In this document: in pieces, positions 1-64,000 of the stretch | Layout: each line of letters begins with the position of its first letter | Position numbering within the stretch: position 1 is the first letter of the stretch | DNA from: an uncultured Dokdonia sp. | Lineage (GTDB): Bacteria; Bacteroidota; Bacteroidia; Flavobacteriales; Flavobacteriaceae | Reading direction: 5' to 3' | Assembly (NCBI RefSeq): GCF_947492535.1 | Contig: NZ_CANLNH010000001.1 | Location: 496,001 to 560,000 of the forward strand | Length of the DNA stretch: 64,000 bases | The notes under the pieces: model-generated | Databases searched by the model: none | Told to the model about the DNA's origin: nothing | What the model saw: only the letters and a program-made list of their open reading frames with translations | Translations under genes and position numbers: made by a program

Positions 1-909
1 AATGCAGATATTGTAGAGAAAGAAGCCATTTTAGAAAAAAACACAAAAACGATTGTTAATCAAAAACGAGCAAACCAAATCCTTATTCTACTATTGTTTT
101 TCTTAGGAGCTGCTAGTTTATGGATATTTTTAAGTAGAAGGAAAAGTAAAAGACTCAATAAACTATTAAAAAAACAACACACAGCTATAGAGGAGCAATC
201 AGAACAATTAGCTTCAAAAAATAAAGAACTAGAACAGTTTGCCTATATAGCAAGTCATGATTTACAAGAGCCTCTTAATACAGTATCAAGTTTTATAGAA
301 CTATTAGAGATAGAATACAAAGAAAAATTTGATAGTGATGGAAAAGAAATTCTAAACTTTATAAAAGAAGGAAGCGTTAGAATGAAAAAACTTATTGATG
401 CTTTATTACAGTATTCTAGGCTTGGTCGTAATTTGAATTTTAAAGCGGTAGATTGTAGCGTTATTCTAAAAGAACTTCAAGCAGATTTAAAAGTTGTCAT
501 AGAAGAAAATGATGTATTAATAGAAACTCATAATCTTCCTGTAGTACATGGAAACGATATTGAGTTGCGATTGTTATTTCAGAATTTAATAAGTAATGGG
601 ATTAAATTTAGATTGCCAGATACTAAACCACATATCTTTATCGATTGTAAACAGTTAGAAGAAAATATAGATGATGAGGTTAAAAAATATTGGCAGTTTT
701 CTGTAAAGGATAACGGAATTGGAATTCCAAAAGAATACCAAGATCGTATTTTTGGAATTTTCCAAAGACTACATTCAAGAGAAGAGTATAAGGGATCAGG
801 AATAGGATTAGCGCATTGTGAGAAAATTGTAAAATCTCATGGTGGAACTATATGGTTAACGTCTAAAAAAGATCAAGGGTCAACTTTTTATTTTACAATT
901 CCAACATAA
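1..909 (+). CDS. Sensor histidine kinase, C-terminal part (5' end outside window)
   Basis: The reading frame is open from base 1, so the gene starts upstream; the TTG at 94 is internal. The visible part has one membrane helix (about 81-135), a basic and then coiled-coil linker, a HisKA dimerisation domain with the H-box ASHDLQEPL, and a HATPase domain with an N-box (NLISNGIKF), G1 box DNGIGIP and G2 box GSGIGLAHC. It should autophosphorylate on the H-box histidine and pass phosphate to a response regulator, none of which is visible here. The bacteriophytochrome-like kinase core is common in flavobacterial hybrid kinases and TPR-kinases. The upstream sensor domain cannot be judged. The kinase call is firm; the signal is unknown. 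Confidence 0.93.
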   Translation, partial: NADIVEKEAILEKNTKTIVNQKRANQILILLLFFLGAASLWIFLSRRKSKRLNKLLKKQHTAIEEQSEQLASKNKELEQFAYIASHDLQEPLNTVSSFIELLEIEYKEKFDSDGKEILNFIKEGSVRMKKLIDALLQYSRLGRNLNFKAVDCSVILKELQADLKVVIEENDVLIETHNLPVVHGNDIELRLLFQNLISNGIKFRLPDTKPHIFIDCKQLEENIDDEVKKYWQFSVKDNGIGIPKEYQDRIFGIFQRLHSREEYKGSGIGLAHCEKIVKSHGGTIWLTSKKDQGSTFYFTIPT

Positions 910-944
910 AAAAGCTCCCAATAAAAATAGTATTGGAAGCTTTA
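908..944 (+). terminator. Hairpin terminator between convergent genes
   Basis: AAAGCTCCCAATA pairs with TATTGGAAGCTTT, with one mismatch and a short A-rich loop. It starts inside the stop codon of the kinase gene and lies before the convergent gene that ends at 973, so it may serve both strands. Confidence 0.6.
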
Positions 945-972
945 TACTTAAGTACGTTTATGAAACGCTTAT

Positions 973-1428
973 CTATTGTTTAGGTCTTTTAAAGATATAT
1001 CTCGTAATAAAAATACCTTTTCCATCACCTTTTCCACCTTCACTCTCTACAGCACTTGCTACAAAAGCAAGATCCCATCCTTGCGCAAGCATATCGTTAA
1101 TTTTTGATTCAATAAGAGCGTCATTAGAAGCGATGTTTTGGAAACGAATACCACCTAGGTTAAAGAAGTTTAAAAGTTTTGTTTCATCAAATCCTTTTAC
1201 TCTAATCTCGTCTCTTTTTGACTTGTTACGTCCTTTGTCTTCTTCGGTTTGAGTAGATGTAAACTCTTTATAATCTCTTGTGTCATTTGCAGAAATAATA
1301 CGACTACGACCTAATCCGTTAGGTACGATAGATTCTATAGAAGTTACAATTTTTACTTCATACTCCTGTGCTTGTATATCAAGTGATAGTAAAGAAATAA
1401 AAGCGAATACTAGTAAGATTTTTTTCAT
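973..1428 (-). CDS. Secreted DUF4177-like protein
   Basis: A protein of 151 residues with a clear Sec signal peptide (basic MKK, hydrophobic stretch, cleavage near the AQ at residues 20-21). The last third has the pattern of small DUF4177-type domains: a conserved 'lnelGxqGWdl' core (MLAQGWDLAFVAS) followed by a beta strand ending in YIFKRP. The middle is charged and rich in Lys/Asp/Glu. It stands alone, convergent with the kinase gene and divergent from rsgA. No catalytic residues are evident. The role is unknown; probably periplasmic. The signal peptide is read directly, and the family assignment is by pattern only. Confidence 0.75.
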   Translation of the reverse strand: MKKILLVFAFISLLSLDIQAQEYEVKIVTSIESIVPNGLGRSRIISANDTRDYKEFTSTQTEEDKGRNKSKRDEIRVKGFDETKLLNFFNLGGIRFQNIASNDALIESKINDMLAQGWDLAFVASAVESEGGKGDGKGIFITRYIFKRPKQ

Positions 1429-1492
1429 AATGTATTGTTATTAAATGGTTTTTACAATCGCAAATTAAATGAATTCGTATGTAAAAAGTAAC

Positions 1493-1500
1493 TATTTTTG
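1493..1500 (+). promoter_or_regulatory. Bacteroidota -7 box for rsgA
   Basis: TATTTTTG matches TAnnTTTG exactly and lies 15 bases before the rsgA start. No convincing -33 TTG is seen at the right distance. Confidence 0.5.
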
Positions 1501-1515
1501 CTATAATTAATAAGT

Positions 1516-2466
1516 ATGACAGGAATTGTATATAAATCTACCGGAAGTTGGTATACCGTAAAAACGGAAGATGGAGCTTGGTATGAATGCAGGATTAAGG
1601 GTAAATTTAGAATTCAAGGTATAAAAAGTACAAATCCAGTAGCAGTAGGGGATATTGTAGATTTTGATCTTGATACTAAAAGTGATGTAGCTACAGGAGT
1701 TATTACGACGATTCGAGAGAGAGAAAATTATATTATTCGAAAATCTGTAAACTTATCTAAACAAACACATATCATTGCATCAAATGTTGATCAGGTCTTT
1801 TTATTGGTTACATTAAATAATCCACCCACATTTACAGCTTTTATTGATCGATTTTTGATTACGGCCGAAGCCTATGGTATCAAAGCAATATTACTTTTTA
1901 ATAAAATAGATACCTACACAGAAGATGAGTTACTTGAAATTAAATTTCTTGCTGCTATGTATAGAGAAATAGGGTATGAATGCATGGGGATTTCTGCTTT
2001 AAAAGAAACCAATGTAGATGCTGTTAAAGAACAGATGGAAGGGAAGGTTAATATGTTTACGGGACATAGTGGCGTTGGTAAATCTACCCTTGTAAATGCA
2101 ATAGAACCAAATCTAAATCTTAAGACAAAAGCGATTAGCGAGCAACATATGCAAGGGCAGCACACAACTACGTTTGCCGAGATGTATGACCTTAGTTTTA
2201 ATGCAAAAATAATTGATACTCCAGGAATTAAGGGGTTTGGAATTGTGGATATGGAGCGCGAAGAAATTGGGAACTATTTTCCAGAATTTTTTGCCTTAAA
2301 AAGTGAATGTAAATTTAATAACTGTCTTCATTTAGAAGAACCTAAATGCGCTATTAAGGAAGCTTTAGATAATGATGAGTTGCACTGGTCTCGTTATAAA
2401 AGCTATGTGCAAATTATGGAAGGAGACGAAGAGCAATACCGCAAAGATCAATATGCACCTCATTAA
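1516..2466 (+). CDS. rsgA: Ribosome small subunit-dependent GTPase RsgA
   Basis: A circularly permuted GTPase that helps late maturation of the 30S subunit. The order of parts is diagnostic: an N-terminal OB-fold (residues 1 to about 65), then the G4 motif (FNKID, about 128-132) before the G1 P-loop GHSGVGKS (183-190), G3 DTPG, and a C-terminal zinc finger with the cysteines of CKFNNCLHLEEPKC. The length of 316 residues is normal. The ATG at 1516 follows a good -7 box. dtd follows after 7 bases, so the two are probably co-transcribed, as is common in Flavobacteriia. Confidence 0.97.
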   Translation: MTGIVYKSTGSWYTVKTEDGAWYECRIKGKFRIQGIKSTNPVAVGDIVDFDLDTKSDVATGVITTIRERENYIIRKSVNLSKQTHIIASNVDQVFLLVTLNNPPTFTAFIDRFLITAEAYGIKAILLFNKIDTYTEDELLEIKFLAAMYREIGYECMGISALKETNVDAVKEQMEGKVNMFTGHSGVGKSTLVNAIEPNLNLKTKAISEQHMQGQHTTTFAEMYDLSFNAKIIDTPGIKGFGIVDMEREEIGNYFPEFFALKSECKFNNCLHLEEPKCAIKEALDNDELHWSRYKSYVQIMEGDEEQYRKDQYAPH

Positions 2467-2473
2467 CTAATTT

Positions 2474-2926
2474 ATGAGAATAATTATACAACGTGTTTCT
2501 GAAGCATCCGTAACCATTGATGATCAAGTAAAATCTAGTATAGAACAAGGATTCTTGATATTGTTGGGTATTACTCATGAAGATACGCAAGAAGATATAG
2601 ACTGGCTTACCAATAAAATTATCGGTTTACGCGTGTTTAGTGATGCCAATGGCGCTATGAATCTTTCGGTTAAAGACGTAGACGGAGATCTTTTAGTCAT
2701 CAGTCAGTTCACGTTACATGCAAGTACAAAAAAAGGAAACCGCCCTTCATTTTTAGAAGCCGCTCGACCAGAAGTTGCCGTTCCGCTATATGAAGATTTT
2801 GTGAGTACGCTTTCGCGAAAGCATACCAAGGAAGTATACACAGGAAAGTTTGGAGCCGATATGAAAGTACGATTGTTAAATGACGGACCTGTCACAATTA
2901 CAATTGATTCAAAAAACAGACAATAA
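2474..2926 (+). CDS. dtd: D-aminoacyl-tRNA deacylase
   Basis: Hydrolyses D-aminoacyl-tRNAs (and Gly-tRNA-Ala) so that D-amino acids are kept out of translation. The 150-residue protein carries the two family signatures: SQFTLHASTKKGNRPSF around residues 76-92, and the C-terminal block with NDGPVTI that shapes the chiral-proofreading pocket. It sits 7 bases after rsgA. An oddity is that bases 2807-2822 are a copy of the dispersed TTTCGCGAAA palindrome, read here as Leu-Ser-Arg-Lys between two conserved blocks, so the repeat has been accommodated inside an essential-looking fold. Confidence 0.97.
   Translation: MRIIIQRVSEASVTIDDQVKSSIEQGFLILLGITHEDTQEDIDWLTNKIIGLRVFSDANGAMNLSVKDVDGDLLVISQFTLHASTKKGNRPSFLEAARPEVAVPLYEDFVSTLSRKHTKEVYTGKFGADMKVRLLNDGPVTITIDSKNRQ
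2807..2822. repeat. TTTCGCGAAA palindrome, inside dtd
   Basis: ACGCTTTCGCGAAAGC. In the dtd frame the core reads Leu-Ser-Arg-Lys. Confidence 0.9.
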
Positions 2927-2976
2927 TTTTTTGCTATATCTATAAGTAGCTTTATATTACCCTCAAAAAAAGGGGA

Positions 2977-4881
2977 ATGCGTTTATTATTTTTGTGTTGC
3001 ATACTACTGCAATCCATAGTGCTTGTTGCTCAAAATCCATTTGATTTTACAAGTTCTACAATACCAGAAGATCTTAGAGAAAATGCTGATAGCGTTATTC
3101 GAGATGAGCAAATTACTATTAATATTCCGGATCAACGTACATTAGAATATAGTAAATACAGAGTCATTACAGTATTTAGTAAGAGAGGAATGTCAGATAT
3201 TGATGCCTATGCTAGTTATGATAAAAATTCACGTATCAAAACACTAGAGGCCGTTATATATGACGAAAATGGGAATGAAATAAAAAAGTTTAAGAAAAAT
3301 GATTTTATAGATGCAAGCGCGGTAGATGGAGGAACACTGTTTTCAGACTCTAGAGTTAAGTATTTAGATTATACGCCTATATCATATCCTTTTACCATCG
3401 CTTTTACGACTTCTTGGGTGAGTAATGATACCGCATTTATTCCTTTTTGGTTTCCTAATAGTACGTATGAAAGTAGTACCCTTAAGAGTCACTGTACCAT
3501 AACGTACACCTCTGATCTAGAATTAAAGTATAAACTTTTAAACCCTATTGATCAGATTGTCATTGATGAATCTCCAGGGAAACTAGAAGTGTCTGTAGAG
3601 AATTATAAATCTTTTGTGCCAGAATCCTATAGTTTAGGTTTTAAAAATATGGTTCCTAAAATGATTTTTTCCTTAAACAAATTCCATCTTTCTGGAGTTG
3701 ACGGTACTGCAACAGATTGGAGTAGTTACGGAAAATGGATGGATGAATTTCTTTTAAAAGGAACAAGAGAACTATCTCAAGAAACAAGAAATGAAATATT
3801 AAAATTAGTAGAAGGCGAGACCGATAAAATAGAAAAGGCACGCAAGATTTATGAGTATGTGCAGGAAAAAACAAGATATATCAGTGTTCAAATTGGAATA
3901 GGAGGTTGGAAACCTATGTTAGCATCAGAAGTAGATGCTTTAGGATATGGAGATTGTAAGGCATTGACAAATTATACAAAATCATTATTGGAAGTTGCAG
4001 AAATTCCTTCATACTATACCATTTTATATGCTGGAAATGATAAAAGAGATATCCAACCAGATTTTGTTTCAATGCAAGGAAATCATGCTATTCTAAGTAT
4101 TCCCAATGGAGATGATTATGTATGGTTAGAATGTACAAGTCAAGAAATACCTTTTGGATTTATAGGAAACTTTACAGATGATAGAGACGTCGTAGTTATT
4201 ACTCCAGAAGGAGGGAAAGTAGTCCACACAGATGTGTATGATTATACTAAGAATACACAACAATTGACAGGAAAGTGTAAGATTACTCCAGAAGGAACCT
4301 TAGAGGCGCAAGTAGATATGTTATCTAAAGGAATACAGTATAACGATAGGTATTTAATTGGAGATAAAATAGACAGTGATCAGAAGAAGCATTATTATAG
4401 TTTTTGGGAGCATATTAATAACCTGAAGATAGATGTAGTCACCATCGAAAATAATAGAAGAGATGTGTCTATGAAAGAGACTGTTGTGTTTTCTGCAGAG
4501 AATTATGCTTCTTTTGCAGGAGATGAAATGTTACTTTCATTAAATGCGCTTAATAGATATACGAGAACACCGAAGAGATATAAAGAACGGAATTTAGATG
4601 TGCATATCTCAAGAGGTTTTGTAGATGAAGATCAGGTAGAAGTTATAATTCCAGACAACTATAAGTTACCAGAAACTTTAGAAAATGTAGTGTTAGATAG
4701 TGAGTTTGGCTCTTATAATCTTACGTATGAAATACTAAACGAAACAACTGTAAAATACTCCAGAAAGTTCTCAATGTACGAGGGAACATACTCAAAAGAT
4801 AAATATAAAGATTTTAGGTCTTTTATAAGAAAGGTAGTTCGTTACGACGGACAAAAAATAGCATTAAATAAAATAAAATAA
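2977..4881 (+). CDS. DUF3857 and transglutaminase-like protein, intact catalytic Cys
   Basis: A 634-residue exported protein: signal peptide (cleavage near residues 18-19, VAQ), a DUF3857 beta-sandwich (about 50-210), a transglutaminase-core domain (about 265-400) and a C-terminal beta-rich DUF3858-like part. The core keeps a Cys-His-acid triad: Cys327 in GDCKALT, a His in GNHAIL and an acidic residue further on. Family members are periplasmic or surface proteins of uncertain substrate, probably peptidase- or crosslinker-like. It is first of three tandem paralogues, 5 bases before the next. The start at 2977 gives a complete signal peptide. Confidence 0.88.
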   Translation: MRLLFLCCILLQSIVLVAQNPFDFTSSTIPEDLRENADSVIRDEQITINIPDQRTLEYSKYRVITVFSKRGMSDIDAYASYDKNSRIKTLEAVIYDENGNEIKKFKKNDFIDASAVDGGTLFSDSRVKYLDYTPISYPFTIAFTTSWVSNDTAFIPFWFPNSTYESSTLKSHCTITYTSDLELKYKLLNPIDQIVIDESPGKLEVSVENYKSFVPESYSLGFKNMVPKMIFSLNKFHLSGVDGTATDWSSYGKWMDEFLLKGTRELSQETRNEILKLVEGETDKIEKARKIYEYVQEKTRYISVQIGIGGWKPMLASEVDALGYGDCKALTNYTKSLLEVAEIPSYYTILYAGNDKRDIQPDFVSMQGNHAILSIPNGDDYVWLECTSQEIPFGFIGNFTDDRDVVVITPEGGKVVHTDVYDYTKNTQQLTGKCKITPEGTLEAQVDMLSKGIQYNDRYLIGDKIDSDQKKHYYSFWEHINNLKIDVVTIENNRRDVSMKETVVFSAENYASFAGDEMLLSLNALNRYTRTPKRYKERNLDVHISRGFVDEDQVEVIIPDNYKLPETLENVVLDSEFGSYNLTYEILNETTVKYSRKFSMYEGTYSKDKYKDFRSFIRKVVRYDGQKIALNKIK

Positions 4882-4886
4882 ATACG

Positions 4887-6926
4887 ATGATTAAACATTA
4901 CTTGATCCTTATAGGGTTCATTTTTTTAGGACAATCTGTAACTGCTCAGAATTATAAATTTGGAAAAGTATCTAAGGAAGAACTTGCAGAGACTGCTCAT
5001 AAATCTGACCCGGAAGCTAGAGCCGCTGTTTTATATAGAAAAACGCATACAAAATTTAATTATTCGCAAGATGATGGTTTTGAGGTGGTTACTGAGTATC
5101 ATGAGAGAATTAAAATATACAATAAAGAAGGGTATGATCTTGCAACACATCAAATTGGACTTTATCAGACTTCTAGTGCTAAAGAGGCAGTGTCGTCTAT
5201 AAAAGCTGTAACGTATAACCTTGTAGATGGTAGCATAAAAGAAAGCAAACTTCAAAATAAGGGTGTGTTTGAAGAAGAACGAAATAAAACACTAAAAGTT
5301 AAAAAGTTTACCATGCCAGACATACAAGATGGCTGTATCATTGAATTTAAATATACGTTTACCTCTCCTTTTTATTCTACGATAGATGAATTTCGTTTTC
5401 AAGAAAATATTCCTGTAGATAAAGTTGAAATGAAATTTTATGCCCCAGAATACCTAGTTTACAGAACGCACGGAAAAGGAGCTATTCCTTTAGGTTTGGA
5501 GACTACAAAAAAATCTCGTACCATAAGGTATCGATATGAGGATAAGAGTTTAGCTAAAGCAGGACAAGAAGCAAATACTTCCGCTAGAGAATTACCAACA
5601 AAAAGGAGTACCACAGAAGTAGAGTTTACAGAAAACGGATATCTTATAGATCTTGAGAATATACCTGCACTTAAAGAAGAGCCTTTTGCAGGTAATCTCA
5701 ATAATTATTTATCAGCATTACAATTAGAATTATCGTATACAAAGTTTCCAAATTCTCAAATACGTAATTATGCAACCACTTGGGAAGATGTCGCTAAGAA
5801 AATATACAAATCAGATAATTTTGGAAAGCAACTTCTGCAAACAAAATACTTTAAAAAAGACATAGATAATTTACTGTCAGGTGTTACAGATCCTAAAGAG
5901 AAAATGCTAAAAGTGTATGATTATGTAAAAGAAAAAATGAATTGGAATGAGTATTATGGTGTATATGCAGATGTTGGAGTTAAAAAAGCGTATTCAGAAA
6001 ACGTAGGTAATGTGGCAGATATTAATTTGATGCTAGCCGCGATGCTTAATTATGCAGGGATAGAAGCAAATCCAATTCTATTAAGTACAAAAGCTAATGG
6101 AATTCCTTTCTTTCCTACTAGAAGCGGATTTAATTATGTCATCACTGGCGCGATCTTAAAGAATAATTTATACCTTCTTGATGGGGTTGATAAAACAGGG
6201 TCTCCTAGTATATTAAAGTCGAATCTTTTAAACTGGAAAGGAAGAATGATTCAATCAGATGGGAATTCATTATTAATAGATTTACTTCCACCTAAACCTG
6301 CAGTGCATACAAGTCTTATGAATTTAGAAATAGATGAAGACCTTATGGTAATAGGAAATTCAAAAAATAGATATACAGGACATTATGCTAGAAATCAAAG
6401 GACTAAATTTATAAGCTTGAATGAAGATGAGCAGTCTGAAAAAATGGAAGAAGATTTTGAATCTTTAGAAATGATTGACCATTCTTTTAAAGAAATAGAT
6501 AATTACAGTAAACCTTTAACATTAGAGTATAATTTTGAAGTAGAAGATGCTGTTGAAGAAATTGGAGATAAATTATATATAAATCCTTTTTTACACTTAG
6601 CAACAAAAGAAAATTATTTCAAAGCAGAAGAAAGAGCGTATCCTATAGATTTTATATATCCTTGGTCTGATAAGTATAATGTATCTATAACTATTCCAGA
6701 GGGATATACTGTAGAGTCTTTGCCAGATCCACTGTCTATTAACCTTTCTAATGGTATGGGATCATTTAGATACGGTGTGAGTCAAAATGCAGGAAAAATA
6801 ATAGTAACCTATCAAAATCTGATGAAGACACCAATTATTGGAGCTGAGTACTATAAAGATTTACAACAATATTATAAAATGGTTTTAGAGAAAGAAGCAG
6901 AAAAAATTGTTTTAGTGAAAATGTGA
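4887..6926 (+). CDS. DUF3857 protein with degenerate transglutaminase fold
   Basis: A paralogue of 679 residues with the same plan: signal peptide ending in VTAQ, DUF3857 domain, transglutaminase-like core, C-terminal beta domain. The catalytic Cys position is Val376 (GNVADIN), and the following strand has NYVIT where a His would be expected, so this copy is probably not a Cys-type enzyme. The segment GIPFFPTRSGFNYV matches the third paralogue closely, so these two are the nearer pair. It follows the first copy by 5 bases. A structural or binding role is an inference. Confidence 0.85.
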   Translation: MIKHYLILIGFIFLGQSVTAQNYKFGKVSKEELAETAHKSDPEARAAVLYRKTHTKFNYSQDDGFEVVTEYHERIKIYNKEGYDLATHQIGLYQTSSAKEAVSSIKAVTYNLVDGSIKESKLQNKGVFEEERNKTLKVKKFTMPDIQDGCIIEFKYTFTSPFYSTIDEFRFQENIPVDKVEMKFYAPEYLVYRTHGKGAIPLGLETTKKSRTIRYRYEDKSLAKAGQEANTSARELPTKRSTTEVEFTENGYLIDLENIPALKEEPFAGNLNNYLSALQLELSYTKFPNSQIRNYATTWEDVAKKIYKSDNFGKQLLQTKYFKKDIDNLLSGVTDPKEKMLKVYDYVKEKMNWNEYYGVYADVGVKKAYSENVGNVADINLMLAAMLNYAGIEANPILLSTKANGIPFFPTRSGFNYVITGAILKNNLYLLDGVDKTGSPSILKSNLLNWKGRMIQSDGNSLLIDLLPPKPAVHTSLMNLEIDEDLMVIGNSKNRYTGHYARNQRTKFISLNEDEQSEKMEEDFESLEMIDHSFKEIDNYSKPLTLEYNFEVEDAVEEIGDKLYINPFLHLATKENYFKAEERAYPIDFIYPWSDKYNVSITIPEGYTVESLPDPLSINLSNGMGSFRYGVSQNAGKIIVTYQNLMKTPIIGAEYYKDLQQYYKMVLEKEAEKIVLVKM

Positions 6927-6940
6927 TTATTTTTAAAATT

Positions 6941-6977
6941 ACGCTCCTGTCTGCCGACGAGGCAGGTTCGCGAAAGC
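6941..6977. repeat. Split TTTCGCGAAA palindrome with inserted GC-rich inverted repeat
   Basis: The bases ACGCT and TTCGCGAAAGC, which together make the usual element, are separated by 21 bases (6946-6966) forming an imperfect inverted repeat with CCTG...GGCAGG ends. The same split occurs at 38497. Confidence 0.8.
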
Positions 6978-6999
6978 TATCAAAAACATAAAACAAAAA

Positions 7000-9006
7000 A
7001 TGAGATACACAGTTCTTCTTTTATTAATACTCTCTTTTGTAACCCCTTTAAATGCTCAAGAATTTAAACTGGGTAAAATCAATAAAGAACATTTTGAAAT
7101 TCCTTTAAGTAAGGAGGAAAAAGCTGCACCCGCTGTTTTTTTGAATAAGTATAGAAGAACACATTTTGAATATCGTGATGATCTTGATGGTTGGCTTTTG
7201 TATACAACAGTGCATGAGGTCATAAAGATCAATAGTATCTCTGGATTTTCCTATGGTACAAAGAAGATTCAATTGTTTAATGAAGGAAGAGAATCAGAAG
7301 CTGTAAAAAAGGTAGAAGCCTATACCTATACTATTGAAGACAACGAAGTAGTTAAGATTAAAACCCCTAAAGAGCGTATTATAAAGAATAGAATTAATGA
7401 AAATTTAGATGAAGTCACCATAACCATACCAGCGGTCAAACAAGGAGCTATTATTGAATATAAATATACTGTAGAGTCTTCTTATTATGAGATAGATGAT
7501 GTTATTTTTCAAGAAAATATTCCTGTTAAAAATGCATTTGCTATCATAGAATCTCCACAGTTTTTTGATTATAATAAATTCATTAAAGGATATAGAGATA
7601 TTCTCTCAAATGATTATGTGAAACTTCGTCAAGAAAATGCCAGTTTTGAACTCAGAAACCCTTTTGGTGGGAGGACTAGCAAAACGCTCACAAATAGGAT
7701 AAAATATAATGATATTGTTTCAGAGTATCACCTTCAGGATATTCCAGCCTTAAAAGAAGAGCCTTTTGTAAATAACATGGAAAATTATAGAATAGCTGTT
7801 GTTTATGAATTGGCAACGGTAGAATTTAAGAAAGGAATTAAAGAAAAAAGAGCTAAAAGTTGGGATGAGGTAGCAGAATATCTAAATAATCCAGCACGTG
7901 TTACTGGACAAGTTGATAGGGCTAGTTTCTTAGATGGTGTAAGTGATACTTTAAAAGCAAAGTCTGTAGCAACCTTAGATAGAATGAATTTTGCTTATGA
8001 CTATATACAGGATAGAATGACGTGGGATCGAGGCGTAAATAAGTATAGATCACAAGATTTAAAGAAAGCGTATTATCAAAAAAAGGGGACAGCATATGAG
8101 ATTAATACATTATTAGTTTCCCTATTAAAAAGAATGGGATTACAAGCAGCACCAGTAATGGCAAGTACTAAAGATAATGGCATTCCTATATTTCCAACAG
8201 TAGATGGTTTTGATTATGCGATAGCAGCAGTATATTACAATAATGAGTGGATTCTAATGGATGCTTCTGGTAAAAACTTATATCCAGGTTTATTGCCAGA
8301 ACGTGTAATGAATTGGGAAGGTAGGCTTTTAAAAGAAAATGGAGAGTCTTTGTCTATTCCATTGTTTTCAAGAAAGCATTCAGATAATAAATCTTCTATT
8401 ATTATTTCTGTAAATAAAAAAGGAGAGATGTCAGGCAAATGCCGCCAGAAATATTCAAACAGTGAAGCACTCTATATTAGAAATATACTTAAAGGAGAAG
8501 AACAAGATTATCAAGAAGATATTCTGAAAGAAATCATAAGTGAAAATAATGTATATGATGTCGTTTTTGAATTGGAAAATTCATCAAAGCCAACAATGAT
8601 TTCTTATGGTTTTGAAACGTCCAACTATACAAAGATTGTAGATGATAAAATGTATCTTTCTCCACATCTATTTTTAGAGAAATCTGAGAATCCATTTAAA
8701 GCATTTTATAGAGAGCTTCCTATAGATTTTAGATATCCTAGGATTGTTGAAAATATAATAACCTATAAATTACCTGAAGAATATACAGTAGATAGTATGC
8801 CTGAACCTTTAGAATTAAAGCTTTCAGGTGGGTTAGGGTCTTATAAAATAGCGTTTAAGCAAGTAAATGGTCAGAGCATACAAGTTCTGAGTTCTTTTAA
8901 AAGTAATAGCACATTAGTGAAAGCAGATGCTTATAACGAAATCAAAAATTTCTACGAACAAATTGTTGCTAAAGAAAAAGAAAAAGTAGTTTTGATAAAA
9001 AAATAA
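7000..9006 (+). CDS. DUF3857 protein with degenerate transglutaminase fold (third copy)
   Basis: A 668-residue exported paralogue of the previous gene (signal peptide ending NAQ near residue 19). The Cys position is Ala365 (GTAYEIN) and the His position reads as Tyr (DYAIA), so the active site is lost in this copy as well. The blocks DIPALKEEPF and GIPIFPTVDGFDYA are shared almost word for word with the preceding paralogue. It is separated from that gene by 73 bases that carry the split palindrome, and is followed after 2 bases by the mazG-like gene, which suggests one transcript. Confidence 0.85.
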   Translation: MRYTVLLLLILSFVTPLNAQEFKLGKINKEHFEIPLSKEEKAAPAVFLNKYRRTHFEYRDDLDGWLLYTTVHEVIKINSISGFSYGTKKIQLFNEGRESEAVKKVEAYTYTIEDNEVVKIKTPKERIIKNRINENLDEVTITIPAVKQGAIIEYKYTVESSYYEIDDVIFQENIPVKNAFAIIESPQFFDYNKFIKGYRDILSNDYVKLRQENASFELRNPFGGRTSKTLTNRIKYNDIVSEYHLQDIPALKEEPFVNNMENYRIAVVYELATVEFKKGIKEKRAKSWDEVAEYLNNPARVTGQVDRASFLDGVSDTLKAKSVATLDRMNFAYDYIQDRMTWDRGVNKYRSQDLKKAYYQKKGTAYEINTLLVSLLKRMGLQAAPVMASTKDNGIPIFPTVDGFDYAIAAVYYNNEWILMDASGKNLYPGLLPERVMNWEGRLLKENGESLSIPLFSRKHSDNKSSIIISVNKKGEMSGKCRQKYSNSEALYIRNILKGEEQDYQEDILKEIISENNVYDVVFELENSSKPTMISYGFETSNYTKIVDDKMYLSPHLFLEKSENPFKAFYRELPIDFRYPRIVENIITYKLPEEYTVDSMPEPLELKLSGGLGSYKIAFKQVNGQSIQVLSSFKSNSTLVKADAYNEIKNFYEQIVAKEKEKVVLIKK

Positions 9007-9008
9007 CC

Positions 9009-9335
9009 ATGAATATATCAAATGCACAACAAGCCGTAGATGATTGGATTAAAAATCATGGAGTTCGTTATTTCAATGAACTTACAAATATGGCACAACT
9101 TACTGAAGAAGTAGGAGAAGTCGCTCGTATTATAGCGAGACGTTATGGAGAACAAAGTGAGAAAGAAAGTGATAAGGATAAAGACCTTGGAGAAGAGCTA
9201 GCAGATGTCATGTTTGTTGTATTATGTTTAGCAAATCAAACAGGTGTCAACTTACAAGAAGCTTTTGATAAAAAACTAGATATCAAAACAAAACGTGATC
9301 ATGATAGACATCATAATAACGAGAAGCTTAAATAG
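9009..9335 (+). CDS. MazG-like nucleotide pyrophosphohydrolase
   Basis: A small (108-residue) all-alpha MazG-type NTP pyrophosphohydrolase. The metal-binding pattern is visible: EEVGE (about 33-37) in the first helix pair, then EELADV (about 63-68) in the second. Such proteins hydrolyse non-canonical or excess (d)NTPs to NMP and pyrophosphate. The C-terminus is charged and rich in His (RDHDRHHNN). It starts 2 bases after the DUF3857 gene and ends 8 bases before aroA, so it is likely translated from a shared transcript. The substrate is not predictable. Confidence 0.9.
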   Translation: MNISNAQQAVDDWIKNHGVRYFNELTNMAQLTEEVGEVARIIARRYGEQSEKESDKDKDLGEELADVMFVVLCLANQTGVNLQEAFDKKLDIKTKRDHDRHHNNEKLK

Positions 9336-9343
9336 AATAGAGT

Positions 9344-10597
9344 ATGCTTCTTAAAACACAAAATACAGAGACACACCTTACGGGTGCTATTGAAATAACA
9401 GGGTCCAAAAGTGAAACCAATCGCTTGTTATTATTACAAGCCCTTTTTAAAGGACTTGCCATAGAAAACCTTTCTAACAGTGACGACGGTATGTTGATGC
9501 AAAAGGCGTTACAAAGTGATTCTGAAGTGATAGATATTCATCATGCAGGAACTGCCATGCGTTTTCTTACTGCCTACTTCGCTATTCAAAAAGGACGTAA
9601 AACACTATTGACGGGAAGTACACGTATGCAAGAACGTCCTATTGGGATACTTGTAGATGCTTTGAGATCACTGGGTGCTCAGATAACGTATCAAAAAAAT
9701 GAAGGCTACCCGCCGCTTTGTATTGAAGGAGTTTCTTTGACAAAGAGCGAAGTAACCTTGCAAGCTAATGTAAGTAGTCAATATATCTCTGCATTAATGC
9801 TTATTGGAGCAACATTACCAGATGGATTAACAATAACATTGGAAGGTAAAATAACATCTGTTCCATACATCAATATGACATTGCAACTTTTACATCAATT
9901 AGATATAAAAGCAAGCTTTGAAGGACAATCAATTAAGATTTTACCAGCAGCATTAGGTGAATTTAAAAAAACAATCACTGTAGAGTCAGATTGGAGTAGT
10001 GCTTCTTATTATTATAGTTTAGTCGCTTTGATGCATAGATACAAGGATAGTAGCCCTACACAAATTACGATTTCTAGTTATAAAAAGGATAGCTTGCAAG
10101 GGGATGCTGTTCTTGCAAAAATCTATACAGAATTGGGTGTGATTTCTCACTTTGAAAATCATACACTTACATTAACAGTAGATACCCGAAAAGAGCTTCC
10201 TGAAACACTAACACTAGATTTAAGTAATAGTCCTGATATAGCACAAACCATAGCTGTAAGTTGTTTTGGTTTGGGAATTGCATGTGATTTGACAGGTTTG
10301 CATACACTTAAAATCAAAGAAACTGACCGATTAGAAGCACTTAAAGCAGAAATTACAAAATTAGGAGGAACTATTGAGGTGACAGATAAAACACTCCATC
10401 TTAAAAAAAGAAATACTGCTATAAAGGAAAATTGTACTATTGCTACCTACCATGATCATAGGATGGCTATGGCATTTGCACCTCTTGGACTATGTGTGCC
10501 TATTTGCATAGAAGATGCTGGTGTTGTGTCAAAATCATACCCTGATTTTTGGGAAGATTTGAAAACTTTAGGGTTCAAACAAGAGATAATTGGTTAA
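9344..10597 (+). CDS. aroA: 3-phosphoshikimate 1-carboxyvinyltransferase (EPSP synthase)
   Basis: Joins shikimate-3-phosphate and phosphoenolpyruvate in the sixth step of the shikimate pathway. Seen: the N-terminal GSKSETNR substrate loop, GTAMRFLTAY, TGSTRMQERPI (the phosphoenolpyruvate-binding segment), SSQYISALML, KETDRLEAL and the C-terminal HDHRMAMA block. Length 417, slightly shorter than the enterobacterial enzyme, as usual in Bacteroidota. It lies in the run of tightly spaced genes that begins with rsgA; queA, downstream, has its own promoter. Confidence 0.96.
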   Translation: MLLKTQNTETHLTGAIEITGSKSETNRLLLLQALFKGLAIENLSNSDDGMLMQKALQSDSEVIDIHHAGTAMRFLTAYFAIQKGRKTLLTGSTRMQERPIGILVDALRSLGAQITYQKNEGYPPLCIEGVSLTKSEVTLQANVSSQYISALMLIGATLPDGLTITLEGKITSVPYINMTLQLLHQLDIKASFEGQSIKILPAALGEFKKTITVESDWSSASYYYSLVALMHRYKDSSPTQITISSYKKDSLQGDAVLAKIYTELGVISHFENHTLTLTVDTRKELPETLTLDLSNSPDIAQTIAVSCFGLGIACDLTGLHTLKIKETDRLEALKAEITKLGGTIEVTDKTLHLKKRNTAIKENCTIATYHDHRMAMAFAPLGLCVPICIEDAGVVSKSYPDFWEDLKTLGFKQEIIG

Positions 10598-10601
10598 TTA
10601 C

Positions 10602-10633
10602 TTGACAACCCCTATCTCGAGATTGTATATTTG
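10602..10633 (+). promoter_or_regulatory. Promoter for queA
   Basis: TTGACA at 10602 and TATATTTG at 10626-10633, with 21 bases between TTG and the -7 box. This matches the Bacteroidota consensus (TTG, 19-21 bases, TAnnTTTG). The predicted leader to queA is about 80 bases and contains a palindrome copy. Confidence 0.75.
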
Positions 10634-10664
10634 CCATCTTGTAAAAACGATTGTGTTGTTATAT

Positions 10665-10680
10665 ACGCTTTCGCGAAAGC
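10665..10680. repeat. TTTCGCGAAA palindrome in the queA leader
   Basis: ACGCTTTCGCGAAAGC, downstream of the predicted transcription start and 38 bases before the queA start codon. Confidence 0.9.
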
Positions 10681-10718
10681 AAATAAATACCATTCATAAC
10701 TAAAAACATTGCCAACGG

Positions 10719-11768
10719 ATGAAATTATCGCATTTCAACTTTAACTTACCAGAAGAACTTCTTGCAGAACGTCCCGCTGAAAATCGTGATGAATCAAAAT
10801 TAATGGTTCTTAATAGAAAAGAGCAAACCATAGAACATAAAACGTTCAAAGATTTGATTGACTATTTTGAGCCACAAGATGTCATGGTTTTGAATAATAC
10901 AAAAGTATTTCCTGCACGTCTTTATGGAAATAAAGAAAAAACGGGAGCTCGTATAGAAGTTTTCTTACTTAGAGAATTAAATTCAGAAACACGTCTTTGG
11001 GATGTTTTAGTAGATCCTGCACGTAAGATTAGAATTGGAAATAAGTTATACTTTGGGGATGATGAAAGTCTTGTGGCAGAAGTAATAGATAATACGACTT
11101 CTAGAGGACGTACACTACGTTTCTTGTACGATGGTTCTTATGAAGAGTTCAGAAGAAAGCTTACTGATTTAGGAGAGACACCACTTCCTAAATACATTAA
11201 AAGAGATGTAGAGCCAGAAGATCAAGAGCGTTACCAAACCATTTACGCAAAAGAAGAAGGAGCAGTAGCAGCGCCTACAGCGGGTCTGCATTTCTCAAGA
11301 CACTTATTAAAACGTCTTGAGATTAAAGGAGTTAATTTTGCTGAGGTTACATTGCATGTAGGATTAGGAACGTTCAGTCCAGTAGAAGTAGAAGATTTAT
11401 CTAAGCATAAAATGGACAGTGAAGAAGCATATATCCGTAAGCCAGCCACAGATACAATCAATAGAGCTATCGGAGAAAAACGTAGAATATGCGCAGTGGG
11501 AACTACTGTGATGAGAGCACTTGAAAGTGCTGTGTCTAGTGCAAATACCTTAAATGAATTTGAAGGATGGACCAATAAATTTATTTTCCCTCCTTATGAT
11601 TTTAGTATAGCAAACTGTATGATTACAAACTTCCATACACCAAAATCTACATTATTAATGATGGTATCTGCATTTGCAGGACATGACTTAATGAAGAAAG
11701 CATATGATGAAGCTATCAAAGAAGGATACAAATTTTATTCTTATGGTGATGCTATGCTCATCATCTAA
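10719..11768 (+). CDS. queA: S-adenosylmethionine:tRNA ribosyltransferase-isomerase QueA
   Basis: Transfers and isomerises the ribosyl part of S-adenosylmethionine onto 7-aminomethyl-7-deazaguanine in tRNA, making epoxyqueuosine. The 349-residue protein has the family landmarks: [17 protein letters not shown] near the N-terminus, [24 protein letters not shown] in the middle, [11 protein letters not shown], and the C-terminal [18 protein letters not shown]. Length and start are normal. It has its own promoter upstream and a strong terminator downstream. Confidence 0.97.
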
Positions 11769-11825
11769 TTTCCGTGAAGACGGAAATCTATTGTGAAATC
11801 AAGAATCTTTAAAAAGATCTCATAT

Positions 11826-11860
11826 AAAAAAACTCAAGTAAATCTACTTGAGTTTTTTTA
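11826..11860 (+). terminator. Rho-independent terminator after queA
   Basis: An A-rich arm plus ACTCAAGTA pairs with TACTTGAGT across an AATC loop, followed by a T run. It separates queA from rlmN. A smaller hairpin (TTTCCGT/ACGGAAA) lies at 11769-11786. Confidence 0.85.
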
Positions 11861-11886
11861 TACCCTGCTATTCCTTGTGAAAACCC

Positions 11887-11894
11887 TAAATTTG
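11887..11894 (+). promoter_or_regulatory. Bacteroidota -7 box before rlmN
   Basis: TAAATTTG matches TAnnTTTG. It lies only 5 bases before the GTG start at 11899, so either the mRNA is essentially leaderless or another promoter is used. Confidence 0.45.
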
Positions 11895-11898
11895 CATC

Positions 11899-12939
11899 GT
11901 GATTACACAGAAAAAAGACATCCGTAAATTATCTAAAGAAGAACTTCGAGATTTTTTTGTTTCAGAAGGAGATAAGGCCTTTCGAGGGAATCAAGTATAC
12001 GAATGGTTGTGGCAAAAAGGGGCACATAGCTTTGATGATATGACCAATATATCAAAAGCTACACGTGAACTTTTAGATACTTATTTTGTAATCAATCATA
12101 TCAGAGTAGATCAAATGCAGCGTAGTAGTGATGGTACTATTAAAAATGCAGTGCAATTACATGATGGATTGGTCGTAGAATCAGTATTAATTCCAACAAA
12201 TACAAGAACAACTGCCTGTGTCTCTTCCCAAGTTGGATGTAGTTTGAATTGTAAGTTTTGTGCTACTGCCCGCTTAAAACGTATGCGTAATTTAAATCCT
12301 GATGAAATCGTAGATCAAGTGATGGTCATAGATCGTCAGAGTAAGTTATATCATGATAGGCCTTTGTCTAATATTGTCTTCATGGGCATGGGAGAGCCTC
12401 TTATGAATTATAATAATGTACTAAAGGCTATAGATAAAATCACCTCTCCAGAAGGATTAGGGATGTCTCCTAAACGTATTACTGTATCTACATCAGGAGT
12501 TCCTAAGATCATTAAGAAGATGGCAGATGAAAATGTAAAGTTTAATCTTGCAGTTTCTTTACACTCTGCATTGGATGATGTGCGTACAGAGATTATGCCT
12601 TTTAATGAGCAAATGCCTTTACAAGAGTTAAAAGAAGCGTTACAATATTGGTATGCAAAAACGAAAAAGCGTATTACCTATGAATATGTCGTTTGGAATG
12701 GAATTAATGATCGCAAAGTAGATATTCAAGCCTTATTGTCATTTTGTAAGGCCGTTCCTAGTAAAGTAAATCTTATAGAATATAATCCTATAGATGATGG
12801 GCAGTTTCAGCAGGCATCTCCAGAAGCAATAGATAATTATGTGAATACACTAGAAGCAAATGGAGTCACTGTAACTGTGAGGCGTTCTAGAGGAAAAGAT
12901 ATTGATGCCGCTTGTGGGCAATTAGCAAATAAGCAATAA
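11899..12939 (+). CDS. rlmN: Dual-specificity 23S rRNA/tRNA adenine-C2 methyltransferase RlmN
   Basis: A radical SAM enzyme that methylates C2 of A2503 in 23S rRNA and A37 of some tRNAs. The Fe-S cluster cysteines are Cys114, Cys118 and Cys121 (CSLNCKFC). The C-terminal Cys of the GKDIDAACGQL block is the one that becomes methylated during catalysis. The N-terminal helical domain (KAFRGNQVYEWLWQKG) and FMGMGEPLMNY are typical. Length 346. The start is GTG, with a -7 box only 5 bases upstream. Confidence 0.96.
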   Translation: MITQKKDIRKLSKEELRDFFVSEGDKAFRGNQVYEWLWQKGAHSFDDMTNISKATRELLDTYFVINHIRVDQMQRSSDGTIKNAVQLHDGLVVESVLIPTNTRTTACVSSQVGCSLNCKFCATARLKRMRNLNPDEIVDQVMVIDRQSKLYHDRPLSNIVFMGMGEPLMNYNNVLKAIDKITSPEGLGMSPKRITVSTSGVPKIIKKMADENVKFNLAVSLHSALDDVRTEIMPFNEQMPLQELKEALQYWYAKTKKRITYEYVVWNGINDRKVDIQALLSFCKAVPSKVNLIEYNPIDDGQFQQASPEAIDNYVNTLEANGVTVTVRRSRGKDIDAACGQLANKQ

Positions 12940-12964
12940 AGAAATAAGATCTCTATTGCTTATT
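12928..12964. terminator. Hairpin between convergent genes
   Basis: AATAAGCAATA pairs perfectly with TATTGCTTATT over a 15-base loop. It begins inside the last codons of rlmN and lies before the convergent gene ending at 12981. There is no long T run, so the role is tentative. Confidence 0.4.
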
Positions 12965-12980
12965 GATACTAAAGTTATTT

Positions 12981-13571
12981 TTAATTTCCGTATGTTATCT
13001 TTTCGACAGTATAATAAACAGTGTATATTGTGTTTTCAGTTTCCGGTCCATCAAAAGTAAAGTCTAACCCTACATAATCTATTCTTAAAAAGTAAGCTTG
13101 ATTTGTTGAGATAAAACCTGGTAATGCATCATATGTAGCATCTATATCACAAGCAGTTTCTCTATATAAAATATTAGCGATATCTACAGGCATTTCTGAA
13201 AAAATATCAATTCCCGTATCAATTCCGTCTAGATCAGAAATAGGGAAAAAAGTGACTTCTCCTGAGCTTACAGTTTCTCTATTTAAAATTTCTCTAAAAG
13301 CAAATTGTCCTAATTGACTTCTTCTTCTATTGAATTCTGTTCTTAAAGAACGCGCCATTCTAACACCAAAACAAGTATTAAATACTGGATTATTACAAGT
13401 AGTGTCAAAAAAAGTGCTTTCTGGACTTGTAAATGGATCTTCTAAAATTAAATTACAAGAAGAACTAACTGTTGCAACGCTATTTGACGTAGTAAGACTA
13501 TCATCAAGTTCGTCTCTTTCACAAGAAACGATAACGAAAGCACATGTGAGTATTAAAACTAATTTTTTCAT
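12981..13571 (-). CDS. Putative lipoprotein of unknown function
   Basis: A protein of 196 residues with a lipoprotein signal: MKK, a hydrophobic stretch and a lipobox ending in VIVSC (Cys17). The mature part has five further cysteines at wide spacing, which may form disulfides, and ends in beta-rich sequence (YTVYYTVEKITYGN). I do not recognise a family. It is encoded alone, convergent with rlmN and divergent from the polyprenyl synthase gene. A periplasmic or outer-membrane lipoprotein is inferred from the signal only. Confidence 0.75.
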   Translation of the reverse strand: MKKLVLILTCAFVIVSCERDELDDSLTTSNSVATVSSSCNLILEDPFTSPESTFFDTTCNNPVFNTCFGVRMARSLRTEFNRRRSQLGQFAFREILNRETVSSGEVTFFPISDLDGIDTGIDIFSEMPVDIANILYRETACDIDATYDALPGFISTNQAYFLRIDYVGLDFTFDGPETENTIYTVYYTVEKITYGN

Positions 13572-13707
13572 AATAAATGTTTTTAAGGTTATAATTGCTT
13601 AAAAATAAGAGACATCCTCTTGTTGGAAAATAGTAATTGTATAAGCGTATTTATCTATTTCATATTTGTAAGTATTATTTATTGATGTTTTAAAACTGCC
13701 ATTTCCT

Positions 13708-13715
13708 TATCTTTG
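13708..13715 (+). promoter_or_regulatory. -7 box that decides the polyprenyl synthase start
   Basis: TATCTTTG, an exact TAnnTTTG match. It covers the TTG codon at 13713, so translation must begin downstream, at ATG 13722. Confidence 0.6.
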
Positions 13716-13721
13716 GTTTTT

Positions 13722-14699
13722 ATGAAAGTTGTAGCGCAAATCAAAGAACCTATATCCTATGAGATGGAACTTTTTGAAGAAAAGTTTGCTCTCTCAATGC
13801 GCTCAAAAGTAGCCTTGTTAAATCGTATTACACATTATATTGTAAATAGGAAAGGAAAGCAAATGCGACCTATGTTTGTGTTTCTTGTTGCTAAGATGAT
13901 GGGGAATGGGCAAGTAAATGACCGTACCTACCGAGGAGCTTCTGTAATAGAATTAATCCATACTGCCAGCCTTGTGCATGATGATGTGGTAGATGATAGT
14001 AATAGACGACGTGGTTTTTTCTCTCTCAATGCATTATGGAAAAATAAAATTGCCGTTTTAGTAGGAGATTTTCTATTCTCAAAAGGATTATTACTATCTA
14101 TTGATAATGGTGATTTTGATTTGCTACAAATTATTTCGGTGGCTGTACGAGAAATTAGTGAAGGAGAACTACTCCAAATAGAAAAAGCTAGAAAGCTTGA
14201 TATTACGGAGGAGATCTATTACGAAATTATACGCCAGAAAACAGCAACACTGATAGCTGCATGTTGTGCTCTTGGAGCTTGTGCTGTTCATGCTTCCAAA
14301 GAAGAAGTAGAAAAGTTGAGACACTTTGGGGAGCTTATAGGTATGGCTTTTCAGATTAAAGATGATCTTTTTGATTACGGAGATGATAAGATTGGAAAAC
14401 CTACAGGCATTGATATAAAAGAACAAAAAATGACACTACCGCTTATTTATGTTTTAAATAAAGTATCTGTTAAAGAAAAAAACTGGCTTATCAATAGCAT
14501 TAAAAACCACAATACCAATAAAAAGCGTGTAAAAGAAGTAATTACGTTTGTAAAAGATCATGGAGGATTGGAATATGCAATTACTAAAATGAAGGCTCTG
14601 CAACAAGAAGCTTTAACCATTTTACATGGGTATCCTGAGTCTGAATACCGTGACTCTCTAGAGCTTATGGTAAACTATGTGATTAATAGGAAGAAGTAG
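13722..14699 (+). CDS. Polyprenyl diphosphate synthase
   Basis: A trans-prenyltransferase that adds isopentenyl units to make the long-chain diphosphate used for the menaquinone side chain, or an FPP/GGPP-type product. Both aspartate-rich motifs are present: HDDVVDDSNRRR (first, about residue 85) and KDDLFDYGDD (second, about 210), plus GKQMRPMFVFL and GELLQIEKAR. Length 325 from ATG 13722, chosen because a -7 box covers the upstream TTG. An octaprenyl-like (IspB/SdsA) role fits a menaquinone user, but chain length cannot be read safely, so no symbol is given. Confidence 0.92.
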   Translation: MKVVAQIKEPISYEMELFEEKFALSMRSKVALLNRITHYIVNRKGKQMRPMFVFLVAKMMGNGQVNDRTYRGASVIELIHTASLVHDDVVDDSNRRRGFFSLNALWKNKIAVLVGDFLFSKGLLLSIDNGDFDLLQIISVAVREISEGELLQIEKARKLDITEEIYYEIIRQKTATLIAACCALGACAVHASKEEVEKLRHFGELIGMAFQIKDDLFDYGDDKIGKPTGIDIKEQKMTLPLIYVLNKVSVKEKNWLINSIKNHNTNKKRVKEVITFVKDHGGLEYAITKMKALQQEALTILHGYPESEYRDSLELMVNYVINRKK

Positions 14700-14722
14700 A
14701 AAAGTGGTTTGCTTGCTGATTA

Positions 14723-14740
14723 CGCTTTCGCGAAAGCGTA
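14723..14740. repeat. TTTCGCGAAA palindrome, full form
   Basis: ACGCTTTCGCGAAAGCGT, a perfect 18-base palindrome between the polyprenyl synthase gene and cysQ. Confidence 0.92.
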
Positions 14741-14770
14741 TATATCTAACATCTAATACTCAAAGAATCA

Positions 14771-15586
14771 ATGATGAAATCGTATTTATATACAGCAATA
14801 CAAGCTGCAATTGATGGTGGTAAAGCCATCATGGAAATATATGCAACAGATTTTGATGTGATCATCAAAGATGACGAATCTCCTTTAACCATAGCAGATA
14901 AGAATGCAAATGCTATTATTAATGAGTATTTGAAAACAACACCTATTCCCATAATAAGTGAAGAAAATAAACAGTTGGCATATACAGATAGAAAAGACTG
15001 GGATAGCTGTTGGATTGTAGATCCATTGGATGGAACAAAAGAATTTATAAAACGCAACGGGGAATTTACAGTCAATATCGCATTAGTGCGTGAAGGAGCC
15101 CCCTTTTTAGGGGTTATTTATATTCCGGTGTCTAAAACCTTGTACTTTACTTCTGAAGCAGGTACAAGCTCATATAAGTATATGGTAGATGTGACTAAGG
15201 AAATTAATGTAGAAGAAATCGTTACAAATGCCACTGAAATTTCTCCTTCAATAAAGGAAGACAGCGTTAAAGTTTTGGGAAGTCGTTCTCATCTTAATGA
15301 TGCGACAAAAGGATTTATTTCAGAAATAGAAAAAAACCATAAGGTAGAGATTCTCTCTAGAGGAAGTTCTTTGAAATTCTGTGTTATAGCAGAAGGAGAG
15401 GCCCATATATATCCTCGTTTTGCTCCTACAATGGAGTGGGACACAGCTGCAGGACATGCTATATGTAAAGCCGTGGGTGTTGAAGTAATTGATCAAGAGA
15501 CACAACAACCGCTACAGTACAATAAAGAAAATTTATTAAACCCTTATTTCTTGGTAAATTCTTTGAAGAACCCTTCTTTTAATTAG
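14771..15586 (+). CDS. cysQ: 3'(2'),5'-bisphosphate nucleotidase CysQ
   Basis: Dephosphorylates 3'-phosphoadenosine 5'-phosphate (PAP), the by-product of every PAPS-using sulfotransferase and of PAPS reductase. It belongs to the inositol monophosphatase fold: a metal-site Glu in SEEN, the WIVDPLDGTKEFI signature (around residue 84) and the C-terminal WDTAAGHAI block. Length 271. It heads the sulfate-activation group, with cysC and cysD downstream on the same strand. In a cell that sulfates macromolecules, removing PAP keeps the reaction going, which fits the sulfotransferase fusion nearby. Confidence 0.94.
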   Translation: MMKSYLYTAIQAAIDGGKAIMEIYATDFDVIIKDDESPLTIADKNANAIINEYLKTTPIPIISEENKQLAYTDRKDWDSCWIVDPLDGTKEFIKRNGEFTVNIALVREGAPFLGVIYIPVSKTLYFTSEAGTSSYKYMVDVTKEINVEEIVTNATEISPSIKEDSVKVLGSRSHLNDATKGFISEIEKNHKVEILSRGSSLKFCVIAEGEAHIYPRFAPTMEWDTAAGHAICKAVGVEVIDQETQQPLQYNKENLLNPYFLVNSLKNPSFN

Positions 15587-15932
15587 TGTAGATTGTATAT
15601 TTAAGAAATTATAGAATCAACACCCATTTAATTTTAAAAGCTCGTATTAAAAGTGTAGGAAAAAGTAATGAAGTTGAATAATCTACTAACACTGTGCATT
15701 GCTCATCTTTATTATTCACTTAAGAAGAGTTTACGGCAGTTGTACTACGTCACATATGTGAACCTCATTACAAGCATAAATATAATAAGAAAATAATAAT
15801 TGTAGTTATTTTTTATTCTAAAAACGCTATGATTATATTGCATAGTAATAGCTGCGGAATATATGAGCAAGGAGTTTAGAATGAAAAAGGACAAGCTAAT
15901 AGTGCAAAATTTTATAGTTAAATAGATATAAC
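15587..15932. other. 346-base gap between cysQ and cysC
   Basis: No convincing gene, RNA or terminator is seen. A perfect 10-base palindrome, CACATATGTG, lies near 15753. The gap suggests that cysC-cysD may have its own promoter, but no TAnnTTTG box is clear. Confidence 0.4.
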
Positions 15933-16535
15933 ATGCAGGAACATATAATTCCACATAATTTTAGTGTTGATATTGAACAGCTTAAAGCTATAAAGAATCA
16001 TAACCCTTTTCTGATATGGTTTACAGGTCTGTCTGGTTCTGGAAAATCTACGATTGCAAATGCATTAAATCAGTGTTTGCTAGAAAAAAAAATCCATACC
16101 TGTATACTAGATGGGGATAGTGTGCGAAAAGGGTTAAGTAGTGATTTGACTTTTTCTCCAGAAGATCGTAGAGAAAATATTCGGCGTATTGCAGAAGTGG
16201 CTAGCTTAATGATTAATCATGCGGGTTTAGTTGTATTAGGTGCTTTTATTTCGCCTTACAAAAGAGATAGAGAACGTGTTAGAGAAATTGTAGGAGCAGA
16301 TAAATATATAGAAGTATATGTAAGTACGCCTTTAGAGGTTTGTGAAGAGCAAGATGTAAAAGGATTATATAAAAAGGCGAGAGCAGGACTTATAAAAGAC
16401 TTTACAGGAATAGATGCTCCTTATGAAGTACCTTCAACTCCAGATATAGAAATTGATGCTACAACCTGTACAATAGAAGAAGCAGCTTCTGTTGTGTTAA
16501 CGTATATTGAAAAGAAACTAGTGAGTAATGGGTAA
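15933..16535 (+). CDS. cysC: Adenylylsulfate (APS) kinase
   Basis: Phosphorylates APS to PAPS, the activated sulfate used by sulfotransferases. The 200-residue protein has the P-loop GLSGSGKST (residues 32-40), the DGDSVRKGL APS-binding segment, ENIRRIAEV, and the FISPYKRDRERVRE lid. It overlaps cysD by 8 bases, so the two are translationally coupled. It is a stand-alone kinase, not fused to CysN. Organisms that only assimilate sulfate can reduce APS directly, so a dedicated kinase is one hint that PAPS is needed here. Confidence 0.96.
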   Translation: MQEHIIPHNFSVDIEQLKAIKNHNPFLIWFTGLSGSGKSTIANALNQCLLEKKIHTCILDGDSVRKGLSSDLTFSPEDRRENIRRIAEVASLMINHAGLVVLGAFISPYKRDRERVREIVGADKYIEVYVSTPLEVCEEQDVKGLYKKARAGLIKDFTGIDAPYEVPSTPDIEIDATTCTIEEAASVVLTYIEKKLVSNG

Positions 16536-17433
16536 ATACTATTTAAACTATTTGGACGAATTAGAGTCAGAAGCAATTTATATTTTAAGAGAAGTTGCGG
16601 CACAGTTTGAAAAGCCTGTGATTCTTTTTTCAGGAGGAAAGGACTCTATCCTAGTAACATACCTTGCCAAAAAAGCCTTTTACCCGGCTGCGATTCCATT
16701 TCCGTTATTACACATTGATACAGGGCATAATTTTCCTGAAACGATACAATTTAGAGATCATTTAGTACATACGTTAGGTGTACAGTTACTTGTAGGGTCT
16801 GTTCAGGAATCTATAAATCAAGGAAGGGTTTTAGAAGAAAAAGGGCAACATGCAACGAGAAATGCATTGCAAACAACCACATTGTTAGACGCTATTGAAG
16901 AACATCATATAGACTGTGCAATAGGAGGGGGAAGACGTGATGAGGAGAAAGCGAGAGCAAAAGAACGATTCTTCTCCCATCGTGATGATTTTGGGTCTTG
17001 GGATCCAAAAAATCAACGCCCAGAATTATGGAATATCCTGAACGGAAAACATTTTGAAGGTGAGCATTTCAGAGCATTTCCAATAAGTAATTGGACAGAG
17101 ATGGATGTTTGGAATTATATACTTAGAGAACGTATAGAGGTGCCTTCACTATATTTTGCACATCAACGTAAAGTCGTGTGGAGAAATGAATCTTGGATTC
17201 CGGTATCTGACTATTTAATTAAAAGAGAAGGAGAAGAAATTCAATCAAAAAAAGTACGCTTTAGAACCCTTGGTGATATAACCATTACGGGTGGTTTAGA
17301 AAGTGATGCCGATACGCTTGAAAAAATTGTAGCTGAGGTAGCGATGATGAAACAAACGGAAAGGGGTAACCGTGCAGATGATAAACGTAGCGAATCTGCT
17401 ATGGAAGATCGAAAAAAACAAGGCTATTTTTAA
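16528..17433 (+). CDS. cysD: Sulfate adenylyltransferase subunit 2 CysD
   Basis: The ATP-PPi-exchanging subunit of ATP sulfurylase, which makes APS from sulfate and ATP together with the GTPase CysN. The PP-loop FSGGKDS (34-40) and the GGGRRDEEKARAKER block are intact, as is the family C-terminus (ERGNRADDKRSESAMEDRK). Length 301. The start overlaps the end of cysC. Unusually, the partner cysN is not the next gene on this strand but lies convergent, 64 bases away. Confidence 0.97.
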   Translation: MGKYYLNYLDELESEAIYILREVAAQFEKPVILFSGGKDSILVTYLAKKAFYPAAIPFPLLHIDTGHNFPETIQFRDHLVHTLGVQLLVGSVQESINQGRVLEEKGQHATRNALQTTTLLDAIEEHHIDCAIGGGRRDEEKARAKERFFSHRDDFGSWDPKNQRPELWNILNGKHFEGEHFRAFPISNWTEMDVWNYILRERIEVPSLYFAHQRKVVWRNESWIPVSDYLIKREGEEIQSKKVRFRTLGDITITGGLESDADTLEKIVAEVAMMKQTERGNRADDKRSESAMEDRKKQGYF

Positions 17434-17497
17434 GCTTTCATGCTTCGGTAAACTCAGTATAAAACGTCTTCCTTGAAGAAAGCGTATAATCTTAGAA

Positions 17498-18754
17498 CTA
17501 TAATATCATGCCAGCAGCCACGGTCTCATGGGTGTTGTCATCTATCAAAATAAAACTTCCCGTAACACGATTATCTCGATATTCATCTATTAATAAAGGA
17601 CGTGTTGTCCTCACTTTAATACGGGCAATGTCGTTCATTTTTAAATCTTTATTCTCTACCTCTCGCTGATAAGTGTCAATATCTATTTTGTATACTACTT
17701 CCTTAATCATTGCTTTTTGTTCATTGGTAGTGTGAAGTATAGTATATTTTGTTCTTGGACGTGCTGTATGTGTATGTAACCAGCAAATCATTGCATCAAA
17801 TTCTTGTGTTTGTTTAGGAGTGTTATTTTTTTTGATAATCATATCTCCTCTACTTACATCAATATCGTCTTCTAATGTAATCGTAATAGACATAGGTGCA
17901 TAGGCTTCCTGTAAAGGTCCATCACTTGTGTCTATTGATTTGATCGTAGAGGAAAAGCCAGAAGGAAGTATCGTTACTTTATCATTAGGTCTAAAAATAC
18001 CACTTGCTACACGACCTGCATACCCTCTGTAATCAAGGAAGTCTTTGCTTTGAGGTCTTAACACTGTTTGAACAGGAAAACGAGCATCTATTTTATTAAT
18101 ATCACTACTAATATGCATATGTTCTAATGTATATAGTAATGGCGCATCCTGAAACCAAGGCATGTGTTCAGATCTATTAACTACGTTATCTCCATGTAAG
18201 GCACTAATAGGAATAAAACGAATATCTTTTACATATAATTTTGAAGAGAACTCTTCAAATTGAGAACGGATAGTATCATAAACTTTTTCAGAATAATCAA
18301 CCAAATCCATTTTATTGATGCACACAATAATATGTGGTATTTGTAGTAAAGAAGCTATGAATGCATGTCTTTTGGTTTGCTCAATAATTCCATGGCGTGC
18401 ATCTATTAATATAAGGGCGACATTTGCCGTAGAAGCACCTGTCACCATATTACGCGTATATTGAATATGGCCTGGCGTATCAGCAATAATAAATTTACGT
18501 TTTGGAGTGGTAAAATAGCGATACGCTACATCTATGGTAATACCTTGTGCTCTCTCATCTCTTAACCCATCTGTAAATAAAGCTAAATCTATATTTTCAT
18601 GACCTTTGCGTTTACTTATAGATGATACAGATTCTAATTGATCTTCAAAAATAGCTTTAGAGTCATATAAGAGTCGTCCAATAAGCGTACTCTTTCCATC
18701 ATCTACACTCCCAGCTGTAGTAAAACGCAGTAATTGATTATTATTTATGATCAT
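17498..18754 (-). CDS. cysN: Sulfate adenylyltransferase subunit 1 CysN (GTPase)
   Basis: The EF-Tu-like regulatory GTPase of ATP sulfurylase; GTP hydrolysis drives APS formation by CysD. The P-loop is GSVDDGKST (15-23), with DTPGH and NKMD further on. Length 418, without a fused APS-kinase domain. The usual cysDN order is broken: the gene is inverted and convergent with cysD, which implies a local inversion or independent control. An 18755-18843 stretch separates it from the hairpin of the upstream gene; no clear -7 box is seen there. A degenerate piece of the dispersed palindrome may lie at 17478-17491. Confidence 0.96.
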   Translation of the reverse strand: MIINNNQLLRFTTAGSVDDGKSTLIGRLLYDSKAIFEDQLESVSSISKRKGHENIDLALFTDGLRDERAQGITIDVAYRYFTTPKRKFIIADTPGHIQYTRNMVTGASTANVALILIDARHGIIEQTKRHAFIASLLQIPHIIVCINKMDLVDYSEKVYDTIRSQFEEFSSKLYVKDIRFIPISALHGDNVVNRSEHMPWFQDAPLLYTLEHMHISSDINKIDARFPVQTVLRPQSKDFLDYRGYAGRVASGIFRPNDKVTILPSGFSSTIKSIDTSDGPLQEAYAPMSITITLEDDIDVSRGDMIIKKNNTPKQTQEFDAMICWLHTHTARPRTKYTILHTTNEQKAMIKEVVYKIDIDTYQREVENKDLKMNDIARIKVRTTRPLLIDEYRDNRVTGSFILIDDNTHETVAAGMIL

Positions 18755-18843
18755 GAATTAGAATTATGGAGTGAATATACTAAATATGCAAAGTATATAA
18801 AGAGATGTTTTTTAAAATATATTTTATATGAGATTATATAAAT

Positions 18844-18884
18844 AAACATAAAAAAAGCGACCCTAAGATCGCTTTTTTATGTTT
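18844..18884 (-). terminator. Terminator of the T9SS cargo gene
   Basis: A long symmetric hairpin: an A-rich arm with AAAAAAGCGA pairs with TCGCTTTTTT across an 8-base loop, with T runs on both strands. It lies just after the stop of the gene at 18899, upstream of cysN. Confidence 0.85.
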
Positions 18885-18898
18885 ATGTGGTAGTGTTG

Positions 18899-19684
18899 TT
18901 ATTTTACAAACTTTATAGCTTGTAATTTACCTTCTACGGCTACTGTTGCAATATATACACCAGTGCTTAATCCATTAAGATTTACAGTTTCTGTTGTGTT
19001 AGATAATTTCTGAGAAATTACCTTTTGACCAGAAATACTGTGAATAGTAACAGCTTCTAATGGAGTTCTAGCATTTAATGTAAGAACGTTATCAGAAACA
19101 AAAGAAGAGAATCCTTCAATAGTGTTATCTTCTAAAGAAAGTGCTCCTTCTCCTGCCATGATAGATTCACCAGCTACTGAATTAAAAGCAAAATCTTTAA
19201 TGGTCATTTCGTTACCAGCAGCAATAATATCTAAACGAGCCCATCCATAGAACGTTTCTCCTCCAACATTGATAGATAATCCCATATAACCGTCAGTAAC
19301 TCCTCCACACCATTGGCTATTTGGATAGTTACAAGAATTAAAGTTATTATCAGCTCTTGCAGCAGTAACAAATGAAGCAGCAGCATCTATAACAGTTCCT
19401 TCCGTTAAATTCGAACCGTAGTTGTATCCACTAGCAGTAAACCCAACAAATCCATTAGAACTTAAGGCATACATTACAGCGCCGGCAGAATTGAAAATTT
19501 GAAAATCAAAATCGTTTGTTCCATCTCCATTTAAATCAACCATAAAAGATTCTGAAGCTGGACCCATTGCTTGATCAGGGTCAATATCTGTATAGACGAT
19601 TTGCCCACTAGCATCTGCAATTCCCATAAGGGCAACAGACATAGCTCCGTAATTTAATAATTTTTTTGAAGTAATTTTTTTCAT
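18899..19684 (-). CDS. Type IX secretion system cargo with type A sorting domain
   Basis: A 261-residue exported protein. The N-terminus is a signal peptide (MKKITSKKLLNYG then a hydrophobic stretch, cleaved near residue 27). The body has a VDLNGDGTNDFDF segment resembling a dockerin/EF-hand calcium loop. The last 70 residues are a type A C-terminal sorting domain: LEAVTIHSISGQKV, LNGLSTGVYIATV and a terminal KFVK. Such proteins cross the outer membrane by T9SS and are attached to the surface or released. The body family is not recognised. Four cysteines cluster in the middle (NSCNYPNSQWCGG). It lies between cysN and the small gene at 19806, divergent from the latter. Confidence 0.88.
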   Translation of the reverse strand: MKKITSKKLLNYGAMSVALMGIADASGQIVYTDIDPDQAMGPASESFMVDLNGDGTNDFDFQIFNSAGAVMYALSSNGFVGFTASGYNYGSNLTEGTVIDAAASFVTAARADNNFNSCNYPNSQWCGGVTDGYMGLSINVGGETFYGWARLDIIAAGNEMTIKDFAFNSVAGESIMAGEGALSLEDNTIEGFSSFVSDNVLTLNARTPLEAVTIHSISGQKVISQKLSNTTETVNLNGLSTGVYIATVAVEGKLQAIKFVK

Positions 19685-19805
19685 GAATAAATTGTTTATG
19701 TTAGTGATCTAATTACTATTTTACCGTATGTAAAATTAAGGTTCGATCTTACAAATTAGAAATAATTTTTAAGACAAACAAATATTAATAAAAATAAACT
19801 TTGGT

Positions 19806-19961
19806 ATGGAGAATAAAGAACTGGGTAAAAAAATGAAGGTCAGCTTGTCTAATATGCCTATTGATAGTTCATTAGGGCATCTTGCGATTGGAGATATTGC
19901 GTTTGTTGAATGGAGAAAATTAAAAATAGCAAATGGGATTAAAAAAGGAACAGCTAAATAA
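19806..19961 (+). CDS. Small 51-residue protein preceding the sulfotransferase fusion
   Basis: An ATG-to-TAA frame of 51 codons, 12 bases before the next gene on the same strand. The peptide is charged at both ends, with a central SSLGHLAIGDIAFVEW stretch. It has no signal peptide and no Cys. The composition and the tight spacing look like a real gene, and the AAAGAGGG-like purine run between the two could serve the downstream start. I do not recognise the family. A partner or regulator of the phosphodiesterase-sulfotransferase is possible but only inferred from position. Confidence 0.6.
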   Translation: MENKELGKKMKVSLSNMPIDSSLGHLAIGDIAFVEWRKLKIANGIKKGTAK

Positions 19962-19973
19962 AGAGGGTAAATA

Positions 19974-22517
19974 ATGGGCAAGAAAAAATTATTATTGATA
20001 GGTTGGGATGCTGCAGATTGGAAAATTATAGGTCCGTTGATGGCAAAAGGGCAGATGCCTGCTTTAAAAAAAATGATAGAAAATGGAGTTCATGGTAATA
20101 TAAGTACCATGAATCCTCCATATTCTCCAATGTTATGGACGTCTGTAGCTACTGGAAAAACAGCAGATAAACATGGAGTATTAGGATTTATTGAAATAAT
20201 GCCAGATTTGGGAGGAGTACGACCTGTTACTGCACATTCCAGAAAAACAAGAGCTATATGGAATATCTTACATAATCAAGGATATAAAAGTAATCTAGTA
20301 GGTTGGTGGCCTAGTCATCCTGCAGAACCTATTAATGGAGTTGTTATCTCTGATAAATTTCAAAAAGTAAATATAGATCCTAATATTCCAAGCCCTCTTG
20401 ATGAAGAGACAATACATCCAAAAGATGTAACAAAGGATTTTAAGGATTTAAGAATGTTTCCTTTTGAAATAACAAAAGAACATATTCTCCCTTTTATGCC
20501 AAATGCTGCCAAGTTAGATCAAACAAAGAATAATGGAATTCAAACTTTTGCAAAAGTTATGACAGAAAATGTTTCTGTTCATAATGCAGCTACACGATTA
20601 TTAAGGACATCAGAGTGGGATTTTATGGGGGTGTATTATGATTTAATAGATCATATGTGTCATGGTTTTATGAAGTATCATCCTCCAAAATTAAAGGCAA
20701 TCTCCGAAGAATTTTACGATATATATAAGGACATGGTAGCGAGTGCTTATCGTTTTCAAGATATGATGCTAGGTCGTATGTTAGAATTAATAGATGAAAA
20801 TACGACAGTGATTGTTATGTCTGATCATGGTTTTGAATCTGGAAGTAAACGCATATTGAAAATGCCCAAAGTACAAGCCGCAGCTGCTTTAGAACATAGG
20901 CAGTTTGGAATGTTTGTCGCTATGGGACCTAATATCAAAAAGAATGAAAAGGTATTTGGGTTGGGATTGATGGATATCGCACCTACCATTTTACATCATT
21001 TTGGACTCCCTATAGGTAAAGATATGGATGGGAAAGTATCCTTAGATATTTTTAAAGAATTTAAAGAACCCGTTTTTATTGACAGTTGGGATACTATATC
21101 TGGTGATTTTGGTGAATTGGGGAAAAATAACTCAACAGCTACTTTTTCAGATCAAGATGCAATGGAGCAACTAATAGAATTAGGATATATAGAACGTCCT
21201 GATGAAAAAAAGGAAGTAGCAATTTTGAAAACCAAATGTGATTTAAAACATAATTTAGCAAAAGTATACTTAGGTAAAAAAGATTATGAGAAGTCTAAAG
21301 AATTGTTATTAGAATTAATCTTAGAAGAAGACCCTATTGATGTGACTCCTTATTATATAGATTTAATCAATATAAGTTTACATAATAAAGATTTTGAAAA
21401 GGCTGAAAACTATCTTGAAGAAGTTAGGAAATTAGGAAATAAAGTTGGATATAATTTATTTCTTATAGAAGCAGAAATATATGAAAAGACAGGACGATTA
21501 CTAAAAGCTTTAGATTTACTTGAGAAAGTAGAAAAAATAAGATCAAATTCTGAAGTTTTATATAGAATTGGAAAAATAAAATATCAATTAACAAGATTTG
21601 AAGAAGCTAAAACTGCTTTTGAGAATGCAATAAAAATTGAATCAGATAGAGCAAAATATCATAGGGCTATTGCAGAAGTTTATATAGAGTTAGGTGATTA
21701 CGAAGAAGCTGTAGATTATGCACTAACAAGTATAGAATTAGTGAGGTTTTATCCTGCAGCTCATTTTGTATTAGGTAGAGCTCTAGAAAAATTAGGTGAT
21801 TTAGAAAATGCTAAAATTGCGTATGAAACAGCAGAAAGGTTACAGCCAAAAAACTATGAGCGATCAAAGATAGCTAAAGAAAATGTTATAGAGTTACAGC
21901 ATTTATCTGCAGGAAATTCAGAAAAGAAATATTTTAAGCATGATAAAAATCAGATAGTTGTCGTTTCAGGATTACCTCGCTCAGGGACATCTCTAATGAT
22001 GCAAATGCTAGCCAAAGGGGGACAAGAAATTTTGACAGATAAAAATAGAAAAGCTGATGAGTCTAATCCTAAAGGGTATTATGAATATGACCCAGTTATG
22101 TCTATCCATAAAGATAATTCTTGGTTAGAAGAGGCAAAGAATAAAGGGGTTAAGATTGTGGCTCCGTTGCTAAAGTATTTGGATACTAAATATAGATATA
22201 AAATTATCTTTATGGTTAGAGATTTAAATGAAGTGGTTAAATCACAACAGGTAATGCGTGGTAAAGATTCAAATACGATGCCTTTAAAACTTTATGATGC
22301 ATATCAAAATTTGTTAAAAGGGGTTGATCTATGGAAGGAAAAAGAGCCTGGAGTAGAGATGATTTATATAAATTATAAAGAAGCTATAGAGAAACCTGAG
22401 GATGTAGTAGAAAAAGTTGTCGAGTTTATTGGAAAAGAGAATTTAGATAAATCAGCCATGGTACGTTGTGTTGATAAAAAATTATATAGAAATCGATCTA
22501 AGAAGGTTGAGAAGTGA
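19974..22517 (+). CDS. Phosphodiesterase-TPR-sulfotransferase fusion protein
   Basis: An 847-residue protein with three parts. Residues 1 to about 370 are an alkaline-phosphatase-superfamily (type I phosphodiesterase) domain: Asp12 in LIGWDAADW, nucleophile-like Ser51 in NPPYSPMLW, Asp226-His227 and Asp284-His285 in MSDHGF. Residues of about 400-640 are TPR helices (for example AKTAFENAIKIESDRAKYHR). Residues of about 655-847 are a sulfotransferase: the 5'-phosphosulfate loop GLPRSGTS at 666-673, and FMVRDLNEVVKSQ near 746 for the 3'-phosphate. There is no signal peptide or membrane helix, so a cytoplasmic site is likely. Next to cysQCDN it is the probable consumer of PAPS. The acceptor is unknown. 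Confidence 0.88.
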   Translation: MGKKKLLLIGWDAADWKIIGPLMAKGQMPALKKMIENGVHGNISTMNPPYSPMLWTSVATGKTADKHGVLGFIEIMPDLGGVRPVTAHSRKTRAIWNILHNQGYKSNLVGWWPSHPAEPINGVVISDKFQKVNIDPNIPSPLDEETIHPKDVTKDFKDLRMFPFEITKEHILPFMPNAAKLDQTKNNGIQTFAKVMTENVSVHNAATRLLRTSEWDFMGVYYDLIDHMCHGFMKYHPPKLKAISEEFYDIYKDMVASAYRFQDMMLGRMLELIDENTTVIVMSDHGFESGSKRILKMPKVQAAAALEHRQFGMFVAMGPNIKKNEKVFGLGLMDIAPTILHHFGLPIGKDMDGKVSLDIFKEFKEPVFIDSWDTISGDFGELGKNNSTATFSDQDAMEQLIELGYIERPDEKKEVAILKTKCDLKHNLAKVYLGKKDYEKSKELLLELILEEDPIDVTPYYIDLINISLHNKDFEKAENYLEEVRKLGNKVGYNLFLIEAEIYEKTGRLLKALDLLEKVEKIRSNSEVLYRIGKIKYQLTRFEEAKTAFENAIKIESDRAKYHRAIAEVYIELGDYEEAVDYALTSIELVRFYPAAHFVLGRALEKLGDLENAKIAYETAERLQPKNYERSKIAKENVIELQHLSAGNSEKKYFKHDKNQIVVVSGLPRSGTSLMMQMLAKGGQEILTDKNRKADESNPKGYYEYDPVMSIHKDNSWLEEAKNKGVKIVAPLLKYLDTKYRYKIIFMVRDLNEVVKSQQVMRGKDSNTMPLKLYDAYQNLLKGVDLWKEKEPGVEMIYINYKEAIEKPEDVVEKVVEFIGKENLDKSAMVRCVDKKLYRNRSKKVEK

Positions 22518-22530
22518 TTTCGTTTACAAC

Positions 22531-22567
22531 AAAAAAGGGTTGCCTAATTTTTAGGCAACCCTTTTTT
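22531..22567. terminator. Bidirectional terminator
   Basis: A perfect 17-bp stem (AAAAAAGGGTTGCCTAA with its complement) and a TTT loop, with A and T runs at either side. It serves the convergent sulfotransferase-fusion and accD genes. Confidence 0.92.
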
Positions 22568-22582
22568 ATTTATAGTAACTAT

Positions 22583-23440
22583 TTAAGCTCTTACAGCTCT
22601 ATTTAATATCAAATCTAAATATAGATTTATTTTATTTTTCAGCTCTTGACGAGGTGTAATAAAATCTAAAAATCCATGTTCTTGAAGAAATTCAGATGTT
22701 TGAAAACCTTCAGGTAATTCTTTACCTGTAGTATCTCGTACTACGCGAGGTCCAGCAAATCCGATTAATGCACCTGGTTCAGAAATATTAATATCTCCTA
22801 ACATTGCAAAAGAAGCTGTTGTTCCTCCAGTAGTAGGATCTGTACATAAAGAAATATACGGAATACCTGCATCTGCAAGTTGTGCTAGTTTGGCTGATGT
22901 TTTTGCTAATTGCATTAAAGATAAAGCAGCTTCCATCATACGTGCGCCTCCCGATTTTGATATGATCATAAACGGAATATTGTTTTTAAGAGAATAATCT
23001 GCAGCACGTGCAATTTTCTCTCCAACCACACTTCCCATAGAGCCACCTATGAATCTAAAATCCATACAAGCAATTACAATATCTTCTCCTTTAGATTTTC
23101 CTACAGCAGTACGAACAGCATCTTTAAGACCTGTTTTCTCTTGTGCTTCTTTCAATCTATCGGTATACTTTTTCTTATCCTCAAACTTTAAAGGGTCTTT
23201 AGAAGTAAGATTTTTGTCTAATTCTTTGAACTCATTATTATCAAAAAGAATCTCAAAATATTCCTTACTTCCTATACGTACGTGATATCCATCTTCAGGA
23301 CTGATATAGAAGTTTTTTTCTAATTCTTCTGTGTCTACAATTTTACCTGTAGGAGACTTATACCAAAGACCTTTAGGAGTGTCTTTTTTTTCTTCTGTAG
23401 GAGTTTGAATTCCTTTGTCTTTTCTCTTAAACCAAGCCAT
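22583..23440 (-). CDS. accD: Acetyl-CoA carboxylase carboxyltransferase beta subunit, without zinc ribbon
   Basis: The beta half of the carboxyltransferase that moves CO2 from biotin to acetyl-CoA, making malonyl-CoA for fatty acid synthesis. The crotonase-fold core is clear: [49 protein letters not shown]. Length 285. The N-terminal zinc ribbon found in E. coli is present in outline ([24 protein letters not shown]) but the four cysteines are gone, and none occurs in the first 120 residues. This loss is, to my knowledge, general in flavobacteria. The gene is downstream of fbaA on the same strand. Confidence 0.95.
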
Positions 23441-23470
23441 AGTGAGGGTGTATTTATGAGTTTATACTAT

Positions 23471-23488
23471 ACGCTTTCGCGAAAGCGT
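23471..23488. repeat. TTTCGCGAAA palindrome, full form
   Basis: ACGCTTTCGCGAAAGCGT with further symmetric flanks (TATA on the left, ACTATA on the right). It starts one base after the fbaA stop codon, in the fbaA-accD gap. Confidence 0.92.
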
Positions 23489-23489
23489 A

Positions 23490-24557
23490 CTATAATGTAT
23501 TTACATTATTTAAATCTTCAAAAGCTTTTTCTAGTCGAGCGCGCATAGTACCTTCTGCTTTACGCAACCATACACGAGGATCGTAATATTTCTTATTAGG
23601 AACATCATCACCAGTAGGGTTTCCTATCTGAGATTTTAAATACTCAGCATTATCATTAAAATAATCACGTATTCCTTCTGCAGTAGCATATTGAAGGTCT
23701 GTGTCTATATTCATTTTAATAACACCGTAGCTTATTCCTTCTCGTATTTCTTCTACAGTAGAACCACTACCTCCGTGAAAAACAAAATCTATATGATTGT
23801 GTTCTACACCATATTTTTGTGTGATATGTTCCTGAGAATTTTTAAGAATTTTAGGAGTAAGTTTTACGTTACCAGGTTTGTATACACCATGTACATTTCC
23901 AAAAGCTGCAGCAATCGTAAATTGATCACTTACTTTAGAAAGCTCTTCATAGGCATATGCAACTTCTTCTGGTTGTGTGTATAATTTTGAATCATCTACA
24001 TCCGTATTATCTACACCATCTTCTTCACCTCCTGTAATACCTAATTCAATCTCTAGCGTCATATCCATCTTTTCCATGCGCTCAAGATATTTTTTGCAAA
24101 TCTCGATATTTTCTTCAATAGGCTCTTCACTTAGATCGATCATATGTGAACTAAATAATGAATGTCCATGTTCTTTATAGTAAGCTTCACTAGCATCAAG
24201 CATACCATCTATCCATGGTAATAATTTTTTTGCGCAATGATCTGTGTGAAGTATTACAGTAGCACCGTATGCTTTTGCAAGTTCGTGTACATGCTTTGCA
24301 CCTGCAACAGCACCTGCAACAGCTGCTCTCTGATTATCGTTATTTAACCCTTTCCCTGCATTAAATTGAGCTCCGCCATTACTAAACTGTATAATCACAG
24401 GAGCGTTAAGTGCAGCAGCAGTTTCTAATACTGTGTTAATACTATTTGATCCAATAACATTTACAGCGGGAAGTGCAAATCCCTTTTCTTTTGCATAGTT
24501 GAAAATCTTTTGCACTTGGTAACCGGTAGCGACTCCCGGTTCGATAGAATGAGCCAT
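23490..24557 (-). CDS. fbaA: Class II fructose-bisphosphate aldolase
   Basis: A zinc-dependent aldolase of glycolysis and gluconeogenesis that interconverts fructose-1,6-bisphosphate with glyceraldehyde-3-phosphate and dihydroxyacetone phosphate. Metal and substrate residues are in place: LHTDHCAKKLL, EIELGITGGEEDGVDN, NVHGVYKPGNVKL and the phosphate loop FHGGSGS. The length of 355 fits the long type A (E. coli FbaA-like) class. accD follows 49 bases downstream, across a palindrome copy. Confidence 0.97.
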   Translation of the reverse strand: MAHSIEPGVATGYQVQKIFNYAKEKGFALPAVNVIGSNSINTVLETAAALNAPVIIQFSNGGAQFNAGKGLNNDNQRAAVAGAVAGAKHVHELAKAYGATVILHTDHCAKKLLPWIDGMLDASEAYYKEHGHSLFSSHMIDLSEEPIEENIEICKKYLERMEKMDMTLEIELGITGGEEDGVDNTDVDDSKLYTQPEEVAYAYEELSKVSDQFTIAAAFGNVHGVYKPGNVKLTPKILKNSQEHITQKYGVEHNHIDFVFHGGSGSTVEEIREGISYGVIKMNIDTDLQYATAEGIRDYFNDNAEYLKSQIGNPTGDDVPNKKYYDPRVWLRKAEGTMRARLEKAFEDLNNVNTL

Positions 24558-24660
24558 AATTTTGATTTATGTTTAAGTTGGTAAAAATAAGAAATTAAAT
24601 AGTAAAATAAAGAGAAACAAAATCGAATTACGATAACGTTTGAAAGTGTTATAACCCCTT

Positions 24661-27222
24661 TTAGAATGGGTAATTAATACCAATGTTATATACAGCATTC
24701 GAAAAATTATATTCTCGAAACCATCGATTTCCAGTTTCAAAAGCAGGATCATATGTTTTAAAACCAATATCAAATCTTACCAAGAAGAAATCAAAATCTA
24801 ATCGAAGCCCAAAACCAGACCCAAGGGCTAAGTCACTTAAACTTGAAAAACCTCTAAATTGCGAATTTGGGTCGTCTACATTATCAAAAACATTCCAAAT
24901 GTTTCCAGCGTCTAAAAAGAATGCGCCTTCAAAAGGACCTAATAAATCAAAACGATGCTCTATATTGAGTGCTAGTTTCATATTAGCTTCATTAAATTCA
25001 TTAGGAGCACCACTACTACCCGGTCCTAATTCATACGCACGCCAAGCACGGTTATCATTAGACCCTCCTGCAAAAAAACTTCGTGTAAAAGGAATGTTAT
25101 TTGCATTACCATATGGAATTGCTAATCCTCCAAAAGCTCTTATTGCAAGAATATTATTATGTCCTAAATCCCAATGTTTTGTATAATCAATTTCTGTTTT
25201 TGCATACTGAGAAAAAACAACACCAAGAATACGAGAGTTGTTATCTTCGTTCTTTGGCGCATTTACCAGACTTGAAGCTAGAGAAAGAGCATTGCCGGCA
25301 AGCTCTATACGAGTTCTTAATCTTGAAAAAGCATCGTCATATAAGTTTTCACGATTGTTATATGTATACGTAAAATTAAGAGCGAAAATTAAGTTGTCTT
25401 CTGTTAACCTGTTTTGGCGTTCGCGTATCGCATTTATTTCTGATACTTGTGCATCTGTAAATCCAGGAACAATGCCATTTTCTACATCATTAATCAGATT
25501 ATCTGCTCCGTTAGGGATGGTAAGTGTAGGTGAGCTAGTTCCCTCTTCAAAATAATCAGGATTGATATTATCTATGTTAGATGCTGCAAGTGTATTTAAA
25601 TCATCATAACTATTTCGATAAATATTAAAATAGTTGTTAGCATTTAGATTACGTACATACTGTATGTCTAATAGATCAAAGGTAAATGTGTTTGTAGCAG
25701 AAGGGGTCCAATTGTACGAGAGCCCCCCAGCAAAACTTTGTTTGTCTAATCCTATATTTTGTTGCACACTTGCTCCTAAATTAAATCGCGTATTGGGTTG
25801 CCACTCGGCTGGGATGAGTTTTGAAGTATTGAAAGGGAAAAATATCCTAGGAAAAACAAGATTGGCATTCAGTCCAATTTCAGAAATATTGAAAAAGCTA
25901 TCGCTGTCATTTGCGGCATCATCAGAAGCTCCGATATTTCCTCTGGCTGAAATTTCTAACGTCTCTGCACCTTTAAAAATGTTACGTATCAATAAAGAAC
26001 CAAACCCTGCAATACCTATATCCTGAATATTTGACGTAGAGACATCAAAATCAGCTCGGAACTTGTATTTTTCTAAAGGCGTTAAACGAATGTTTGCTAT
26101 CAAATTAGTGCCTGTACTATCTTTAGGGTCTTGTTGATAGGTAATACTCGGATACTTAAAGGTGTTTAACCTACTTAAACGTGTTAAGGTTTGTGTTTTG
26201 TCAATATCACGATAGATAGCTCCAGGTTTAAGGGGAATAATATCTGTAATAGCATTCGTTCTATAATTTAATTTGTCGTAGACGTAAAACGTATAGCCAT
26301 CGGCATTAATAGAATCTGCAAAAGGTTTGTTTTGATTTGCAAAACTGTAATCTGTATTAATATTAATCTCACTAACCTTATGAACTTTAAATGGGAAATC
26401 TACAATACTATCTTCTACAGTTTCCTTTCGGTTATCTATAATAATTTCAAGATTAGTTTTATTTCCCGTATTTACAGTATCACCAATAGCTCGAATACGG
26501 TCTGATTCAAAATGGTATAACCCATTATTTCTGAAGAGTTTTTCAATTCTTAATCTTTCAGCATCAAACTTTAACTTTTGATAAGGTTCTCCTTTTCTTA
26601 GAAAAGATTCATTTTTATGTGCTGTATATATAGAATCTGCTACGGGTGAAGCAATAATAGGAGTGATAGTGTCTAGCAGATAAGGTTTATGACGTGTCAC
26701 ATTATAATTTACAGTAGCAAGCTGGTTACTATCTCTTGCTATCGTATAATCTACTTCTGTATTGAAATATCCATTGTTTATGTAAAACTTAGCTAGATTA
26801 TTAGCTGATTTTTTTGTGAGGATTTCATTGACAATGGTAGGGGGTTCTCCTGTTTTTTTAACACCTGAATTGAAATCTTTTTTAAATTTTCTAAAAGATT
26901 CTACTTGCTTTCGCGAAAGCAAACGAGTCCAGAAATTTCTGCGTCCATCATTTTTTGCACGTTGTGCATCAAGTATCGAATCTATATTAGGACGGGCCCA
27001 ATTATAAATATAGAGTCTAAAAGGAGAGCCAGCAACCTTAGTGTTAGGTTGTTGGTACAAGAAATTGTACAATCGTTGGTCAGTAATTTTTTCACCATCG
27101 ACCGTAATTGTATTGTCTGTAAGTAAAAAATCTTCCTTAGGAACTCGTTTTGTGGCATTACAACCAACAAGTAGGATCGCTAGAAGAATAAATAATGATA
27201 TTTTTGTAAATAGTTGTTTCAA
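24661..27222 (-). CDS. tamL: BamA-family outer membrane lipoprotein TamL
   Basis: An 853-residue Omp85-family protein. It starts with a lipoprotein signal (lipobox LLVGC, Cys21), followed by POTRA-like repeats (to about residue 430) and a C-terminal beta barrel that ends in YNIGINYPF with the terminal Phe of outer-membrane barrels. A lipidated TamA-like protein is the Bacteroidota TamL, thought to work with TamB in moving material to the outer membrane. The FFAGGSNDNRAWRAYELGPGS stretch, in the position of the family's RGF/Y motif, matches Omp85 barrels. Bases 26905-26922 are a palindrome copy read as Leu-Ser-Arg-Lys in the first third. Confidence 0.9.
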   Translation of the reverse strand: MKQLFTKISLFILLAILLVGCNATKRVPKEDFLLTDNTITVDGEKITDQRLYNFLYQQPNTKVAGSPFRLYIYNWARPNIDSILDAQRAKNDGRRNFWTRLLSRKQVESFRKFKKDFNSGVKKTGEPPTIVNEILTKKSANNLAKFYINNGYFNTEVDYTIARDSNQLATVNYNVTRHKPYLLDTITPIIASPVADSIYTAHKNESFLRKGEPYQKLKFDAERLRIEKLFRNNGLYHFESDRIRAIGDTVNTGNKTNLEIIIDNRKETVEDSIVDFPFKVHKVSEININTDYSFANQNKPFADSINADGYTFYVYDKLNYRTNAITDIIPLKPGAIYRDIDKTQTLTRLSRLNTFKYPSITYQQDPKDSTGTNLIANIRLTPLEKYKFRADFDVSTSNIQDIGIAGFGSLLIRNIFKGAETLEISARGNIGASDDAANDSDSFFNISEIGLNANLVFPRIFFPFNTSKLIPAEWQPNTRFNLGASVQQNIGLDKQSFAGGLSYNWTPSATNTFTFDLLDIQYVRNLNANNYFNIYRNSYDDLNTLAASNIDNINPDYFEEGTSSPTLTIPNGADNLINDVENGIVPGFTDAQVSEINAIRERQNRLTEDNLIFALNFTYTYNNRENLYDDAFSRLRTRIELAGNALSLASSLVNAPKNEDNNSRILGVVFSQYAKTEIDYTKHWDLGHNNILAIRAFGGLAIPYGNANNIPFTRSFFAGGSNDNRAWRAYELGPGSSGAPNEFNEANMKLALNIEHRFDLLGPFEGAFFLDAGNIWNVFDNVDDPNSQFRGFSSLSDLALGSGFGLRLDFDFFLVRFDIGFKTYDPAFETGNRWFREYNFSNAVYNIGINYPF
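26905..26922. repeat. TTTCGCGAAA palindrome, inside tamL
   Basis: TTGCTTTCGCGAAAGCAA, a perfect 18-base palindrome with flanks different from the usual ACGC. In the tamL frame it reads Leu-Leu-Ser-Arg-Lys-Gln. Confidence 0.9.
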
Positions 27223-27260
27223 GTGGGTGTTGATAATAAATCAAAAGTACATTTTATATA

Positions 27261-28010
27261 GTGTTAAGCAAAAGTAATAGTAAACGAATAACGGGATTAC
27301 ACCAAAAAAAGTGCCGTAAACGCGAAGGGGTCTTTGTTGCCGAAGGCATAAAAGTAATAAATGAACTTTTAGAATCATCATTTGAACTAGAAGCCATCTA
27401 TAGTATTGATCGTTCTGCCTTGCAGCTCTCTAAGGAGCATGAAGTTGTTTTTCAAGATATTACTCCAGCGGAACTAAAGAAAATAAGTTTTCTTAAAACT
27501 CCGCAAACAGCACTTGCGCTGTTTAAAATTCCTGCTCAAGTAGCAAATACAAGAGATGGAATCACAGTGCTTCTTGATGACGTTAGAGACCCCGGTAATC
27601 TGGGAACCATTATTAGATTATGTGATTGGTTTGGCGTAAAGAACCTTATATGCTCTCCCCAAACAGTAGATTGTTACAATCCCAAAGTAGTGCAAGCTAC
27701 TATGGGATCCTTATCTAGGATTACTATTTCGTATACAGATATACAAGAATATCTAAAAGAAGAACACCGTGCTATTTATGGAACGTTTATGGATGGGACA
27801 ACGATTTATACAGCATCACTTCCTAAAGAAGCAGTGATTGTCATGGGAAATGAAGCTAACGGAATTTCTGAGGCTATAGAGCAATTGGTAACTCACAAAA
27901 TTGCAATTCCTCGTTTTGGGCAATTACAAAAAACAGAAAGTCTAAATGTAGCAACAGCAACTGCTATTTGTTTAAGCGAATTTAAACGCGGTATCGCTAT
28001 TGAAAAGTAA
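27261..28010 (+). CDS. TrmH/SpoU-family RNA 2'-O-methyltransferase
   Basis: A SPOUT-class methyltransferase of 249 residues that acts on rRNA or tRNA ribose. The N-terminal substrate-binding domain (LHQKKCRKREGVFVAEG) precedes the knotted SAM domain with the three family motifs: LDDVRDPGNLGTIIR, VIVMGNEANGIS, and IPRFGQLQKTESLNVATA. It starts with GTG, 38 bases from the divergent tamL start. It overlaps the end of the convergent porT by 14 bases. RlmB- or TrmH-like, but the exact target cannot be assigned. Confidence 0.92.
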   Translation: MLSKSNSKRITGLHQKKCRKREGVFVAEGIKVINELLESSFELEAIYSIDRSALQLSKEHEVVFQDITPAELKKISFLKTPQTALALFKIPAQVANTRDGITVLLDDVRDPGNLGTIIRLCDWFGVKNLICSPQTVDCYNPKVVQATMGSLSRITISYTDIQEYLKEEHRAIYGTFMDGTTIYTASLPKEAVIVMGNEANGISEAIEQLVTHKIAIPRFGQLQKTESLNVATATAICLSEFKRGIAIEK

Positions 28011-28701
28011 AATTCAAGAAAACACCTCTAGAAGACAATTTACTAATGTTCCCTGTCCACGGGCTATTAGCAACATTATCTCTTACAAGCTCATCTGATG
28101 TAGCAAATATACCACGAATACTAGGCGTGAGTTTGAAAAAGTAAAGATATAGCTCGATACCAAATCCTACTTCGTAAAAGAAAGGATTTGTGGTGGTTCT
28201 AAATTGTCCTGCAAAGTTATCATCAGGATTTTTTTCATTACTAGATAAATTGGTAGCAGTAGAAATTCCAAACGTAACAAATGGCCTTACATTGTTGAGG
28301 CGTTTTGTGTTTATTTTTAATAGTAAAGGAAGGTATATGTAAGTGGCAGGGACTTCTCTTAACAAGTCATTTTCACCTTCAAACCTAGGATCTGGCGCAT
28401 ATGTTAAATCTCTACGTGTAAATGATAATCCAGGTTCAAAGCGTAAGTCTATATATTCTGATAATCGCAAACTTCCTATGAGACCTACATTAAAGCCTAT
28501 AGATCGTGTTACCTGAATATCTTCTTGTTGTTCTATATAGTCAAAATTATAATCAAAGGAATTAAACCCTAAGTAATATCCCCAACGTATTGGTTTTTTA
28601 TCAAAATTTTGTTGATTTTGAACACGAGGCTTTGTAAGCCATTGTGCATTGGATGCTTGCGAAAAAATGAAGCAAAATATGATGATAATAAATACTCTCA
28701 T
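27997..28701 (-). CDS. porT: Type IX secretion/gliding protein PorT
   Basis: An outer-membrane beta-barrel protein of 234 residues, needed for T9SS secretion in Bacteroidota. The start is ATG 28701, which gives a clean signal peptide (MRVFIIIIFCF, cleaved after SNAQ); an upstream in-frame start would have an atypical N-terminus and overlap ubiE. Seen: GYYLGFNSFDYNFDY, GFNVGLIGSLRLSEYIDLRFEPGLS, YEVGFGIELYLYFFKLTPSIRG and an aromatic end (LNFTFQ). It follows ubiE by 4 bases, a common flavobacterial pair. Together with the sorting-domain protein at 18899, it shows that this cell has T9SS. Confidence 0.93.
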   Translation of the reverse strand: MRVFIIIIFCFIFSQASNAQWLTKPRVQNQQNFDKKPIRWGYYLGFNSFDYNFDYIEQQEDIQVTRSIGFNVGLIGSLRLSEYIDLRFEPGLSFTRRDLTYAPDPRFEGENDLLREVPATYIYLPLLLKINTKRLNNVRPFVTFGISTATNLSSNEKNPDDNFAGQFRTTTNPFFYEVGFGIELYLYFFKLTPSIRGIFATSDELVRDNVANSPWTGNISKLSSRGVFLNFTFQ

Positions 28702-28705
28702 GAAT

Positions 28706-29434
28706 TTATTTTGAAGCTGTATAAATGGTGGCCACACCAAATGTTTGTGGATTATCTTTCACGTTGGTAAACCCAATTTTACGTAAAATATTGTTTAACA
28801 CCTCTCCAAAAGGAAAAACAGAAGCACTTTTGCTTAGATATGTATACGCTTCTTTATCTTTTGAAAATAAACGCCCAACAGCAGGTAAAATCACATTAGA
28901 GTGAAATTTATATCCCTGTTTAAAAGGTGTTTTCGTAGGGACAGATGTCTCTAAAATCACAAAAATACCTCCAGGTTTAAGTACGCGATAAATTTCTCCA
29001 AGTCCTTTTTCTAAGGTCTCAAAATTACGTACACCAAAAGCAACTGTAATGGCATCAAAACTATTATCGTCAAAGGGCATAGCTTCACTATCTGCCTGAA
29101 TCATTTCGATACGATCATCAAGACCACCTGTTTTTATTTTTTTACGCCCTACAGAAAGCATGCCTTCAGAGATATCAAGCCCTACTAATTTTGTAGCGCC
29201 ACTTTTTGCAAGATTTATGATAAGGTCTCCAGTTCCTGTAGCTATATCAAGAATACTATCAGGTTTTGTGTCAGTGACAAGTTGTACTACTTTTTTACGC
29301 CATTTTACGTCAATTCCAAAAGAAATGACTCTATTAAGACCGTCATAGTTGCCAGAAATAGTGTCAAACATTTGCTCGACTTGCTCTTTTTTTGACTGAT
29401 TTGTAGAATTATATGGCGTTACCTTTTTGGACAT
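28706..29434 (-). CDS. ubiE: Demethylmenaquinone methyltransferase
   Basis: A class I SAM methyltransferase for the last step of menaquinone synthesis (C-methylation of demethylmenaquinone). Seen: MFDTISGNYDGLNRVIS near residue 22, the SAM motif LDIATGTGDL, DISEGMLSVGRKK, AFGVRNF, and the C-terminal FGVATIYTASK. Length 242. A -7 box lies just upstream, and porT follows at 4 bases. With no ubiquinone genes in view and Bacteroidota using menaquinone, MenG function is expected. Confidence 0.95.
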   Translation of the reverse strand: MSKKVTPYNSTNQSKKEQVEQMFDTISGNYDGLNRVISFGIDVKWRKKVVQLVTDTKPDSILDIATGTGDLIINLAKSGATKLVGLDISEGMLSVGRKKIKTGGLDDRIEMIQADSEAMPFDDNSFDAITVAFGVRNFETLEKGLGEIYRVLKPGGIFVILETSVPTKTPFKQGYKFHSNVILPAVGRLFSKDKEAYTYLSKSASVFPFGEVLNNILRKIGFTNVKDNPQTFGVATIYTASK

Positions 29435-29448
29435 GGCATATTTTTTGA

Positions 29449-29456
29449 CAAATATA
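29449..29456 (-). promoter_or_regulatory. -7 box for ubiE-porT
   Basis: TATATTTG on the minus strand, 14 bases before the ubiE start. The -33 element is not clear. Confidence 0.55.
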
Positions 29457-29569
29457 CGGCATCAATAGCGAAGATGATAAAGGACGTATCTAAAAAGAAA
29501 GTGCGATCTTCAGATTTTTTAGTATTGCTATTAATAGGTCTAGTATTGATATGATTATAAGGTGTTTTT

Positions 29570-29585
29570 GCTTTCGCGAAAGCGT
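29570..29585. repeat. TTTCGCGAAA palindrome
   Basis: GCTTTCGCGAAAGCGT between the divergent ubiE and trkA genes, about 50 bases upstream of the trkA -7 box. Confidence 0.9.
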
Positions 29586-29634
29586 ATAATGTATAATTAT
29601 CTATGTGATACTAACATAGTTCTTATCAATCGTG

Positions 29635-29642
29635 TATCTTTG
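29635..29642 (+). promoter_or_regulatory. -7 box for trkA
   Basis: TATCTTTG, an exact TAnnTTTG match, 26 bases before the trkA start. Confidence 0.55.
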
Positions 29643-29668
29643 TATCACTTTTCAGTTCATTATATTAT

Positions 29669-31018
29669 ATGAAAATTATTATTGCAGGAGCTGGTGAGGT
29701 GGGCTTCCATCTGGCCAAACTGCTATCATACGAGTCTCAGGACATTACACTTATAGACACCAATAAAGAAAGCCTAGCGTATGCAGATACGCATTTGGAT
29801 ATTAGGACTATTAAGGGCGATGCTACTTCGATTGCTATACTACAAGATTCTAGAGTAGAAAATGTAGACTTAGTTATTGCAGTTACTGCTAGTGAAACTA
29901 CAAACATTACGGTTTGTGTACTCGCTAAGCAATTAGGTGCTGCACGTACTATTGCTAGAATTTCAAATACAGAATTTATAGAACATAAAGAACTTGCAGG
30001 TTTTTCTAAATTTGGTATCGATGAGTTGATTTCGCCAGAGAGTTTAGCAGCATCAGAAATTGAATTATTACTAAACCAAAGTGGATTTAGTGATAGTTAT
30101 GAGTTTGAAGAAGGGGCACTTACTATGGTAGGGACTACCTTATCTCGTACGGCATCCTTTGTAGGGAAAAGTGTAAAAGAAGCAGCTACTATTTTTCCAG
30201 AGTTACATTTTATGCCTATCGCAATACAACGCTTAGGTACTCAATATACACTAATACCTCGTGGTGATACCGTTTTTAAAGAAGGCGATCAAGTCTATTT
30301 TATGACCATTCAAGGTGGGGTAGAAGAACTCTATAAACTTACTGGAAAAGTGCGCCAAAACATTAAAAATGTAATGATCTTAGGCGGAAGTAATATCGGT
30401 TTTAAAACCTGTAGGGATTTATGCTCTCATAAATTTAATGTAAAACTAGTAGAACGCGATAAGGATAAAGCAATAGATCTAGCAGATATCCTCCCCAAAG
30501 CATTAGTGATTAATGGAGATGGGCGTAACGTAGAGTTACTAGAAGAAGAAAATATTCAAGATATGGATGCCTTTATCTCTGTGACTGGAGATAGTGAGAC
30601 CAATATTATGTCTTGTTTGGTAGCAAAATCAAGAGGGGTTAAGAAAACAATTGCGCTGGTGGAAAACATGGATTACTTCCAGTTATCACAAAGTATAGGA
30701 ATTGATACACTTATCAATAAGAAGTTACTGGCAGCCAATAATATCTTTAGATATATCCGTAAAGGGGAAGTCGTAGCCATGACAAAACTCAATAATATGA
30801 ATGCTGAATTATTGGAGTTTATCGTAAAGCCTACTTCTGAAGCCGAGGGCAAAAAAATTAAGGATATTGATTTTCCTAGATCTGCAACCATAGCAGGCGT
30901 GGTACGTAATGGCGCAGGTATTATTGCGCTAGGTGATTTTAAAGTGACCGCAGGAGATCGAGTTGTAGTATGCTGTTTGCCACGATCTATCAAGCAAGTA
31001 GAAAAAATGTTTGTTTAA
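29669..31018 (+). CDS. trkA: Potassium uptake regulatory subunit TrkA
   Basis: A peripheral NAD(H)-binding subunit that gates the TrkH potassium channel. Two RCK halves are seen: the first starts with IIAGAGEVGFHLAKLL (N-terminal Rossmann fold), the second near residue 233 with VMILGGSNIGFKTC; each is followed by a TrkA_C domain. The length of 449 is normal. It is 12 bases before trkH, so they form an operon for K+ uptake. Confidence 0.96.
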   Translation: MKIIIAGAGEVGFHLAKLLSYESQDITLIDTNKESLAYADTHLDIRTIKGDATSIAILQDSRVENVDLVIAVTASETTNITVCVLAKQLGAARTIARISNTEFIEHKELAGFSKFGIDELISPESLAASEIELLLNQSGFSDSYEFEEGALTMVGTTLSRTASFVGKSVKEAATIFPELHFMPIAIQRLGTQYTLIPRGDTVFKEGDQVYFMTIQGGVEELYKLTGKVRQNIKNVMILGGSNIGFKTCRDLCSHKFNVKLVERDKDKAIDLADILPKALVINGDGRNVELLEEENIQDMDAFISVTGDSETNIMSCLVAKSRGVKKTIALVENMDYFQLSQSIGIDTLINKKLLAANNIFRYIRKGEVVAMTKLNNMNAELLEFIVKPTSEAEGKKIKDIDFPRSATIAGVVRNGAGIIALGDFKVTAGDRVVVCCLPRSIKQVEKMFV

Positions 31019-31030
31019 ACAGATATGTAA

Positions 31031-32527
31031 ATGCCAAAACTTAATTATAAGATCATTTTTCATTTAATGGGGCTACTATTACTTTTTAATGGTGGTTTTA
31101 TGTTGATTTCTGCTCTTGTGAGTTTTATTACAAAAGATGGGGTCGCACTACAGATTACGGCTTCTGGATTATTAGCATTATTTGCAGGAATGTTATTAAT
31201 GTTTATGACGAAAGATCATAAAAAGGAAATCAAAAAGCGAGAAGGGTATATTGTAGTGACATTTGGTTGGTTATTTATGTCACTCAGTGGAATGCTACCG
31301 TATTTGGTTACAGATGCAATTCCATCCGTAACCGATGCTTTCTTTGAAACGATAAGCGGATATACAACAACAGGTGCAACTATCCTTACTGATATAGAAT
31401 CATTACCTAAAGGAATTCTTTTTTGGAGAAGTACCACCCATTGGATTGGAGGGATGGGAATTATTGTTTTAGCAATAGCAATATTACCGTTGCTGGGTAT
31501 TGGAGGGATGCAACTTTTTGCAGCAGAAGCCCCTGGGCCTAGTGCAGATAAATTACATCCAAGAATTACAGATACAGCAAAGCGATTATGGCTTATTTAC
31601 TTTGGATTTACCGCTGCTGAAACGATAGCACTCAAGCTAGCAGGAATGTCGTTTTTTGATGCAATAAACCATGCAATGAGCACCTTGTCTACAGGAGGTT
31701 TTTCTACTAAAAATGCAAGTGTAGCCTATTGGAATGATACCCCTCTCATACAGTATATTATTATATTCTTTATGCTTTTAGCAGGGATGAACTTTGTCTT
31801 AAGTTATTTTGCATTTAAAGGAAAAGTTCAGAAAATAATTAAGGATGATGAGTTTAAGTTATATATGACTTTTGTTTTTGGTTTTACACTTATTACAGCA
31901 TTGGTTGTCTACTTTAGAGCAGATGTAAGTGTATCTACAATAGATCATCCTATGGTATTAGGTGCTGGAGAGAGTGCATTTAGACATGGTCTTTTTCAAG
32001 TACTGGCTGTAATTACGACGACTGGATTTGTAACAGCAGATTTTACCATGTGGACACCATTTCTAACAGTGATCTTTTTTGGATTAATGTTCTTGGGAGG
32101 ATCAGCAGGATCAACATCAGGAGGTATTAAAGTCGTTCGTCATTTATTGACCATACGAAATGCCTTTATAGAGTTTAAACGCACTTTACATCCTAATGCT
32201 ATTTTACCTGTACGATATAATACACGTTCGGTAGATCGAACCATTATCTTTAACATATTAGCCTTCTTTATTCTGTATATGCTTTCTTGGATTGTAGGAG
32301 CAAGTGTATTGGGTGCTTTGGGGTTAGATTTTGTAACTGCTTTAGGAGGCGCAGCATCTGCTCTTGGTAATGTAGGACCCGCTTTTGGAGATTTAAGCCC
32401 AGTAGATAGTTATAATAGTTTGCCAGGAGCTGGTAAATGGTGGCTAGCATTTTTAATGCTTATAGGTCGTCTAGAATTATTTACAGTATTAATTTTACTA
32501 ACGCCTTTCTTCTGGCGTAATAGATAA
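31031..32527 (+). CDS. trkH: Potassium transporter channel subunit TrkH
   Basis: A membrane channel protein of 498 residues with the four pore-loop repeats of the Trk/Ktr superfamily. The selectivity-filter regions are TTGATI (about residue 113), LSTGGFS, TTTGFVT and LGNVGPAFG. Many hydrophobic helices are visible, and it ends in a basic tail (WRNR). It is translated right after trkA and just 2 bases before the reductase gene at 32530. Confidence 0.96.
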   Translation: MPKLNYKIIFHLMGLLLLFNGGFMLISALVSFITKDGVALQITASGLLALFAGMLLMFMTKDHKKEIKKREGYIVVTFGWLFMSLSGMLPYLVTDAIPSVTDAFFETISGYTTTGATILTDIESLPKGILFWRSTTHWIGGMGIIVLAIAILPLLGIGGMQLFAAEAPGPSADKLHPRITDTAKRLWLIYFGFTAAETIALKLAGMSFFDAINHAMSTLSTGGFSTKNASVAYWNDTPLIQYIIIFFMLLAGMNFVLSYFAFKGKVQKIIKDDEFKLYMTFVFGFTLITALVVYFRADVSVSTIDHPMVLGAGESAFRHGLFQVLAVITTTGFVTADFTMWTPFLTVIFFGLMFLGGSAGSTSGGIKVVRHLLTIRNAFIEFKRTLHPNAILPVRYNTRSVDRTIIFNILAFFILYMLSWIVGASVLGALGLDFVTALGGAASALGNVGPAFGDLSPVDSYNSLPGAGKWWLAFLMLIGRLELFTVLILLTPFFWRNR

Positions 32528-32529
32528 CT

Positions 32530-33504
32530 ATGCATTTATTAGAAACATATGACCTAGTCATTATAGGAGGAGGACCTATAGGACTTACTTGCGGAATTGA
32601 AGCTCAAAAAAAAGGACTATCATATATCATATTAGAAAAAGGAGTTTTGGTGAATTCTTTATATAATTTTCCAGAACAAATGACTTTTTTTAGCACGTCT
32701 AAATTATTGGAAATAGGAGGTGTTCCTTTTATATCGCATACAGATAAACCTACGCGTAAAGAAGCATTAGAATATTATAGAAGGGTTCAAGAAAGTTGGC
32801 ACTTAAATTTGAAACTCTACACAGAAGTCTCTTCAATGACTCCAAAAAATAATGGATATCATATAGCAACAAATAAAGGAGATACATTTACAAAATCTGT
32901 AGTGATATGTACAGGGTTTTATGACACTCCGAGAGCATTAAATATACCTGGCGAAGACTTACCTAAGGTAACTCATTTTTATAATAGTCCGCATCCATAT
33001 GTAGGTCAGAAAATAGTAGTGATTGGAGCTGCAAATTCAGCCTGTGATGTAGCATTAGAAACCTACTATAAAGGCGCAGATGTTACCATGGTTATTCGCA
33101 AGTCTGAAATCTATCCCAAAACAAAATATTGGATAAAACCCAATATAGAAAATAGAATCAAAGAAGGAGCTATCAAAGCCTATTTCGAAAGTGATGTTGT
33201 TGAAATTAAAAAAGATACTGTTGTAATACAAACCCCAGAAAGAATCGTAGAAATAGAAAATGATTTTGTGCTTGCTATGATAGGGTATAAGCCTAATTAC
33301 AACCTATTTGAAAAGTTGGGATTACCCATTACTGATGATGCGACCAAAGTGCCTATTCACAATCAAAATACGTTAGAGACTCCCCTTAAAAATGTATATG
33401 TAGCAGGTGTCATAAATGCTGGTCTCCAGACGAGTAAATTATTTATAGAAAATACACGTGAACATGCTGCTATAATTTTGGAAGATATTGATAGTAAATT
33501 GTAG
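32530..33504 (+). CDS. ypdA: YpdA-family (bacillithiol disulfide reductase-like) flavoprotein
   Basis: A 324-residue NADPH-dependent flavoprotein. The N-terminal FAD site is IIGGGPIGLTCG, the NADPH site VVIGAANSACDVA, and the closing FAD segment is VAGVINAGLQTSKLFIENTREHAA. It lacks the redox-active CxxC of thioredoxin reductases, as expected for YpdA (Bdr), which reduces bacillithiol disulfide. It is 2 bases after trkH and 29 bases before ctlX. The substrate depends on this organism making bacillithiol, which the window does not show. Confidence 0.85.
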   Translation: MHLLETYDLVIIGGGPIGLTCGIEAQKKGLSYIILEKGVLVNSLYNFPEQMTFFSTSKLLEIGGVPFISHTDKPTRKEALEYYRRVQESWHLNLKLYTEVSSMTPKNNGYHIATNKGDTFTKSVVICTGFYDTPRALNIPGEDLPKVTHFYNSPHPYVGQKIVVIGAANSACDVALETYYKGADVTMVIRKSEIYPKTKYWIKPNIENRIKEGAIKAYFESDVVEIKKDTVVIQTPERIVEIENDFVLAMIGYKPNYNLFEKLGLPITDDATKVPIHNQNTLETPLKNVYVAGVINAGLQTSKLFIENTREHAAIILEDIDSKL

Positions 33505-33533
33505 CTTTACAACTTCATTATATCTTTTTTAAT

Positions 33534-34469
33534 ATGAGTCAAACTACAGATACCATTTTAATGATTCGTCCTGTGCATTTTAGGATGAATGAACAAACAG
33601 CAGTCAATAACTATTATCAAAAAGTAGTTGATAATGTGACCCCAGAAAAACTTTTACAAAATGCACAACAAGAATTTGATGATTTTGTAAGAAAGTTAGA
33701 AGCTGTAGGTATCAATGTTGTGGTTGTAGATGATGCAAAAGAAACTGATACTCCCGATGCCCATTTTCCTAATAACTGGATAAGCTTTCATCAGAATGGG
33801 AAAGTAGCTATGTATCCAATGTTTGCAGAAAATAGACGTACAGAAAGACGTGAAGATATTTTTGACGTATTAGAATCTAAAGGTTTTAGTATTACAGATA
33901 TCATCGATTATTCTTCTGCCGAAGACGAAAATCTATTTTTAGAAGGAACAGGGAGTCTGATTTTAGATCGTGTAAACCGCAAAGCGTATTGTGCACTTTC
34001 ACCTAGAGCAGACGAAGAAGTACTTATAGAATTTTGTGAAGATTTTGAATACACCCCTGTTATTTTTACAGCAAATCAGACTGTAAATGGAGAACGATTA
34101 CCGATTTATCATACCAATGTGATGATGTGTATTGGAGAAAAAGTATCTGTGATATGCTTAGATTCTATAGATGATAAAAAGGAACGAAAAAATGTGACAA
34201 AACATCTTAAAGAAGACGGAAAAGAGATTATTGCCATTACAGAAAAACAAGTAGTACATTTTGCAGGCAATATGCTAGAGCTTAAGGGAACAAATGACAC
34301 CCCATATTTAGTAATGAGTAATGCAGCATATCAAAGTCTTACGAAGAAGCAAATCGATCAAATCGAAAACCATGCAACAATACTCTCAAGTTCTCTTGAT
34401 ATTATAGAAGCTTGTGGAGGAGGTAGTGCGCGTTGTATGATGGCAGAAGTCTTTCTTCCAAAAAAATAA
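33534..34469 (+). CDS. ctlX: Citrulline hydrolase CtlX / arginine-deiminase-fold protein
   Basis: A guanidine-modifying-enzyme fold protein of 311 residues. Seen: MIRPVHFRMNEQT, HFPNNWISFH with the substrate-binding Asp-His region, EGTGSLILDR, HTNVMMCIGE with the catalytic His, and the C-terminal ACGGGSARCMMAEVF with the nucleophilic Cys. Members hydrolyse citrulline to ornithine (CtlX) or related amidino compounds. The Rrf2-type regulator follows 14 bases downstream and may be co-transcribed. The symbol follows the family; substrate proof is lacking here. Confidence 0.85.
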   Translation: MSQTTDTILMIRPVHFRMNEQTAVNNYYQKVVDNVTPEKLLQNAQQEFDDFVRKLEAVGINVVVVDDAKETDTPDAHFPNNWISFHQNGKVAMYPMFAENRRTERREDIFDVLESKGFSITDIIDYSSAEDENLFLEGTGSLILDRVNRKAYCALSPRADEEVLIEFCEDFEYTPVIFTANQTVNGERLPIYHTNVMMCIGEKVSVICLDSIDDKKERKNVTKHLKEDGKEIIAITEKQVVHFAGNMLELKGTNDTPYLVMSNAAYQSLTKKQIDQIENHATILSSSLDIIEACGGGSARCMMAEVFLPKK

Positions 34470-34483
34470 CGTATTTTGGTCGT

Positions 34484-34894
34484 ATGCTTTCGCGAAAAAC
34501 AAAATATGGACTAAAAGCGCTCACGTACATTGCGCGTCAGGAAGAGAATTCTATGGTTCTTATTCAAGATATTTCTGAAGCAGAAGATATATCAAGAAAA
34601 TTTTTAGAAAGCATCTTACTTTCATTAAGAAAAGCTGGTTTTTTAGGAAGTAAAAAAGGCAAAGGTGGAGGCTATTATCTCATAAAAGAACCTAAGGAAA
34701 TAAAAATGGCAGCGATTATCAGAGTCCTAGAAGGACCTATTGCCATGTTGCCCTGTGTGAGCTTAAATTTTTACGAAAAATGCGATGATTGCCCTGATGA
34801 AGGGAGATGTACAGTACATGGGCTTATGAGAGAAGTGAGAGATAGCACATTGCATGTACTTGAAAATAAGACCCTTGCTGACCTTTTAGTATAA
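34484..34894 (+). CDS. Rrf2-family transcriptional regulator
   Basis: A winged-helix regulator of 136 residues. The start is ATG 34484 because MLSRKTKYGLKAL is the standard N-terminus of the family; a longer upstream frame would overlap ctlX. The recognition helix lies around ISRKFLESILLSLRKAGFLGSKKGKGGGY. Three cysteines in a cluster-binding spacing (LPCVSLNFYEKCDDCPDEGRC has four in all) suggest an Fe-S or thiol sensor, as in IscR and RsrR. Bases 34486-34497 are a shortened copy of the dispersed palindrome and encode Leu-Ser-Arg-Lys right after the start Met. Confidence 0.92.
   Translation: MLSRKTKYGLKALTYIARQEENSMVLIQDISEAEDISRKFLESILLSLRKAGFLGSKKGKGGGYYLIKEPKEIKMAAIIRVLEGPIAMLPCVSLNFYEKCDDCPDEGRCTVHGLMREVRDSTLHVLENKTLADLLV
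34486..34497. repeat. TTTCGCGAAA core at the Rrf2 start codon
   Basis: GCTTTCGCGAAA (left arm complete, right arm cut after AAA). It encodes residues 2-5 of the regulator. Rrf2 proteins often begin MLSKK, so this copy could be partly chance. Confidence 0.7.
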
Positions 34895-35218
34895 AAAATT
34901 AAATTCCTAGTAATTATGTAGGAAATTGTATATATTAGCTTATAATTAAGCACAATGATATTGTCTTAGAAAGATGTCTTTTTTAACTGTGTTTGTAGTT
35001 TTCATAGTTATTATTTAACTCAAAAACTCTGAGTTGACATTTAGGTTATATTTTTTTAGTAGGATTTAAAAAGCAACCAATATCTTTCTTTCAATAGTAA
35101 TTGTGCTTTTTTCTTTCTTATAGTTGATTTCTTTCAAGTTCTCAATGCCATTAACTAAATTTTCTTCAAATTTCTGTTTAGTTTTAAAAACTAAGTAAAA
35201 TCAATATAGCTTAATTAT
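34895..35218. other. Non-coding stretch between the Rrf2 gene and tRNA-Pro
   Basis: No gene is supported. It is AT-rich. Small inverted repeats are seen at 34904-34924 (TTCCTA/TAGGAA) and 35017-35035 (AACTCA/TGAGTT); the first may end the Rrf2 transcript. Confidence 0.4.
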
Positions 35219-35226
35219 TATATTTG
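35219..35226 (+). promoter_or_regulatory. -7 box for tRNA-Pro
   Basis: TATATTTG, 18 bases before the mature tRNA. The TTTCGCGAAA repeat core starts at the very next base, so it would overlap the transcription start. Confidence 0.6.
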
Positions 35227-35238
35227 TTTTCGCGAAAA
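35227..35238. repeat. TTTCGCGAAA core at the tRNA promoter
   Basis: TTTTCGCGAAAA, a 12-base palindrome lacking the GC flanks of the other copies. Confidence 0.65.
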
Positions 35239-35244
35239 TACATT

Positions 35245-35322
35245 CGGGATGTGGCGCAGTCCGGTTAGCGTACACGGCTGGGGGCCGTGTGGTCGCAGGT
35301 TCAAATCCTGTCATCCCGACCA
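35245..35322 (+). tRNA. tRNA-Pro (anticodon GGG), CCA encoded
   Basis: A full cloverleaf can be drawn: acceptor CGGGATG with CATCCCG; D-stem GCGC with GCGT; anticodon stem CACGG with CCGTG around the loop CTGGGGG (anticodon GGG, proline CCC/CCU codons); variable TGGTC; T-stem GCAGG with CCTGT around TTCAAAT; then A and an encoded CCA end. A -7 box lies 18 bases upstream and a perfect terminator 5 bases downstream, so it is a single-gene unit. Confidence 0.96.
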
Positions 35323-35327
35323 AGCAG

Positions 35328-35358
35328 AAAAGTGATTTACGAATGTAAATCACTTTTT
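35328..35358 (+). terminator. Terminator of tRNA-Pro
   Basis: A perfect 13-bp stem (AAAAGTGATTTAC) with a GAAT loop, followed by T residues. Confidence 0.9.
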
Positions 35359-35373
35359 AATTTTAGAGAGTAT

Positions 35374-35463
35374 TCAAAACCTAGTTTTGATAAACGATCA
35401 AAAATTAAAAAGTAGAAAGCGTAGCTTCACTTTTGTATTTGCAACAAAGAGTTTATGAGGATT
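35374..35463. repeat. 90-bp direct repeat, copy 1
   Basis: This copy differs from the second at 2 of 90 positions (35400 and 35450). Inside are the hairpin CAAAAC/GTTTTG and a second inverted repeat AAAGT...GC, GTA, GCTTC...ACTTT. No gene or known element is recognised. Confidence 0.9.
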
Positions 35464-35484
35464 CTATAAATCCTGTGTTAGTGC

Positions 35485-35574
35485 TCAAAACCTAGTTTTG
35501 ATAAACGATCGAAAATTAAAAAGTAGAAAGCGTAGCTTCACTTTTGTATTTGCAACAAAGGGTTTATGAGGATT
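35485..35574. repeat. 90-bp direct repeat, copy 2
   Basis: The copies lie 111 bases apart start to start, with 21 unrelated bases between. The second copy ends 34 bases before the next gene. Confidence 0.9.
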
Positions 35575-35608
35575 GTAGATTACTACCTATCTTTATCAAA
35601 AAACGACT

Positions 35609-36727
35609 ATGAGTAAAAGAAACTTCCCATTCTTACTATTCCTATTTTTAATGAGTTGTGTCACGATACAAGCTCAATCTCCAAAAATAGAATACATAGC
35701 ACATGCTGCCTTTGTTATAGAATCTTCTCAAGGTACACGAGTTGTCCTAGATCCATACCATAGCTATAGACAGATGGGATTTACGTTTCCAGAAGATATT
35801 TCTGCCGATTTTGTATTAATTACTCATCCGCATTATGATCATGATGGAAGTCAGTATTTTAGTAAAAATACTCCTGTTTATCGAGATGCTGGAGCCTATC
35901 AGTTTAAAGATATTGTATTTAAAGGAATAGCTAGTAAGCATAGCTTTGCAGAACAGATCGGAAAATCTGGAAACCAAAATTATAATACGATTTGGGTTGT
36001 TGAAGTAGACGGAATTAAAATCGCACATTTAGGAGATAATGAAGTGCCAACGACCGAAGAAGTAAAACAGCTTGCAGATGTAGATTATATTATAGGACAT
36101 CCACGAGATGCATATTTTACATTATTTCCTAATGCGGTATATATTCCGAATCATTATTTACTTCCTGAAATCACAAAACATAAAAACTGGATGCAGCCCG
36201 TAGATGGATGGTTAACGGATAAAAAAGGAGTAGTACAGTTAGCTACAAATACGTATAAACTTATTCAAGATGAGGCTTCTACAAAAATTTTAGTTTTTAC
36301 ACCTTCATCATTCGTTCAAGAATGGTCACAAGAATATTATGCTGCATTAGCTGCAATGAAAGAAGGATCCGAATTACAGAAAGCATCCGGAGATTTCGAA
36401 ATGATACTTACGGCTTATGATAAAGCGATAATGCTTGCGCCTTATGTAATGGACGGATATTATGCAAAGGCTGTTACGCTTTCGCGAAAGCAAAATTATC
36501 AAGAAACTATAGCGGTACTACAAAAAGCTTTCGTTGCCGTGCCTGACATGGACTGGGGAGTAGAAGCAAAAGCCAGAGCATTATTAGCAGAAGCTTATAT
36601 AGCAACAAATCAATCAACGTTGGCATACAGCCAATATGTATGGCTCAGTAGGCATGATAGGATTGTAAATCGTATGACTATAGAGAAGGCAGAAGCGTTT
36701 ATAAAAAACTATCTAGCGAATAAGTAA
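35609..36727 (+). CDS. Exported metallo-beta-lactamase-fold hydrolase with TPR-like tail
   Basis: A 372-residue protein with a signal peptide (cleavage near QAQ, residue 23; a Cys at 17 could alternatively be lipidated). The UlaG-like metallo-beta-lactamase domain has HAAFVIE, VLDPYH, the metal motif THPHYDHDG (HxHxDH-like), AHLGDNE and GHPRD. The last 120 residues are helical, TPR-like (FEMILTAYDKAIMLAPYVMDGYYAKAVTL). A palindrome copy at 36476-36491 is read as Leu-Ser-Arg-Lys in a TPR turn. The substrate is unknown; a periplasmic hydrolase is likely. Confidence 0.85.
   Translation: MSKRNFPFLLFLFLMSCVTIQAQSPKIEYIAHAAFVIESSQGTRVVLDPYHSYRQMGFTFPEDISADFVLITHPHYDHDGSQYFSKNTPVYRDAGAYQFKDIVFKGIASKHSFAEQIGKSGNQNYNTIWVVEVDGIKIAHLGDNEVPTTEEVKQLADVDYIIGHPRDAYFTLFPNAVYIPNHYLLPEITKHKNWMQPVDGWLTDKKGVVQLATNTYKLIQDEASTKILVFTPSSFVQEWSQEYYAALAAMKEGSELQKASGDFEMILTAYDKAIMLAPYVMDGYYAKAVTLSRKQNYQETIAVLQKAFVAVPDMDWGVEAKARALLAEAYIATNQSTLAYSQYVWLSRHDRIVNRMTIEKAEAFIKNYLANK
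36476..36491. repeat. TTTCGCGAAA palindrome, inside the hydrolase-TPR gene
   Basis: ACGCTTTCGCGAAAGC, read as Thr-Leu-Ser-Arg-Lys. Confidence 0.9.
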
Positions 36728-36728
36728 T

Positions 36729-37160
36729 TTATTCTTTAGTTACTTTTTTTACGTGTTCTTCAGTGACCATTTCGTCATGTGAATTTCCCCAGCTATTTAA
36801 AATGTAATTCATAACGTCTGCAACTTCATCTTCATAGAGACCTAGTGCTGCCATAACGCCGTTATACGTTTCGCCATTTACTTTGATCTCACCCGTTTGT
36901 CCATACTTTACGACACGTATGGCATTTGTGATATTATTTTTTGTTAACCAATCAGATTTTGCAAGAGGAGGAAACGTTTTAGGAATACCTTCTCCTTTTC
37001 CTAAATGACATTGTACGCAATATTCTGTATATACTTCGGCACCTCGTTCAATACTTTCTTTAAGAGGGTCTTGAGAGGTAGTGTATACCGGAGATTCCTT
37101 TTGTAATGTAAATCCCATTAATAAACAACCTATGGCACTTATAATAAGTAGCTTTTTCAT
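36729..37160 (-). CDS. Class I cytochrome c
   Basis: A 143-residue exported c-type cytochrome: signal peptide, then the haem site CVQCH (Cys48, Cys51, His52), GKGEGIPKTFPPLAKSDW typical of the class, and a Met ligand candidate in NGVMAALG. It follows the sugar dehydrogenase by 4 bases on the same strand. This pairing suggests that the cytochrome takes electrons from the dehydrogenase's PQQ and passes them to the respiratory chain. It is convergent with the hydrolase gene, with 1 base between them. Confidence 0.93.
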   Translation of the reverse strand: MKKLLIISAIGCLLMGFTLQKESPVYTTSQDPLKESIERGAEVYTEYCVQCHLGKGEGIPKTFPPLAKSDWLTKNNITNAIRVVKYGQTGEIKVNGETYNGVMAALGLYEDEVADVMNYILNSWGNSHDEMVTEEHVKKVTKE

Positions 37161-37164
37161 GAAA

Positions 37165-38283
37165 TTATTTTTTAATCATACGTGCAATTCCTGCTCCTTC
37201 TATTCCTAAGTATATGTAACCATCAGGTCCCATTACCACATTACGCATACGACCTGCATCTGCAAGTAGTTTTTCGCGACCCACTACAGTATTTCCTTTT
37301 AAAATAAGACGTTCTATATATTTGAATTTAAGAGATCCTACTAATAAACTACCATCTAAATCTCCATATTTACTATTAGAAACAAAATCCATTCCGCAAG
37401 GCGCGATAGAAGGAACCCAATAATAAATAGGTTGTTCCATTCCAGCTTTTTCTGTCATGTCTGTAAATGACGTTCCGCTGTAATTAATTCCGTATGAAAT
37501 AACAGGCCAACCATAATTTTTGCCAGCTTCTGGAATGTTTACTTCATCACCACCACGAGGTCCATGTTCATGGGTCCATACAGCTCCTGTTTTAGGATGT
37601 ATTGCCATTCCTTGAGGATTACGGTGTCCATAAGACCAAATGGCTTCTTTAGCTCCAGATTGCCCTACAAAAGGATTGTCTTTAGGAATACTACCATCAT
37701 CATTAAGTCTATATACTTTCCCTCCATCACGTGTAATATCTTGAGGATTTTCATCACGTGCTCCACGATCGCCTATGGTGAAGAATACATGCCCTTTGTC
37801 ATCAAAAACAATTCTAGATCCAAAGTGATGGCTCTTTCTTGTGTTAGGACTTCCTTTATATAATACTTCTTGATTGATAAGTGCTGTTCCCTTAAGTTTT
37901 GCACGCATTAAGGCTGTGTGTGCTCCTTCACCATCACCTTCGACAGAGGAGTAGGTAATATATATCCATCCATTCTTTTTATAATCAGGATGTAGACGTA
38001 TATCTAGTAGTCCACCTTGGTTACGGCTTGATACTTCTGGAACACCTGTAATCATTGTTTTTGTACCGTTTTTAAAATGAATGAGCTCTCCACTTTTTTC
38101 AGTAATAAGCATAGCACCATCAGGTAAAAAAGTAAGCCCCCAAGGATTTACAAGCTCTGGGACTACCATTTCGATAGTATAATTGTCATTTTGTTTTAAT
38201 TCGAAATCGTTGGTTCTAGTTTCTTGAGCACAGCTTAAACTTGTGATCACTAGCATGAAGATAAAAAGGAACTTATTTTTCAT
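37165..38283 (-). CDS. PQQ-dependent sugar dehydrogenase (soluble aldose type)
   Basis: A six-bladed beta-propeller dehydrogenase of 372 residues from the GdhB/Asd (YliI) family that oxidises aldose sugars with pyrroloquinoline quinone. Seen: the lipobox SLSC (Cys18, probable lipoprotein), WGLTFLPDGAMLITEKSGEL, RNQGGLLDIRLHPDY, HHFGSRIVFDDKGHVFFTIGDRG, GHRNPQGMAIHP, and EHGPRGGDEVN. The adjacent cytochrome c supports real electron output. No PQQ synthesis genes are in view, so the cofactor may be taken from outside. Confidence 0.93.
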   Translation of the reverse strand: MKNKFLFIFMLVITSLSCAQETRTNDFELKQNDNYTIEMVVPELVNPWGLTFLPDGAMLITEKSGELIHFKNGTKTMITGVPEVSSRNQGGLLDIRLHPDYKKNGWIYITYSSVEGDGEGAHTALMRAKLKGTALINQEVLYKGSPNTRKSHHFGSRIVFDDKGHVFFTIGDRGARDENPQDITRDGGKVYRLNDDGSIPKDNPFVGQSGAKEAIWSYGHRNPQGMAIHPKTGAVWTHEHGPRGGDEVNIPEAGKNYGWPVISYGINYSGTSFTDMTEKAGMEQPIYYWVPSIAPCGMDFVSNSKYGDLDGSLLVGSLKFKYIERLILKGNTVVGREKLLADAGRMRNVVMGPDGYIYLGIEGAGIARMIKK

Positions 38284-38410
38284 GGTTTAATTTTTCCGAA
38301 AAATACTCAATATTCTTCAAATGTGGTGCAATCTTAACATTATCCTATAGTTTAAAACTGAGATGTCATTATAGGTTGTTATTAAGTTATAGGTTTTCTT
38401 GATAACATCT

Positions 38411-38442
38411 TTGTAAGGATATAGCTTAAAAAGCTACTTTTG
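38411..38442 (+). promoter_or_regulatory. Promoter for trxB
   Basis: TTG at 38411 and TACTTTTG at 38435-38442 with 21 bases between them: a full Bacteroidota promoter. The leader to the ATG at 38541 is about 90 bases and contains a split palindrome. Confidence 0.75.
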
Positions 38443-38496
38443 TAGTCTTAACTTAGTATTTAATTTAATAAGTGAATCTGAGTCTGTACCTATTGT

Positions 38497-38532
38497 ACGC
38501 TCCTGCCTGCCGGCAGGCAGGTTCGCGAAAGC
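38497..38532. repeat. Split TTTCGCGAAA palindrome with inserted 20-base palindrome
   Basis: ACGCT and TTCGCGAAAGC are separated by a perfect 20-base palindrome with half-site CCTGCCTGCC (38502-38521). It sits in the trxB leader. Confidence 0.9.
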
Positions 38533-38540
38533 ATAAAAAT

Positions 38541-39503
38541 ATGGAAATCGAACACGTAAAATGCTTAATTATTGGATCAGGACCTGCAGGATATACTGCG
38601 GCTATTTATGCAGCAAGAGCAAATATGGCACCTGTATTATATCAAGGAATGCAACCTGGAGGCCAATTAACAACCACAAATGAAGTAGAAAACTTTCCTG
38701 GATACCCTGATGGAATTACTGGACCTGCTATGATGATCGAGTTGATGAATCAGGCAAAAAGATTTGACACAGATGTACGTGACGGATGGATCACTAAAGT
38801 AGATTTTTCTGGAGATGTACATAAAGTGTGGGTAAATGGAGAAACAGAAATTCATGCTGATACGATTATCATATCTACAGGAGCTACTGCAAAATATTTA
38901 GGATTAGAATCAGAACAAAAATACTTAAACCTTGGAGGTGGAGTATCTGCTTGTGCAGTTTGTGATGGTTTCTTCTATAAAAATCAAGAAGTAGTGATTG
39001 TAGGTGCTGGAGATTCGGCAGCAGAAGAAGCACATTACTTATCGAAACTTTGTACTAAAGTAACCATGCTTGTACGTCGTGATGAATTTAGAGCTTCTAA
39101 AATTATGGCAGCTCGTGTTAAGAATACAGAAAACATAGAGATTCTGTTTAATACAGAAACTGATGAGGTACTTGGAGACGGACAGGTAGTAACAGGTGTT
39201 CGTGTTTTTAATAATAAAACACAAGAGAAGCATGAAATACCTGCAACAGGATTTTTTGTAGCGATAGGACATAAGCCTAATACAGATATCTTTAAAGACT
39301 ATTTAGATCTAGATGCAACAGGGTATATCATTAATGAACCTGGAACATCAAGAACCAATGTGCCTGGCGTATTTGTTTCTGGAGATGCAGCAGATCATGT
39401 GTATCGTCAAGCAATTACAGCAGCAGGAACAGGATGTATGGCAGCACTAGATGCTGAGCGTTACCTTGCCGCAAAAGAAAGCGTCGTAGAGGCAGAAGCG
39501 TAA
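38541..39503 (+). CDS. trxB: Thioredoxin-disulfide reductase
   Basis: An NADPH-FAD enzyme that reduces thioredoxin. Seen: FAD site GSGPAGYTAAIYAARA, PGGQLTTTNEVENFPGYP, redox pair Cys138/Cys141 in CAVCDG, NADPH site GAGDSAAEEA, and GDAADHVYRQAITAAGTGCMAALDAERYL. The start is ATG 38541 (320 residues). An in-frame GTG at 38472 would add 23 residues, but 6 of these are translated from the split palindrome and the N-terminus would not match the family. It has its own promoter and a strong terminator. Confidence 0.97.
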   Translation: MEIEHVKCLIIGSGPAGYTAAIYAARANMAPVLYQGMQPGGQLTTTNEVENFPGYPDGITGPAMMIELMNQAKRFDTDVRDGWITKVDFSGDVHKVWVNGETEIHADTIIISTGATAKYLGLESEQKYLNLGGGVSACAVCDGFFYKNQEVVIVGAGDSAAEEAHYLSKLCTKVTMLVRRDEFRASKIMAARVKNTENIEILFNTETDEVLGDGQVVTGVRVFNNKTQEKHEIPATGFFVAIGHKPNTDIFKDYLDLDATGYIINEPGTSRTNVPGVFVSGDAADHVYRQAITAAGTGCMAALDAERYLAAKESVVEAEA

Positions 39504-39524
39504 GAAATTTCTATATAAAGTATG

Positions 39525-39562
39525 AAAAGTCCTTCTTAGTTTAAAACTAAGAAGGACTTTTT
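39525..39562 (+). terminator. Terminator of trxB
   Basis: A perfect 16-bp stem (AAAAGTCCTTCTTAGT) with a 5-base loop, and then T residues. Confidence 0.93.
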
Positions 39563-39735
39563 ATTTGTAATAAATTACTTGTAATTTGTTTTTTAATTTA
39601 TTGATTATTAATATGTTAAAAATATTTGATTTCTAATTCAGGTATAAATACGCTGTTTTTAAACGAAGACAAGTGTCAACTTTGTGTTTAACAATAATGA
39701 GCTCGTTGTTAAACAAAATATCTAAAATAGAAATT

Positions 39736-40527
39736 ATGAAAAAATCACAATCAAATTTATTACACTACATTCATGTATTGTTAGAAAGTGATAAAGACCT
39801 AAAGGCTTTTATCAAAAATCCAGCAAAAGCGGCAGAGCATGAGGATAATGGACTCACAAAAGCTGAACGTTCTGTATTGAGAAGAACAGTGGCACATTTA
39901 CCAAGTACGTCAAAAAGTAATTTTGCAATGACACGTACATTAAGTTCCTATAGACGGTCTTTACGATTACTTCAAAATGTATTACATAATTCAGGAACTA
40001 AGATGATGGGAGATGTACTCTCTAACGGTACAGTTACTGAAGATAATACGGTATTTTATCTTGTTGTAAATTATCCTAATATGGATAGTGGAGAAAGTCT
40101 TGATTTTACCTGTGAAACAAATGATGATGTTAATAAAATAGGTGGGCCTTATGCAAATGCGCAGTCTTTTCAAATTGTATTTGGATCTGGTAGCACCACT
40201 ATAGAACGATTAGTTTTAGGGGCAAGTCAGGCATTTCCAAGTATTATTAGTTATGAGACAGTAGACATAGGAGGAAAGCCTTATATCTCTAGTATTACTA
40301 TTAATGGTAGAACATTAAAAGCTGATCTTAGCAACGCTTGCTATGACCTTAGTACTAATCCGGATGCAGACTTTGTCTTTTGGTTTTACTCTGTAAATGG
40401 AGTAGCAAATCCTAATACATCTGGAAGTGTAGGAATGAGTTTTGCAGATTACCAATTACAAAGTGGAGACACTGTTTATTTACAATTGATAGCTCCAGAT
40501 AAGACATATGGTTTCCAACCATGTTAG
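39736..40527 (+). CDS. Unknown protein with leader-like N-terminal segment
   Basis: From ATG 39736 the protein has 263 residues (a longer frame opens at 39673 with an unconvincing N-terminus). There is no signal peptide. The first 45 residues are helical: a hydrophobic face (LLHYIHVLLESDKDL), then AFIKNPAKAAEHEDNGLTKAE, which has the F-x-x-[DN]-P ... GLT-x-x-E look of LigA- or Nif11-type helices found as leaders of peptide products. An Arg/Ser-rich stretch follows, and then a beta-rich region of about 170 residues without recognised domain, ending in Cys. The function is unknown. It is monocistronic: trxB terminator upstream, own terminator downstream. Confidence 0.75.
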   Translation: MKKSQSNLLHYIHVLLESDKDLKAFIKNPAKAAEHEDNGLTKAERSVLRRTVAHLPSTSKSNFAMTRTLSSYRRSLRLLQNVLHNSGTKMMGDVLSNGTVTEDNTVFYLVVNYPNMDSGESLDFTCETNDDVNKIGGPYANAQSFQIVFGSGSTTIERLVLGASQAFPSIISYETVDIGGKPYISSITINGRTLKADLSNACYDLSTNPDADFVFWFYSVNGVANPNTSGSVGMSFADYQLQSGDTVYLQLIAPDKTYGFQPC

Positions 40528-40605
40528 TATAATTTTCATTTGAAAATTATGTGTTAGTTGCTATGTACAATCACGTATGATAAAGATAGGGTTGTACATT
40601 ATAAA

Positions 40606-40632
40606 AAAGCCCGCAATAGGATTGCGGGCTTT
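40606..40632. terminator. Terminator between convergent genes
   Basis: A perfect 12-bp stem (AAAGCCCGCAAT) with an AGG loop; A and T runs suit both strands. Confidence 0.88.
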
Positions 40633-40706
40633 CGTGTGAATCAAGAGCAGTGATTGCACACGTACATTGATTGGTCTGTTTGTTATATATTAAAAGTAGG
40701 TTTTGT

Positions 40707-41444
40707 TTATTCTTTTGCAGAAACACTCCCTCCAGAGTAACTCTTCTTAGGCTTATCTACTTCTTTAGGATTTCCCCAGTAATCTATATCTCCTCCACTA
40801 GAAGCACGTGCTCGTAATTTATCGGTTACTTTAATATCTATGTTACCTCCACTAGAAGCACTTGCATTTGCATATTTTGCCCTCAATTCTTTAGCATTTA
40901 TGACACCTCCTTGAGATACATCTGCGTCTAGTTGTTCTGAGCTTCCAGCAAGGCGTATAGATCCTCCGCTACTTACATTTGTATTTATGTTACGTACAAT
41001 AGCTTCGGCTTTTATAGATCCTCCACTAGATACATTAAGGCTTAAATCTTCTCCTTTTAAAACTTCTTTTGTTACGATGTCTGCCCCACTACTTGCTTTT
41101 ATAGATTGTAGATTTCCTACATAGGTCACAAATACTTTTTTGGAAGTTGCACTACGTATGTTATGTTCAGAGTAGATTTTTAAAGTGCTTCCTTTTACAT
41201 AAATATCTGCTAGTTCAATGATGTTTTCATCTGCTTCTACAACGACAGATACTTCTGATCCTTTTTCTAAATATACATCCCATCCATTTCCAGCGGCTAC
41301 ACCGTCAAAGTCTTCAGTGATGTTAAAGTTTTCTGTTTGTACATTTCCGTTTCCTCGCACTTGATTAAATGAGCCGTCAAAGACACAAGATGTTACCAAA
41401 AGCGAAGTAAGTACTCCAATCATAAATTTAATTAGTGTTGTCAT
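40707..41444 (-). CDS. DUF2807 (head GIN domain) lipoprotein
   Basis: A 245-residue lipoprotein (lipobox LLVTSC) with a single DUF2807 right-handed beta-helix-like domain. The repeats are visible as turns SSGADI, SSGGSI, SSGGSI, SQGGVI, SSGGNI and SSGGDI at about 20-residue spacing. This domain is often encoded with PspC and PadR genes in Bacteroidota and probably belongs to an envelope-stress or surface structure. It is the last gene of the block that begins with padR (45483). It has a Lys/Ser-rich tail. Confidence 0.9.
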   Translation of the reverse strand: MTTLIKFMIGVLTSLLVTSCVFDGSFNQVRGNGNVQTENFNITEDFDGVAAGNGWDVYLEKGSEVSVVVEADENIIELADIYVKGSTLKIYSEHNIRSATSKKVFVTYVGNLQSIKASSGADIVTKEVLKGEDLSLNVSSGGSIKAEAIVRNINTNVSSGGSIRLAGSSEQLDADVSQGGVINAKELRAKYANASASSGGNIDIKVTDKLRARASSGGDIDYWGNPKEVDKPKKSYSGGSVSAKE

Positions 41445-41523
41445 GATTCCCTTGTTTTTATTGTTTAATTGATTGTGATGAATGATTCCTCTTTTTTTAT
41501 TTACTGTAAAAGTGCCCCATTAT

Positions 41524-41541
41524 ACGCTTTCGCGAAAGCGT
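41524..41541. repeat. TTTCGCGAAA palindrome, full form
   Basis: ACGCTTTCGCGAAAGCGT between the DUF2807 and membrane-protein genes, within the putative operon. Confidence 0.92.
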
Positions 41542-41563
41542 AAAAAGCTCAATTGTTATTTTT

Positions 41564-42109
41564 TTAGGCTGAACTGTGATTTTTCTTAGTTACATATTGA
41601 ACAATAATTCTTGGAAGCTTATATGCAATCGTGAATAGTGTCCAAAAAATGATTCCAAATAGCAATGGGAGTATTGCTCCAAATACATACGTCATTCCTA
41701 GTATGTATCCTAGTAAGCATTCAGGTCTATATATAGGAACAAAAAAGGATGCTACTATCAGACTTAACGTCATATACATAGGTATTGTTTCTGAACCTGT
41801 AGTAAACGAATAGGATAATAGAGCTGCATATAGAAAAAATCCTATAAATCCATAGATAGTAGATGATGTATTATTTTTAGTTTCTTCTTTAAGTGTTCTA
41901 AGATATACTAGATATAATAACCCCCAAGTAACTATAGGTATTGTGATAGCTCCCCACCAGTTTGAAAATCCTGGATACGCGTCGTTATGTAAAATATAAT
42001 GTGTGGGGACACCTTCATGAAAATAATCCCAAGCTAAAAATGCCCACATCAGTATACTTACAACTAATGTAATGACTAATCTGTTTTTAAATGTGAGGTC
42101 TATCTTCAT
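41564..42109 (-). CDS. Integral membrane protein of unknown function
   Basis: A 181-residue protein with five or six hydrophobic helices (for example LVITLVVSILMWAFLAW, WWGAITIPIVTWGLLYLVYL, ILGMTYVFGAILPLLFGIIFWTLF). A DYFHEGVPTHYILHNDAYPGFSNWWG loop near the N-terminus resembles the first extracytoplasmic loop of DUF1648/SdpI-like immunity and sensor proteins (a short VP-x-H-x-x-x-x-G pattern), which is a weak resemblance. It lies in the padR-pspC gene run, 18 bases after the NTF2-like gene. Confidence 0.75.
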   Translation of the reverse strand: MKIDLTFKNRLVITLVVSILMWAFLAWDYFHEGVPTHYILHNDAYPGFSNWWGAITIPIVTWGLLYLVYLRTLKEETKNNTSSTIYGFIGFFLYAALLSYSFTTGSETIPMYMTLSLIVASFFVPIYRPECLLGYILGMTYVFGAILPLLFGIIFWTLFTIAYKLPRIIVQYVTKKNHSSA

Positions 42110-42127
42110 GATTTCTAAATGTTTTTG

Positions 42128-42901
42128 CTATTCTACACGAGTAGCTTCTTCTACATTTTTGCCATTTTCTAATACAATGAATTTTTCAATGCTTCCATCT
42201 TTTCTTGCTACAAACTTTAACGCGATAGGCGCTTGAGGATGCGCAAAAGTATCTGTTGATTTTGCTACTAAATCTGCTTGCATGTTTCCAGCATCAAGAT
42301 GCATAACGCCATCTTTTATAGATATGGTTACACTTCCTGTTTGAGGTGCTTTGTAATTGCCGGCATAACGTGCAAGCAATTCAGTAGCCACTTTAATTCC
42401 ATTGGTGTTTATCTCTGGTGCTTGGTGATCATAACTCAAAACACGAGATATTTTCCACCCTGCGTCTTCTTTAAGCCACAGATGTGTAAATTGAGACACT
42501 TCGGTTTTATATAGTTCTTTACCAGATTCTTTGATAAAGAATTCATGGACTCCTTTTTGAATGGCTCCATATAAAGTTCCGTTTTTACGAAGTGGAAAAA
42601 CAGAAAGACTATTAGGTACTAATTTGCGAATGGGTTTTTTAGTCTCATCGCACATGTTTGTTATAAAGGAAGTTATAAACGTATCTTTCCCTTTGGTAAT
42701 ACCGCCTTTATCGTGAAAGAATTCAAGATCTTCACTTAAGGCTGTGTTCATAGCTTCTTTACTACAGTTGTTGAAACCTTCTTCAAAAAGTAGAGCATCC
42801 ATTTTTTGTAGTTCTAGAAATAATTCAGAATCCTGCGAGATCTGAGCCAGACTCAAAAATGGGATGAAAAGTGCTATGATGATTGATTTATATATAGTCA
42901 T
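42128..42901 (-). CDS. Exported NTF2-like (DUF4440) protein with extra C-terminal domain
   Basis: A 257-residue protein with signal peptide (cleaved after LSLAQ). Residues of about 20-150 form an NTF2/DUF4440 cone (DLEFFHDKGGITKGKDTFI, HLWLKEDAGWKISRVLSYDHQ). The last 90 residues are a DUF3471-like beta domain (LLARYAGNYKAPQTGSV, LKFVARKDGSIEKFIV), often found on beta-lactamase-like proteins. It is a tandem paralogue of the next upstream gene, which lacks that extra domain. A ligand-binding role is likely; the ligand is unknown. Confidence 0.85.
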   Translation of the reverse strand: MTIYKSIIIALFIPFLSLAQISQDSELFLELQKMDALLFEEGFNNCSKEAMNTALSEDLEFFHDKGGITKGKDTFITSFITNMCDETKKPIRKLVPNSLSVFPLRKNGTLYGAIQKGVHEFFIKESGKELYKTEVSQFTHLWLKEDAGWKISRVLSYDHQAPEINTNGIKVATELLARYAGNYKAPQTGSVTISIKDGVMHLDAGNMQADLVAKSTDTFAHPQAPIALKFVARKDGSIEKFIVLENGKNVEEATRVE

Positions 42902-42911
42902 TGATTGATTA

Positions 42912-43361
42912 TTAATGTAAACTAATTACTTCTGCAATTTCCCACTTGGTATCATTTACTTGCCTCCAAATCATAATAAACTTGGTAGGTGTAGCGTTTG
43001 CATTAGGTTCTTGATTATTATAAAAAGAATGCAATCCCATGGCAACAGCACCAAAATCTTTAATCGCATGAACTTCTAAACTTTCTGTAACGAGTGTACG
43101 AGTCACTTTGTTACAGATATTACGTTCAATACTATTTATGATATCTTGCTTTACTGTGCTAAGTCCTCCATTATCGTGATAGAACTTTATATCATCAGCA
43201 TATAAGTTTGCTTGTGTTTTTAGATCACAGGTGTTATATGCATCAAAATATTGTTTGTCAAGTGCTGCGATTGTTTTGAAAAGCTCAGAATCTTTAGCTA
43301 CTTGTGCCATACCTATAAAAGGGATGAAGAGAAGAAGTCCTATGAGTTTTGCAGTGGTCAT
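42912..43361 (-). CDS. Exported NTF2-like (DUF4440) protein
   Basis: A 149-residue protein with signal peptide (GMAQ) and one NTF2-like domain: DKQYFDAYNTCDLKTQANLYADDIKFYHDNGGLSTVKQDI and MIWRQVNDTKWEIAEVISLH. It shares signal peptide, DSELF and NGG/KGG blocks with the downstream paralogue, pointing to gene duplication. The intervening gap is 10 bases, and it lies 44 bases after the PspC gene, so co-transcription is likely. Confidence 0.85.
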   Translation of the reverse strand: MTTAKLIGLLLFIPFIGMAQVAKDSELFKTIAALDKQYFDAYNTCDLKTQANLYADDIKFYHDNGGLSTVKQDIINSIERNICNKVTRTLVTESLEVHAIKDFGAVAMGLHSFYNNQEPNANATPTKFIMIWRQVNDTKWEIAEVISLH

Positions 43362-43405
43362 TAATTTGTTTTTTGATTGATGAATGAATACTAATTGCTT
43401 TTTTG

Positions 43406-45145
43406 TTAAATACTATCTCTTTCCCTAGTTGATTTTTCTAGGGTGTCTTTTTTCCAGTCTGTATTTTCTGTAGACTCATCTCTTTCCCAATCAGGAATTT
43501 CTTGTCCTTCTTCATAAGAACGTTGTTCCCAATCATCTTCTCTATAATTAGTAGAATTATCTTGTTCAGTACAGGTGTCACATACTAGCTTACCTCTTTT
43601 CATATGTAAGAATTTCTCTTCATTACCATTATCTAATAAGTCTCTGTATCGATTATTATTACGGTGGTAACTATACGTATTTTCATCTGCATAGAGTGTG
43701 GTGCCTTCAGGAAGGTATAAGATAACTTGTACTTCTTGGTTTCTAAATTTACTACTTGCTACGGTTGTAAAGAATCCATCTAAGTATAATGTATTATCTA
43801 TGACTTCAAAGTTATAGTCTATACGACTTGCTTCTTCTTTCGCTGCAGAAAAGCTACGTCCGTTTGTTTCTTTTTGAATTTTCAGATAGGCATTGTCTTC
43901 TGTTGTGCTACGTACAATAAGGCGTACATTACGTCTCATATAAACACGTTCTCCATTATTGTCATACTCTACTAGAAAACTACTAGAACGACGTAACTCT
44001 CCAGGAAGTAAGTCACTGCCTTGCATTCTCAATGTTAAGGTATCGTTTGTAGTAATTGCAAGTGTTTCTTGAGTCGTTACTTTTCCTGTAAATGAATGCT
44101 CTGTCGCTTCACGTATCCCTATAACTCCTAAGCCAATAACAGATAATAACCAGATACCAAGTAACGATAGTTTTCCAGCGAGAGGCATTGATTTTAAATT
44201 ACCTGCTAATATTTTTAATCCTAAATAGAAAAGGAAGAAAAAAGGAATACCTACGGCAAAGAATGTTAATAATGAAGCCAACCAAAGCGGTATACCAGCT
44301 GTGTGTATATAGTCTCCATAATTACCAAGGTCGCCATAAAATATATCAAATGTACCTGCGGTAAATAACCCTACAAATAGAGAGATAACAACAGCCGCTC
44401 CTGTGATAATAAAGAGTACACCAATGATTTTGGCAAGTACCTTTAAGAAGAACATTATGATTTTACCAATGGTTTGAAAAAAACCTTGTGCTCCTTTTTT
44501 AGCTTGATTCCCATATTTATCATAGTCTACATTTTTTACTGCGTCAGCCACATTTTCAAATCCTTCTTTTACTTTTTCTTGAATATTGTCAATGTTAACT
44601 GCCTTTCCCGTCATTGAGAGTTTATCGGCTGTAGAGGTTGCTTCAGGCATTAAAATCCATAATAAGATATAGATCAAAATTGGAGATCCAAATCCTACTA
44701 ATACTAGGAATACCCATGCTAGGCGAATCCATATAGAATCGACACCAAAATAATGACCTAAACCACTAGAAACACCACCTATATAGGCATTATCTACATC
44801 CCTATATAGTTTTTTGCCACTTCCAGAAGATTGTGTTCTTTTAGATTTTTTACTTTTTGGAGCATCTTCAAAGATGTCGTCATCTACCATATAATCTTCG
44901 GGTTGTCCCATTACGGCAATCACTTCATCTAGCTCTTTTGTGCTTATTACTTGACGCGCATCTTGAATTTTAGCGCTAAAAAGTTCAGAAATACGAGCTT
45001 CTATATCTGCAATAATTTCATCTTCTCCCGTAACGCCCTCAAATGAACGTTTGATCGCAGTGAGATAGCGTTGTAATTTGGCATACGCATCCTCATCTAT
45101 ATGAAAGAAAATACCGGCTAAATTTATATTTACTGTCTTGTTCAT
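43406..45145 (-). CDS. PspC-domain membrane protein
   Basis: A 579-residue protein. Residues 1-100 are cytoplasmic (MNKTVNINLAGIFFHIDEDAY... and a Lys/Ser-rich linker). The PspC domain follows (KLYRDVDNAYIGGVSSGLGHYFGVD, then WIRLAWVFLVLVGFGSPILIYILLWILMPEA). Three or four more membrane helices run to about residue 370, and then comes a periplasmic beta domain and an acidic, Ser/Thr-rich tail. PspC proteins sense or counter envelope stress. The gene's start overlaps the end of padR by 4 bases, so the regulator and this protein are translationally coupled. Confidence 0.92.
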   Translation of the reverse strand: MNKTVNINLAGIFFHIDEDAYAKLQRYLTAIKRSFEGVTGEDEIIADIEARISELFSAKIQDARQVISTKELDEVIAVMGQPEDYMVDDDIFEDAPKSKKSKRTQSSGSGKKLYRDVDNAYIGGVSSGLGHYFGVDSIWIRLAWVFLVLVGFGSPILIYILLWILMPEATSTADKLSMTGKAVNIDNIQEKVKEGFENVADAVKNVDYDKYGNQAKKGAQGFFQTIGKIIMFFLKVLAKIIGVLFIITGAAVVISLFVGLFTAGTFDIFYGDLGNYGDYIHTAGIPLWLASLLTFFAVGIPFFFLFYLGLKILAGNLKSMPLAGKLSLLGIWLLSVIGLGVIGIREATEHSFTGKVTTQETLAITTNDTLTLRMQGSDLLPGELRRSSSFLVEYDNNGERVYMRRNVRLIVRSTTEDNAYLKIQKETNGRSFSAAKEEASRIDYNFEVIDNTLYLDGFFTTVASSKFRNQEVQVILYLPEGTTLYADENTYSYHRNNNRYRDLLDNGNEEKFLHMKRGKLVCDTCTEQDNSTNYREDDWEQRSYEEGQEIPDWERDESTENTDWKKDTLEKSTRERDSI

Positions 45146-45483
45146 TTTTTTGATTTTTTTGTTGAGGTTACTACCGTTACTGCGGTTTGTAATTCGTCCC
45201 AGGTGGTTGTGAGTTCATTTAAAAAGAGTTGTCCTGTTTCCGTAAGCCCATAGTACTTACGTGGGGGTCCGCTTGTGGATTCTTCCCAGCGATAATTAAG
45301 CAATCCCGCGTTCTTAAGCCGTGTAAGTAGTGGGTAAATTGTACCTTCTACTACGAGTAATTTAGCATCTTTGAGTGTGTCTAAGATTTCGGCTACGTAG
45401 GCATCGTCGTCTTTTAATACAGACAGGATGCAATACTCTAGCACGCCTTTACGCATCTGTGCTTTGGTGTTTTCAACCTTCAT
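45142..45483 (-). CDS. PadR-family transcriptional regulator
   Basis: A 113-residue winged-helix repressor of the PadR-s1 type: MRKGVLEYCILSVLKDDDAYVAEIL (DNA-binding helices), VEGTIYPLLTRLKNAGLLNYRWEESTSGPPRKYYGLTETG (wing), and a short C-terminal dimerisation helix. It is first in the run padR, pspC, two NTF2-like genes, membrane protein, DUF2807. An 18-base inverted repeat 46 bases upstream is a candidate autoregulatory operator. Confidence 0.93.
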   Translation of the reverse strand: MKVENTKAQMRKGVLEYCILSVLKDDDAYVAEILDTLKDAKLLVVEGTIYPLLTRLKNAGLLNYRWEESTSGPPRKYYGLTETGQLFLNELTTTWDELQTAVTVVTSTKKSKK

Positions 45484-45528
45484 AGATTTCCATTTTAATA
45501 TGCGTTAAACTGTTCATTTTTTGATTGT

Positions 45529-45546
45529 TCTAAACAAATGTTTAGA
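45529..45546. promoter_or_regulatory. Candidate PadR operator
   Basis: TCTAAACA, AA, TGTTTAGA: 8-base perfect arms around a 2-base centre, 46 bases upstream of the padR start. PadR operators often contain ACA...TGT dyads. The assignment is an inference. Confidence 0.5.
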
Positions 45547-45585
45547 TAATTTGATTGATTGTAATTGATGATGAATTTTCTTTAT

Positions 45586-45603
45586 ACGCTTTCGCGAAAG
45601 CGT
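45586..45603. repeat. TTTCGCGAAA palindrome, full form
   Basis: ACGCTTTCGCGAAAGCGT in the gap between the membrane-protease-like gene and padR. Confidence 0.92.
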
Positions 45604-45613
45604 ATATCGATTT

Positions 45614-46162
45614 TTAATTATAAACCAGAGGTTTGATAATTGTTTGATCTGTAAATACCAATACAGTTATAAAAAAACTAATGATAAAATAATTGATGAG
45701 ATTAAATTTCCAGTGATATTTATAGGTCGATGCCATTTTATAAACTAATCCAAATAATAGCAATGATACAAGAATAGGTAAGGTCATTTTTCCAATACCT
45801 AGTGATTCACTTATACGTGCTTCATCATTTGGATTAAATAACGATATCGCGGCTGCTAAAAAACGTTGAATAAACGCGATAAATAATAATATATATACAT
45901 ATTTGTTGTCTTTTTTACGTAAAACATAAAAGAATATTCCAGCGGTAATGATTGTAAATATGGGGCCTGCTGCACTTACTAATTGTCGTTCCCAGTCATG
46001 TGCATAGGACCCTTCTGAAAGTGTCACTGTATTTAATGTCATTGTCATATCATATCCTAATAGCGTGCCCATTATGTAATGCGCTAACTCATGAAAAATG
46101 AAGGATAGAAGTACAAAGATTCCAATCGTTAGAATAAACTTTATGTCAATAGTATGATTCAT
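45614..46162 (-). CDS. Membrane metalloprotease-like protein (HExxH)
   Basis: A 182-residue membrane protein with five or six helices. The second helix contains HELAH (His24, Glu25, His28), a zinc-protease motif inside a membrane segment as in M50/site-2 proteases; SAAGPIFTII at about residue 64 may stand for the NPDG-like region of that fold. The overall length is short for M50, and the third metal ligand is not obvious, so it may be a non-proteolytic relative. It overlaps the upstream DUF4870 gene by one base (TAATG), so the two are translationally coupled. Confidence 0.75.
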   Translation of the reverse strand: MNHTIDIKFILTIGIFVLLSFIFHELAHYIMGTLLGYDMTMTLNTVTLSEGSYAHDWERQLVSAAGPIFTIITAGIFFYVLRKKDNKYVYILLFIAFIQRFLAAAISLFNPNDEARISESLGIGKMTLPILVSLLLFGLVYKMASTYKYHWKFNLINYFIISFFITVLVFTDQTIIKPLVYN

Positions 46163-46698
46163 TATTCTTCTGTCTTATCCGTTTGTTCTGTTGTTTCTTC
46201 TGCTGAACTATTAGATATTTCCTCTACTGTAGAAGCTTTAATAAAATTTATGGATAATGGATATTTATAATTCTTTCCATTAGATGCAGTGATAGCTGCA
46301 GAAATAACACTTACAATTTCAAAAATTGCTAATCCTAATGCGAGAGTTCCTACTATAATTGCAATGATTAGTAACGTACTCATATTTGCAAAATCTCCAT
46401 GAGTATGGAAATGATCATTAATAATAATATGTCCATTTGTGCCTTCTAATTTAATTGCTTGCCATACAAAAAATGGAATACTAATAATAACAAGTGCAAT
46501 CGTATAAATAAGAATACTTAATTGAAAATTAATTGCATCTCTTCCATGTTCTTCTACAAATCGTGATTTGTTTTTTTGAGCACTCCATAAAATGAGAGGA
46601 GCGATCAAATTACCAAAAGGAATAAACCACTTACTAAAAGTAGATAAGTGTATAAATGTGCTAAGATTTTTGTGGTGTGTTGTTACGGTGCTTTCCAT
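46162..46698 (-). CDS. DUF4870 membrane protein
   Basis: A 178-residue protein with three hydrophobic helices. The DUF4870 signature is visible: STFSKWFIPFGNLIAPLILWSAQKNKSRFVEEHGRDAINFQLSILIY. It has an acidic, Thr/Glu-rich cytoplasmic tail (SSAEETTEQTDKTEE). Function is unknown in the family. It is first of a two-gene unit with the HExxH protein, with a -7 box 20 bases upstream. Confidence 0.88.
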   Translation of the reverse strand: MESTVTTHHKNLSTFIHLSTFSKWFIPFGNLIAPLILWSAQKNKSRFVEEHGRDAINFQLSILIYTIALVIISIPFFVWQAIKLEGTNGHIIINDHFHTHGDFANMSTLLIIAIIVGTLALGLAIFEIVSVISAAITASNGKNYKYPLSINFIKASTVEEISNSSAEETTEQTDKTEE

Positions 46699-46717
46699 TA
46701 CTTACTAATTTCTTATA

Positions 46718-46725
46718 CAAATATA
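46718..46725 (-). promoter_or_regulatory. -7 box for the DUF4870 gene
   Basis: TATATTTG on the minus strand, 19 bases before the start codon. Confidence 0.5.
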
Positions 46726-46915
46726 TGTCTTTTAAAAGGTATTATGTTACGCATAGTACTAAAAATTAACATTTTATTAACTTTTATCGTATTGATTGAT
46801 TTGATTTAAAATGCTGTTTATTAGTATTTTATATTAAATTTTGTGATTTTGATATTTTTTTAAAAATATAAAGCTGTTGTGTTCATGTCATAAAGTATGA
46901 CCTAAAATTAATCAC

Positions 46916-46923
46916 TATTTTTG
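46916..46923 (+). promoter_or_regulatory. -7 box for the DUF4442 gene
   Basis: TATTTTTG, ending 6 bases before ATG 46930 and 15 bases before ATG 46939. The second ATG fits a normal, short leader better. Confidence 0.5.
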
Positions 46924-46929
46924 TAGCAT

Positions 46930-47403
46930 ATGAATGATATGAAGATTTTGAGTGCAAGGAAATTTAATCTATTTACGATGCTTAAGTTGCCAGCAGCATG
47001 GTTAACTGGCGTACGATTAAAAACCATAAATGAAAACGTTAGCACAGTACAAGTAAAACACCGATGGATTAATCAAAATCCATTTAAAAGTATGTTTTGG
47101 GCAGTACAAGGAATGGCTGCCGAACTTTCTACAGGTGCCTTAGTGATTTCATATATTAGAAATAGTAATGAGAAGATTTCTATGCTAGTCGCTTCCAATA
47201 ATGCTTCTTTTACTAAAAAAGCAACAGGAAGAATTACATTTACTTGTGAAGATGGTGTCAAGATAAAGGAAACCATTCAAAGAGCTATCGAGACAGGAGA
47301 AGGACAAACCTGTTGGATGAAAGCTATAGGGACTAATACAGAAGGAATTCAAGTAAGTGAGTTTAATTTTGAGTGGACCGTGAAGGTGAGATCAAAAAAG
47401 TGA
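46930..47403 (+). CDS. DUF4442 hotdog-fold protein
   Basis: A 157-residue protein (154 from the alternative ATG at 46939, which is better placed relative to the -7 box and gives the MKI... start usual for the family). The DUF4442 pattern is seen: LPAAWLTGVRLKTI, VKHRWINQNPFKSMFWAVQGMAAELSTG. Members have a thioesterase-like hotdog fold and probably bind acyl thioesters. There is no signal peptide. It is followed by glmU-like after 132 bases, without a visible link. Confidence 0.85.
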   Translation: MNDMKILSARKFNLFTMLKLPAAWLTGVRLKTINENVSTVQVKHRWINQNPFKSMFWAVQGMAAELSTGALVISYIRNSNEKISMLVASNNASFTKKATGRITFTCEDGVKIKETIQRAIETGEGQTCWMKAIGTNTEGIQVSEFNFEWTVKVRSKK

Positions 47404-47535
47404 TTTTGCATACAGTCTTTGTTTTAACTTCATCCCCTTTCTTTTATTTTTCTGTTTCAGAAATGGTTGTGATTCCTCGTATTTCTAATTTCTAATTTCT
47501 ACTTTCGTAGTTCTAACAATCAAGCGTGTCGTATC

Positions 47536-48711
47536 ATGAATTATATTCTTTTTGACGGAACAGTTCGTAACCAATTATTACCCTTTACATATACGCGTCC
47601 CGTAGCCGATATTCGTATAGGAATTCTCACGATACGAGAAAAATGGGAACGATTTTTAGGATATACTACGTCTACAGTAACTGAAGAATACCTTAGTGAT
47701 AAATGGCCTATGGTAGAATTTCCAGAGAATGTGATGATCAACGCCTCTTATTTACCAACACCTAACCTGGTGACTATTATAAAAGGAATGACAGAGGGGC
47801 AAGCTATTTTTGATGGAGAAGAAGTGATTGCATTCTACACAAAAGAAGATCAAGAAGTAGATTTTGACACCTATGATATTATTGAATATACCTTTGAAGA
47901 TTTATTTAAAATCGAGCATACTTGGGATATCTTCTCTAAAAATGCCAGAGCTATAGCAGAAGACTATGCGTTGCTTACAGAAGAAAGAACATCACAGCCT
48001 ATTCCGCAAATGGTAGTGGCATTAAATGCTGCAGATATCTTTATAGAAGAAGGTGCAAAACTTCCCTTATGTTCTTTGAATGCGGAAAATGGTCCTATCT
48101 ATATAGGGAAAGATGCAGAGATCATGGAAGGATCTATGATACGCGGCCCGTTTGCTTTGTGTGAGCATGCTACAGTAAAAATGGGTGCAAAGATATATGG
48201 AGGTACTACCGTTGGACCACATTGTAAAGTAGGGGGTGAGGTAAATAATGTAGTGTTGTTTGGATATTCGAGTAAAGGACATGATGGATTTTTAGGAAAT
48301 ACAGTACTAGGAGAGTGGTGTAATATCGGAGCCGATAGTAATAACTCCAATCTTAAAAATAATTATGCTTCTGTAAAATTATGGGACTATGAAACGGGTC
48401 GTTTTGCAAATACTGGATTACAGTTTTGTGGTTTAATGATGGGAGATCATAGTAAGTGTGGTATTAATACCATGTTTAATACAGGTACCGTTATTGGAGT
48501 AGCTACTAATATTTTTGGTAGCGGATTCCCTCGTAATTTTGTGCCTTCATTTCAATGGGGAGGCGCCAACGGATTTGTAACGCATCTTCCTAAAAAAGCC
48601 TATGAAACAGCTCGTATTGCTATGGCACGTCGTGATATAGAATTGACCGAACAAGATGAGGCCATTTTAAATCATGTATTTGAAGAAACAAAACAATACA
48701 GGAGAGAATAG
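47536..48711 (+). CDS. GlmU-family sugar nucleotidyltransferase/acetyltransferase-like protein
   Basis: A 391-residue protein of the Bacteroidota-type GlmU family. The N-terminal part resembles nucleotidyltransferases only distantly (MNYILFDGTVRNQLLPFTYTRPVADIRIG), and the C-terminal half is a left-handed beta helix with hexapeptide repeats (IYIGKDAEIMEGSMIRGPFALCEHATVKMGAKIYGG, VNNVVLFGYSSKGHDGFLGNTVLGEWCNIGADSNNSNLKNNYASVKLWD). It probably makes a UDP-amino-sugar for peptidoglycan. It may replace canonical GlmU; none is seen here. The classical GxGTRM loop of uridylyltransferases is not evident. Confidence 0.85.
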   Translation: MNYILFDGTVRNQLLPFTYTRPVADIRIGILTIREKWERFLGYTTSTVTEEYLSDKWPMVEFPENVMINASYLPTPNLVTIIKGMTEGQAIFDGEEVIAFYTKEDQEVDFDTYDIIEYTFEDLFKIEHTWDIFSKNARAIAEDYALLTEERTSQPIPQMVVALNAADIFIEEGAKLPLCSLNAENGPIYIGKDAEIMEGSMIRGPFALCEHATVKMGAKIYGGTTVGPHCKVGGEVNNVVLFGYSSKGHDGFLGNTVLGEWCNIGADSNNSNLKNNYASVKLWDYETGRFANTGLQFCGLMMGDHSKCGINTMFNTGTVIGVATNIFGSGFPRNFVPSFQWGGANGFVTHLPKKAYETARIAMARRDIELTEQDEAILNHVFEETKQYRRE

Positions 48712-48866
48712 TTTTATGTTACTGAAAATCTTAGCTTTAACTATAATTAAGAGGTGATCTATCTGTTTTAACAATTTTAGATAACTCCTTTTGAAACTAT
48801 TGCTTACTATTCACAATATAATTTTTCAAATAAAATATGTAACTAATTGTTAATTAATAAGTTATG

Positions 48867-48898
48867 TTGTTTTTTCTTTATTATTTTACTTACATTTA
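48867..48898 (+). promoter_or_regulatory. Candidate promoter of the leader-peptide gene
   Basis: TTG at 48867 and TACATTTA at 48891-48898 (7 of 8 to consensus), with 21 bases between them. A small hairpin (TGACAC/GTGTCA) follows at 48921-48941 in the leader. Confidence 0.5.
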
Positions 48899-48984
48899 AG
48901 AACCTTAATTAGTGAAGAAATGACACAATCCTTGAGTGTCACATTAAAGATCAAGGTTTATATTATTTGTTTAAAAAATTATTT

Positions 48985-49158
48985 ATGAAAAAATTAGAGA
49001 ATTTAGGAAAAACCTTAAAAGTGCTAGAGCAAAAATCTGTTAATGGAGGAATGCATCCGCCTACGACTAACTTCGTATGTATAGAAAATTTTCCATTTAT
49101 ATATTATGTAAATGAAGGAGAATTATGTAGAGATGGTAGTGTGCCTCTTTGTCCATAA
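48985..49158 (+). CDS. Double-glycine-leader peptide (bacteriocin or RiPP-like precursor)
   Basis: A 57-residue peptide from ATG 48985. A leader-like N-terminus (helical, Lys/Leu/Glu-rich) ends in a double glycine, EQKSVNGG at residues 15-22. The remaining 35 residues would be the mature part: aromatic, with three cysteines and prolines near both ends, and little charge. Leaders ending in a NGG motif are typical of peptides exported and cleaved by C39-peptidase ABC transporters in Bacteroidota. No transporter or modification enzyme is in the window. It is followed by a hairpin and faces the tandem membrane-protein array. Confidence 0.7.
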   Translation: MKKLENLGKTLKVLEQKSVNGGMHPPTTNFVCIENFPFIYYVNEGELCRDGSVPLCP

Positions 49159-49167
49159 TTTAAAATC

Positions 49168-49204
49168 ATATATCATCCAGATATTAAGTGTCTGGGTGAT
49201 ATAT
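49168..49204. terminator. Hairpin between the peptide gene and the tandem array
   Basis: A 14-bp stem with one G-U pair (ATATATCATCCAGA with TCTGGGTGATATAT) and a 9-base loop, with a weak T run. It is placed to end both convergent units. Confidence 0.6.
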
Positions 49205-49208
49205 TCTA

Positions 49209-49487
49209 TTACTTAAAACTTTTAAACCACCAACTCCAATCTATACCAGTAGCTATAAAATATACAATGACTAATGATACGATCGTAATGAGAATAAACT
49301 TTTTCTGTTCTTGTTTCTTTTCTTTTTGAATACAATCTCTAATTTCTTGTAACTGCTCTGGAGTTGCTTTTTTAGTAAAACGATTTGTTTCATCTTTTGA
49401 AGAGGCGTAAGAGAATTTTTGCTTTTTACGCTTAGGTAGTAATGCTCTATTCGCTTCTAATTGTTTATTTACCGACCCATGATCCAT
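49209..49487 (-). CDS. Small tail-anchored-type membrane protein, array member 1
   Basis: A 92-residue protein: a basic N-terminal half with NRALLPKRKKQKFSYASSKDE, a KATPEQLQEIRDCIQKEKKQEQKK helix and a C-terminal membrane segment (FILITIVSLVIVYFIATGI) followed by WSWWFKSFK. The pattern ATPEQLxEIR is shared with the four other members. There is no signal peptide, so the basic part is expected in the cytoplasm. It is the last gene of the array (15 bases after member 2) and convergent with the leader-peptide gene. The family is not recognised. Confidence 0.78.
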   Translation of the reverse strand: MDHGSVNKQLEANRALLPKRKKQKFSYASSKDETNRFTKKATPEQLQEIRDCIQKEKKQEQKKFILITIVSLVIVYFIATGIDWSWWFKSFK

Positions 49488-49502
49488 ATGATATACTAAT
49501 AT

Positions 49503-49790
49503 TTAAATATAATTTTGATCCTTTAAAAACCATAACGCAGTCGCTAGTATGATAAAAATGACACCACCTATTAGGAGTAGTGTCTTATTTCTTTTTCTAT
49601 GTTGAGATTCCATTTCAGTCTTGATCTTATGTAGAAGTTCTGGACTCGCTTTTTTAGGGTCAACATAACGTGTTATCTTACTTGTTAGTGAAACACTTCT
49701 TTTAGATTCAGGACGTTGCGCCCTATTGTTTTTAATAAGTGTTCTCCCCAAAGCTGCAAAACCAATACTATTTATGTTTAGTCTTCTCAT
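49503..49790 (-). CDS. Small tail-anchored-type membrane protein, array member 2
   Basis: A 95-residue paralogue, the most divergent one: NNRAQRPESKRSVSLTSK, DPKKASPELLHKIKTEMESQHRKRNK, and then a membrane helix (TLLLIGGVIFIILATALWFL) and KDQNYI. The conserved skeleton NRA...KR...DP..A[ST]PE.L..I holds. It lies 4 bases after member 3 and has no upstream repeat of its own, so it must be read through from there. Confidence 0.78.
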   Translation of the reverse strand: MRRLNINSIGFAALGRTLIKNNRAQRPESKRSVSLTSKITRYVDPKKASPELLHKIKTEMESQHRKRNKTLLLIGGVIFIILATALWFLKDQNYI

Positions 49791-49794
49791 AGTA

Positions 49795-50064
49795 TCAGTT
49801 TAGTATATATAGAAAACCACTAAGAATGACTATAAATGAAACTACAGTAATAATGAGTATTTTCATATGTCTTACTTTTTCCTCTTTGCGTATTCTCGTA
49901 CGAATTTCTGCTAATTGCTCAGGAGTTGCTTTTATGGGATCTTCCCATTTTTCATTTTTTGAACTTACAAGCGATAATTTCCCTTTTCTATGCTTCCCAA
50001 GCATAGCCCTGTTTACCTTTATTGCGTGGTTAGCCGCCGCTACACTTCCTCCAAATCCTGCCAT
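49795..50064 (-). CDS. Small tail-anchored-type membrane protein, array member 3
   Basis: An 89-residue paralogue with a Gly/Ala-rich start (MAGFGGSVAAANHAIKVNRA), basic SLVSSKNEKWEDPIKATPEQLAEIRTRIRKEEKVRH, then membrane helix ILIITVVSFIVILSGFLYIL. It is close to member 4 and to the broken member 5 (FGG or CGG start, SLVSS, WxDP, TPEQL). A 53-base repeat precedes its start codon, the same as before members 4 and 5. Confidence 0.8.
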   Translation of the reverse strand: MAGFGGSVAAANHAIKVNRAMLGKHRKGKLSLVSSKNEKWEDPIKATPEQLAEIRTRIRKEEKVRHMKILIITVVSFIVILSGFLYILN

Positions 50065-50117
50065 AGTCGTTCTGTATTGATTATAATTATGGGTAGTAGA
50101 AAATGATGAAATGTTAC
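50065..50117 (-). repeat. 53-base upstream repeat, copy at array member 3
   Basis: It directly abuts the start codon of member 3. Nearly the same sequence abuts members 4 and 5; this copy is the most diverged of the three. Confidence 0.85.
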
Positions 50118-50128
50118 AAAAAGACTAA

Positions 50129-50389
50129 TTAGGTAGATAAGTGAATAATAACAATAGTTCCTAGAATGATCATTAATGTTACTATGATTGTTTTTATAAT
50201 CCTTATTTTATGCTGTTTACGGATTTTGGTTCTTATCTCTGCTAACTGCTCTGGTGTAGCATGTTTATGATCTACCCAGACTTTATTAGATACAGTTGTT
50301 TGTGTCCTTTTTCTTTTAGATCGTTTTTTTAATAAATCTCTATTTGCTTTTAATGCTTGATTTACAGCAGCTCCTCCAAAATATCCCAT
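50129..50389 (-). CDS. Small tail-anchored-type membrane protein, array member 4
   Basis: An 86-residue paralogue: MGYFGGAAVNQALKANRDLL, very basic KKRSKRKRTQTTVSNK, then WVDHKHATPEQLAEIRTKIRKQHKIR and a membrane helix (TIIVTLMIILGTIVIIHL). The ATPEQLAEIRT block is identical to member 3. It starts directly at its own 53-base upstream repeat, which also contains the stop codon of the broken member 5. Confidence 0.8.
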   Translation of the reverse strand: MGYFGGAAVNQALKANRDLLKKRSKRKRTQTTVSNKVWVDHKHATPEQLAEIRTKIRKQHKIRIIKTIIVTLMIILGTIVIIHLST

Positions 50390-50442
50390 AGTCGTTCTGT
50401 ATTGATTACAATAATGGGTAGTAGAAACTAATGAAATGTTAC
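50390..50442 (-). repeat. 53-base upstream repeat, copy at array member 4
   Basis: It differs from the copy at 50727 at only 2 of 53 positions. Its distal end (GTAAC on the minus strand) includes the TAA stop of the upstream member. Confidence 0.88.
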
Positions 50443-50726
50443 AGGGAAAATAGTTGATTTGCTGTAAATAAGTAGATAGCGATTATAACTCCTATACTAC
50501 TTAAAACAGTAACGATGCTTACTTTTATGAGCCTTACTCTTTGCTGTTTACGTATTTTGTTTCTAATTTCTAGGAGCTGTTCTGGAGTAGGTTGTTTAGG
50601 GTCTACCCAATTTTCATTTATAGAACTTACGAGCGAAAACTTTATTTTTTCTTTTCTAGGAAGTAGTGCTCTATTTCCCCTTAGTGATTCATTAGCTCAT
50701 ATGGCAACTCCTCCACATATTGTCAT
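50439..50726 (-). pseudogene. Array member 5, broken by an early stop codon
   Basis: Minus-strand frame from ATG 50726 reads MTICGGVAI, then TGA at codon 10, and then continues in the same frame for 85 residues that match the family fully: ANESLRGNRALLPRKEKIK, SLVSSINENWVDPKQPTPEQLLEIRNKIRKQ and a C-terminal membrane helix. No later ATG in frame could restart it. One base change would restore a 95-residue protein. The 53-base upstream repeat is intact, so the inactivation appears recent, or the TGA is a sequencing or recoding matter. Confidence 0.82.
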
Positions 50727-50779
50727 AGTCGTTCTATATTGATTACAATAATGGGTAGTAAAAACTAATGAAATGTTAC
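50727..50779 (-). repeat. 53-base upstream repeat, copy at broken array member 5
   Basis: It abuts the ATG of the pseudogene. It probably carries the start signals of the array, although no exact TAnnTTTG box is seen in it. Confidence 0.85.
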
Positions 50780-50824
50780 AATAAAATAATTACGAATAAG
50801 ATTTTAATCGAATTAAAAACAGCT

Positions 50825-52465
50825 TTATATCTTAGTTTTTTTCACTCTCTTTAAGACTAAAAAGTTTTGAGGATTAGGCGTCAAGCCACTTATATTTTTT
50901 CGCGTAAAGCGCACCACTTGATCGTAATATAAAGGGATAATAGGCGCTTTTGCAATAATGATACTATCCATTCGGATATAGTCTAATTTACGGGTGTCTA
51001 CATCTACCATAGAAAGACTATGTTCGTAAATAGAATCGTAATCTGCGCTCTTAAAATGCGTGTAATTTGGACCGTTTGGTGTAAAGTTTTTACTATAAAA
51101 TAAACTCAAATAGTTCTCTGCATCTGGGTAATCTGCAATCCAGCTTGCGCGAAAAGCATCTAACTCTCCACTACTTTTCATCTGTCGTAAGGTAGAAGGC
51201 GGCATCACATTAATCTCCACACGAAGTCCTGCTTTTTGGAGCTCGCGCTGTATATATTCACAAATGTCAAGATACTGGCTATTGGTTCCGATGGAGATCA
51301 TAGGATCCATATTACCACTCTTTTTTTTGTATTGTTTTATAAGCTTTCGCGAAAGCGTAGGATTGTATGCATACCCTTTTATATAGTCAAATCCAGGTAA
51401 TCCCATTGGGATAAAGCCATGTTGCGCGGGTTCTCCAATACCATTACGTAAATAGGTGATCATTTTTTGACGATCAAACCCATAATTGACGGCCTTTCGA
51501 AGTAGTTCTGACTGTACTTCATCTGTACTGCTGTCTAGGTAAAAACCGATATACTCCGTATTCAATTGCGGACTCACGCTCAAGTCAACATCATCTTGGT
51601 ATTTTTCGCGCAAGCGGCCAGAAGCTGTTAATAGCTCATCTTTATAAGAAGGGTCTAAGGAGTTTAAAAAATCAATGTTTCCTTGTGCAAACTGTAAAAA
51701 CTCACTTTGCTTATCGGGTAAAAAAGTAATAGCGACTGCTTCCAAATACGGAAGTCTTGTTCCTTTCTCATCAAACTCATAGTATAATTCGTTTTTACGG
51801 AGCACTAACTTGACACCTTCTTCCCATCGTTTAAATTTGAAAGGACCTGTTCCGATAGGATGTGAACGGAAATCACTTCCATAAAAATCAACCACTTCTT
51901 TAGGAACGACAGAGCAATACCGCATACTTAATAATCCCAAAAATGCAGGAAAAGGCTGTTTGAGTTGAATAAAAAAAGTGCTGTCATTAAGTGCTTTGTA
52001 ATGATCTACTTTATTTAAAATCCAGCTTCCTGGTGAAGCAACAGTTGGGTCTGTAAGCCTTCCAAAACTATAAACAAAATCGGATGCGTTTACAAAACGA
52101 GTACTGTCTTTTGTTTTGAATTGAGGATGTTTGTGAAACTGAACATCATCTCTCAAGGTAAAGGTATATTGCAAGGCATCGTCAGAAACGTACCAGCTTT
52201 TTGCAATATCAGGTTGTATGTTTAGGGAGTCATCTAATTGCAATAATCCATTAAAGAGTTGGTTGGTTGGCCAGATAATTTGTGGATTACGCGCAAATGC
52301 AGGATCTAATGTCGAGATTTGATATTGCTCATTATACCTAAAAACGAGATGGTCGCGGTTTTCTGAGTCGCTTGAGGAGCATCCTGCTAATACTGTGATT
52401 GCAAATGAATACAGTATATAGTACTTTATAAGGGATGCTGGATGTTTGATGTTGGATGTTTTCAA
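50825..52465 (-). CDS. Oligopeptide/dipeptide ABC transporter substrate-binding lipoprotein
   Basis: A family 5 solute-binding protein of 546 residues with a lipobox ending LAGC (about Cys28). Seen: YNEQYQISTLDPAFARNPQ, SDALQYTFTLRDDVQFHKHPQF-like strands, HPIGTGPFKFKRWEEG and NPTLSRKLIKQYKKKSG. It should bind peptides at the membrane, but permease and ATPase genes are absent. The start at 52465 is TTG and overlaps the four-helix-bundle stop; the first dozen codons are written in the heptamer repeat, so the native start was probably altered. A palindrome copy at 51342 is read as Leu-Ser-Arg-Lys. Confidence 0.9.
   Translation of the reverse strand: MKTSNIKHPASLIKYYILYSFAITVLAGCSSSDSENRDHLVFRYNEQYQISTLDPAFARNPQIIWPTNQLFNGLLQLDDSLNIQPDIAKSWYVSDDALQYTFTLRDDVQFHKHPQFKTKDSTRFVNASDFVYSFGRLTDPTVASPGSWILNKVDHYKALNDSTFFIQLKQPFPAFLGLLSMRYCSVVPKEVVDFYGSDFRSHPIGTGPFKFKRWEEGVKLVLRKNELYYEFDEKGTRLPYLEAVAITFLPDKQSEFLQFAQGNIDFLNSLDPSYKDELLTASGRLREKYQDDVDLSVSPQLNTEYIGFYLDSSTDEVQSELLRKAVNYGFDRQKMITYLRNGIGEPAQHGFIPMGLPGFDYIKGYAYNPTLSRKLIKQYKKKSGNMDPMISIGTNSQYLDICEYIQRELQKAGLRVEINVMPPSTLRQMKSSGELDAFRASWIADYPDAENYLSLFYSKNFTPNGPNYTHFKSADYDSIYEHSLSMVDVDTRKLDYIRMDSIIIAKAPIIPLYYDQVVRFTRKNISGLTPNPQNFLVLKRVKKTKI
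51342..51358. repeat. TTTCGCGAAA palindrome, inside the peptide-binding lipoprotein gene
   Basis: AGCTTTCGCGAAAGCGT; minus-strand frame reads Thr-Leu-Ser-Arg-Lys-Leu. Confidence 0.9.
52433..52460. repeat. Heptamer repeats, left of the four-helix-bundle gene
   Basis: Four 7-base units on the plus strand: GGATGCT, GGATGTT, TGATGTT, GGATGTT. They are the reverse complement in type of the units at 52869, so the two blocks are inverted around the gene. Confidence 0.85.
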
Positions 52466-52818
52466 GAATTGAATTTATTACGATATGCTATCATCATATT
52501 CATTAACTTATAACAAAAGTCGTATTTCTTTTTAAAAATTTCATCATTAATATACTTTCTATTTTTTGCTTTGTACAAGCAAGTGACCACTTCGGCTAAA
52601 GATCGAATGGAATATCCTAAAAACCTTCTTTGTTCTGGGTTTGACTGTAGAATGCTTCCTTCAGAAATATTTAATGCAATAGAATCTGTTGCACGTCGAA
52701 TTTGAGATGATAAATTATATATTTCTTTTTTAGGAAAAGTATCTGCCATTAAGTTGATTTCTTCGCCTAAACTCATAGCATCTTTCCAAATATGTAGTTT
52801 TTCAAATTTAAAGCTCAT
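52462..52818 (-). CDS. Four-helix-bundle protein (S23 / 23S rRNA intervening-sequence family)
   Basis: A 118-residue all-helical protein with the family start FEKLHIWKDAMSLGEEIN and the blocks PKKEIYNLSSQIRRATDSIALNISEGS, RRFLGYSIRSLAEVVTCLYKA. The family was first seen in intervening sequences of 23S rRNA; relatives include the Avd accessory protein of diversity-generating retroelements. Function elsewhere is unknown. Its stop overlaps the TTG start of the peptide-binding lipoprotein. Heptamer repeat blocks in inverted orientation flank it on both sides, which suggests that the gene moved as a unit. Confidence 0.9.
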   Translation of the reverse strand: MSFKFEKLHIWKDAMSLGEEINLMADTFPKKEIYNLSSQIRRATDSIALNISEGSILQSNPEQRRFLGYSIRSLAEVVTCLYKAKNRKYINDEIFKKKYDFCYKLMNMMIAYRNKFNS

Positions 52819-52868
52819 TTATTTTTAATTAAGTGTTTAAGGTACAATTTTAAAATATTAATACACCC

Positions 52869-52896
52869 AACATCCAGCACCCAGCACCCAGCACCC
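52869..52896. repeat. Heptamer repeats, right of the four-helix-bundle gene
   Basis: Four 7-base units on the plus strand: AACATCC, AGCACCC, AGCACCC, AGCACCC, preceded and followed by partial units. Confidence 0.85.
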
Positions 52897-52935
52897 AACT
52901 TCAAACTAACTAATGTTTCATCCAATTAAAAATTG

Positions 52936-52943
52936 TAATTTTG
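52936..52943 (+). promoter_or_regulatory. -7 box that decides the mtaB start
   Basis: TAATTTTG, an exact TAnnTTTG match, 20 bases before ATG 52964. It excludes the in-frame start at 52913, which lies upstream of it. Confidence 0.6.
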
Positions 52944-52963
52944 CCTACTTATTTTTAGTTAGC

Positions 52964-54295
52964 ATGGATTCACGCAAGAGAGTAGCATTCTATACATTAG
53001 GGTGTAAATTAAATTTTTCTGAAACATCAACGATTGCTCGTAATTTTACAGATGAGGGTTTTGATCGTGTGGATTTTTCGGAGCATGCAGATATTTATGT
53101 AATTAACACTTGTAGTGTTACTGAAAATGCAGACAAGCGTTTTAAAACCATTGTAAAGCAAGCACAAAAAGCAAATCCAGAAGCTTTTGTTGCTGCAGTA
53201 GGTTGTTATGCGCAATTAAAACCAGAACAGCTTGTTGCGGTAGATGGGGTAGATCTCGTATTAGGAGCTACAGAAAAATTTAAAATCACAGATTATATTC
53301 ATGACCTTTCTAAGAATGATCATGGAGAAATACATTCTTGCGAAATAGAAGAAGCCGATTTTTATGTAGGTTCTTATGCTGTAGGAGATCGTACACGTGC
53401 TTTTTTGAAAGTACAAGATGGATGTGATTATAAATGTACCTATTGTACCATTCCACTTGCTAGAGGAATTTCTCGTAGTGATACCTTATCTAATGTACTT
53501 AAAAATGCATCAGAAATTGCAGCTCAAGACATTAAAGAGATTGTACTTACAGGAGTGAATATAGGAGATTATGGAAAGGGTGAGTTTGGTAATAAAAAGC
53601 ATGAGCATACTTTTTTAGAATTAGTGACAGCACTAGATAAAGTAGACGGGATTGAACGTTTACGTATTTCTTCTATAGAACCTAATCTACTGAAAAATGA
53701 AACAATAGATGTGGTGGCAAATTCACGAGCATTTGTACCTCATTTTCATATTCCATTACAAAGTGGAAGTAATGAGATCTTAGGGTTAATGCGTCGTAGA
53801 TATCAGAGAGAATTATATGTAGATCGCGTTGCTAAAATCAAAGAAGTAATGCCACATGCATGTATAGGTGTAGATGTCATTGTAGGTTTTCCAGGAGAAA
53901 CAGACGATCATTTCTTAGAGACGTATAACTTCTTAAATGAACTGGATGTCTCTTATTTACATGTATTTACTTACTCTGAACGAGATAATACGACAGCTGC
54001 TACGATGGAAGGGGTTGTGCCTAAAAATATACGAAGCAAGCGTAGTAAAATGTTACGAGGACTTTCAGTAAAAAAGAGACGTGCTTTTTATGAATCTCAA
54101 TTAGATACACAACGTACCGTACTTTTTGAAGGCGAAAATAAAGAGGGATATATACATGGGTTTACAGAAAACTATGTCAAAGTAAAAGCCCCGTGGAATC
54201 CGGAGCTTGTGAATACATTACATGAGGTAACTCTTACTAAGATTGGTGATGATGGTATTGTGCGTTTTGACTTTGTTACATCAGAAGTGTATTAA
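52964..54295 (+). CDS. mtaB: tRNA t6A37 methylthiotransferase MtaB
   Basis: A radical SAM methylthiotransferase that converts t6A37 of tRNA-Lys to ms2t6A. The N-terminal domain has the cluster cysteines (YTLGCKLNFSET, NTCSVTENAD, AVGCYAQ), the radical SAM triad is Cys154/Cys158/Cys161 (CDYKCTYC), and a TRAM domain closes the protein (RTVLFEGENKEGYIHGFTENYVKVKAPWN). Length 443 from ATG 52964; the upstream frame from 52913 would start before the -7 box. Confidence 0.96.
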   Translation: MDSRKRVAFYTLGCKLNFSETSTIARNFTDEGFDRVDFSEHADIYVINTCSVTENADKRFKTIVKQAQKANPEAFVAAVGCYAQLKPEQLVAVDGVDLVLGATEKFKITDYIHDLSKNDHGEIHSCEIEEADFYVGSYAVGDRTRAFLKVQDGCDYKCTYCTIPLARGISRSDTLSNVLKNASEIAAQDIKEIVLTGVNIGDYGKGEFGNKKHEHTFLELVTALDKVDGIERLRISSIEPNLLKNETIDVVANSRAFVPHFHIPLQSGSNEILGLMRRRYQRELYVDRVAKIKEVMPHACIGVDVIVGFPGETDDHFLETYNFLNELDVSYLHVFTYSERDNTTAATMEGVVPKNIRSKRSKMLRGLSVKKRRAFYESQLDTQRTVLFEGENKEGYIHGFTENYVKVKAPWNPELVNTLHEVTLTKIGDDGIVRFDFVTSEVY

Positions 54296-54321
54296 TTCTT
54301 TTACAGAATTAAAATTGTAAT

Positions 54322-55020
54322 TTAAAAAGCACTAAGGTTGTAGCCTTCAATTACAGAAGCTCCTTCAAAAACATTTACAAAGAAATTTTGTGTTTTTCCG
54401 TTGCCGTAAACAAATGTACCTAAGTGTGAATAGTATGTTTTAGATTGATGTTCTCCTTCTCCGGCACCATGATAATAATAGTTAACGATATTCCCTGAGG
54501 TTGCTGTGTTTTCTGAAAAATAATCACCAATCGTTTTTACAGTCTGTGATGCATCTGCTCCAATTTTCATAATGGGCTCAAGGTCTTGATATGATTTATT
54601 CTTAATAGATTCTGCAAACTGGTATGCAACCTTTTTTGTAGCTATCATTTTTTCTAATGTATTTACAGAAAAAGAAAATGGATTTTTTTCTCCATTCTTT
54701 TGAGAAATATCTACACCTATATAGTCATAGTTTCCTCTTTCTTCAGGAGATAAGTTTTCGTATATAATTGCAGCGATGCTATTCCTAGAAAAATTAATAT
54801 TCATCGTATCTAAAATGGGACTTTGGGATACGTATACATTTTTTACATCAACGTCTTTAAGATCGCCGAGTGTGCCACCTATGATATCTTCAAATGTAGC
54901 TGTAGCTAGATAAATGCTAGAAATATCTTTTTCAGTTTCTTTTTCTGATGGTGTGGGGCCGGAACTACAAGCATACATTAATAGTATGCATACTATAGAA
55001 GTAAGAGAATGAGTTTTCAA
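54322..55020 (-). CDS. Putative lipoprotein of unknown function
   Basis: A 232-residue protein with a lipoprotein signal (lipobox LLMYAC, Cys18) and a short Ser/Pro/Glu/Lys linker. The mature part is mixed alpha/beta, with YDYIGVDISQKNGEKNPFSFSVNTLEKM and a Tyr/Gly/His-rich end (YYYHGAGEGEHQSKTYYSHLGTF). I do not recognise a family. It is encoded alone, convergent with mtaB and downstream of the acetyltransferase-like gene's terminator. Confidence 0.75.
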   Translation of the reverse strand: MKTHSLTSIVCILLMYACSSGPTPSEKETEKDISSIYLATATFEDIIGGTLGDLKDVDVKNVYVSQSPILDTMNINFSRNSIAAIIYENLSPEERGNYDYIGVDISQKNGEKNPFSFSVNTLEKMIATKKVAYQFAESIKNKSYQDLEPIMKIGADASQTVKTIGDYFSENTATSGNIVNYYYHGAGEGEHQSKTYYSHLGTFVYGNGKTQNFFVNVFEGASVIEGYNLSAF

Positions 55021-55149
55021 GTGAATTGATTTTTGGTTAGTGTTTAATTTACATACGCAAATTACAAAGCCTTTATAAATCAGGTTTATAAGAATTCACT
55101 TAGCATAAAAAAATCTATGAAAACGGGGATACTAGGTAAGTAGAAATAA

Positions 55150-55179
55150 AAAAGCTCGTGATTTTCATCACGAGCTTTT
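55150..55179 (-). terminator. Terminator of the GNAT-like gene
   Basis: A perfect 13-bp stem (AAAAGCTCGTGAT) with a TTTC loop and T/A runs at both ends. Confidence 0.9.
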
Positions 55180-55203
55180 GCTTTTTTAGATATATTACCT
55201 TTT

Positions 55204-55503
55204 CTAGATATTGATTCCTACAGGTAATAATTTTTTGTACTTACGACGATTTGATCTCATAAATTTTGCAATTTCTGGACTTGTTGGCACAAGACTAATA
55301 TTACGGTCTTCTACTTCATTAAAAACAGAAACTATAAAATCATTCATATGACCTTCAGTTCCTTCAGGCATAGAGATTTTAGTTAGGAAGATTTTTCTTT
55401 CCTGTAATGAGTACTCAATTTTTGCCATTTTGTCGTCAAACGTTGCTTCAAATTGTCTCAAGAACTCATTATCTGTCAATTCAATTGCTGTCATTGCTTC
55501 CAT
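55204..55503 (-). CDS. GNAT-like small acetyltransferase-fold protein
   Basis: A 99-residue protein resembling the small YidJ/YjdJ (COG2388) acetyltransferase type: N-terminal DDKMAKIEYSLQERKIFLTKISMPEGTEG, which is the beta-hairpin and the place of the acetyl-CoA loop, then HMNDFIVSVFNEVEDRNISLVPTSPEIAKFMRSNRRKYKKLL, where the conserved helix-strand pair and PTSPEIAKFM end are typical. Catalysis and target are unproven. It is monocistronic, with a -7 box at 55647 and a terminator after it. Confidence 0.75.
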   Translation of the reverse strand: MEAMTAIELTDNEFLRQFEATFDDKMAKIEYSLQERKIFLTKISMPEGTEGHMNDFIVSVFNEVEDRNISLVPTSPEIAKFMRSNRRKYKKLLPVGINI

Positions 55504-55646
55504 AAATTTGTAAAATATATTAAGGTATTTATAGTATAATTATGAGTATTTAAGAAATCTCTTTTATAATTTTGTAAGGAGAATTTAAAACGCTATGTGT
55601 AACAGTGTTTTTAATAACTTTTAGATTTCTTAATATTAAGTTCTTG

Positions 55647-55654
55647 CAAAGGTA
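55647..55654 (-). promoter_or_regulatory. -7 box for the GNAT-like gene
   Basis: TACCTTTG on the minus strand, implying a leader of about 135 bases before the start at 55503. The region holds no other gene. Confidence 0.45.
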
Positions 55655-55711
55655 CAAAAAAATACCTACATACGCGTTTTTAATTATGTTAAACACTTAT
55701 AATAAAGATAG

Positions 55712-56365
55712 ATGACACATCTCTATTTGATGCCTGGGATGGCTGCAAACCCATCTATTTTTGAGCATATATCATTGCCTAAAGATCGATTTACAATACA
55801 TCTTTTGGAATGGCAACTTCCTGAAAAAAAGGAAACTATATCTGATTATGCTAAACGGATGGCAGCATTTGTCACACACAAGGATAGTGTGTTGCTTGGC
55901 GTTAGTTTTGGTGGTGTTTTGGTTCAGGAAATGGCAAAACACGTTTCTCTTAAAAAACTAATAATCGTTAGTAGTGTAAAGTCTAAATATGAATTACCGA
56001 GGCGAATGAAGCTTTCGCGAAAGCTAAAACTGTATAATATCCTGCCTACTCGACTTATAGAAGATGTCGATAAGCTTGCTAAATATGCATTTGGGGAAAC
56101 GGTTAAAAATCGAGTGGAGCTATATCAGAAGTATTTATCTATGAATGATAGGCACTACATGAGTTGGGCTGTAAAAGAAATGGTATGTTGGGATCAGGAA
56201 GAACCAGATCCTAATATAGTGCATATACATGGAGATGCAGATCGTGTTTTTCCTATAAAGTATATAGATAATTGTGTGACGTTGCCGGGTGGCTCTCATA
56301 TTATGGTGATAACTAAGTATAAATGGTTTAATGAAAACCTTCCACAACTTATTGAAAATGATTAA
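55712..56365 (+). CDS. Alpha/beta hydrolase
   Basis: A 217-residue alpha/beta hydrolase: LMPGMAANPSIFEHI with the oxyanion region near the N-terminus, nucleophile elbow GVSFGG (Ser in GxSxG), an acidic residue at GDADRVFP, and the catalytic His in PGGSHIMV. There is no signal peptide. Substrate is not predictable. A palindrome copy at 56010-56025 is read as Leu-Ser-Arg-Lys in the cap or lid region. It is 22 bases before the lytic transglycosylase gene, so the two may share a transcript. Confidence 0.88.
   Translation: MTHLYLMPGMAANPSIFEHISLPKDRFTIHLLEWQLPEKKETISDYAKRMAAFVTHKDSVLLGVSFGGVLVQEMAKHVSLKKLIIVSSVKSKYELPRRMKLSRKLKLYNILPTRLIEDVDKLAKYAFGETVKNRVELYQKYLSMNDRHYMSWAVKEMVCWDQEEPDPNIVHIHGDADRVFPIKYIDNCVTLPGGSHIMVITKYKWFNENLPQLIEND
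56010..56025. repeat. TTTCGCGAAA palindrome, inside the alpha/beta hydrolase gene
   Basis: AGCTTTCGCGAAAGCT, read as Lys-Leu-Ser-Arg-Lys-Leu. Confidence 0.9.
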
Positions 56366-56387
56366 ATTGTTATAAATTATTAGAATT

Positions 56388-57335
56388 ATGAAAAGAATAG
56401 AGCGCATTTTTGCTGTAATTGGACTACTTGCTGTTGTTGTAGTGGCCATTAATGCTGTGCAACTCCCTGAAGAAGAGGTGAAAGTAGATGCAGAGCAAAT
56501 AGAAGAAGAAAAATTAATAAATGATTATAATGTATATGCATTGCCTATACCAGAAGGATTAAATTTTGCAGGAGAACCTGTTCCTGTTGAAAATCCAGAT
56601 ATTAAAGAACGTATGGATAGAGAATTGCTAGTAAATACATACTGGCAGTCTAATTCTTTACTGTTATTTAAAAGAGCTAATAAGTACTTTCCTATTATAG
56701 AACCTATTCTTGCAGCTGAAGGGGTACCGGATGATTTTAAGTATTTGGCAGTTATAGAGAGTGGTCTTACGCAAGCAGTATCTCCTGCCAGAGCCACTGG
56801 GTTTTGGCAAATCCTTAAAACGACAGGAAGAGAGTATGGACTTGAAGTAAATGATAATGTAGATGAACGCTATCATGTAGAAAAATCTACACGAGTTGCT
56901 TGTACATACTTAAAGAAAGCTAAAGAGCGTTTTGGTAGTTGGACAGCTGCTGCTGCTGCATATAATGCAGGAAATGCTGGAGTAAGTAGACGTATGAAAA
57001 GTCAAAATGTAGATACCTATTATGATTTGTTATTAGGAGAAGAGACTGGACGCTATGTTTTCAGAATTATTGCGTTAAAAGAAATTTTAAAGCACCCCGC
57101 TCAATATGGTTTTAATTTTAAGAAACAAGATTTATATGAATATATACCTACCTATAAAGTAAGTGTAGATTCAGCAGTAACAGATTTTGTTGCTTTTTCT
57201 GAACGTTTCGGAATTAATTATAAAATCTTGAAACTCCATAACCCTTGGCTTAGAGAACCACATCTTAATAATAAGTCTAAAAAACAATATTTTATTGATA
57301 TTCCTAAAGAAGGATATTATTCTTTAGGAAAGTAG
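56388..57335 (+). CDS. Lytic murein transglycosylase (MltD-like)
   Basis: A 315-residue protein with an N-terminal membrane helix or signal anchor (IFAVIGLLAVVVVAINAV). The goose-lysozyme-like SLT domain is at about 110-250: catalytic Glu in YLAVIESGL, then ARATGFWQI, AYNAGNAGVSRRM and YVFRIIALKEIL. The C-terminal 60 residues resemble a degenerate LysM segment (FSERFGINYKILKLHNPWL). It cleaves peptidoglycan glycan strands. A strong terminator follows. Confidence 0.92.
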   Translation: MKRIERIFAVIGLLAVVVVAINAVQLPEEEVKVDAEQIEEEKLINDYNVYALPIPEGLNFAGEPVPVENPDIKERMDRELLVNTYWQSNSLLLFKRANKYFPIIEPILAAEGVPDDFKYLAVIESGLTQAVSPARATGFWQILKTTGREYGLEVNDNVDERYHVEKSTRVACTYLKKAKERFGSWTAAAAAYNAGNAGVSRRMKSQNVDTYYDLLLGEETGRYVFRIIALKEILKHPAQYGFNFKKQDLYEYIPTYKVSVDSAVTDFVAFSERFGINYKILKLHNPWLREPHLNNKSKKQYFIDIPKEGYYSLGK

Positions 57336-57366
57336 GTTTTTTCGTATAAATCTATAGTATTACTAG

Positions 57367-57399
57367 GGAAATGATTTTTTAAAATCATTTCCTTTTTTT
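57367..57399 (+). terminator. Terminator of the lytic transglycosylase gene
   Basis: GGAAATGATTTT pairs with AAAATCATTTCC over a 2-base loop or slightly shorter stem, then seven T residues. Confidence 0.85.
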
Positions 57400-57452
57400 G
57401 TGTTTTTTAGACTACGGTTTCCCTATTTTTAGGGAAAATTATCCATCAAAAC

Positions 57453-57821
57453 ATGAATGCAACGATTATTATTTCACTAATTGTAATAGGGCTTTTAGCA
57501 GGTCTGTTAAGTGGGGTTATGGGTGTAGGAGGAGGCGTGGTTATGATTCCTTTAATGATTTTATTATTAGGTTTTAATCAGCATGAAGCGCAAGGGACGA
57601 GTCTTGCTGTTTTGGCTGTTCCTGTCACATTTATTGCTGCCTATAATTATTATGGCGAGGGCTATGTCAATTGGAAGTATGCAGCACTTATCGCTGTTTT
57701 CTTTGTTGTAGGCGGATTTATAGGATCAAAGCTAGCTGTCAACTTAGATCAGAAGACATTAAAGCGAATCTTTGGAGCAATATTACTTGTGATTGCTGTC
57801 AAAATGCTTTGGGGTAAATAA
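57453..57821 (+). CDS. Half-size TauE/SafE (TSUP) family permease
   Basis: A 122-residue membrane protein with four helices and a single copy of the TSUP signature (GLLSGVMGVGGGVVMIPLMILLLGFNQHEAQGTSLAVLAVP). Full-size TSUP carriers are about 250 residues with two such repeats, so this protein should act as a dimer. Family members export sulfite, sulfoacetate or similar small anions. It lies 19 bases before a convergent gene and has no obvious link to the sulfur genes at 15-19 kb. Confidence 0.88.
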   Translation: MNATIIISLIVIGLLAGLLSGVMGVGGGVVMIPLMILLLGFNQHEAQGTSLAVLAVPVTFIAAYNYYGEGYVNWKYAALIAVFFVVGGFIGSKLAVNLDQKTLKRIFGAILLVIAVKMLWGK

Positions 57822-57840
57822 ATGGATTTTACGAAACTTT

Positions 57841-58521
57841 TTAAGGAGTTGCACTTAACGCATCTTCATTAGATAATAATCTCAGAATACTATTCTTATA
57901 TAATTCTATGTTTTTAGTGTAGCAATTTTCTATTGTCTGATCCAATTTGTTTACTAATCTCTTTTCGATATTAACAACCATTTCATTAGAACTCACACTA
58001 AAAATAAGTGGTAACCCTAAAGAATGTTTAAGGTTACGTATGATCTGAGTATTTTTATTGTCTTGATCATCTACATAACGTATTTTTATTTTGTGATGAT
58101 AGTCTTTTGCCTTTTTACGAGCTGTTTTTTGATCGCTCCAGAATAGTAATACAATATCAATTTGATCACCGTATTCTTTAGCAAGTTCATTAAGTGCTGG
58201 CATTTCACCTTTACTAGGAATAGACCAAGGAGAATATGTGATTAATAAAACGGGTTTTTCAAACTTAGAAAATGGTAAATTCTTTTTTCCAAGGCTATTA
58301 GAATTAAAGTCGTCAAAATAGGTGCCAACTAATGAGTGACGAACTAAGTCATTAAATAGATGTGTTATTGTATCTTTCTTATTTGAAGAAATAGCTTGTT
58401 CTACATCCTGAATATATTTAGGAATATGCACATTTAATGCTTGAGAAAAGAATATAGTATTCTCTTGAGCAGAAAGTATAGATACGGTAAGAAAGATTAA
58501 AACGAGTAATGATCTTTTCAT
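57841..58521 (-). CDS. TlpA-like thioredoxin-fold protein without the CxxC pair
   Basis: A 226-residue exported protein (signal peptide cleaved after LSAQ). Residues of about 85-200 have the TlpA/AhpC-like fold: VLLITYSPWSIPSKGEMPALNELAKEYGDQIDIVLLFWSDQ. At the usual WCxxC site it reads W-S-I-P-S-K (99-104), so both redox cysteines are replaced by serine. A cis-Pro-like GLPLIF follows later. It could bind partners or be an inactive thioredoxin; redox activity is excluded on sequence. Only one Cys is seen, in ENCYTKN. Confidence 0.82.
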   Translation of the reverse strand: MKRSLLVLIFLTVSILSAQENTIFFSQALNVHIPKYIQDVEQAISSNKKDTITHLFNDLVRHSLVGTYFDDFNSNSLGKKNLPFSKFEKPVLLITYSPWSIPSKGEMPALNELAKEYGDQIDIVLLFWSDQKTARKKAKDYHHKIKIRYVDDQDNKNTQIIRNLKHSLGLPLIFSVSSNEMVVNIEKRLVNKLDQTIENCYTKNIELYKNSILRLLSNEDALSATP

Positions 58522-58650
58522 ACAATTATAATTTGGTCGAGTAAAAGTATGAGGTCTTTAGTTACTGTTAAAATTTTTTCGTTAAGTAGGGAAGAACATC
58601 GGATGAACTACGCAAATACTTAATTTTAAGAAATGTATATACAGCAAAAT

Positions 58651-58697
58651 AGATGTAAAATCATGGTGATTCTAGAATCATTCATGAGTGTACATCT
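58651..58697. terminator. Long nested inverted repeat, possible terminator
   Basis: AGATGTA pairs with TACATCT at the ends, CATG occurs in both arms, and the centre is the palindrome GATTCTAGAATC. It lies after the stop of the TPR gene (58727, minus strand), so termination is one reading. Confidence 0.5.
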
Positions 58698-58726
58698 AAT
58701 TATTTTATAGGTAAAAGGGGGGTGGT

Positions 58727-59308
58727 CTATCTTCTAAAACCACCACGGCCTCCACGACCTGCTCTAGCTCCAAATTGTTGTTTTGGTTGTTGACCAGCTC
58801 TTTTCATGTTCTGTTCCATCACCTTTATTTGTTCTGCGAGCATATTGTGTTTGTCTAAACTTTTAGCTTCCTTAAGTAGTACTTGAGCTTCGCGTTTGCG
58901 ATTTTTTGTCATTGCAATTCCAGCAAGGTTTAATTTCGCCATGGCTAAATCAGTCTTCATGGATAATCCTAAGTCAATAGCTTTTTTAAAGAACTTTTCA
59001 GCTTGTGTCATATTGGTTTGAGAGACCATTAAGCCTTGAAGATAATAATAGTATCCCTGTTGTTTCTTGGTAAGTGCGCCTTCAGGACTACTTATTTTTC
59101 CTAACCATTTTTGTGCGCCAGGAAAATCTTGCTTACGTAATCTTAAGAATGCAAGGATAATAATCTCATTCTTAAAATATAATAATACAAAAATGGCAGC
59201 TAGTAAAATAAACATGATACCATTTCCGATTTCATTTTCTGTAAACTGCCATACAGCAAGTGCTATAACCGCTATTGCAAGAATTAATTTTATATTTTTA
59301 TTAAACAT
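58727..59308 (-). CDS. Membrane-anchored TPR protein with Arg/Gly-rich tail
   Basis: A 193-residue protein. Two N-terminal membrane helices (LILAIAVIALAVWQF, IMFILLAAIFVLLYF) are followed by helical TPR-like repeats (YYYLQGLMVSQTNMTQAEKFFKKAIDLGL, AKLNLAGIAMTKNRKREAQVLLKEAKSL). The C-terminus is disordered and rich in Gln, Gly and Arg (RGGRGGFRR), resembling RGG boxes that bind nucleic acid or proteins. Function is unknown. It is monocistronic and divergent from rpmH. Confidence 0.82.
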   Translation of the reverse strand: MFNKNIKLILAIAVIALAVWQFTENEIGNGIMFILLAAIFVLLYFKNEIIILAFLRLRKQDFPGAQKWLGKISSPEGALTKKQQGYYYYLQGLMVSQTNMTQAEKFFKKAIDLGLSMKTDLAMAKLNLAGIAMTKNRKREAQVLLKEAKSLDKHNMLAEQIKVMEQNMKRAGQQPKQQFGARAGRGGRGGFRR

Positions 59309-59424
59309 AGTATATAGTATGTATTTTTGATGTCTGAAAAGTTGATTTTTTCTATTGAAAAACGAGGTTTTTGAATAGATCGCAAATGTACTAAAAACAA
59401 CTATAAAAAAATTGAAAATTAGAC

Positions 59425-59454
59425 TTGGAGAAGTAAAAAGTTATCGTATATTTG
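59425..59454 (+). promoter_or_regulatory. Promoter for rpmH
   Basis: TTG at 59425 and TATATTTG at 59447-59454, 19 bases apart. The leader to the rpmH ATG is about 65 bases. Confidence 0.8.
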
Positions 59455-59525
59455 CCCCCAGCTTTGAAAGCGGTACATTAAAAGTAAAATTTCAGATCTA
59501 GTAAAGGTCACAAAGAAGATATAAA

Positions 59526-59687
59526 ATGAGTAAAAGAACGTTTCAACCGTCAAAAAGAAAAAGAAGAAACAAGCATGGCTTCAGAGAGCGTATGGCTTCA
59601 GCAAACGGCCGTAAGGTATTAGCTAGACGTCGTGCTAAAGGTAGAAAGAAATTAAGTGTATCTTCTGAACCTCGTCACAAAAAATAA
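59526..59687 (+). CDS. rpmH: 50S ribosomal protein L34
   Basis: A 53-residue, very basic protein that begins [20 protein letters not shown] and continues [26 protein letters not shown], the classic L34 sequence, with the short extra tail SEPRHKK known from Bacteroidota. It is part of the large ribosomal subunit. It has its own consensus promoter (59425-59454) and a terminator directly downstream. In many bacteria rpmH sits with rnpA and dnaA; here it stands next to carB instead. Confidence 0.98.
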
Positions 59688-59710
59688 TGATATTTGAATA
59701 TCAAAATAAG

Positions 59711-59742
59711 GGTGTTGCTTTTTTTAAGTAACACCTTTTTTT
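59711..59742 (+). terminator. Terminator of rpmH
   Basis: GGTGTTGC pairs with GTAACACC (one G-U pair) over a T-rich loop, followed by a T run. Confidence 0.85.
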
Positions 59743-59790
59743 ATACCCTGTCAGTTCCTATTTTTATACCATAGAAATCCTTTCCTTAAA

Positions 59791-62643
59791 ATGCCAAAAA
59801 ATAAAAATTTAAAATCGATTCTTCTTATAGGTTCAGGACCTATAATTATTGGTCAAGCATGTGAATTTGATTACGCAGGATCACAATCGTTACGTTCTTT
59901 GAGAGAAGACGGAATCGAGACCATCCTTATTAATTCCAATCCAGCAACAATTATGACAGACCCTTCTATGGCTGATCATGTATACTTGCTGCCGCTTACG
60001 ACAAAATCTATTGTTCAAATCCTTAAAAAACATCCACATATTGATGCTGTCTTACCAACCATGGGAGGACAAACAGCATTAAATTTATGTATAGAAGCAG
60101 ATGAAAAAGGGATCTGGAAAGATTTTGGTGTTGAACTTATAGGTGTTGACATCGCTGCGATTAATATTACAGAAGATAGAGATCAATTCAAAAACTTGAT
60201 GCGTGAAATAGGGATTCCTATGGCACCGCAAGCGAGTGCAAATTCTTTTCTGAAAGGAAAAGAAATCGCACAAGAATTTGGTTTTCCTCTAGTGATACGT
60301 TCTTCATTTACATTAGGAGGCGCAGGTGCTTCTTTTGTATATAAAGAAGAAGACTTTGATAAATTATTGTCTCATGGTCTGGAAGTGTCACCTGTACACG
60401 AAGTGATGATTGATAAAGCATTGATCGGATGGAAAGAATATGAGCTTGAGTTATTAAGAGATGCAAATGATAACGTCGTTATTATTTGTGCAATTGAAAA
60501 TATGGATCCTATGGGAATCCATACAGGAGATTCTATTACTGTTGCTCCGGCAATGACATTATCTGATGTTACGTATCAAAAGATGCGTGATATGGCGATT
60601 CATATGATGCGTAGTATCGGTGATTTTGCAGGAGGATGTAATGTGCAGTTTGCTGTCAATCCTGATAATGAAGAAGAAATTATAGCCATTGAGATCAATC
60701 CTCGTGTATCAAGATCTTCTGCACTTGCATCAAAAGCAACAGGATATCCTATTGCAAAAGTAGCAACGAAACTCGCAATGGGGTATCACTTAGATGAGTT
60801 GAGTAACCAGATTACAGGATCTACATCTGCACTGTTTGAACCTACATTAGACTACGTAATCGTAAAGATACCGCGCTGGAATTTTGATAAGTTTGAAGGT
60901 TCTGATAGAACATTAGGTTTACAAATGAAGGCTGTAGGAGAAGTAATGGGAATAGGACGTTCTTTCCAAGAAGCATTACACAAAGCTACACAGTCTCTAG
61001 AGATCAAGCGTAATGGATTAGGTGCAGACGGAAAAGGATATAAGAACTATGATCAAATTATAGAAAAACTTACATACGCAAGTTGGGATCGTGTTTTTGT
61101 TATTTATGATGCTATCCAAATGGGAATTCCATTAAGCCGCATCTTTGAGATTACTAAAATAGATATGTGGTTCTTAAAACAATATGAAGAACTGTATATG
61201 ATGGAGAAAGAAATCTCTAATTATACAATAGATACGCTTCCGCGAAATCTGATGTTGGAAGCTAAGCAACGTGGTTTTGCAGATAGACAAATTGCACACA
61301 TGCTTGAATGTCTAGAAAGCCAAGTATATAATAAGAGAGATGAAATGGGTGTCAAGAGAGTGTACAAACTCGTAGATACTTGTGCTGCCGAATTTGTAGC
61401 ACAAACGCCTTATTTCTATTCTACCTTTGAATATGAAATGGAAACCCCTGATGGGAATAAGTTCTCAGCAAACGAAAGTATTGTAAGCGATAAGAAAAAA
61501 ATCATCGTATTAGGATCTGGTCCTAACCGTATCGGACAGGGAATCGAATTTGATTACTGTTGTGTACATGGTGTTCTTGCCGCTGCCGAATGTGGTTATG
61601 AAACCATTATGATTAACTGTAACCCAGAAACGGTATCTACCGATTTTGATACAGCAGATAAGTTATACTTCGAACCTGTTTTTTGGGAGCATATTTATGA
61701 TATCATTCGTCATGAAAAACCAGAAGGTGTTATTGTTCAGTTAGGAGGACAAACAGCCTTAAAACTAGCAGAAAAGTTAGATAGATATGGTGTTAAGATT
61801 ATGGGAACAAGCTATCAAGCGCTAGATTTAGCAGAAGATAGAGGAAGTTTCTCAACCTTATTGAAAGACCTTGATATTCCATATCCAGAATTTGATACTG
61901 CCGAAACAGCTGATGAAGCACTCGCTGTAGCAGATAAACTTGATTTTCCAATATTAGTACGTCCATCTTATGTATTAGGAGGACAAGGAATGAAAATTGT
62001 GATCAATAAAGACGAACTTGAAAAGCACGTTGTTGATTTACTTCGTAAAATTCCTAATAATAAATTACTATTAGATCATTATTTAGATGGTGCTATAGAA
62101 GCAGAAGCAGATGCCATTTGTGATGGAGAAAATGTCTATATCATAGGGATCATGGAGCATATAGAACCTTGTGGTATTCACTCAGGAGATTCTAATGCAA
62201 CACTGCCTCCATTTAACCTTGGGGATCTGATTTTAGAACAAATTAAATCTCATACACGCAAAATTGCATTAGCACTTGATACTGTAGGTTTAATAAATAT
62301 ACAGTTTGCGGTTAAGGATGATAAAGTATATATCATTGAAGCAAATCCACGTGCATCTCGTACCGTTCCGTTTATTGCAAAAGCATACAAGGAGCCGTAT
62401 GTAAATTATGCTACTAAAGTGATGCTCGGAGCGAAGAAAGTAAGTGACTTTAATTTCAATCCTCAACTAGAAGGATATGCTATTAAGCAACCTGTGTTCT
62501 CTTTTAATAAGTTCCCGAATGTAGATAAGAAATTAGGGCCAGAAATGAAGAGTACAGGAGAAAGTATCCTATTTATAGATAACCTTAGAGATGATGCTTT
62601 TTACGATTTATATTCAAGACGTAAAATGTATTTGAGTAAGTAA
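59791..62643 (+). CDS. carB: Carbamoyl-phosphate synthase large subunit without allosteric domain
   Basis: Makes carbamoyl phosphate from bicarbonate, ammonia and two ATP for pyrimidine and arginine synthesis. Both ATP-grasp halves are intact: the N-terminal half begins SILLIGSGPIIIGQACEFDYAG, and the second half KKIIVLGSGPNRIGQGIEFDYC near residue 570. EINPRVSRSSALASKATGYP and EANPRASRTVPFIAKA end the two halves. The length is 950, against about 1070 in E. coli: the protein stops just after GPEMKSTGES, so the C-terminal MGS-like regulatory domain (UMP/ornithine binding) is absent. The glutaminase carA is not in view. Confidence 0.96.
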   Translation: MPKNKNLKSILLIGSGPIIIGQACEFDYAGSQSLRSLREDGIETILINSNPATIMTDPSMADHVYLLPLTTKSIVQILKKHPHIDAVLPTMGGQTALNLCIEADEKGIWKDFGVELIGVDIAAINITEDRDQFKNLMREIGIPMAPQASANSFLKGKEIAQEFGFPLVIRSSFTLGGAGASFVYKEEDFDKLLSHGLEVSPVHEVMIDKALIGWKEYELELLRDANDNVVIICAIENMDPMGIHTGDSITVAPAMTLSDVTYQKMRDMAIHMMRSIGDFAGGCNVQFAVNPDNEEEIIAIEINPRVSRSSALASKATGYPIAKVATKLAMGYHLDELSNQITGSTSALFEPTLDYVIVKIPRWNFDKFEGSDRTLGLQMKAVGEVMGIGRSFQEALHKATQSLEIKRNGLGADGKGYKNYDQIIEKLTYASWDRVFVIYDAIQMGIPLSRIFEITKIDMWFLKQYEELYMMEKEISNYTIDTLPRNLMLEAKQRGFADRQIAHMLECLESQVYNKRDEMGVKRVYKLVDTCAAEFVAQTPYFYSTFEYEMETPDGNKFSANESIVSDKKKIIVLGSGPNRIGQGIEFDYCCVHGVLAAAECGYETIMINCNPETVSTDFDTADKLYFEPVFWEHIYDIIRHEKPEGVIVQLGGQTALKLAEKLDRYGVKIMGTSYQALDLAEDRGSFSTLLKDLDIPYPEFDTAETADEALAVADKLDFPILVRPSYVLGGQGMKIVINKDELEKHVVDLLRKIPNNKLLLDHYLDGAIEAEADAICDGENVYIIGIMEHIEPCGIHSGDSNATLPPFNLGDLILEQIKSHTRKIALALDTVGLINIQFAVKDDKVYIIEANPRASRTVPFIAKAYKEPYVNYATKVMLGAKKVSDFNFNPQLEGYAIKQPVFSFNKFPNVDKKLGPEMKSTGESILFIDNLRDDAFYDLYSRRKMYLSK

Positions 62644-62665
62644 TTATTCTCATCCAAATAGATAT

Positions 62666-62700
62666 AAAAGGATCATTATGTATATAGTGATCCTTTTTTT
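62666..62700 (+). terminator. Terminator of carB
   Basis: AAAAGGATCATTAT pairs with ATAGTGATCCTTTT (one wobble) with a short loop, and then a T run. Confidence 0.9.
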
Positions 62701-62702
62701 AT

Positions 62703-62718
62703 ACGCTTTCGCGAAAGC
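62703..62718. repeat. TTTCGCGAAA palindrome
   Basis: ACGCTTTCGCGAAAGC directly after the carB terminator's T run. Confidence 0.9.
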
Positions 62719-62772
62719 ATAAAAAATCACATAACCGAATACAATTGAAAGATCATCTTTGTATTTTTAGAC

Positions 62773-63768
62773 GTGACTTACATAAAGAAAATTATAAAAG
62801 GATGTCTACAACTATTTTTGATTAGTTGTATTACGCTATTGCTTCTTGAAGTCGTGTATAGGTATGGCGTCATTGATTTTTATAAAGCAGAAATAAGCGC
62901 ATTAAATCCAATTGAAAGTATTGAAAGTGATACTGTAGATGTCTTGGTTTTTGGAGATTCATTTTCTGCACCTGAAACTAATTATGTAAATAAATTAAGG
63001 GATGCGCATAAAGAAATTACCTTTTTGAACTTAGGAATTCCAGGAACAGGAATCAAACAAGTGAATACATTTGCAAGAAAAAAAATAAAAAGGTACACAC
63101 CTAAACATATCATTTATCAAGTATACGTAGGAAATGATCTATTAGACGTGAAACATCTATCTGGTGGAGAAAATATCTCTTTTTCAAGGAATTTTTATTG
63201 GAAACTAACAGATCATATATGGTCTGGTATTTATGTAAATCAGAAGTTAAAAATGTTGAAGTCTCAAAAGGCTTCTGGAAGGAAAGGGGATACGAATGCA
63301 TTGTTTTCTACATCACTATATACCAAGCGCCAACAAATGCTTTTTAATGCAGATGCTCGTTATTTAGATAAAACAATAAGACTGCAAGATGATTTTTTAG
63401 ATCGTTATGGCACATGGAAAAAACAGGTTACATCATTTTTAGAGGTGATTCCAGAAGGTGTTACAGTGTCTATCGTTTTTATTCCGCATTGTGCGCAAGT
63501 AAATGATCGGTATTATGAAAATATGGAGTCAATAGGAGCGAAATTTGAAGATAAAACAAAAGCACAGGATATGAATTATCCTTTTTATACGAAAGCCGTT
63601 CAGGATTTTAAGGAGTTTGATCAGGTGACTTTTTACAATCCAATTTCGTATTTAAGAGCAAAAGAAACCGATACACATAGACTGTATTATGCTAACGACC
63701 CACATTTTAATGAGAATGGGCAGCATGCATTCTATGAGTTTTTGGAAGCGGTTATTTTTGAGAAATAG
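62773..63768 (+). CDS. Membrane-anchored SGNH/GDSL-family hydrolase
   Basis: A 331-residue protein with an N-terminal membrane helix (GCLQLFLISCITLLLLEVVY). The SGNH blocks are visible: GDSF at 61-64 with nucleophilic Ser, a Gly in GIPGTG, GND in VYVGND (about 118), and the Asp-x-His pair Asp309/His311 near the C-terminus (DPHFNENGQ). Such membrane-tethered esterases often act on acylated cell-surface glycans. The start is GTG 62773. The end overlaps the convergent partial gene by 17 bases. Confidence 0.85.
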   Translation: MTYIKKIIKGCLQLFLISCITLLLLEVVYRYGVIDFYKAEISALNPIESIESDTVDVLVFGDSFSAPETNYVNKLRDAHKEITFLNLGIPGTGIKQVNTFARKKIKRYTPKHIIYQVYVGNDLLDVKHLSGGENISFSRNFYWKLTDHIWSGIYVNQKLKMLKSQKASGRKGDTNALFSTSLYTKRQQMLFNADARYLDKTIRLQDDFLDRYGTWKKQVTSFLEVIPEGVTVSIVFIPHCAQVNDRYYENMESIGAKFEDKTKAQDMNYPFYTKAVQDFKEFDQVTFYNPISYLRAKETDTHRLYYANDPHFNENGQHAFYEFLEAVIFEK

Positions 63769-64000
63769 CGAAGATGTAATTTTTTTCTCCTACTTTTTTA
63801 GTCGTAAAAATAGTTTTCATGACTATATCATTTTTTGAAGCAATACTCTCAATCTTTTCAAGTTCACAATCTTCAGAAAGAATCATATAGGTGGTATTCT
63901 CTTCAGATAGATATATAGGTAATTGCTTAAAAAGAGCTTCAAAATACTCGAATTCCTCACCACAAAACCAGGCGTGCTGTTTAGTGCTTTCCGGTGCCTT
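63752..64000 (-). CDS. Partial gene at the right edge (unknown; C-terminal 82 residues)
   Basis: The minus-strand frame runs from the window end without a stop for 82 codons to TAA at 63752-63754. Seen are HAWFCGEEFEYFEALFKQLP and IVMKTIFTTKKVGEKNYIFAISQK. The end in a beta strand, YIFAI, and the EDCELEKIESIAS helix resemble the C-terminus of class I SAM methyltransferases (for example PrmC-like proteins), but the catalytic part is outside the window. Frame continuity, codon use and the convergent overlap support a real gene; the family is a guess. Confidence 0.6.
   Translation of the reverse strand, partial: KAPESTKQHAWFCGEEFEYFEALFKQLPIYLSEENTTYMILSEDCELEKIESIASKNDIVMKTIFTTKKVGEKNYIFAISQK

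Follow-up and report, generated by a model that had tools for sequence, protein, structure and literature searches.

A phosphodiesterase-type, TPR and sulfotransferase fusion in bacteria and the secreted protein encoded beside it

Related enzymes and the architecture of the fusion

TPR-sulfotransferases are common in bacteria, and their function is mostly unknown. A single polypeptide that removes one group and then adds sulfate is exemplified in animals by the N-deacetylase/N-sulfotransferase NDST. It differs from the bacterial fusion described here in being a Golgi enzyme with a glycan substrate and an unrelated N-terminal domain. To our knowledge, bacterial protein sulfation has been described in very few cases. 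One of them is RaxX of Xanthomonas, a secreted peptide made as a 60-residue precursor and encoded next to the tyrosylprotein sulfotransferase RaxST; components of a predicted type I system are reported to be encoded in the same cluster, which in complete form was detected in Xanthomonas alone (PMC6637879).

The locus considered here lies within a 64,000-nucleotide stretch of DNA from an uncultured Dokdonia (the window) and is centred on a three-part fusion gene of 847 residues (19974..22517, + strand), running from an ATG at 19974 to a stop at 22517 as a single open reading frame (ORF) without internal stop. As in the RaxST–RaxX system, a sulfotransferase gene adjoins the gene of a secreted protein, here in 68 of 80 homologous loci (PMC6637879). 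Unlike RaxX as described there, the partner is larger and folded, carries a Sec-type leader, and has sorting tails that are interchangeable, and unlike RaxST, the fusion enzyme has two more domains and is found in at least four phyla. No RaxA/RaxB type I secretion genes occur among the ten window neighbours scanned, and the partner carries a T9SS tail. The fusion shares with TPR-sulfotransferase proteins a TPR part followed by Sulfotransfer_3, whereas the N-terminal metal-dependent phosphohydrolase-type domain, present in the same ORF in 77 of 80 loci, sets it apart from them. The fold and metal-ligand set of this domain resemble those of NPP/ENPP and single-domain Phosphodiest proteins; a presumed Ser nucleophile, Phe72, the lack of a signal peptide as judged by eye, and the fused state distinguish it from NPP/ENPP. 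The parts of the fusion are of known kinds. No description of the fusion or of the fusion–partner pair was found in the titles and abstract openings of the open-access literature, a body of text from which subscription papers and preprints are mostly absent.

Residues 1–408 (19974..21197, +) constitute a domain of the alkaline phosphatase superfamily with the NPP fold. Pfam assigns residues 6–318 to Phosphodiest (PF01663, E 5e-29; type I phosphodiesterase/nucleotide pyrophosphatase), and both this match and the fold place the domain in the superfamily. A TPR superhelix follows at residues 409–655 (21198..21938, +), where several TPR models match approximately residues 420–630 (Pfam, best E 2e-22) and the AlphaFold2 model consists of paired helices. 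The PAPS sulfotransferase domain occupies residues 656–847 (21939..22514, +); over residues 662–823, Sulfotransfer_3 (PF13469) scores 35.8 bits against a cut-off of 27 and Sulfotransfer_1 (PF00685) 29.9 bits against 22, and profile A5 retrieves SULT1A entries with a best E of 2e-7. Pfam thus gives all three parts in the order proposed by the initial annotation, which had also called for a structure prediction; the resulting AlphaFold2 model (mean pLDDT 89.4, pTM 0.82) is confident over nearly the whole chain. The arrangement had further been regarded as unusual, in keeping with its low frequency in a phylum sample (2 of 296 genomes) and in a family sample (17 of 149).

A frame error joining two genes had been named as a finding that would undo this reading. 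Three of the 80 homologous loci (L033, L058, and L069) do have their match spread over two ORFs. However, the longest ORF measures at least 826 residues in the other 77, and the predicted structure is confident along nearly the entire chain, leaving an assembly or frame error in the window with a vanishingly small probability. Since 77 of 80 loci hold all parts in one ORF, a chimera or frame error was ruled out: the three-part fusion is genuine and conserved in distant bacteria.

Active-site residues, PAPS supply, and descent of the fusion

The putative active-site residues of the N-terminal domain (20007..20897, +) do not vary across 80–81 aligned rows. Their codons start on the + strand at 20007 (D12), 20124 (S51), 20649 (D226), 20661 (H230), 20823 (D284), 20826 (H285), and 20895 (H308), and we take these residues to be the metal ligands and the nucleophile. 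Asp12 and Ser51 are conserved in 80/80 rows and Asp226, Asp284, and His285 in 81/81, which bears out the earlier proposal of these five. The same proposal had included His227, an unlikely ligand at 76/81 when compared with His230 and His308, each 81/81; His230 is presumably the expected metal-binding histidine after the second aspartate and His308 the expected third histidine. The six metal ligands and the Ser/Thr nucleophile of the alkaline phosphatase superfamily are all found in the fusion, so that the ligand set is kept on alignment rather than lost, as the initial annotation had considered possible. Ser51 aligns with a threonine in both Xac NPP and phosphonoacetate hydrolase, and Phe72 (80/80) stands at the NPP Asn position, which we assume to be that of the conserved Asn after HGI. 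The Thr nucleophile and the Asn after HGI that characterize NPP proper are both replaced in the fusion (Ser51 and Phe72, each 80/80). Judged by these residues, the N-terminal domain is no standard NPP.

In the sulfotransferase domain, the motif GLPRSGTS lies at residues 666–673 (21969..21992, +), exactly as first reported, and is presumed to be the 5′-phosphosulfate loop; its G, P, R, G, T, and S columns are invariant (79/79), with the L at 75/79 and the first S at 74/79. The motif R749…S757 (22218..22244, +; R749 80/80, S757 79/80) is taken to bind the 3′-phosphate, and the fusion thereby holds both the loop and the 3′-phosphate Arg/Ser pair of PAPS sulfotransferases. Within the TPR part, His597 is invariant (81/81).

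Genes for the supply of PAPS stand directly upstream of the fusion. They comprise cysQ (14771..15586, +; TIGR01331, E 1e-75, over cut-off), encoding the 3′(2′),5′-bisphosphate nucleotidase that removes PAP; cysC (15933..16535, +; TIGR00455, E 1e-69), encoding the adenylylsulfate kinase that makes PAPS; cysD (16528..17433, +; TIGR02039, E 8e-124), encoding the small subunit of sulfate adenylyltransferase; and, on the opposite strand, cysN (17498..18754, −; TIGR02034, E 5e-163), encoding the large subunit. With cysC, cysD, and cysN in the window, the host has the genes to make PAPS. In the family sample, APS kinase was found in 17/17 genomes containing the enzyme versus 57/132 others. This supply is no proof of use by the fusion because the same genome encodes two other Sulfotransfer_3 proteins. 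The cassette was rejected as a conserved neighbour: within the flanks covered, a single locus of the 80 (L003) has it.

A homologue search of genome contigs yielded 163 relatives; the analysis of loci covers the best 80. All 80 align over nearly the full length at 35–72% identity (best segment); the top relative (72%) is from an uncultured Dokdonia, and identities of approximately 35% are reached in proteobacterial and other records, one of them titled Sulfotelmatobacter. The count of at least four phyla derives from record titles. The alignments used were A2 (the window and 77 of the 80 fusion rows, the three split ones being dropped), A4 (31 rows), and A5 (32 rows). In the host genome itself, the sole other match to the fusion is weak and covers mostly the TPR part. 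All ten close relatives in a class sample of 192 genomes have the phosphohydrolase-type domain within the same ORF. The only single-part relatives outside the fusion in that sample are distant phosphodiesterase-type ones, whose ORFs of 365–756 residues match at 1e-30 to 1e-10, compared with <1e-190 for the fused family. Among the 296 genomes of the phylum sample, no close homologue of a single part outside the fusion was listed at E 1e-25; these absences, like the searches for the fusion in genome samples, refer to a first look that scored 3 to 9 candidates per genome. A mobile-element origin was also considered and set aside after a search of 72,556 plasmid records had found no match at E 1e-20.

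In a 64-row tree, drawn with roughly one third of the near Flavobacteriaceae, a single branch with a support of 98 separates Bacteroidota from the other phyla, and no sign of recent transfer between them is seen. The fusion family therefore looks old and often lost. A different association of the catalytic parts occurs in one genome (G304), where genes for a phosphodiesterase-type protein and a sulfotransferase lie 2 bp apart with neither a TPR part nor a partner. The sulfotransferase belongs to the same subfamily and is 43% identical to that of the window; the phosphodiesterase-type gene is only distantly similar. This split pair is a hint that phosphodiesterase-type and sulfotransferase parts can go together even where TPR part and partner are both missing.

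The secreted partner, its linkage to the fusion, and its leader

The partner gene (18899..19684, −) is divergent from the fusion at a distance of 289 bp and encodes 261 residues. Neither this adjoining gene, the strongest clue, nor the genes for PAPS synthesis had been picked up by the initial annotation. Its leader (residues 1–27; 19604..19684, −) reads KKLLNYGAMSVALMG and contains the motif KLLNY, with the Tyr12 codon starting at 19651. The body (residues 28–185; 19130..19603, −) is a beta-strand domain with a YGW at 146–148, and a T9SS type A sorting domain (residues 202–261; 18902..19081, −; TIGR04183, 44.5 bits, cut-off 23) forms the C-terminus. The leader is modelled with a pLDDT under 50 at residues 7–25. 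No Pfam or NCBIfam family matched the body in the 41 members scanned; a fold search matched chiefly the sorting domain and barely probed the body, so a new fold is not implied. The genome holds a single full-length copy, other matches covering residues 145–261 at most. The sorting domain marks the partner as T9SS cargo, and the T9SS gene porT/sprT is also found in the window.

Most of the Bacteroidota partners scanned have a T9SS tail. It is present in 28 of the 41 members of alignment A1, which combines the window with 40 of the 89 partner ORFs (a second alignment, A3, comprises the window and 58 of the 89), several of the other members being cut before the tail. Elsewhere the tail changes. 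Among six partners scanned for sorting signals, one has a PEP-CTERM tail (L067; TIGR02595, 28.1 bits, cut-off 16), one an IPTL-CTERM tail (L072; TIGR04174, 24.0 bits, cut-off 20.5), and four (L061, L073, L077, and L165) no named tail. T9SS and exosortase-type sorting are thereby linked by one shared cargo domain, unnamed in the libraries searched. By eye, other proteobacterial partners carry PEP-like tails, and the partners around Desulfocapsa end in an unnamed one.

The partner search used residues 1–185 only, so sorting tails should not drive the matches. Iteration of the profile drew on the ORFs of these 80 loci themselves, giving 80 ORFs in the single-sequence round and 89 in later rounds; E-values from in-house scripts refer to such small ORF sets. 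In the 68 loci where a partner homologue adjoins the fusion, the median gap to the nearest copy is 199 bp (≤500 bp in 60/68), and this copy occurs upstream on the opposite strand (27 loci), downstream on the same strand (27), downstream on the opposite strand (7), or upstream on the same strand (7). Thirteen loci contain more than one copy. Clustering of all ORFs placed the fusion in 80 loci, the partner in 65, and the next families in at most 19. The loci reached by these next families are nearly all from Flavobacteriaceae, and the smaller families were annotated in part. No partner was detected in 12 of the 80 loci, several of which are on short contigs; in two of them (L056 and L082), a different secreted protein with a T9SS tail is encoded 36 bp after the fusion. 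For 27 genomes behind partner-less and other loci, a clear body match was obtained in at least 18 among the matches listed. In Saprospiraceae genomes the partner matches are distant or confined to the tail, and none was listed for G149 and G157. Two further loci (L166/G811 and L162/G728:C55) have the enzyme with no partner detected.

Presence and absence were compared in genome samples. The family sample takes one genome per genus of the host's own family, 149 in all, and contains the fusion in 17 and a partner match in 22. Each of the 17 with the fusion also gave a partner match, versus 5 of the 132 others (Fisher 3e-18, with genomes treated as independent at one per genus and kinship uncorrected). 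In 16 of the 17 the partner is adjacent, and in the remaining one (G106) a 34-residue match lies on another contig. The five fusion-less genomes comprise two clear cases, G083 with three tandem copies and G100, and three weak matches in large ORFs; the partner thus has a life without the enzyme, since G083 and G100 keep homologues where no enzyme was detected. A class sample from the proteobacteria (229 genomes) contains six complete fusion genes in four genomes, and all six have a partner-like ORF beside them (weakest local E 5e-6); one further genome of this sample shows a sulfotransferase fragment at a contig edge, and another is G304 with its split pair. The class sample around Desulfocapsa (192 genomes) contains ten fusion genes in nine genomes, eight of them beside a partner. 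In the phylum sample (296 genomes), the fusion is present in two genomes and partner-body matches in 14. One fusion genome (G464) gave no partner match at E 1e-8 and has a secreted neighbour that matches the partner profile weakly (local E 6e-8). No fusion was detected in 13 of the 14 body-match genomes, where the match mostly starts past the region of the leader and is in several cases located in an ORF of 700–1500 residues.

Tyr12 of the partner is conserved at ≥90% in A1 and A3. The leader motif was written as [KRQ][LIMF]xxY beginning 2–16 residues after a Met, a form chosen after seeing the same sequences on which it was scored, so that it is a pattern to test rather than proof. It is found in 75 of 89 linked partners, whereas among the 438 other ORFs in these loci 43 match, none of them belonging to the 98 that have a signal-like N-terminus. 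It is likewise found in 0 of 9 homologues from genomes without detected enzyme; these nine are the small ones, the count leaving out matches in large ORFs (L113, L114, L115, L117, L118, and L120) and weak ones (G434, G491, G030, G068, and G081). The 14 linked partners lacking the motif include the Methylococcaceae copies. Partners from later loci have it in 7 of 11 cases and lack it in 4. Three homologues in G083, where no enzyme was detected, keep the mature start QIVYTDIEPDF and not the leader motif, and of three further unlinked homologues in G021, where the enzyme is present, one has the motif. A looser form scored 77/89 linked partners versus 73/438 controls, and a longer form with an extra hydrophobic residue performed worse (61/100 linked, 1/8 enzyme-less, 63/438 controls). 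A strict DNA pattern for the leader gave 24 matches in 14 of 34 genomes, with 14 matches for the reversed pattern; the frames concerned are five partners and one 311-residue ORF whose motif lies 23 residues from the start, the remaining matches being short frames or having no Met within 25 residues. This search is weak because the pattern misses most partners. At the level of sequence comparison, the leader motif is shown to be associated with the presence of the enzyme. In some partners outside Bacteroidota, the motif forms a separate segment ahead of the hydrophobic signal, e.g., TLDERLRQY in L164.

Possible action on the partner and alternative explanations

Because the enzyme usually adjoins the gene of a secreted protein whose N-terminus bears a recurrent tag, our results suggest that it may modify this neighbour before export. 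If the enzyme acts on the partner, it should do so before export, since the enzyme has no signal peptide as judged by eye, PAPS is cytosolic, and the partner is exported; the leader going with the enzyme fits such timing. That the cytosolic enzyme sulfates the partner as its substrate, with leader recognition, before export is given a probability of roughly 0.5. In this pathway, the TPR superhelix, a natural binder, would bind the newly made partner via its N-terminal leader ([KRQ][LIMF]xxY), and the C-terminal domain, a natural writer, would move sulfate from PAPS onto it. The N-terminal metal domain would act in the same series of steps, most simply by stripping a phosphate-type group from the partner, or from a group attached to it, prior to sulfation. 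The modified partner would then exit via Sec and be sorted by the system of the host, i.e., T9SS in the present case and PEP-CTERM or IPTL-CTERM elsewhere. The initial annotation had raised the possibility that a phosphodiester is removed and sulfate added on the same substrate, which may be the case. That both catalytic activities serve one pathway finds some support in the split pair of G304. The fullest account is tentative, its chances falling somewhat short of even: a cytosolic enzyme would read the leader through its TPR part and swap a phosphate-type group for sulfate, or sulfate and clear up after itself, before export, in a widespread and undescribed system whose substrate domain would have received T9SS tails in Bacteroidota and tails for exosortase sorting in other phyla, the leader being the address tag of the enzyme. 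A candidate substrate next door, an enzyme-linked leader motif, and enzyme-less relatives together offer a direct and cheap test of widespread secreted-protein sulfation.

The phosphatase-like domain might either act serially on the partner or clear PAP. In the latter case, the sulfotransferase would act on the partner as proposed, and the N-terminal domain would destroy PAP, or spare PAPS, thereby driving sulfation. This division of labour is rather unlikely: a separate PAP nucleotidase, cysQ, is already encoded in the window, the NPP Asn position is taken by the invariant Phe72, and bacterial TPR-sulfotransferases commonly lack such a domain. The enzyme could also sulfate a cytosolic glycan or lipid precursor, the partner binding or anchoring the sulfated product at the surface instead of being the substrate. 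Bacterial sulfotransferases that participate in the synthesis of sulfated exopolysaccharides are known, that of synechan being one case (PMC8205485). At one locus of the Desulfobacterota (L165), an exosortase and a regulator resembling the PEP-CTERM-box response regulator, with a score below cut-off, lie 2–6 kb from the fusion, and the split pair of G304 is near a DegT-type aminotransferase and a glycosyltransferase. However, besides the partner, no gene family is common to more than 19 of the 80 loci (the smaller families being annotated in part), and a binding protein would need no enzyme-associated N-terminal leader; an action on a glycan or lipid is thus credible, if on balance unlikely. 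Mere hitch-hiking, with fusion and partner being neighbours by common descent and sharing no function, would agree with the synteny block in which both occur with idsA and other genes within Flavobacteriaceae. It is very improbable in view of a linkage kept across phyla at 35–45% identity and in all four orientations, with no other neighbour so widely kept and with presence and absence patterns that agree.

If sulfation of the partner is the correct reading, two tyrosines come into consideration. Tyr31, close to the mature N-terminus and at first an attractive choice for its acidic context (QIVYTD), was rejected as the sulfation site, being also kept in the enzyme-less homologues, and Tyr12 would go if the leader is cleaved.

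C-terminal tails and a neighbouring exosortase

At locus L165, an exosortase gene (10935-11804, minus strand; TIGR02602, E = 3e-58, above the cut-off) lies near the fusion gene, as does a gene for a regulator resembling the PEP-CTERM-box response regulator (6395-7735). The secreted partner encoded at this locus shares the C-terminal tail FNWNLFLPA(I/M) with the partners of L161, L163, L164, and L167. NCBIfam sorting models, scanned on the L165 partner alone, gave no match to this tail, which is possibly a new sorting signal.

Partner domains in other contexts

Long open reading frames with an N-terminal reverse-transcriptase domain adjoin the fusion gene at L057 (9092-12754; RVT_1, E = 8e-10), L068 (1-5346, minus strand; RVT_1, E = 1e-8), and L162 (10396-12818; group II reverse-transcriptase model, 5e-11). 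In L057 and L068, the reverse-transcriptase domain is followed by the partner domain within one open reading frame. Three tandem partner homologues, all devoid of the leader motif [KRQ][LIMF]xxY, are encoded in genome G083 (L091:9276-11984), where the fusion enzyme was not detected. At L113, L114, L115, L117, L118, and L120, the body domain of the partner forms part of much longer proteins (open reading frames of ~700-1300 aa); these loci belong to Bacteroidota genomes in which the fusion enzyme was likewise not detected.

Sulfotransferases outside the fusion

At L103 (4386-6322, minus strand), a phosphodiesterase-type gene and a sulfotransferase gene occur unfused, separated by 2 bp, without TPR and without a partner. 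The sulfotransferase belongs to the same subfamily as that of the fusion enzyme. The same stretch contains genes for a DegT aminotransferase, a glycosyltransferase, two radical-SAM proteins, and an AMP-binding enzyme. The Dokdonia genome itself encodes a second Sulfotransfer_3 protein (G000:C1:562239-562574; open frame of 253 aa), located ~2.2 kb past the end of the window.
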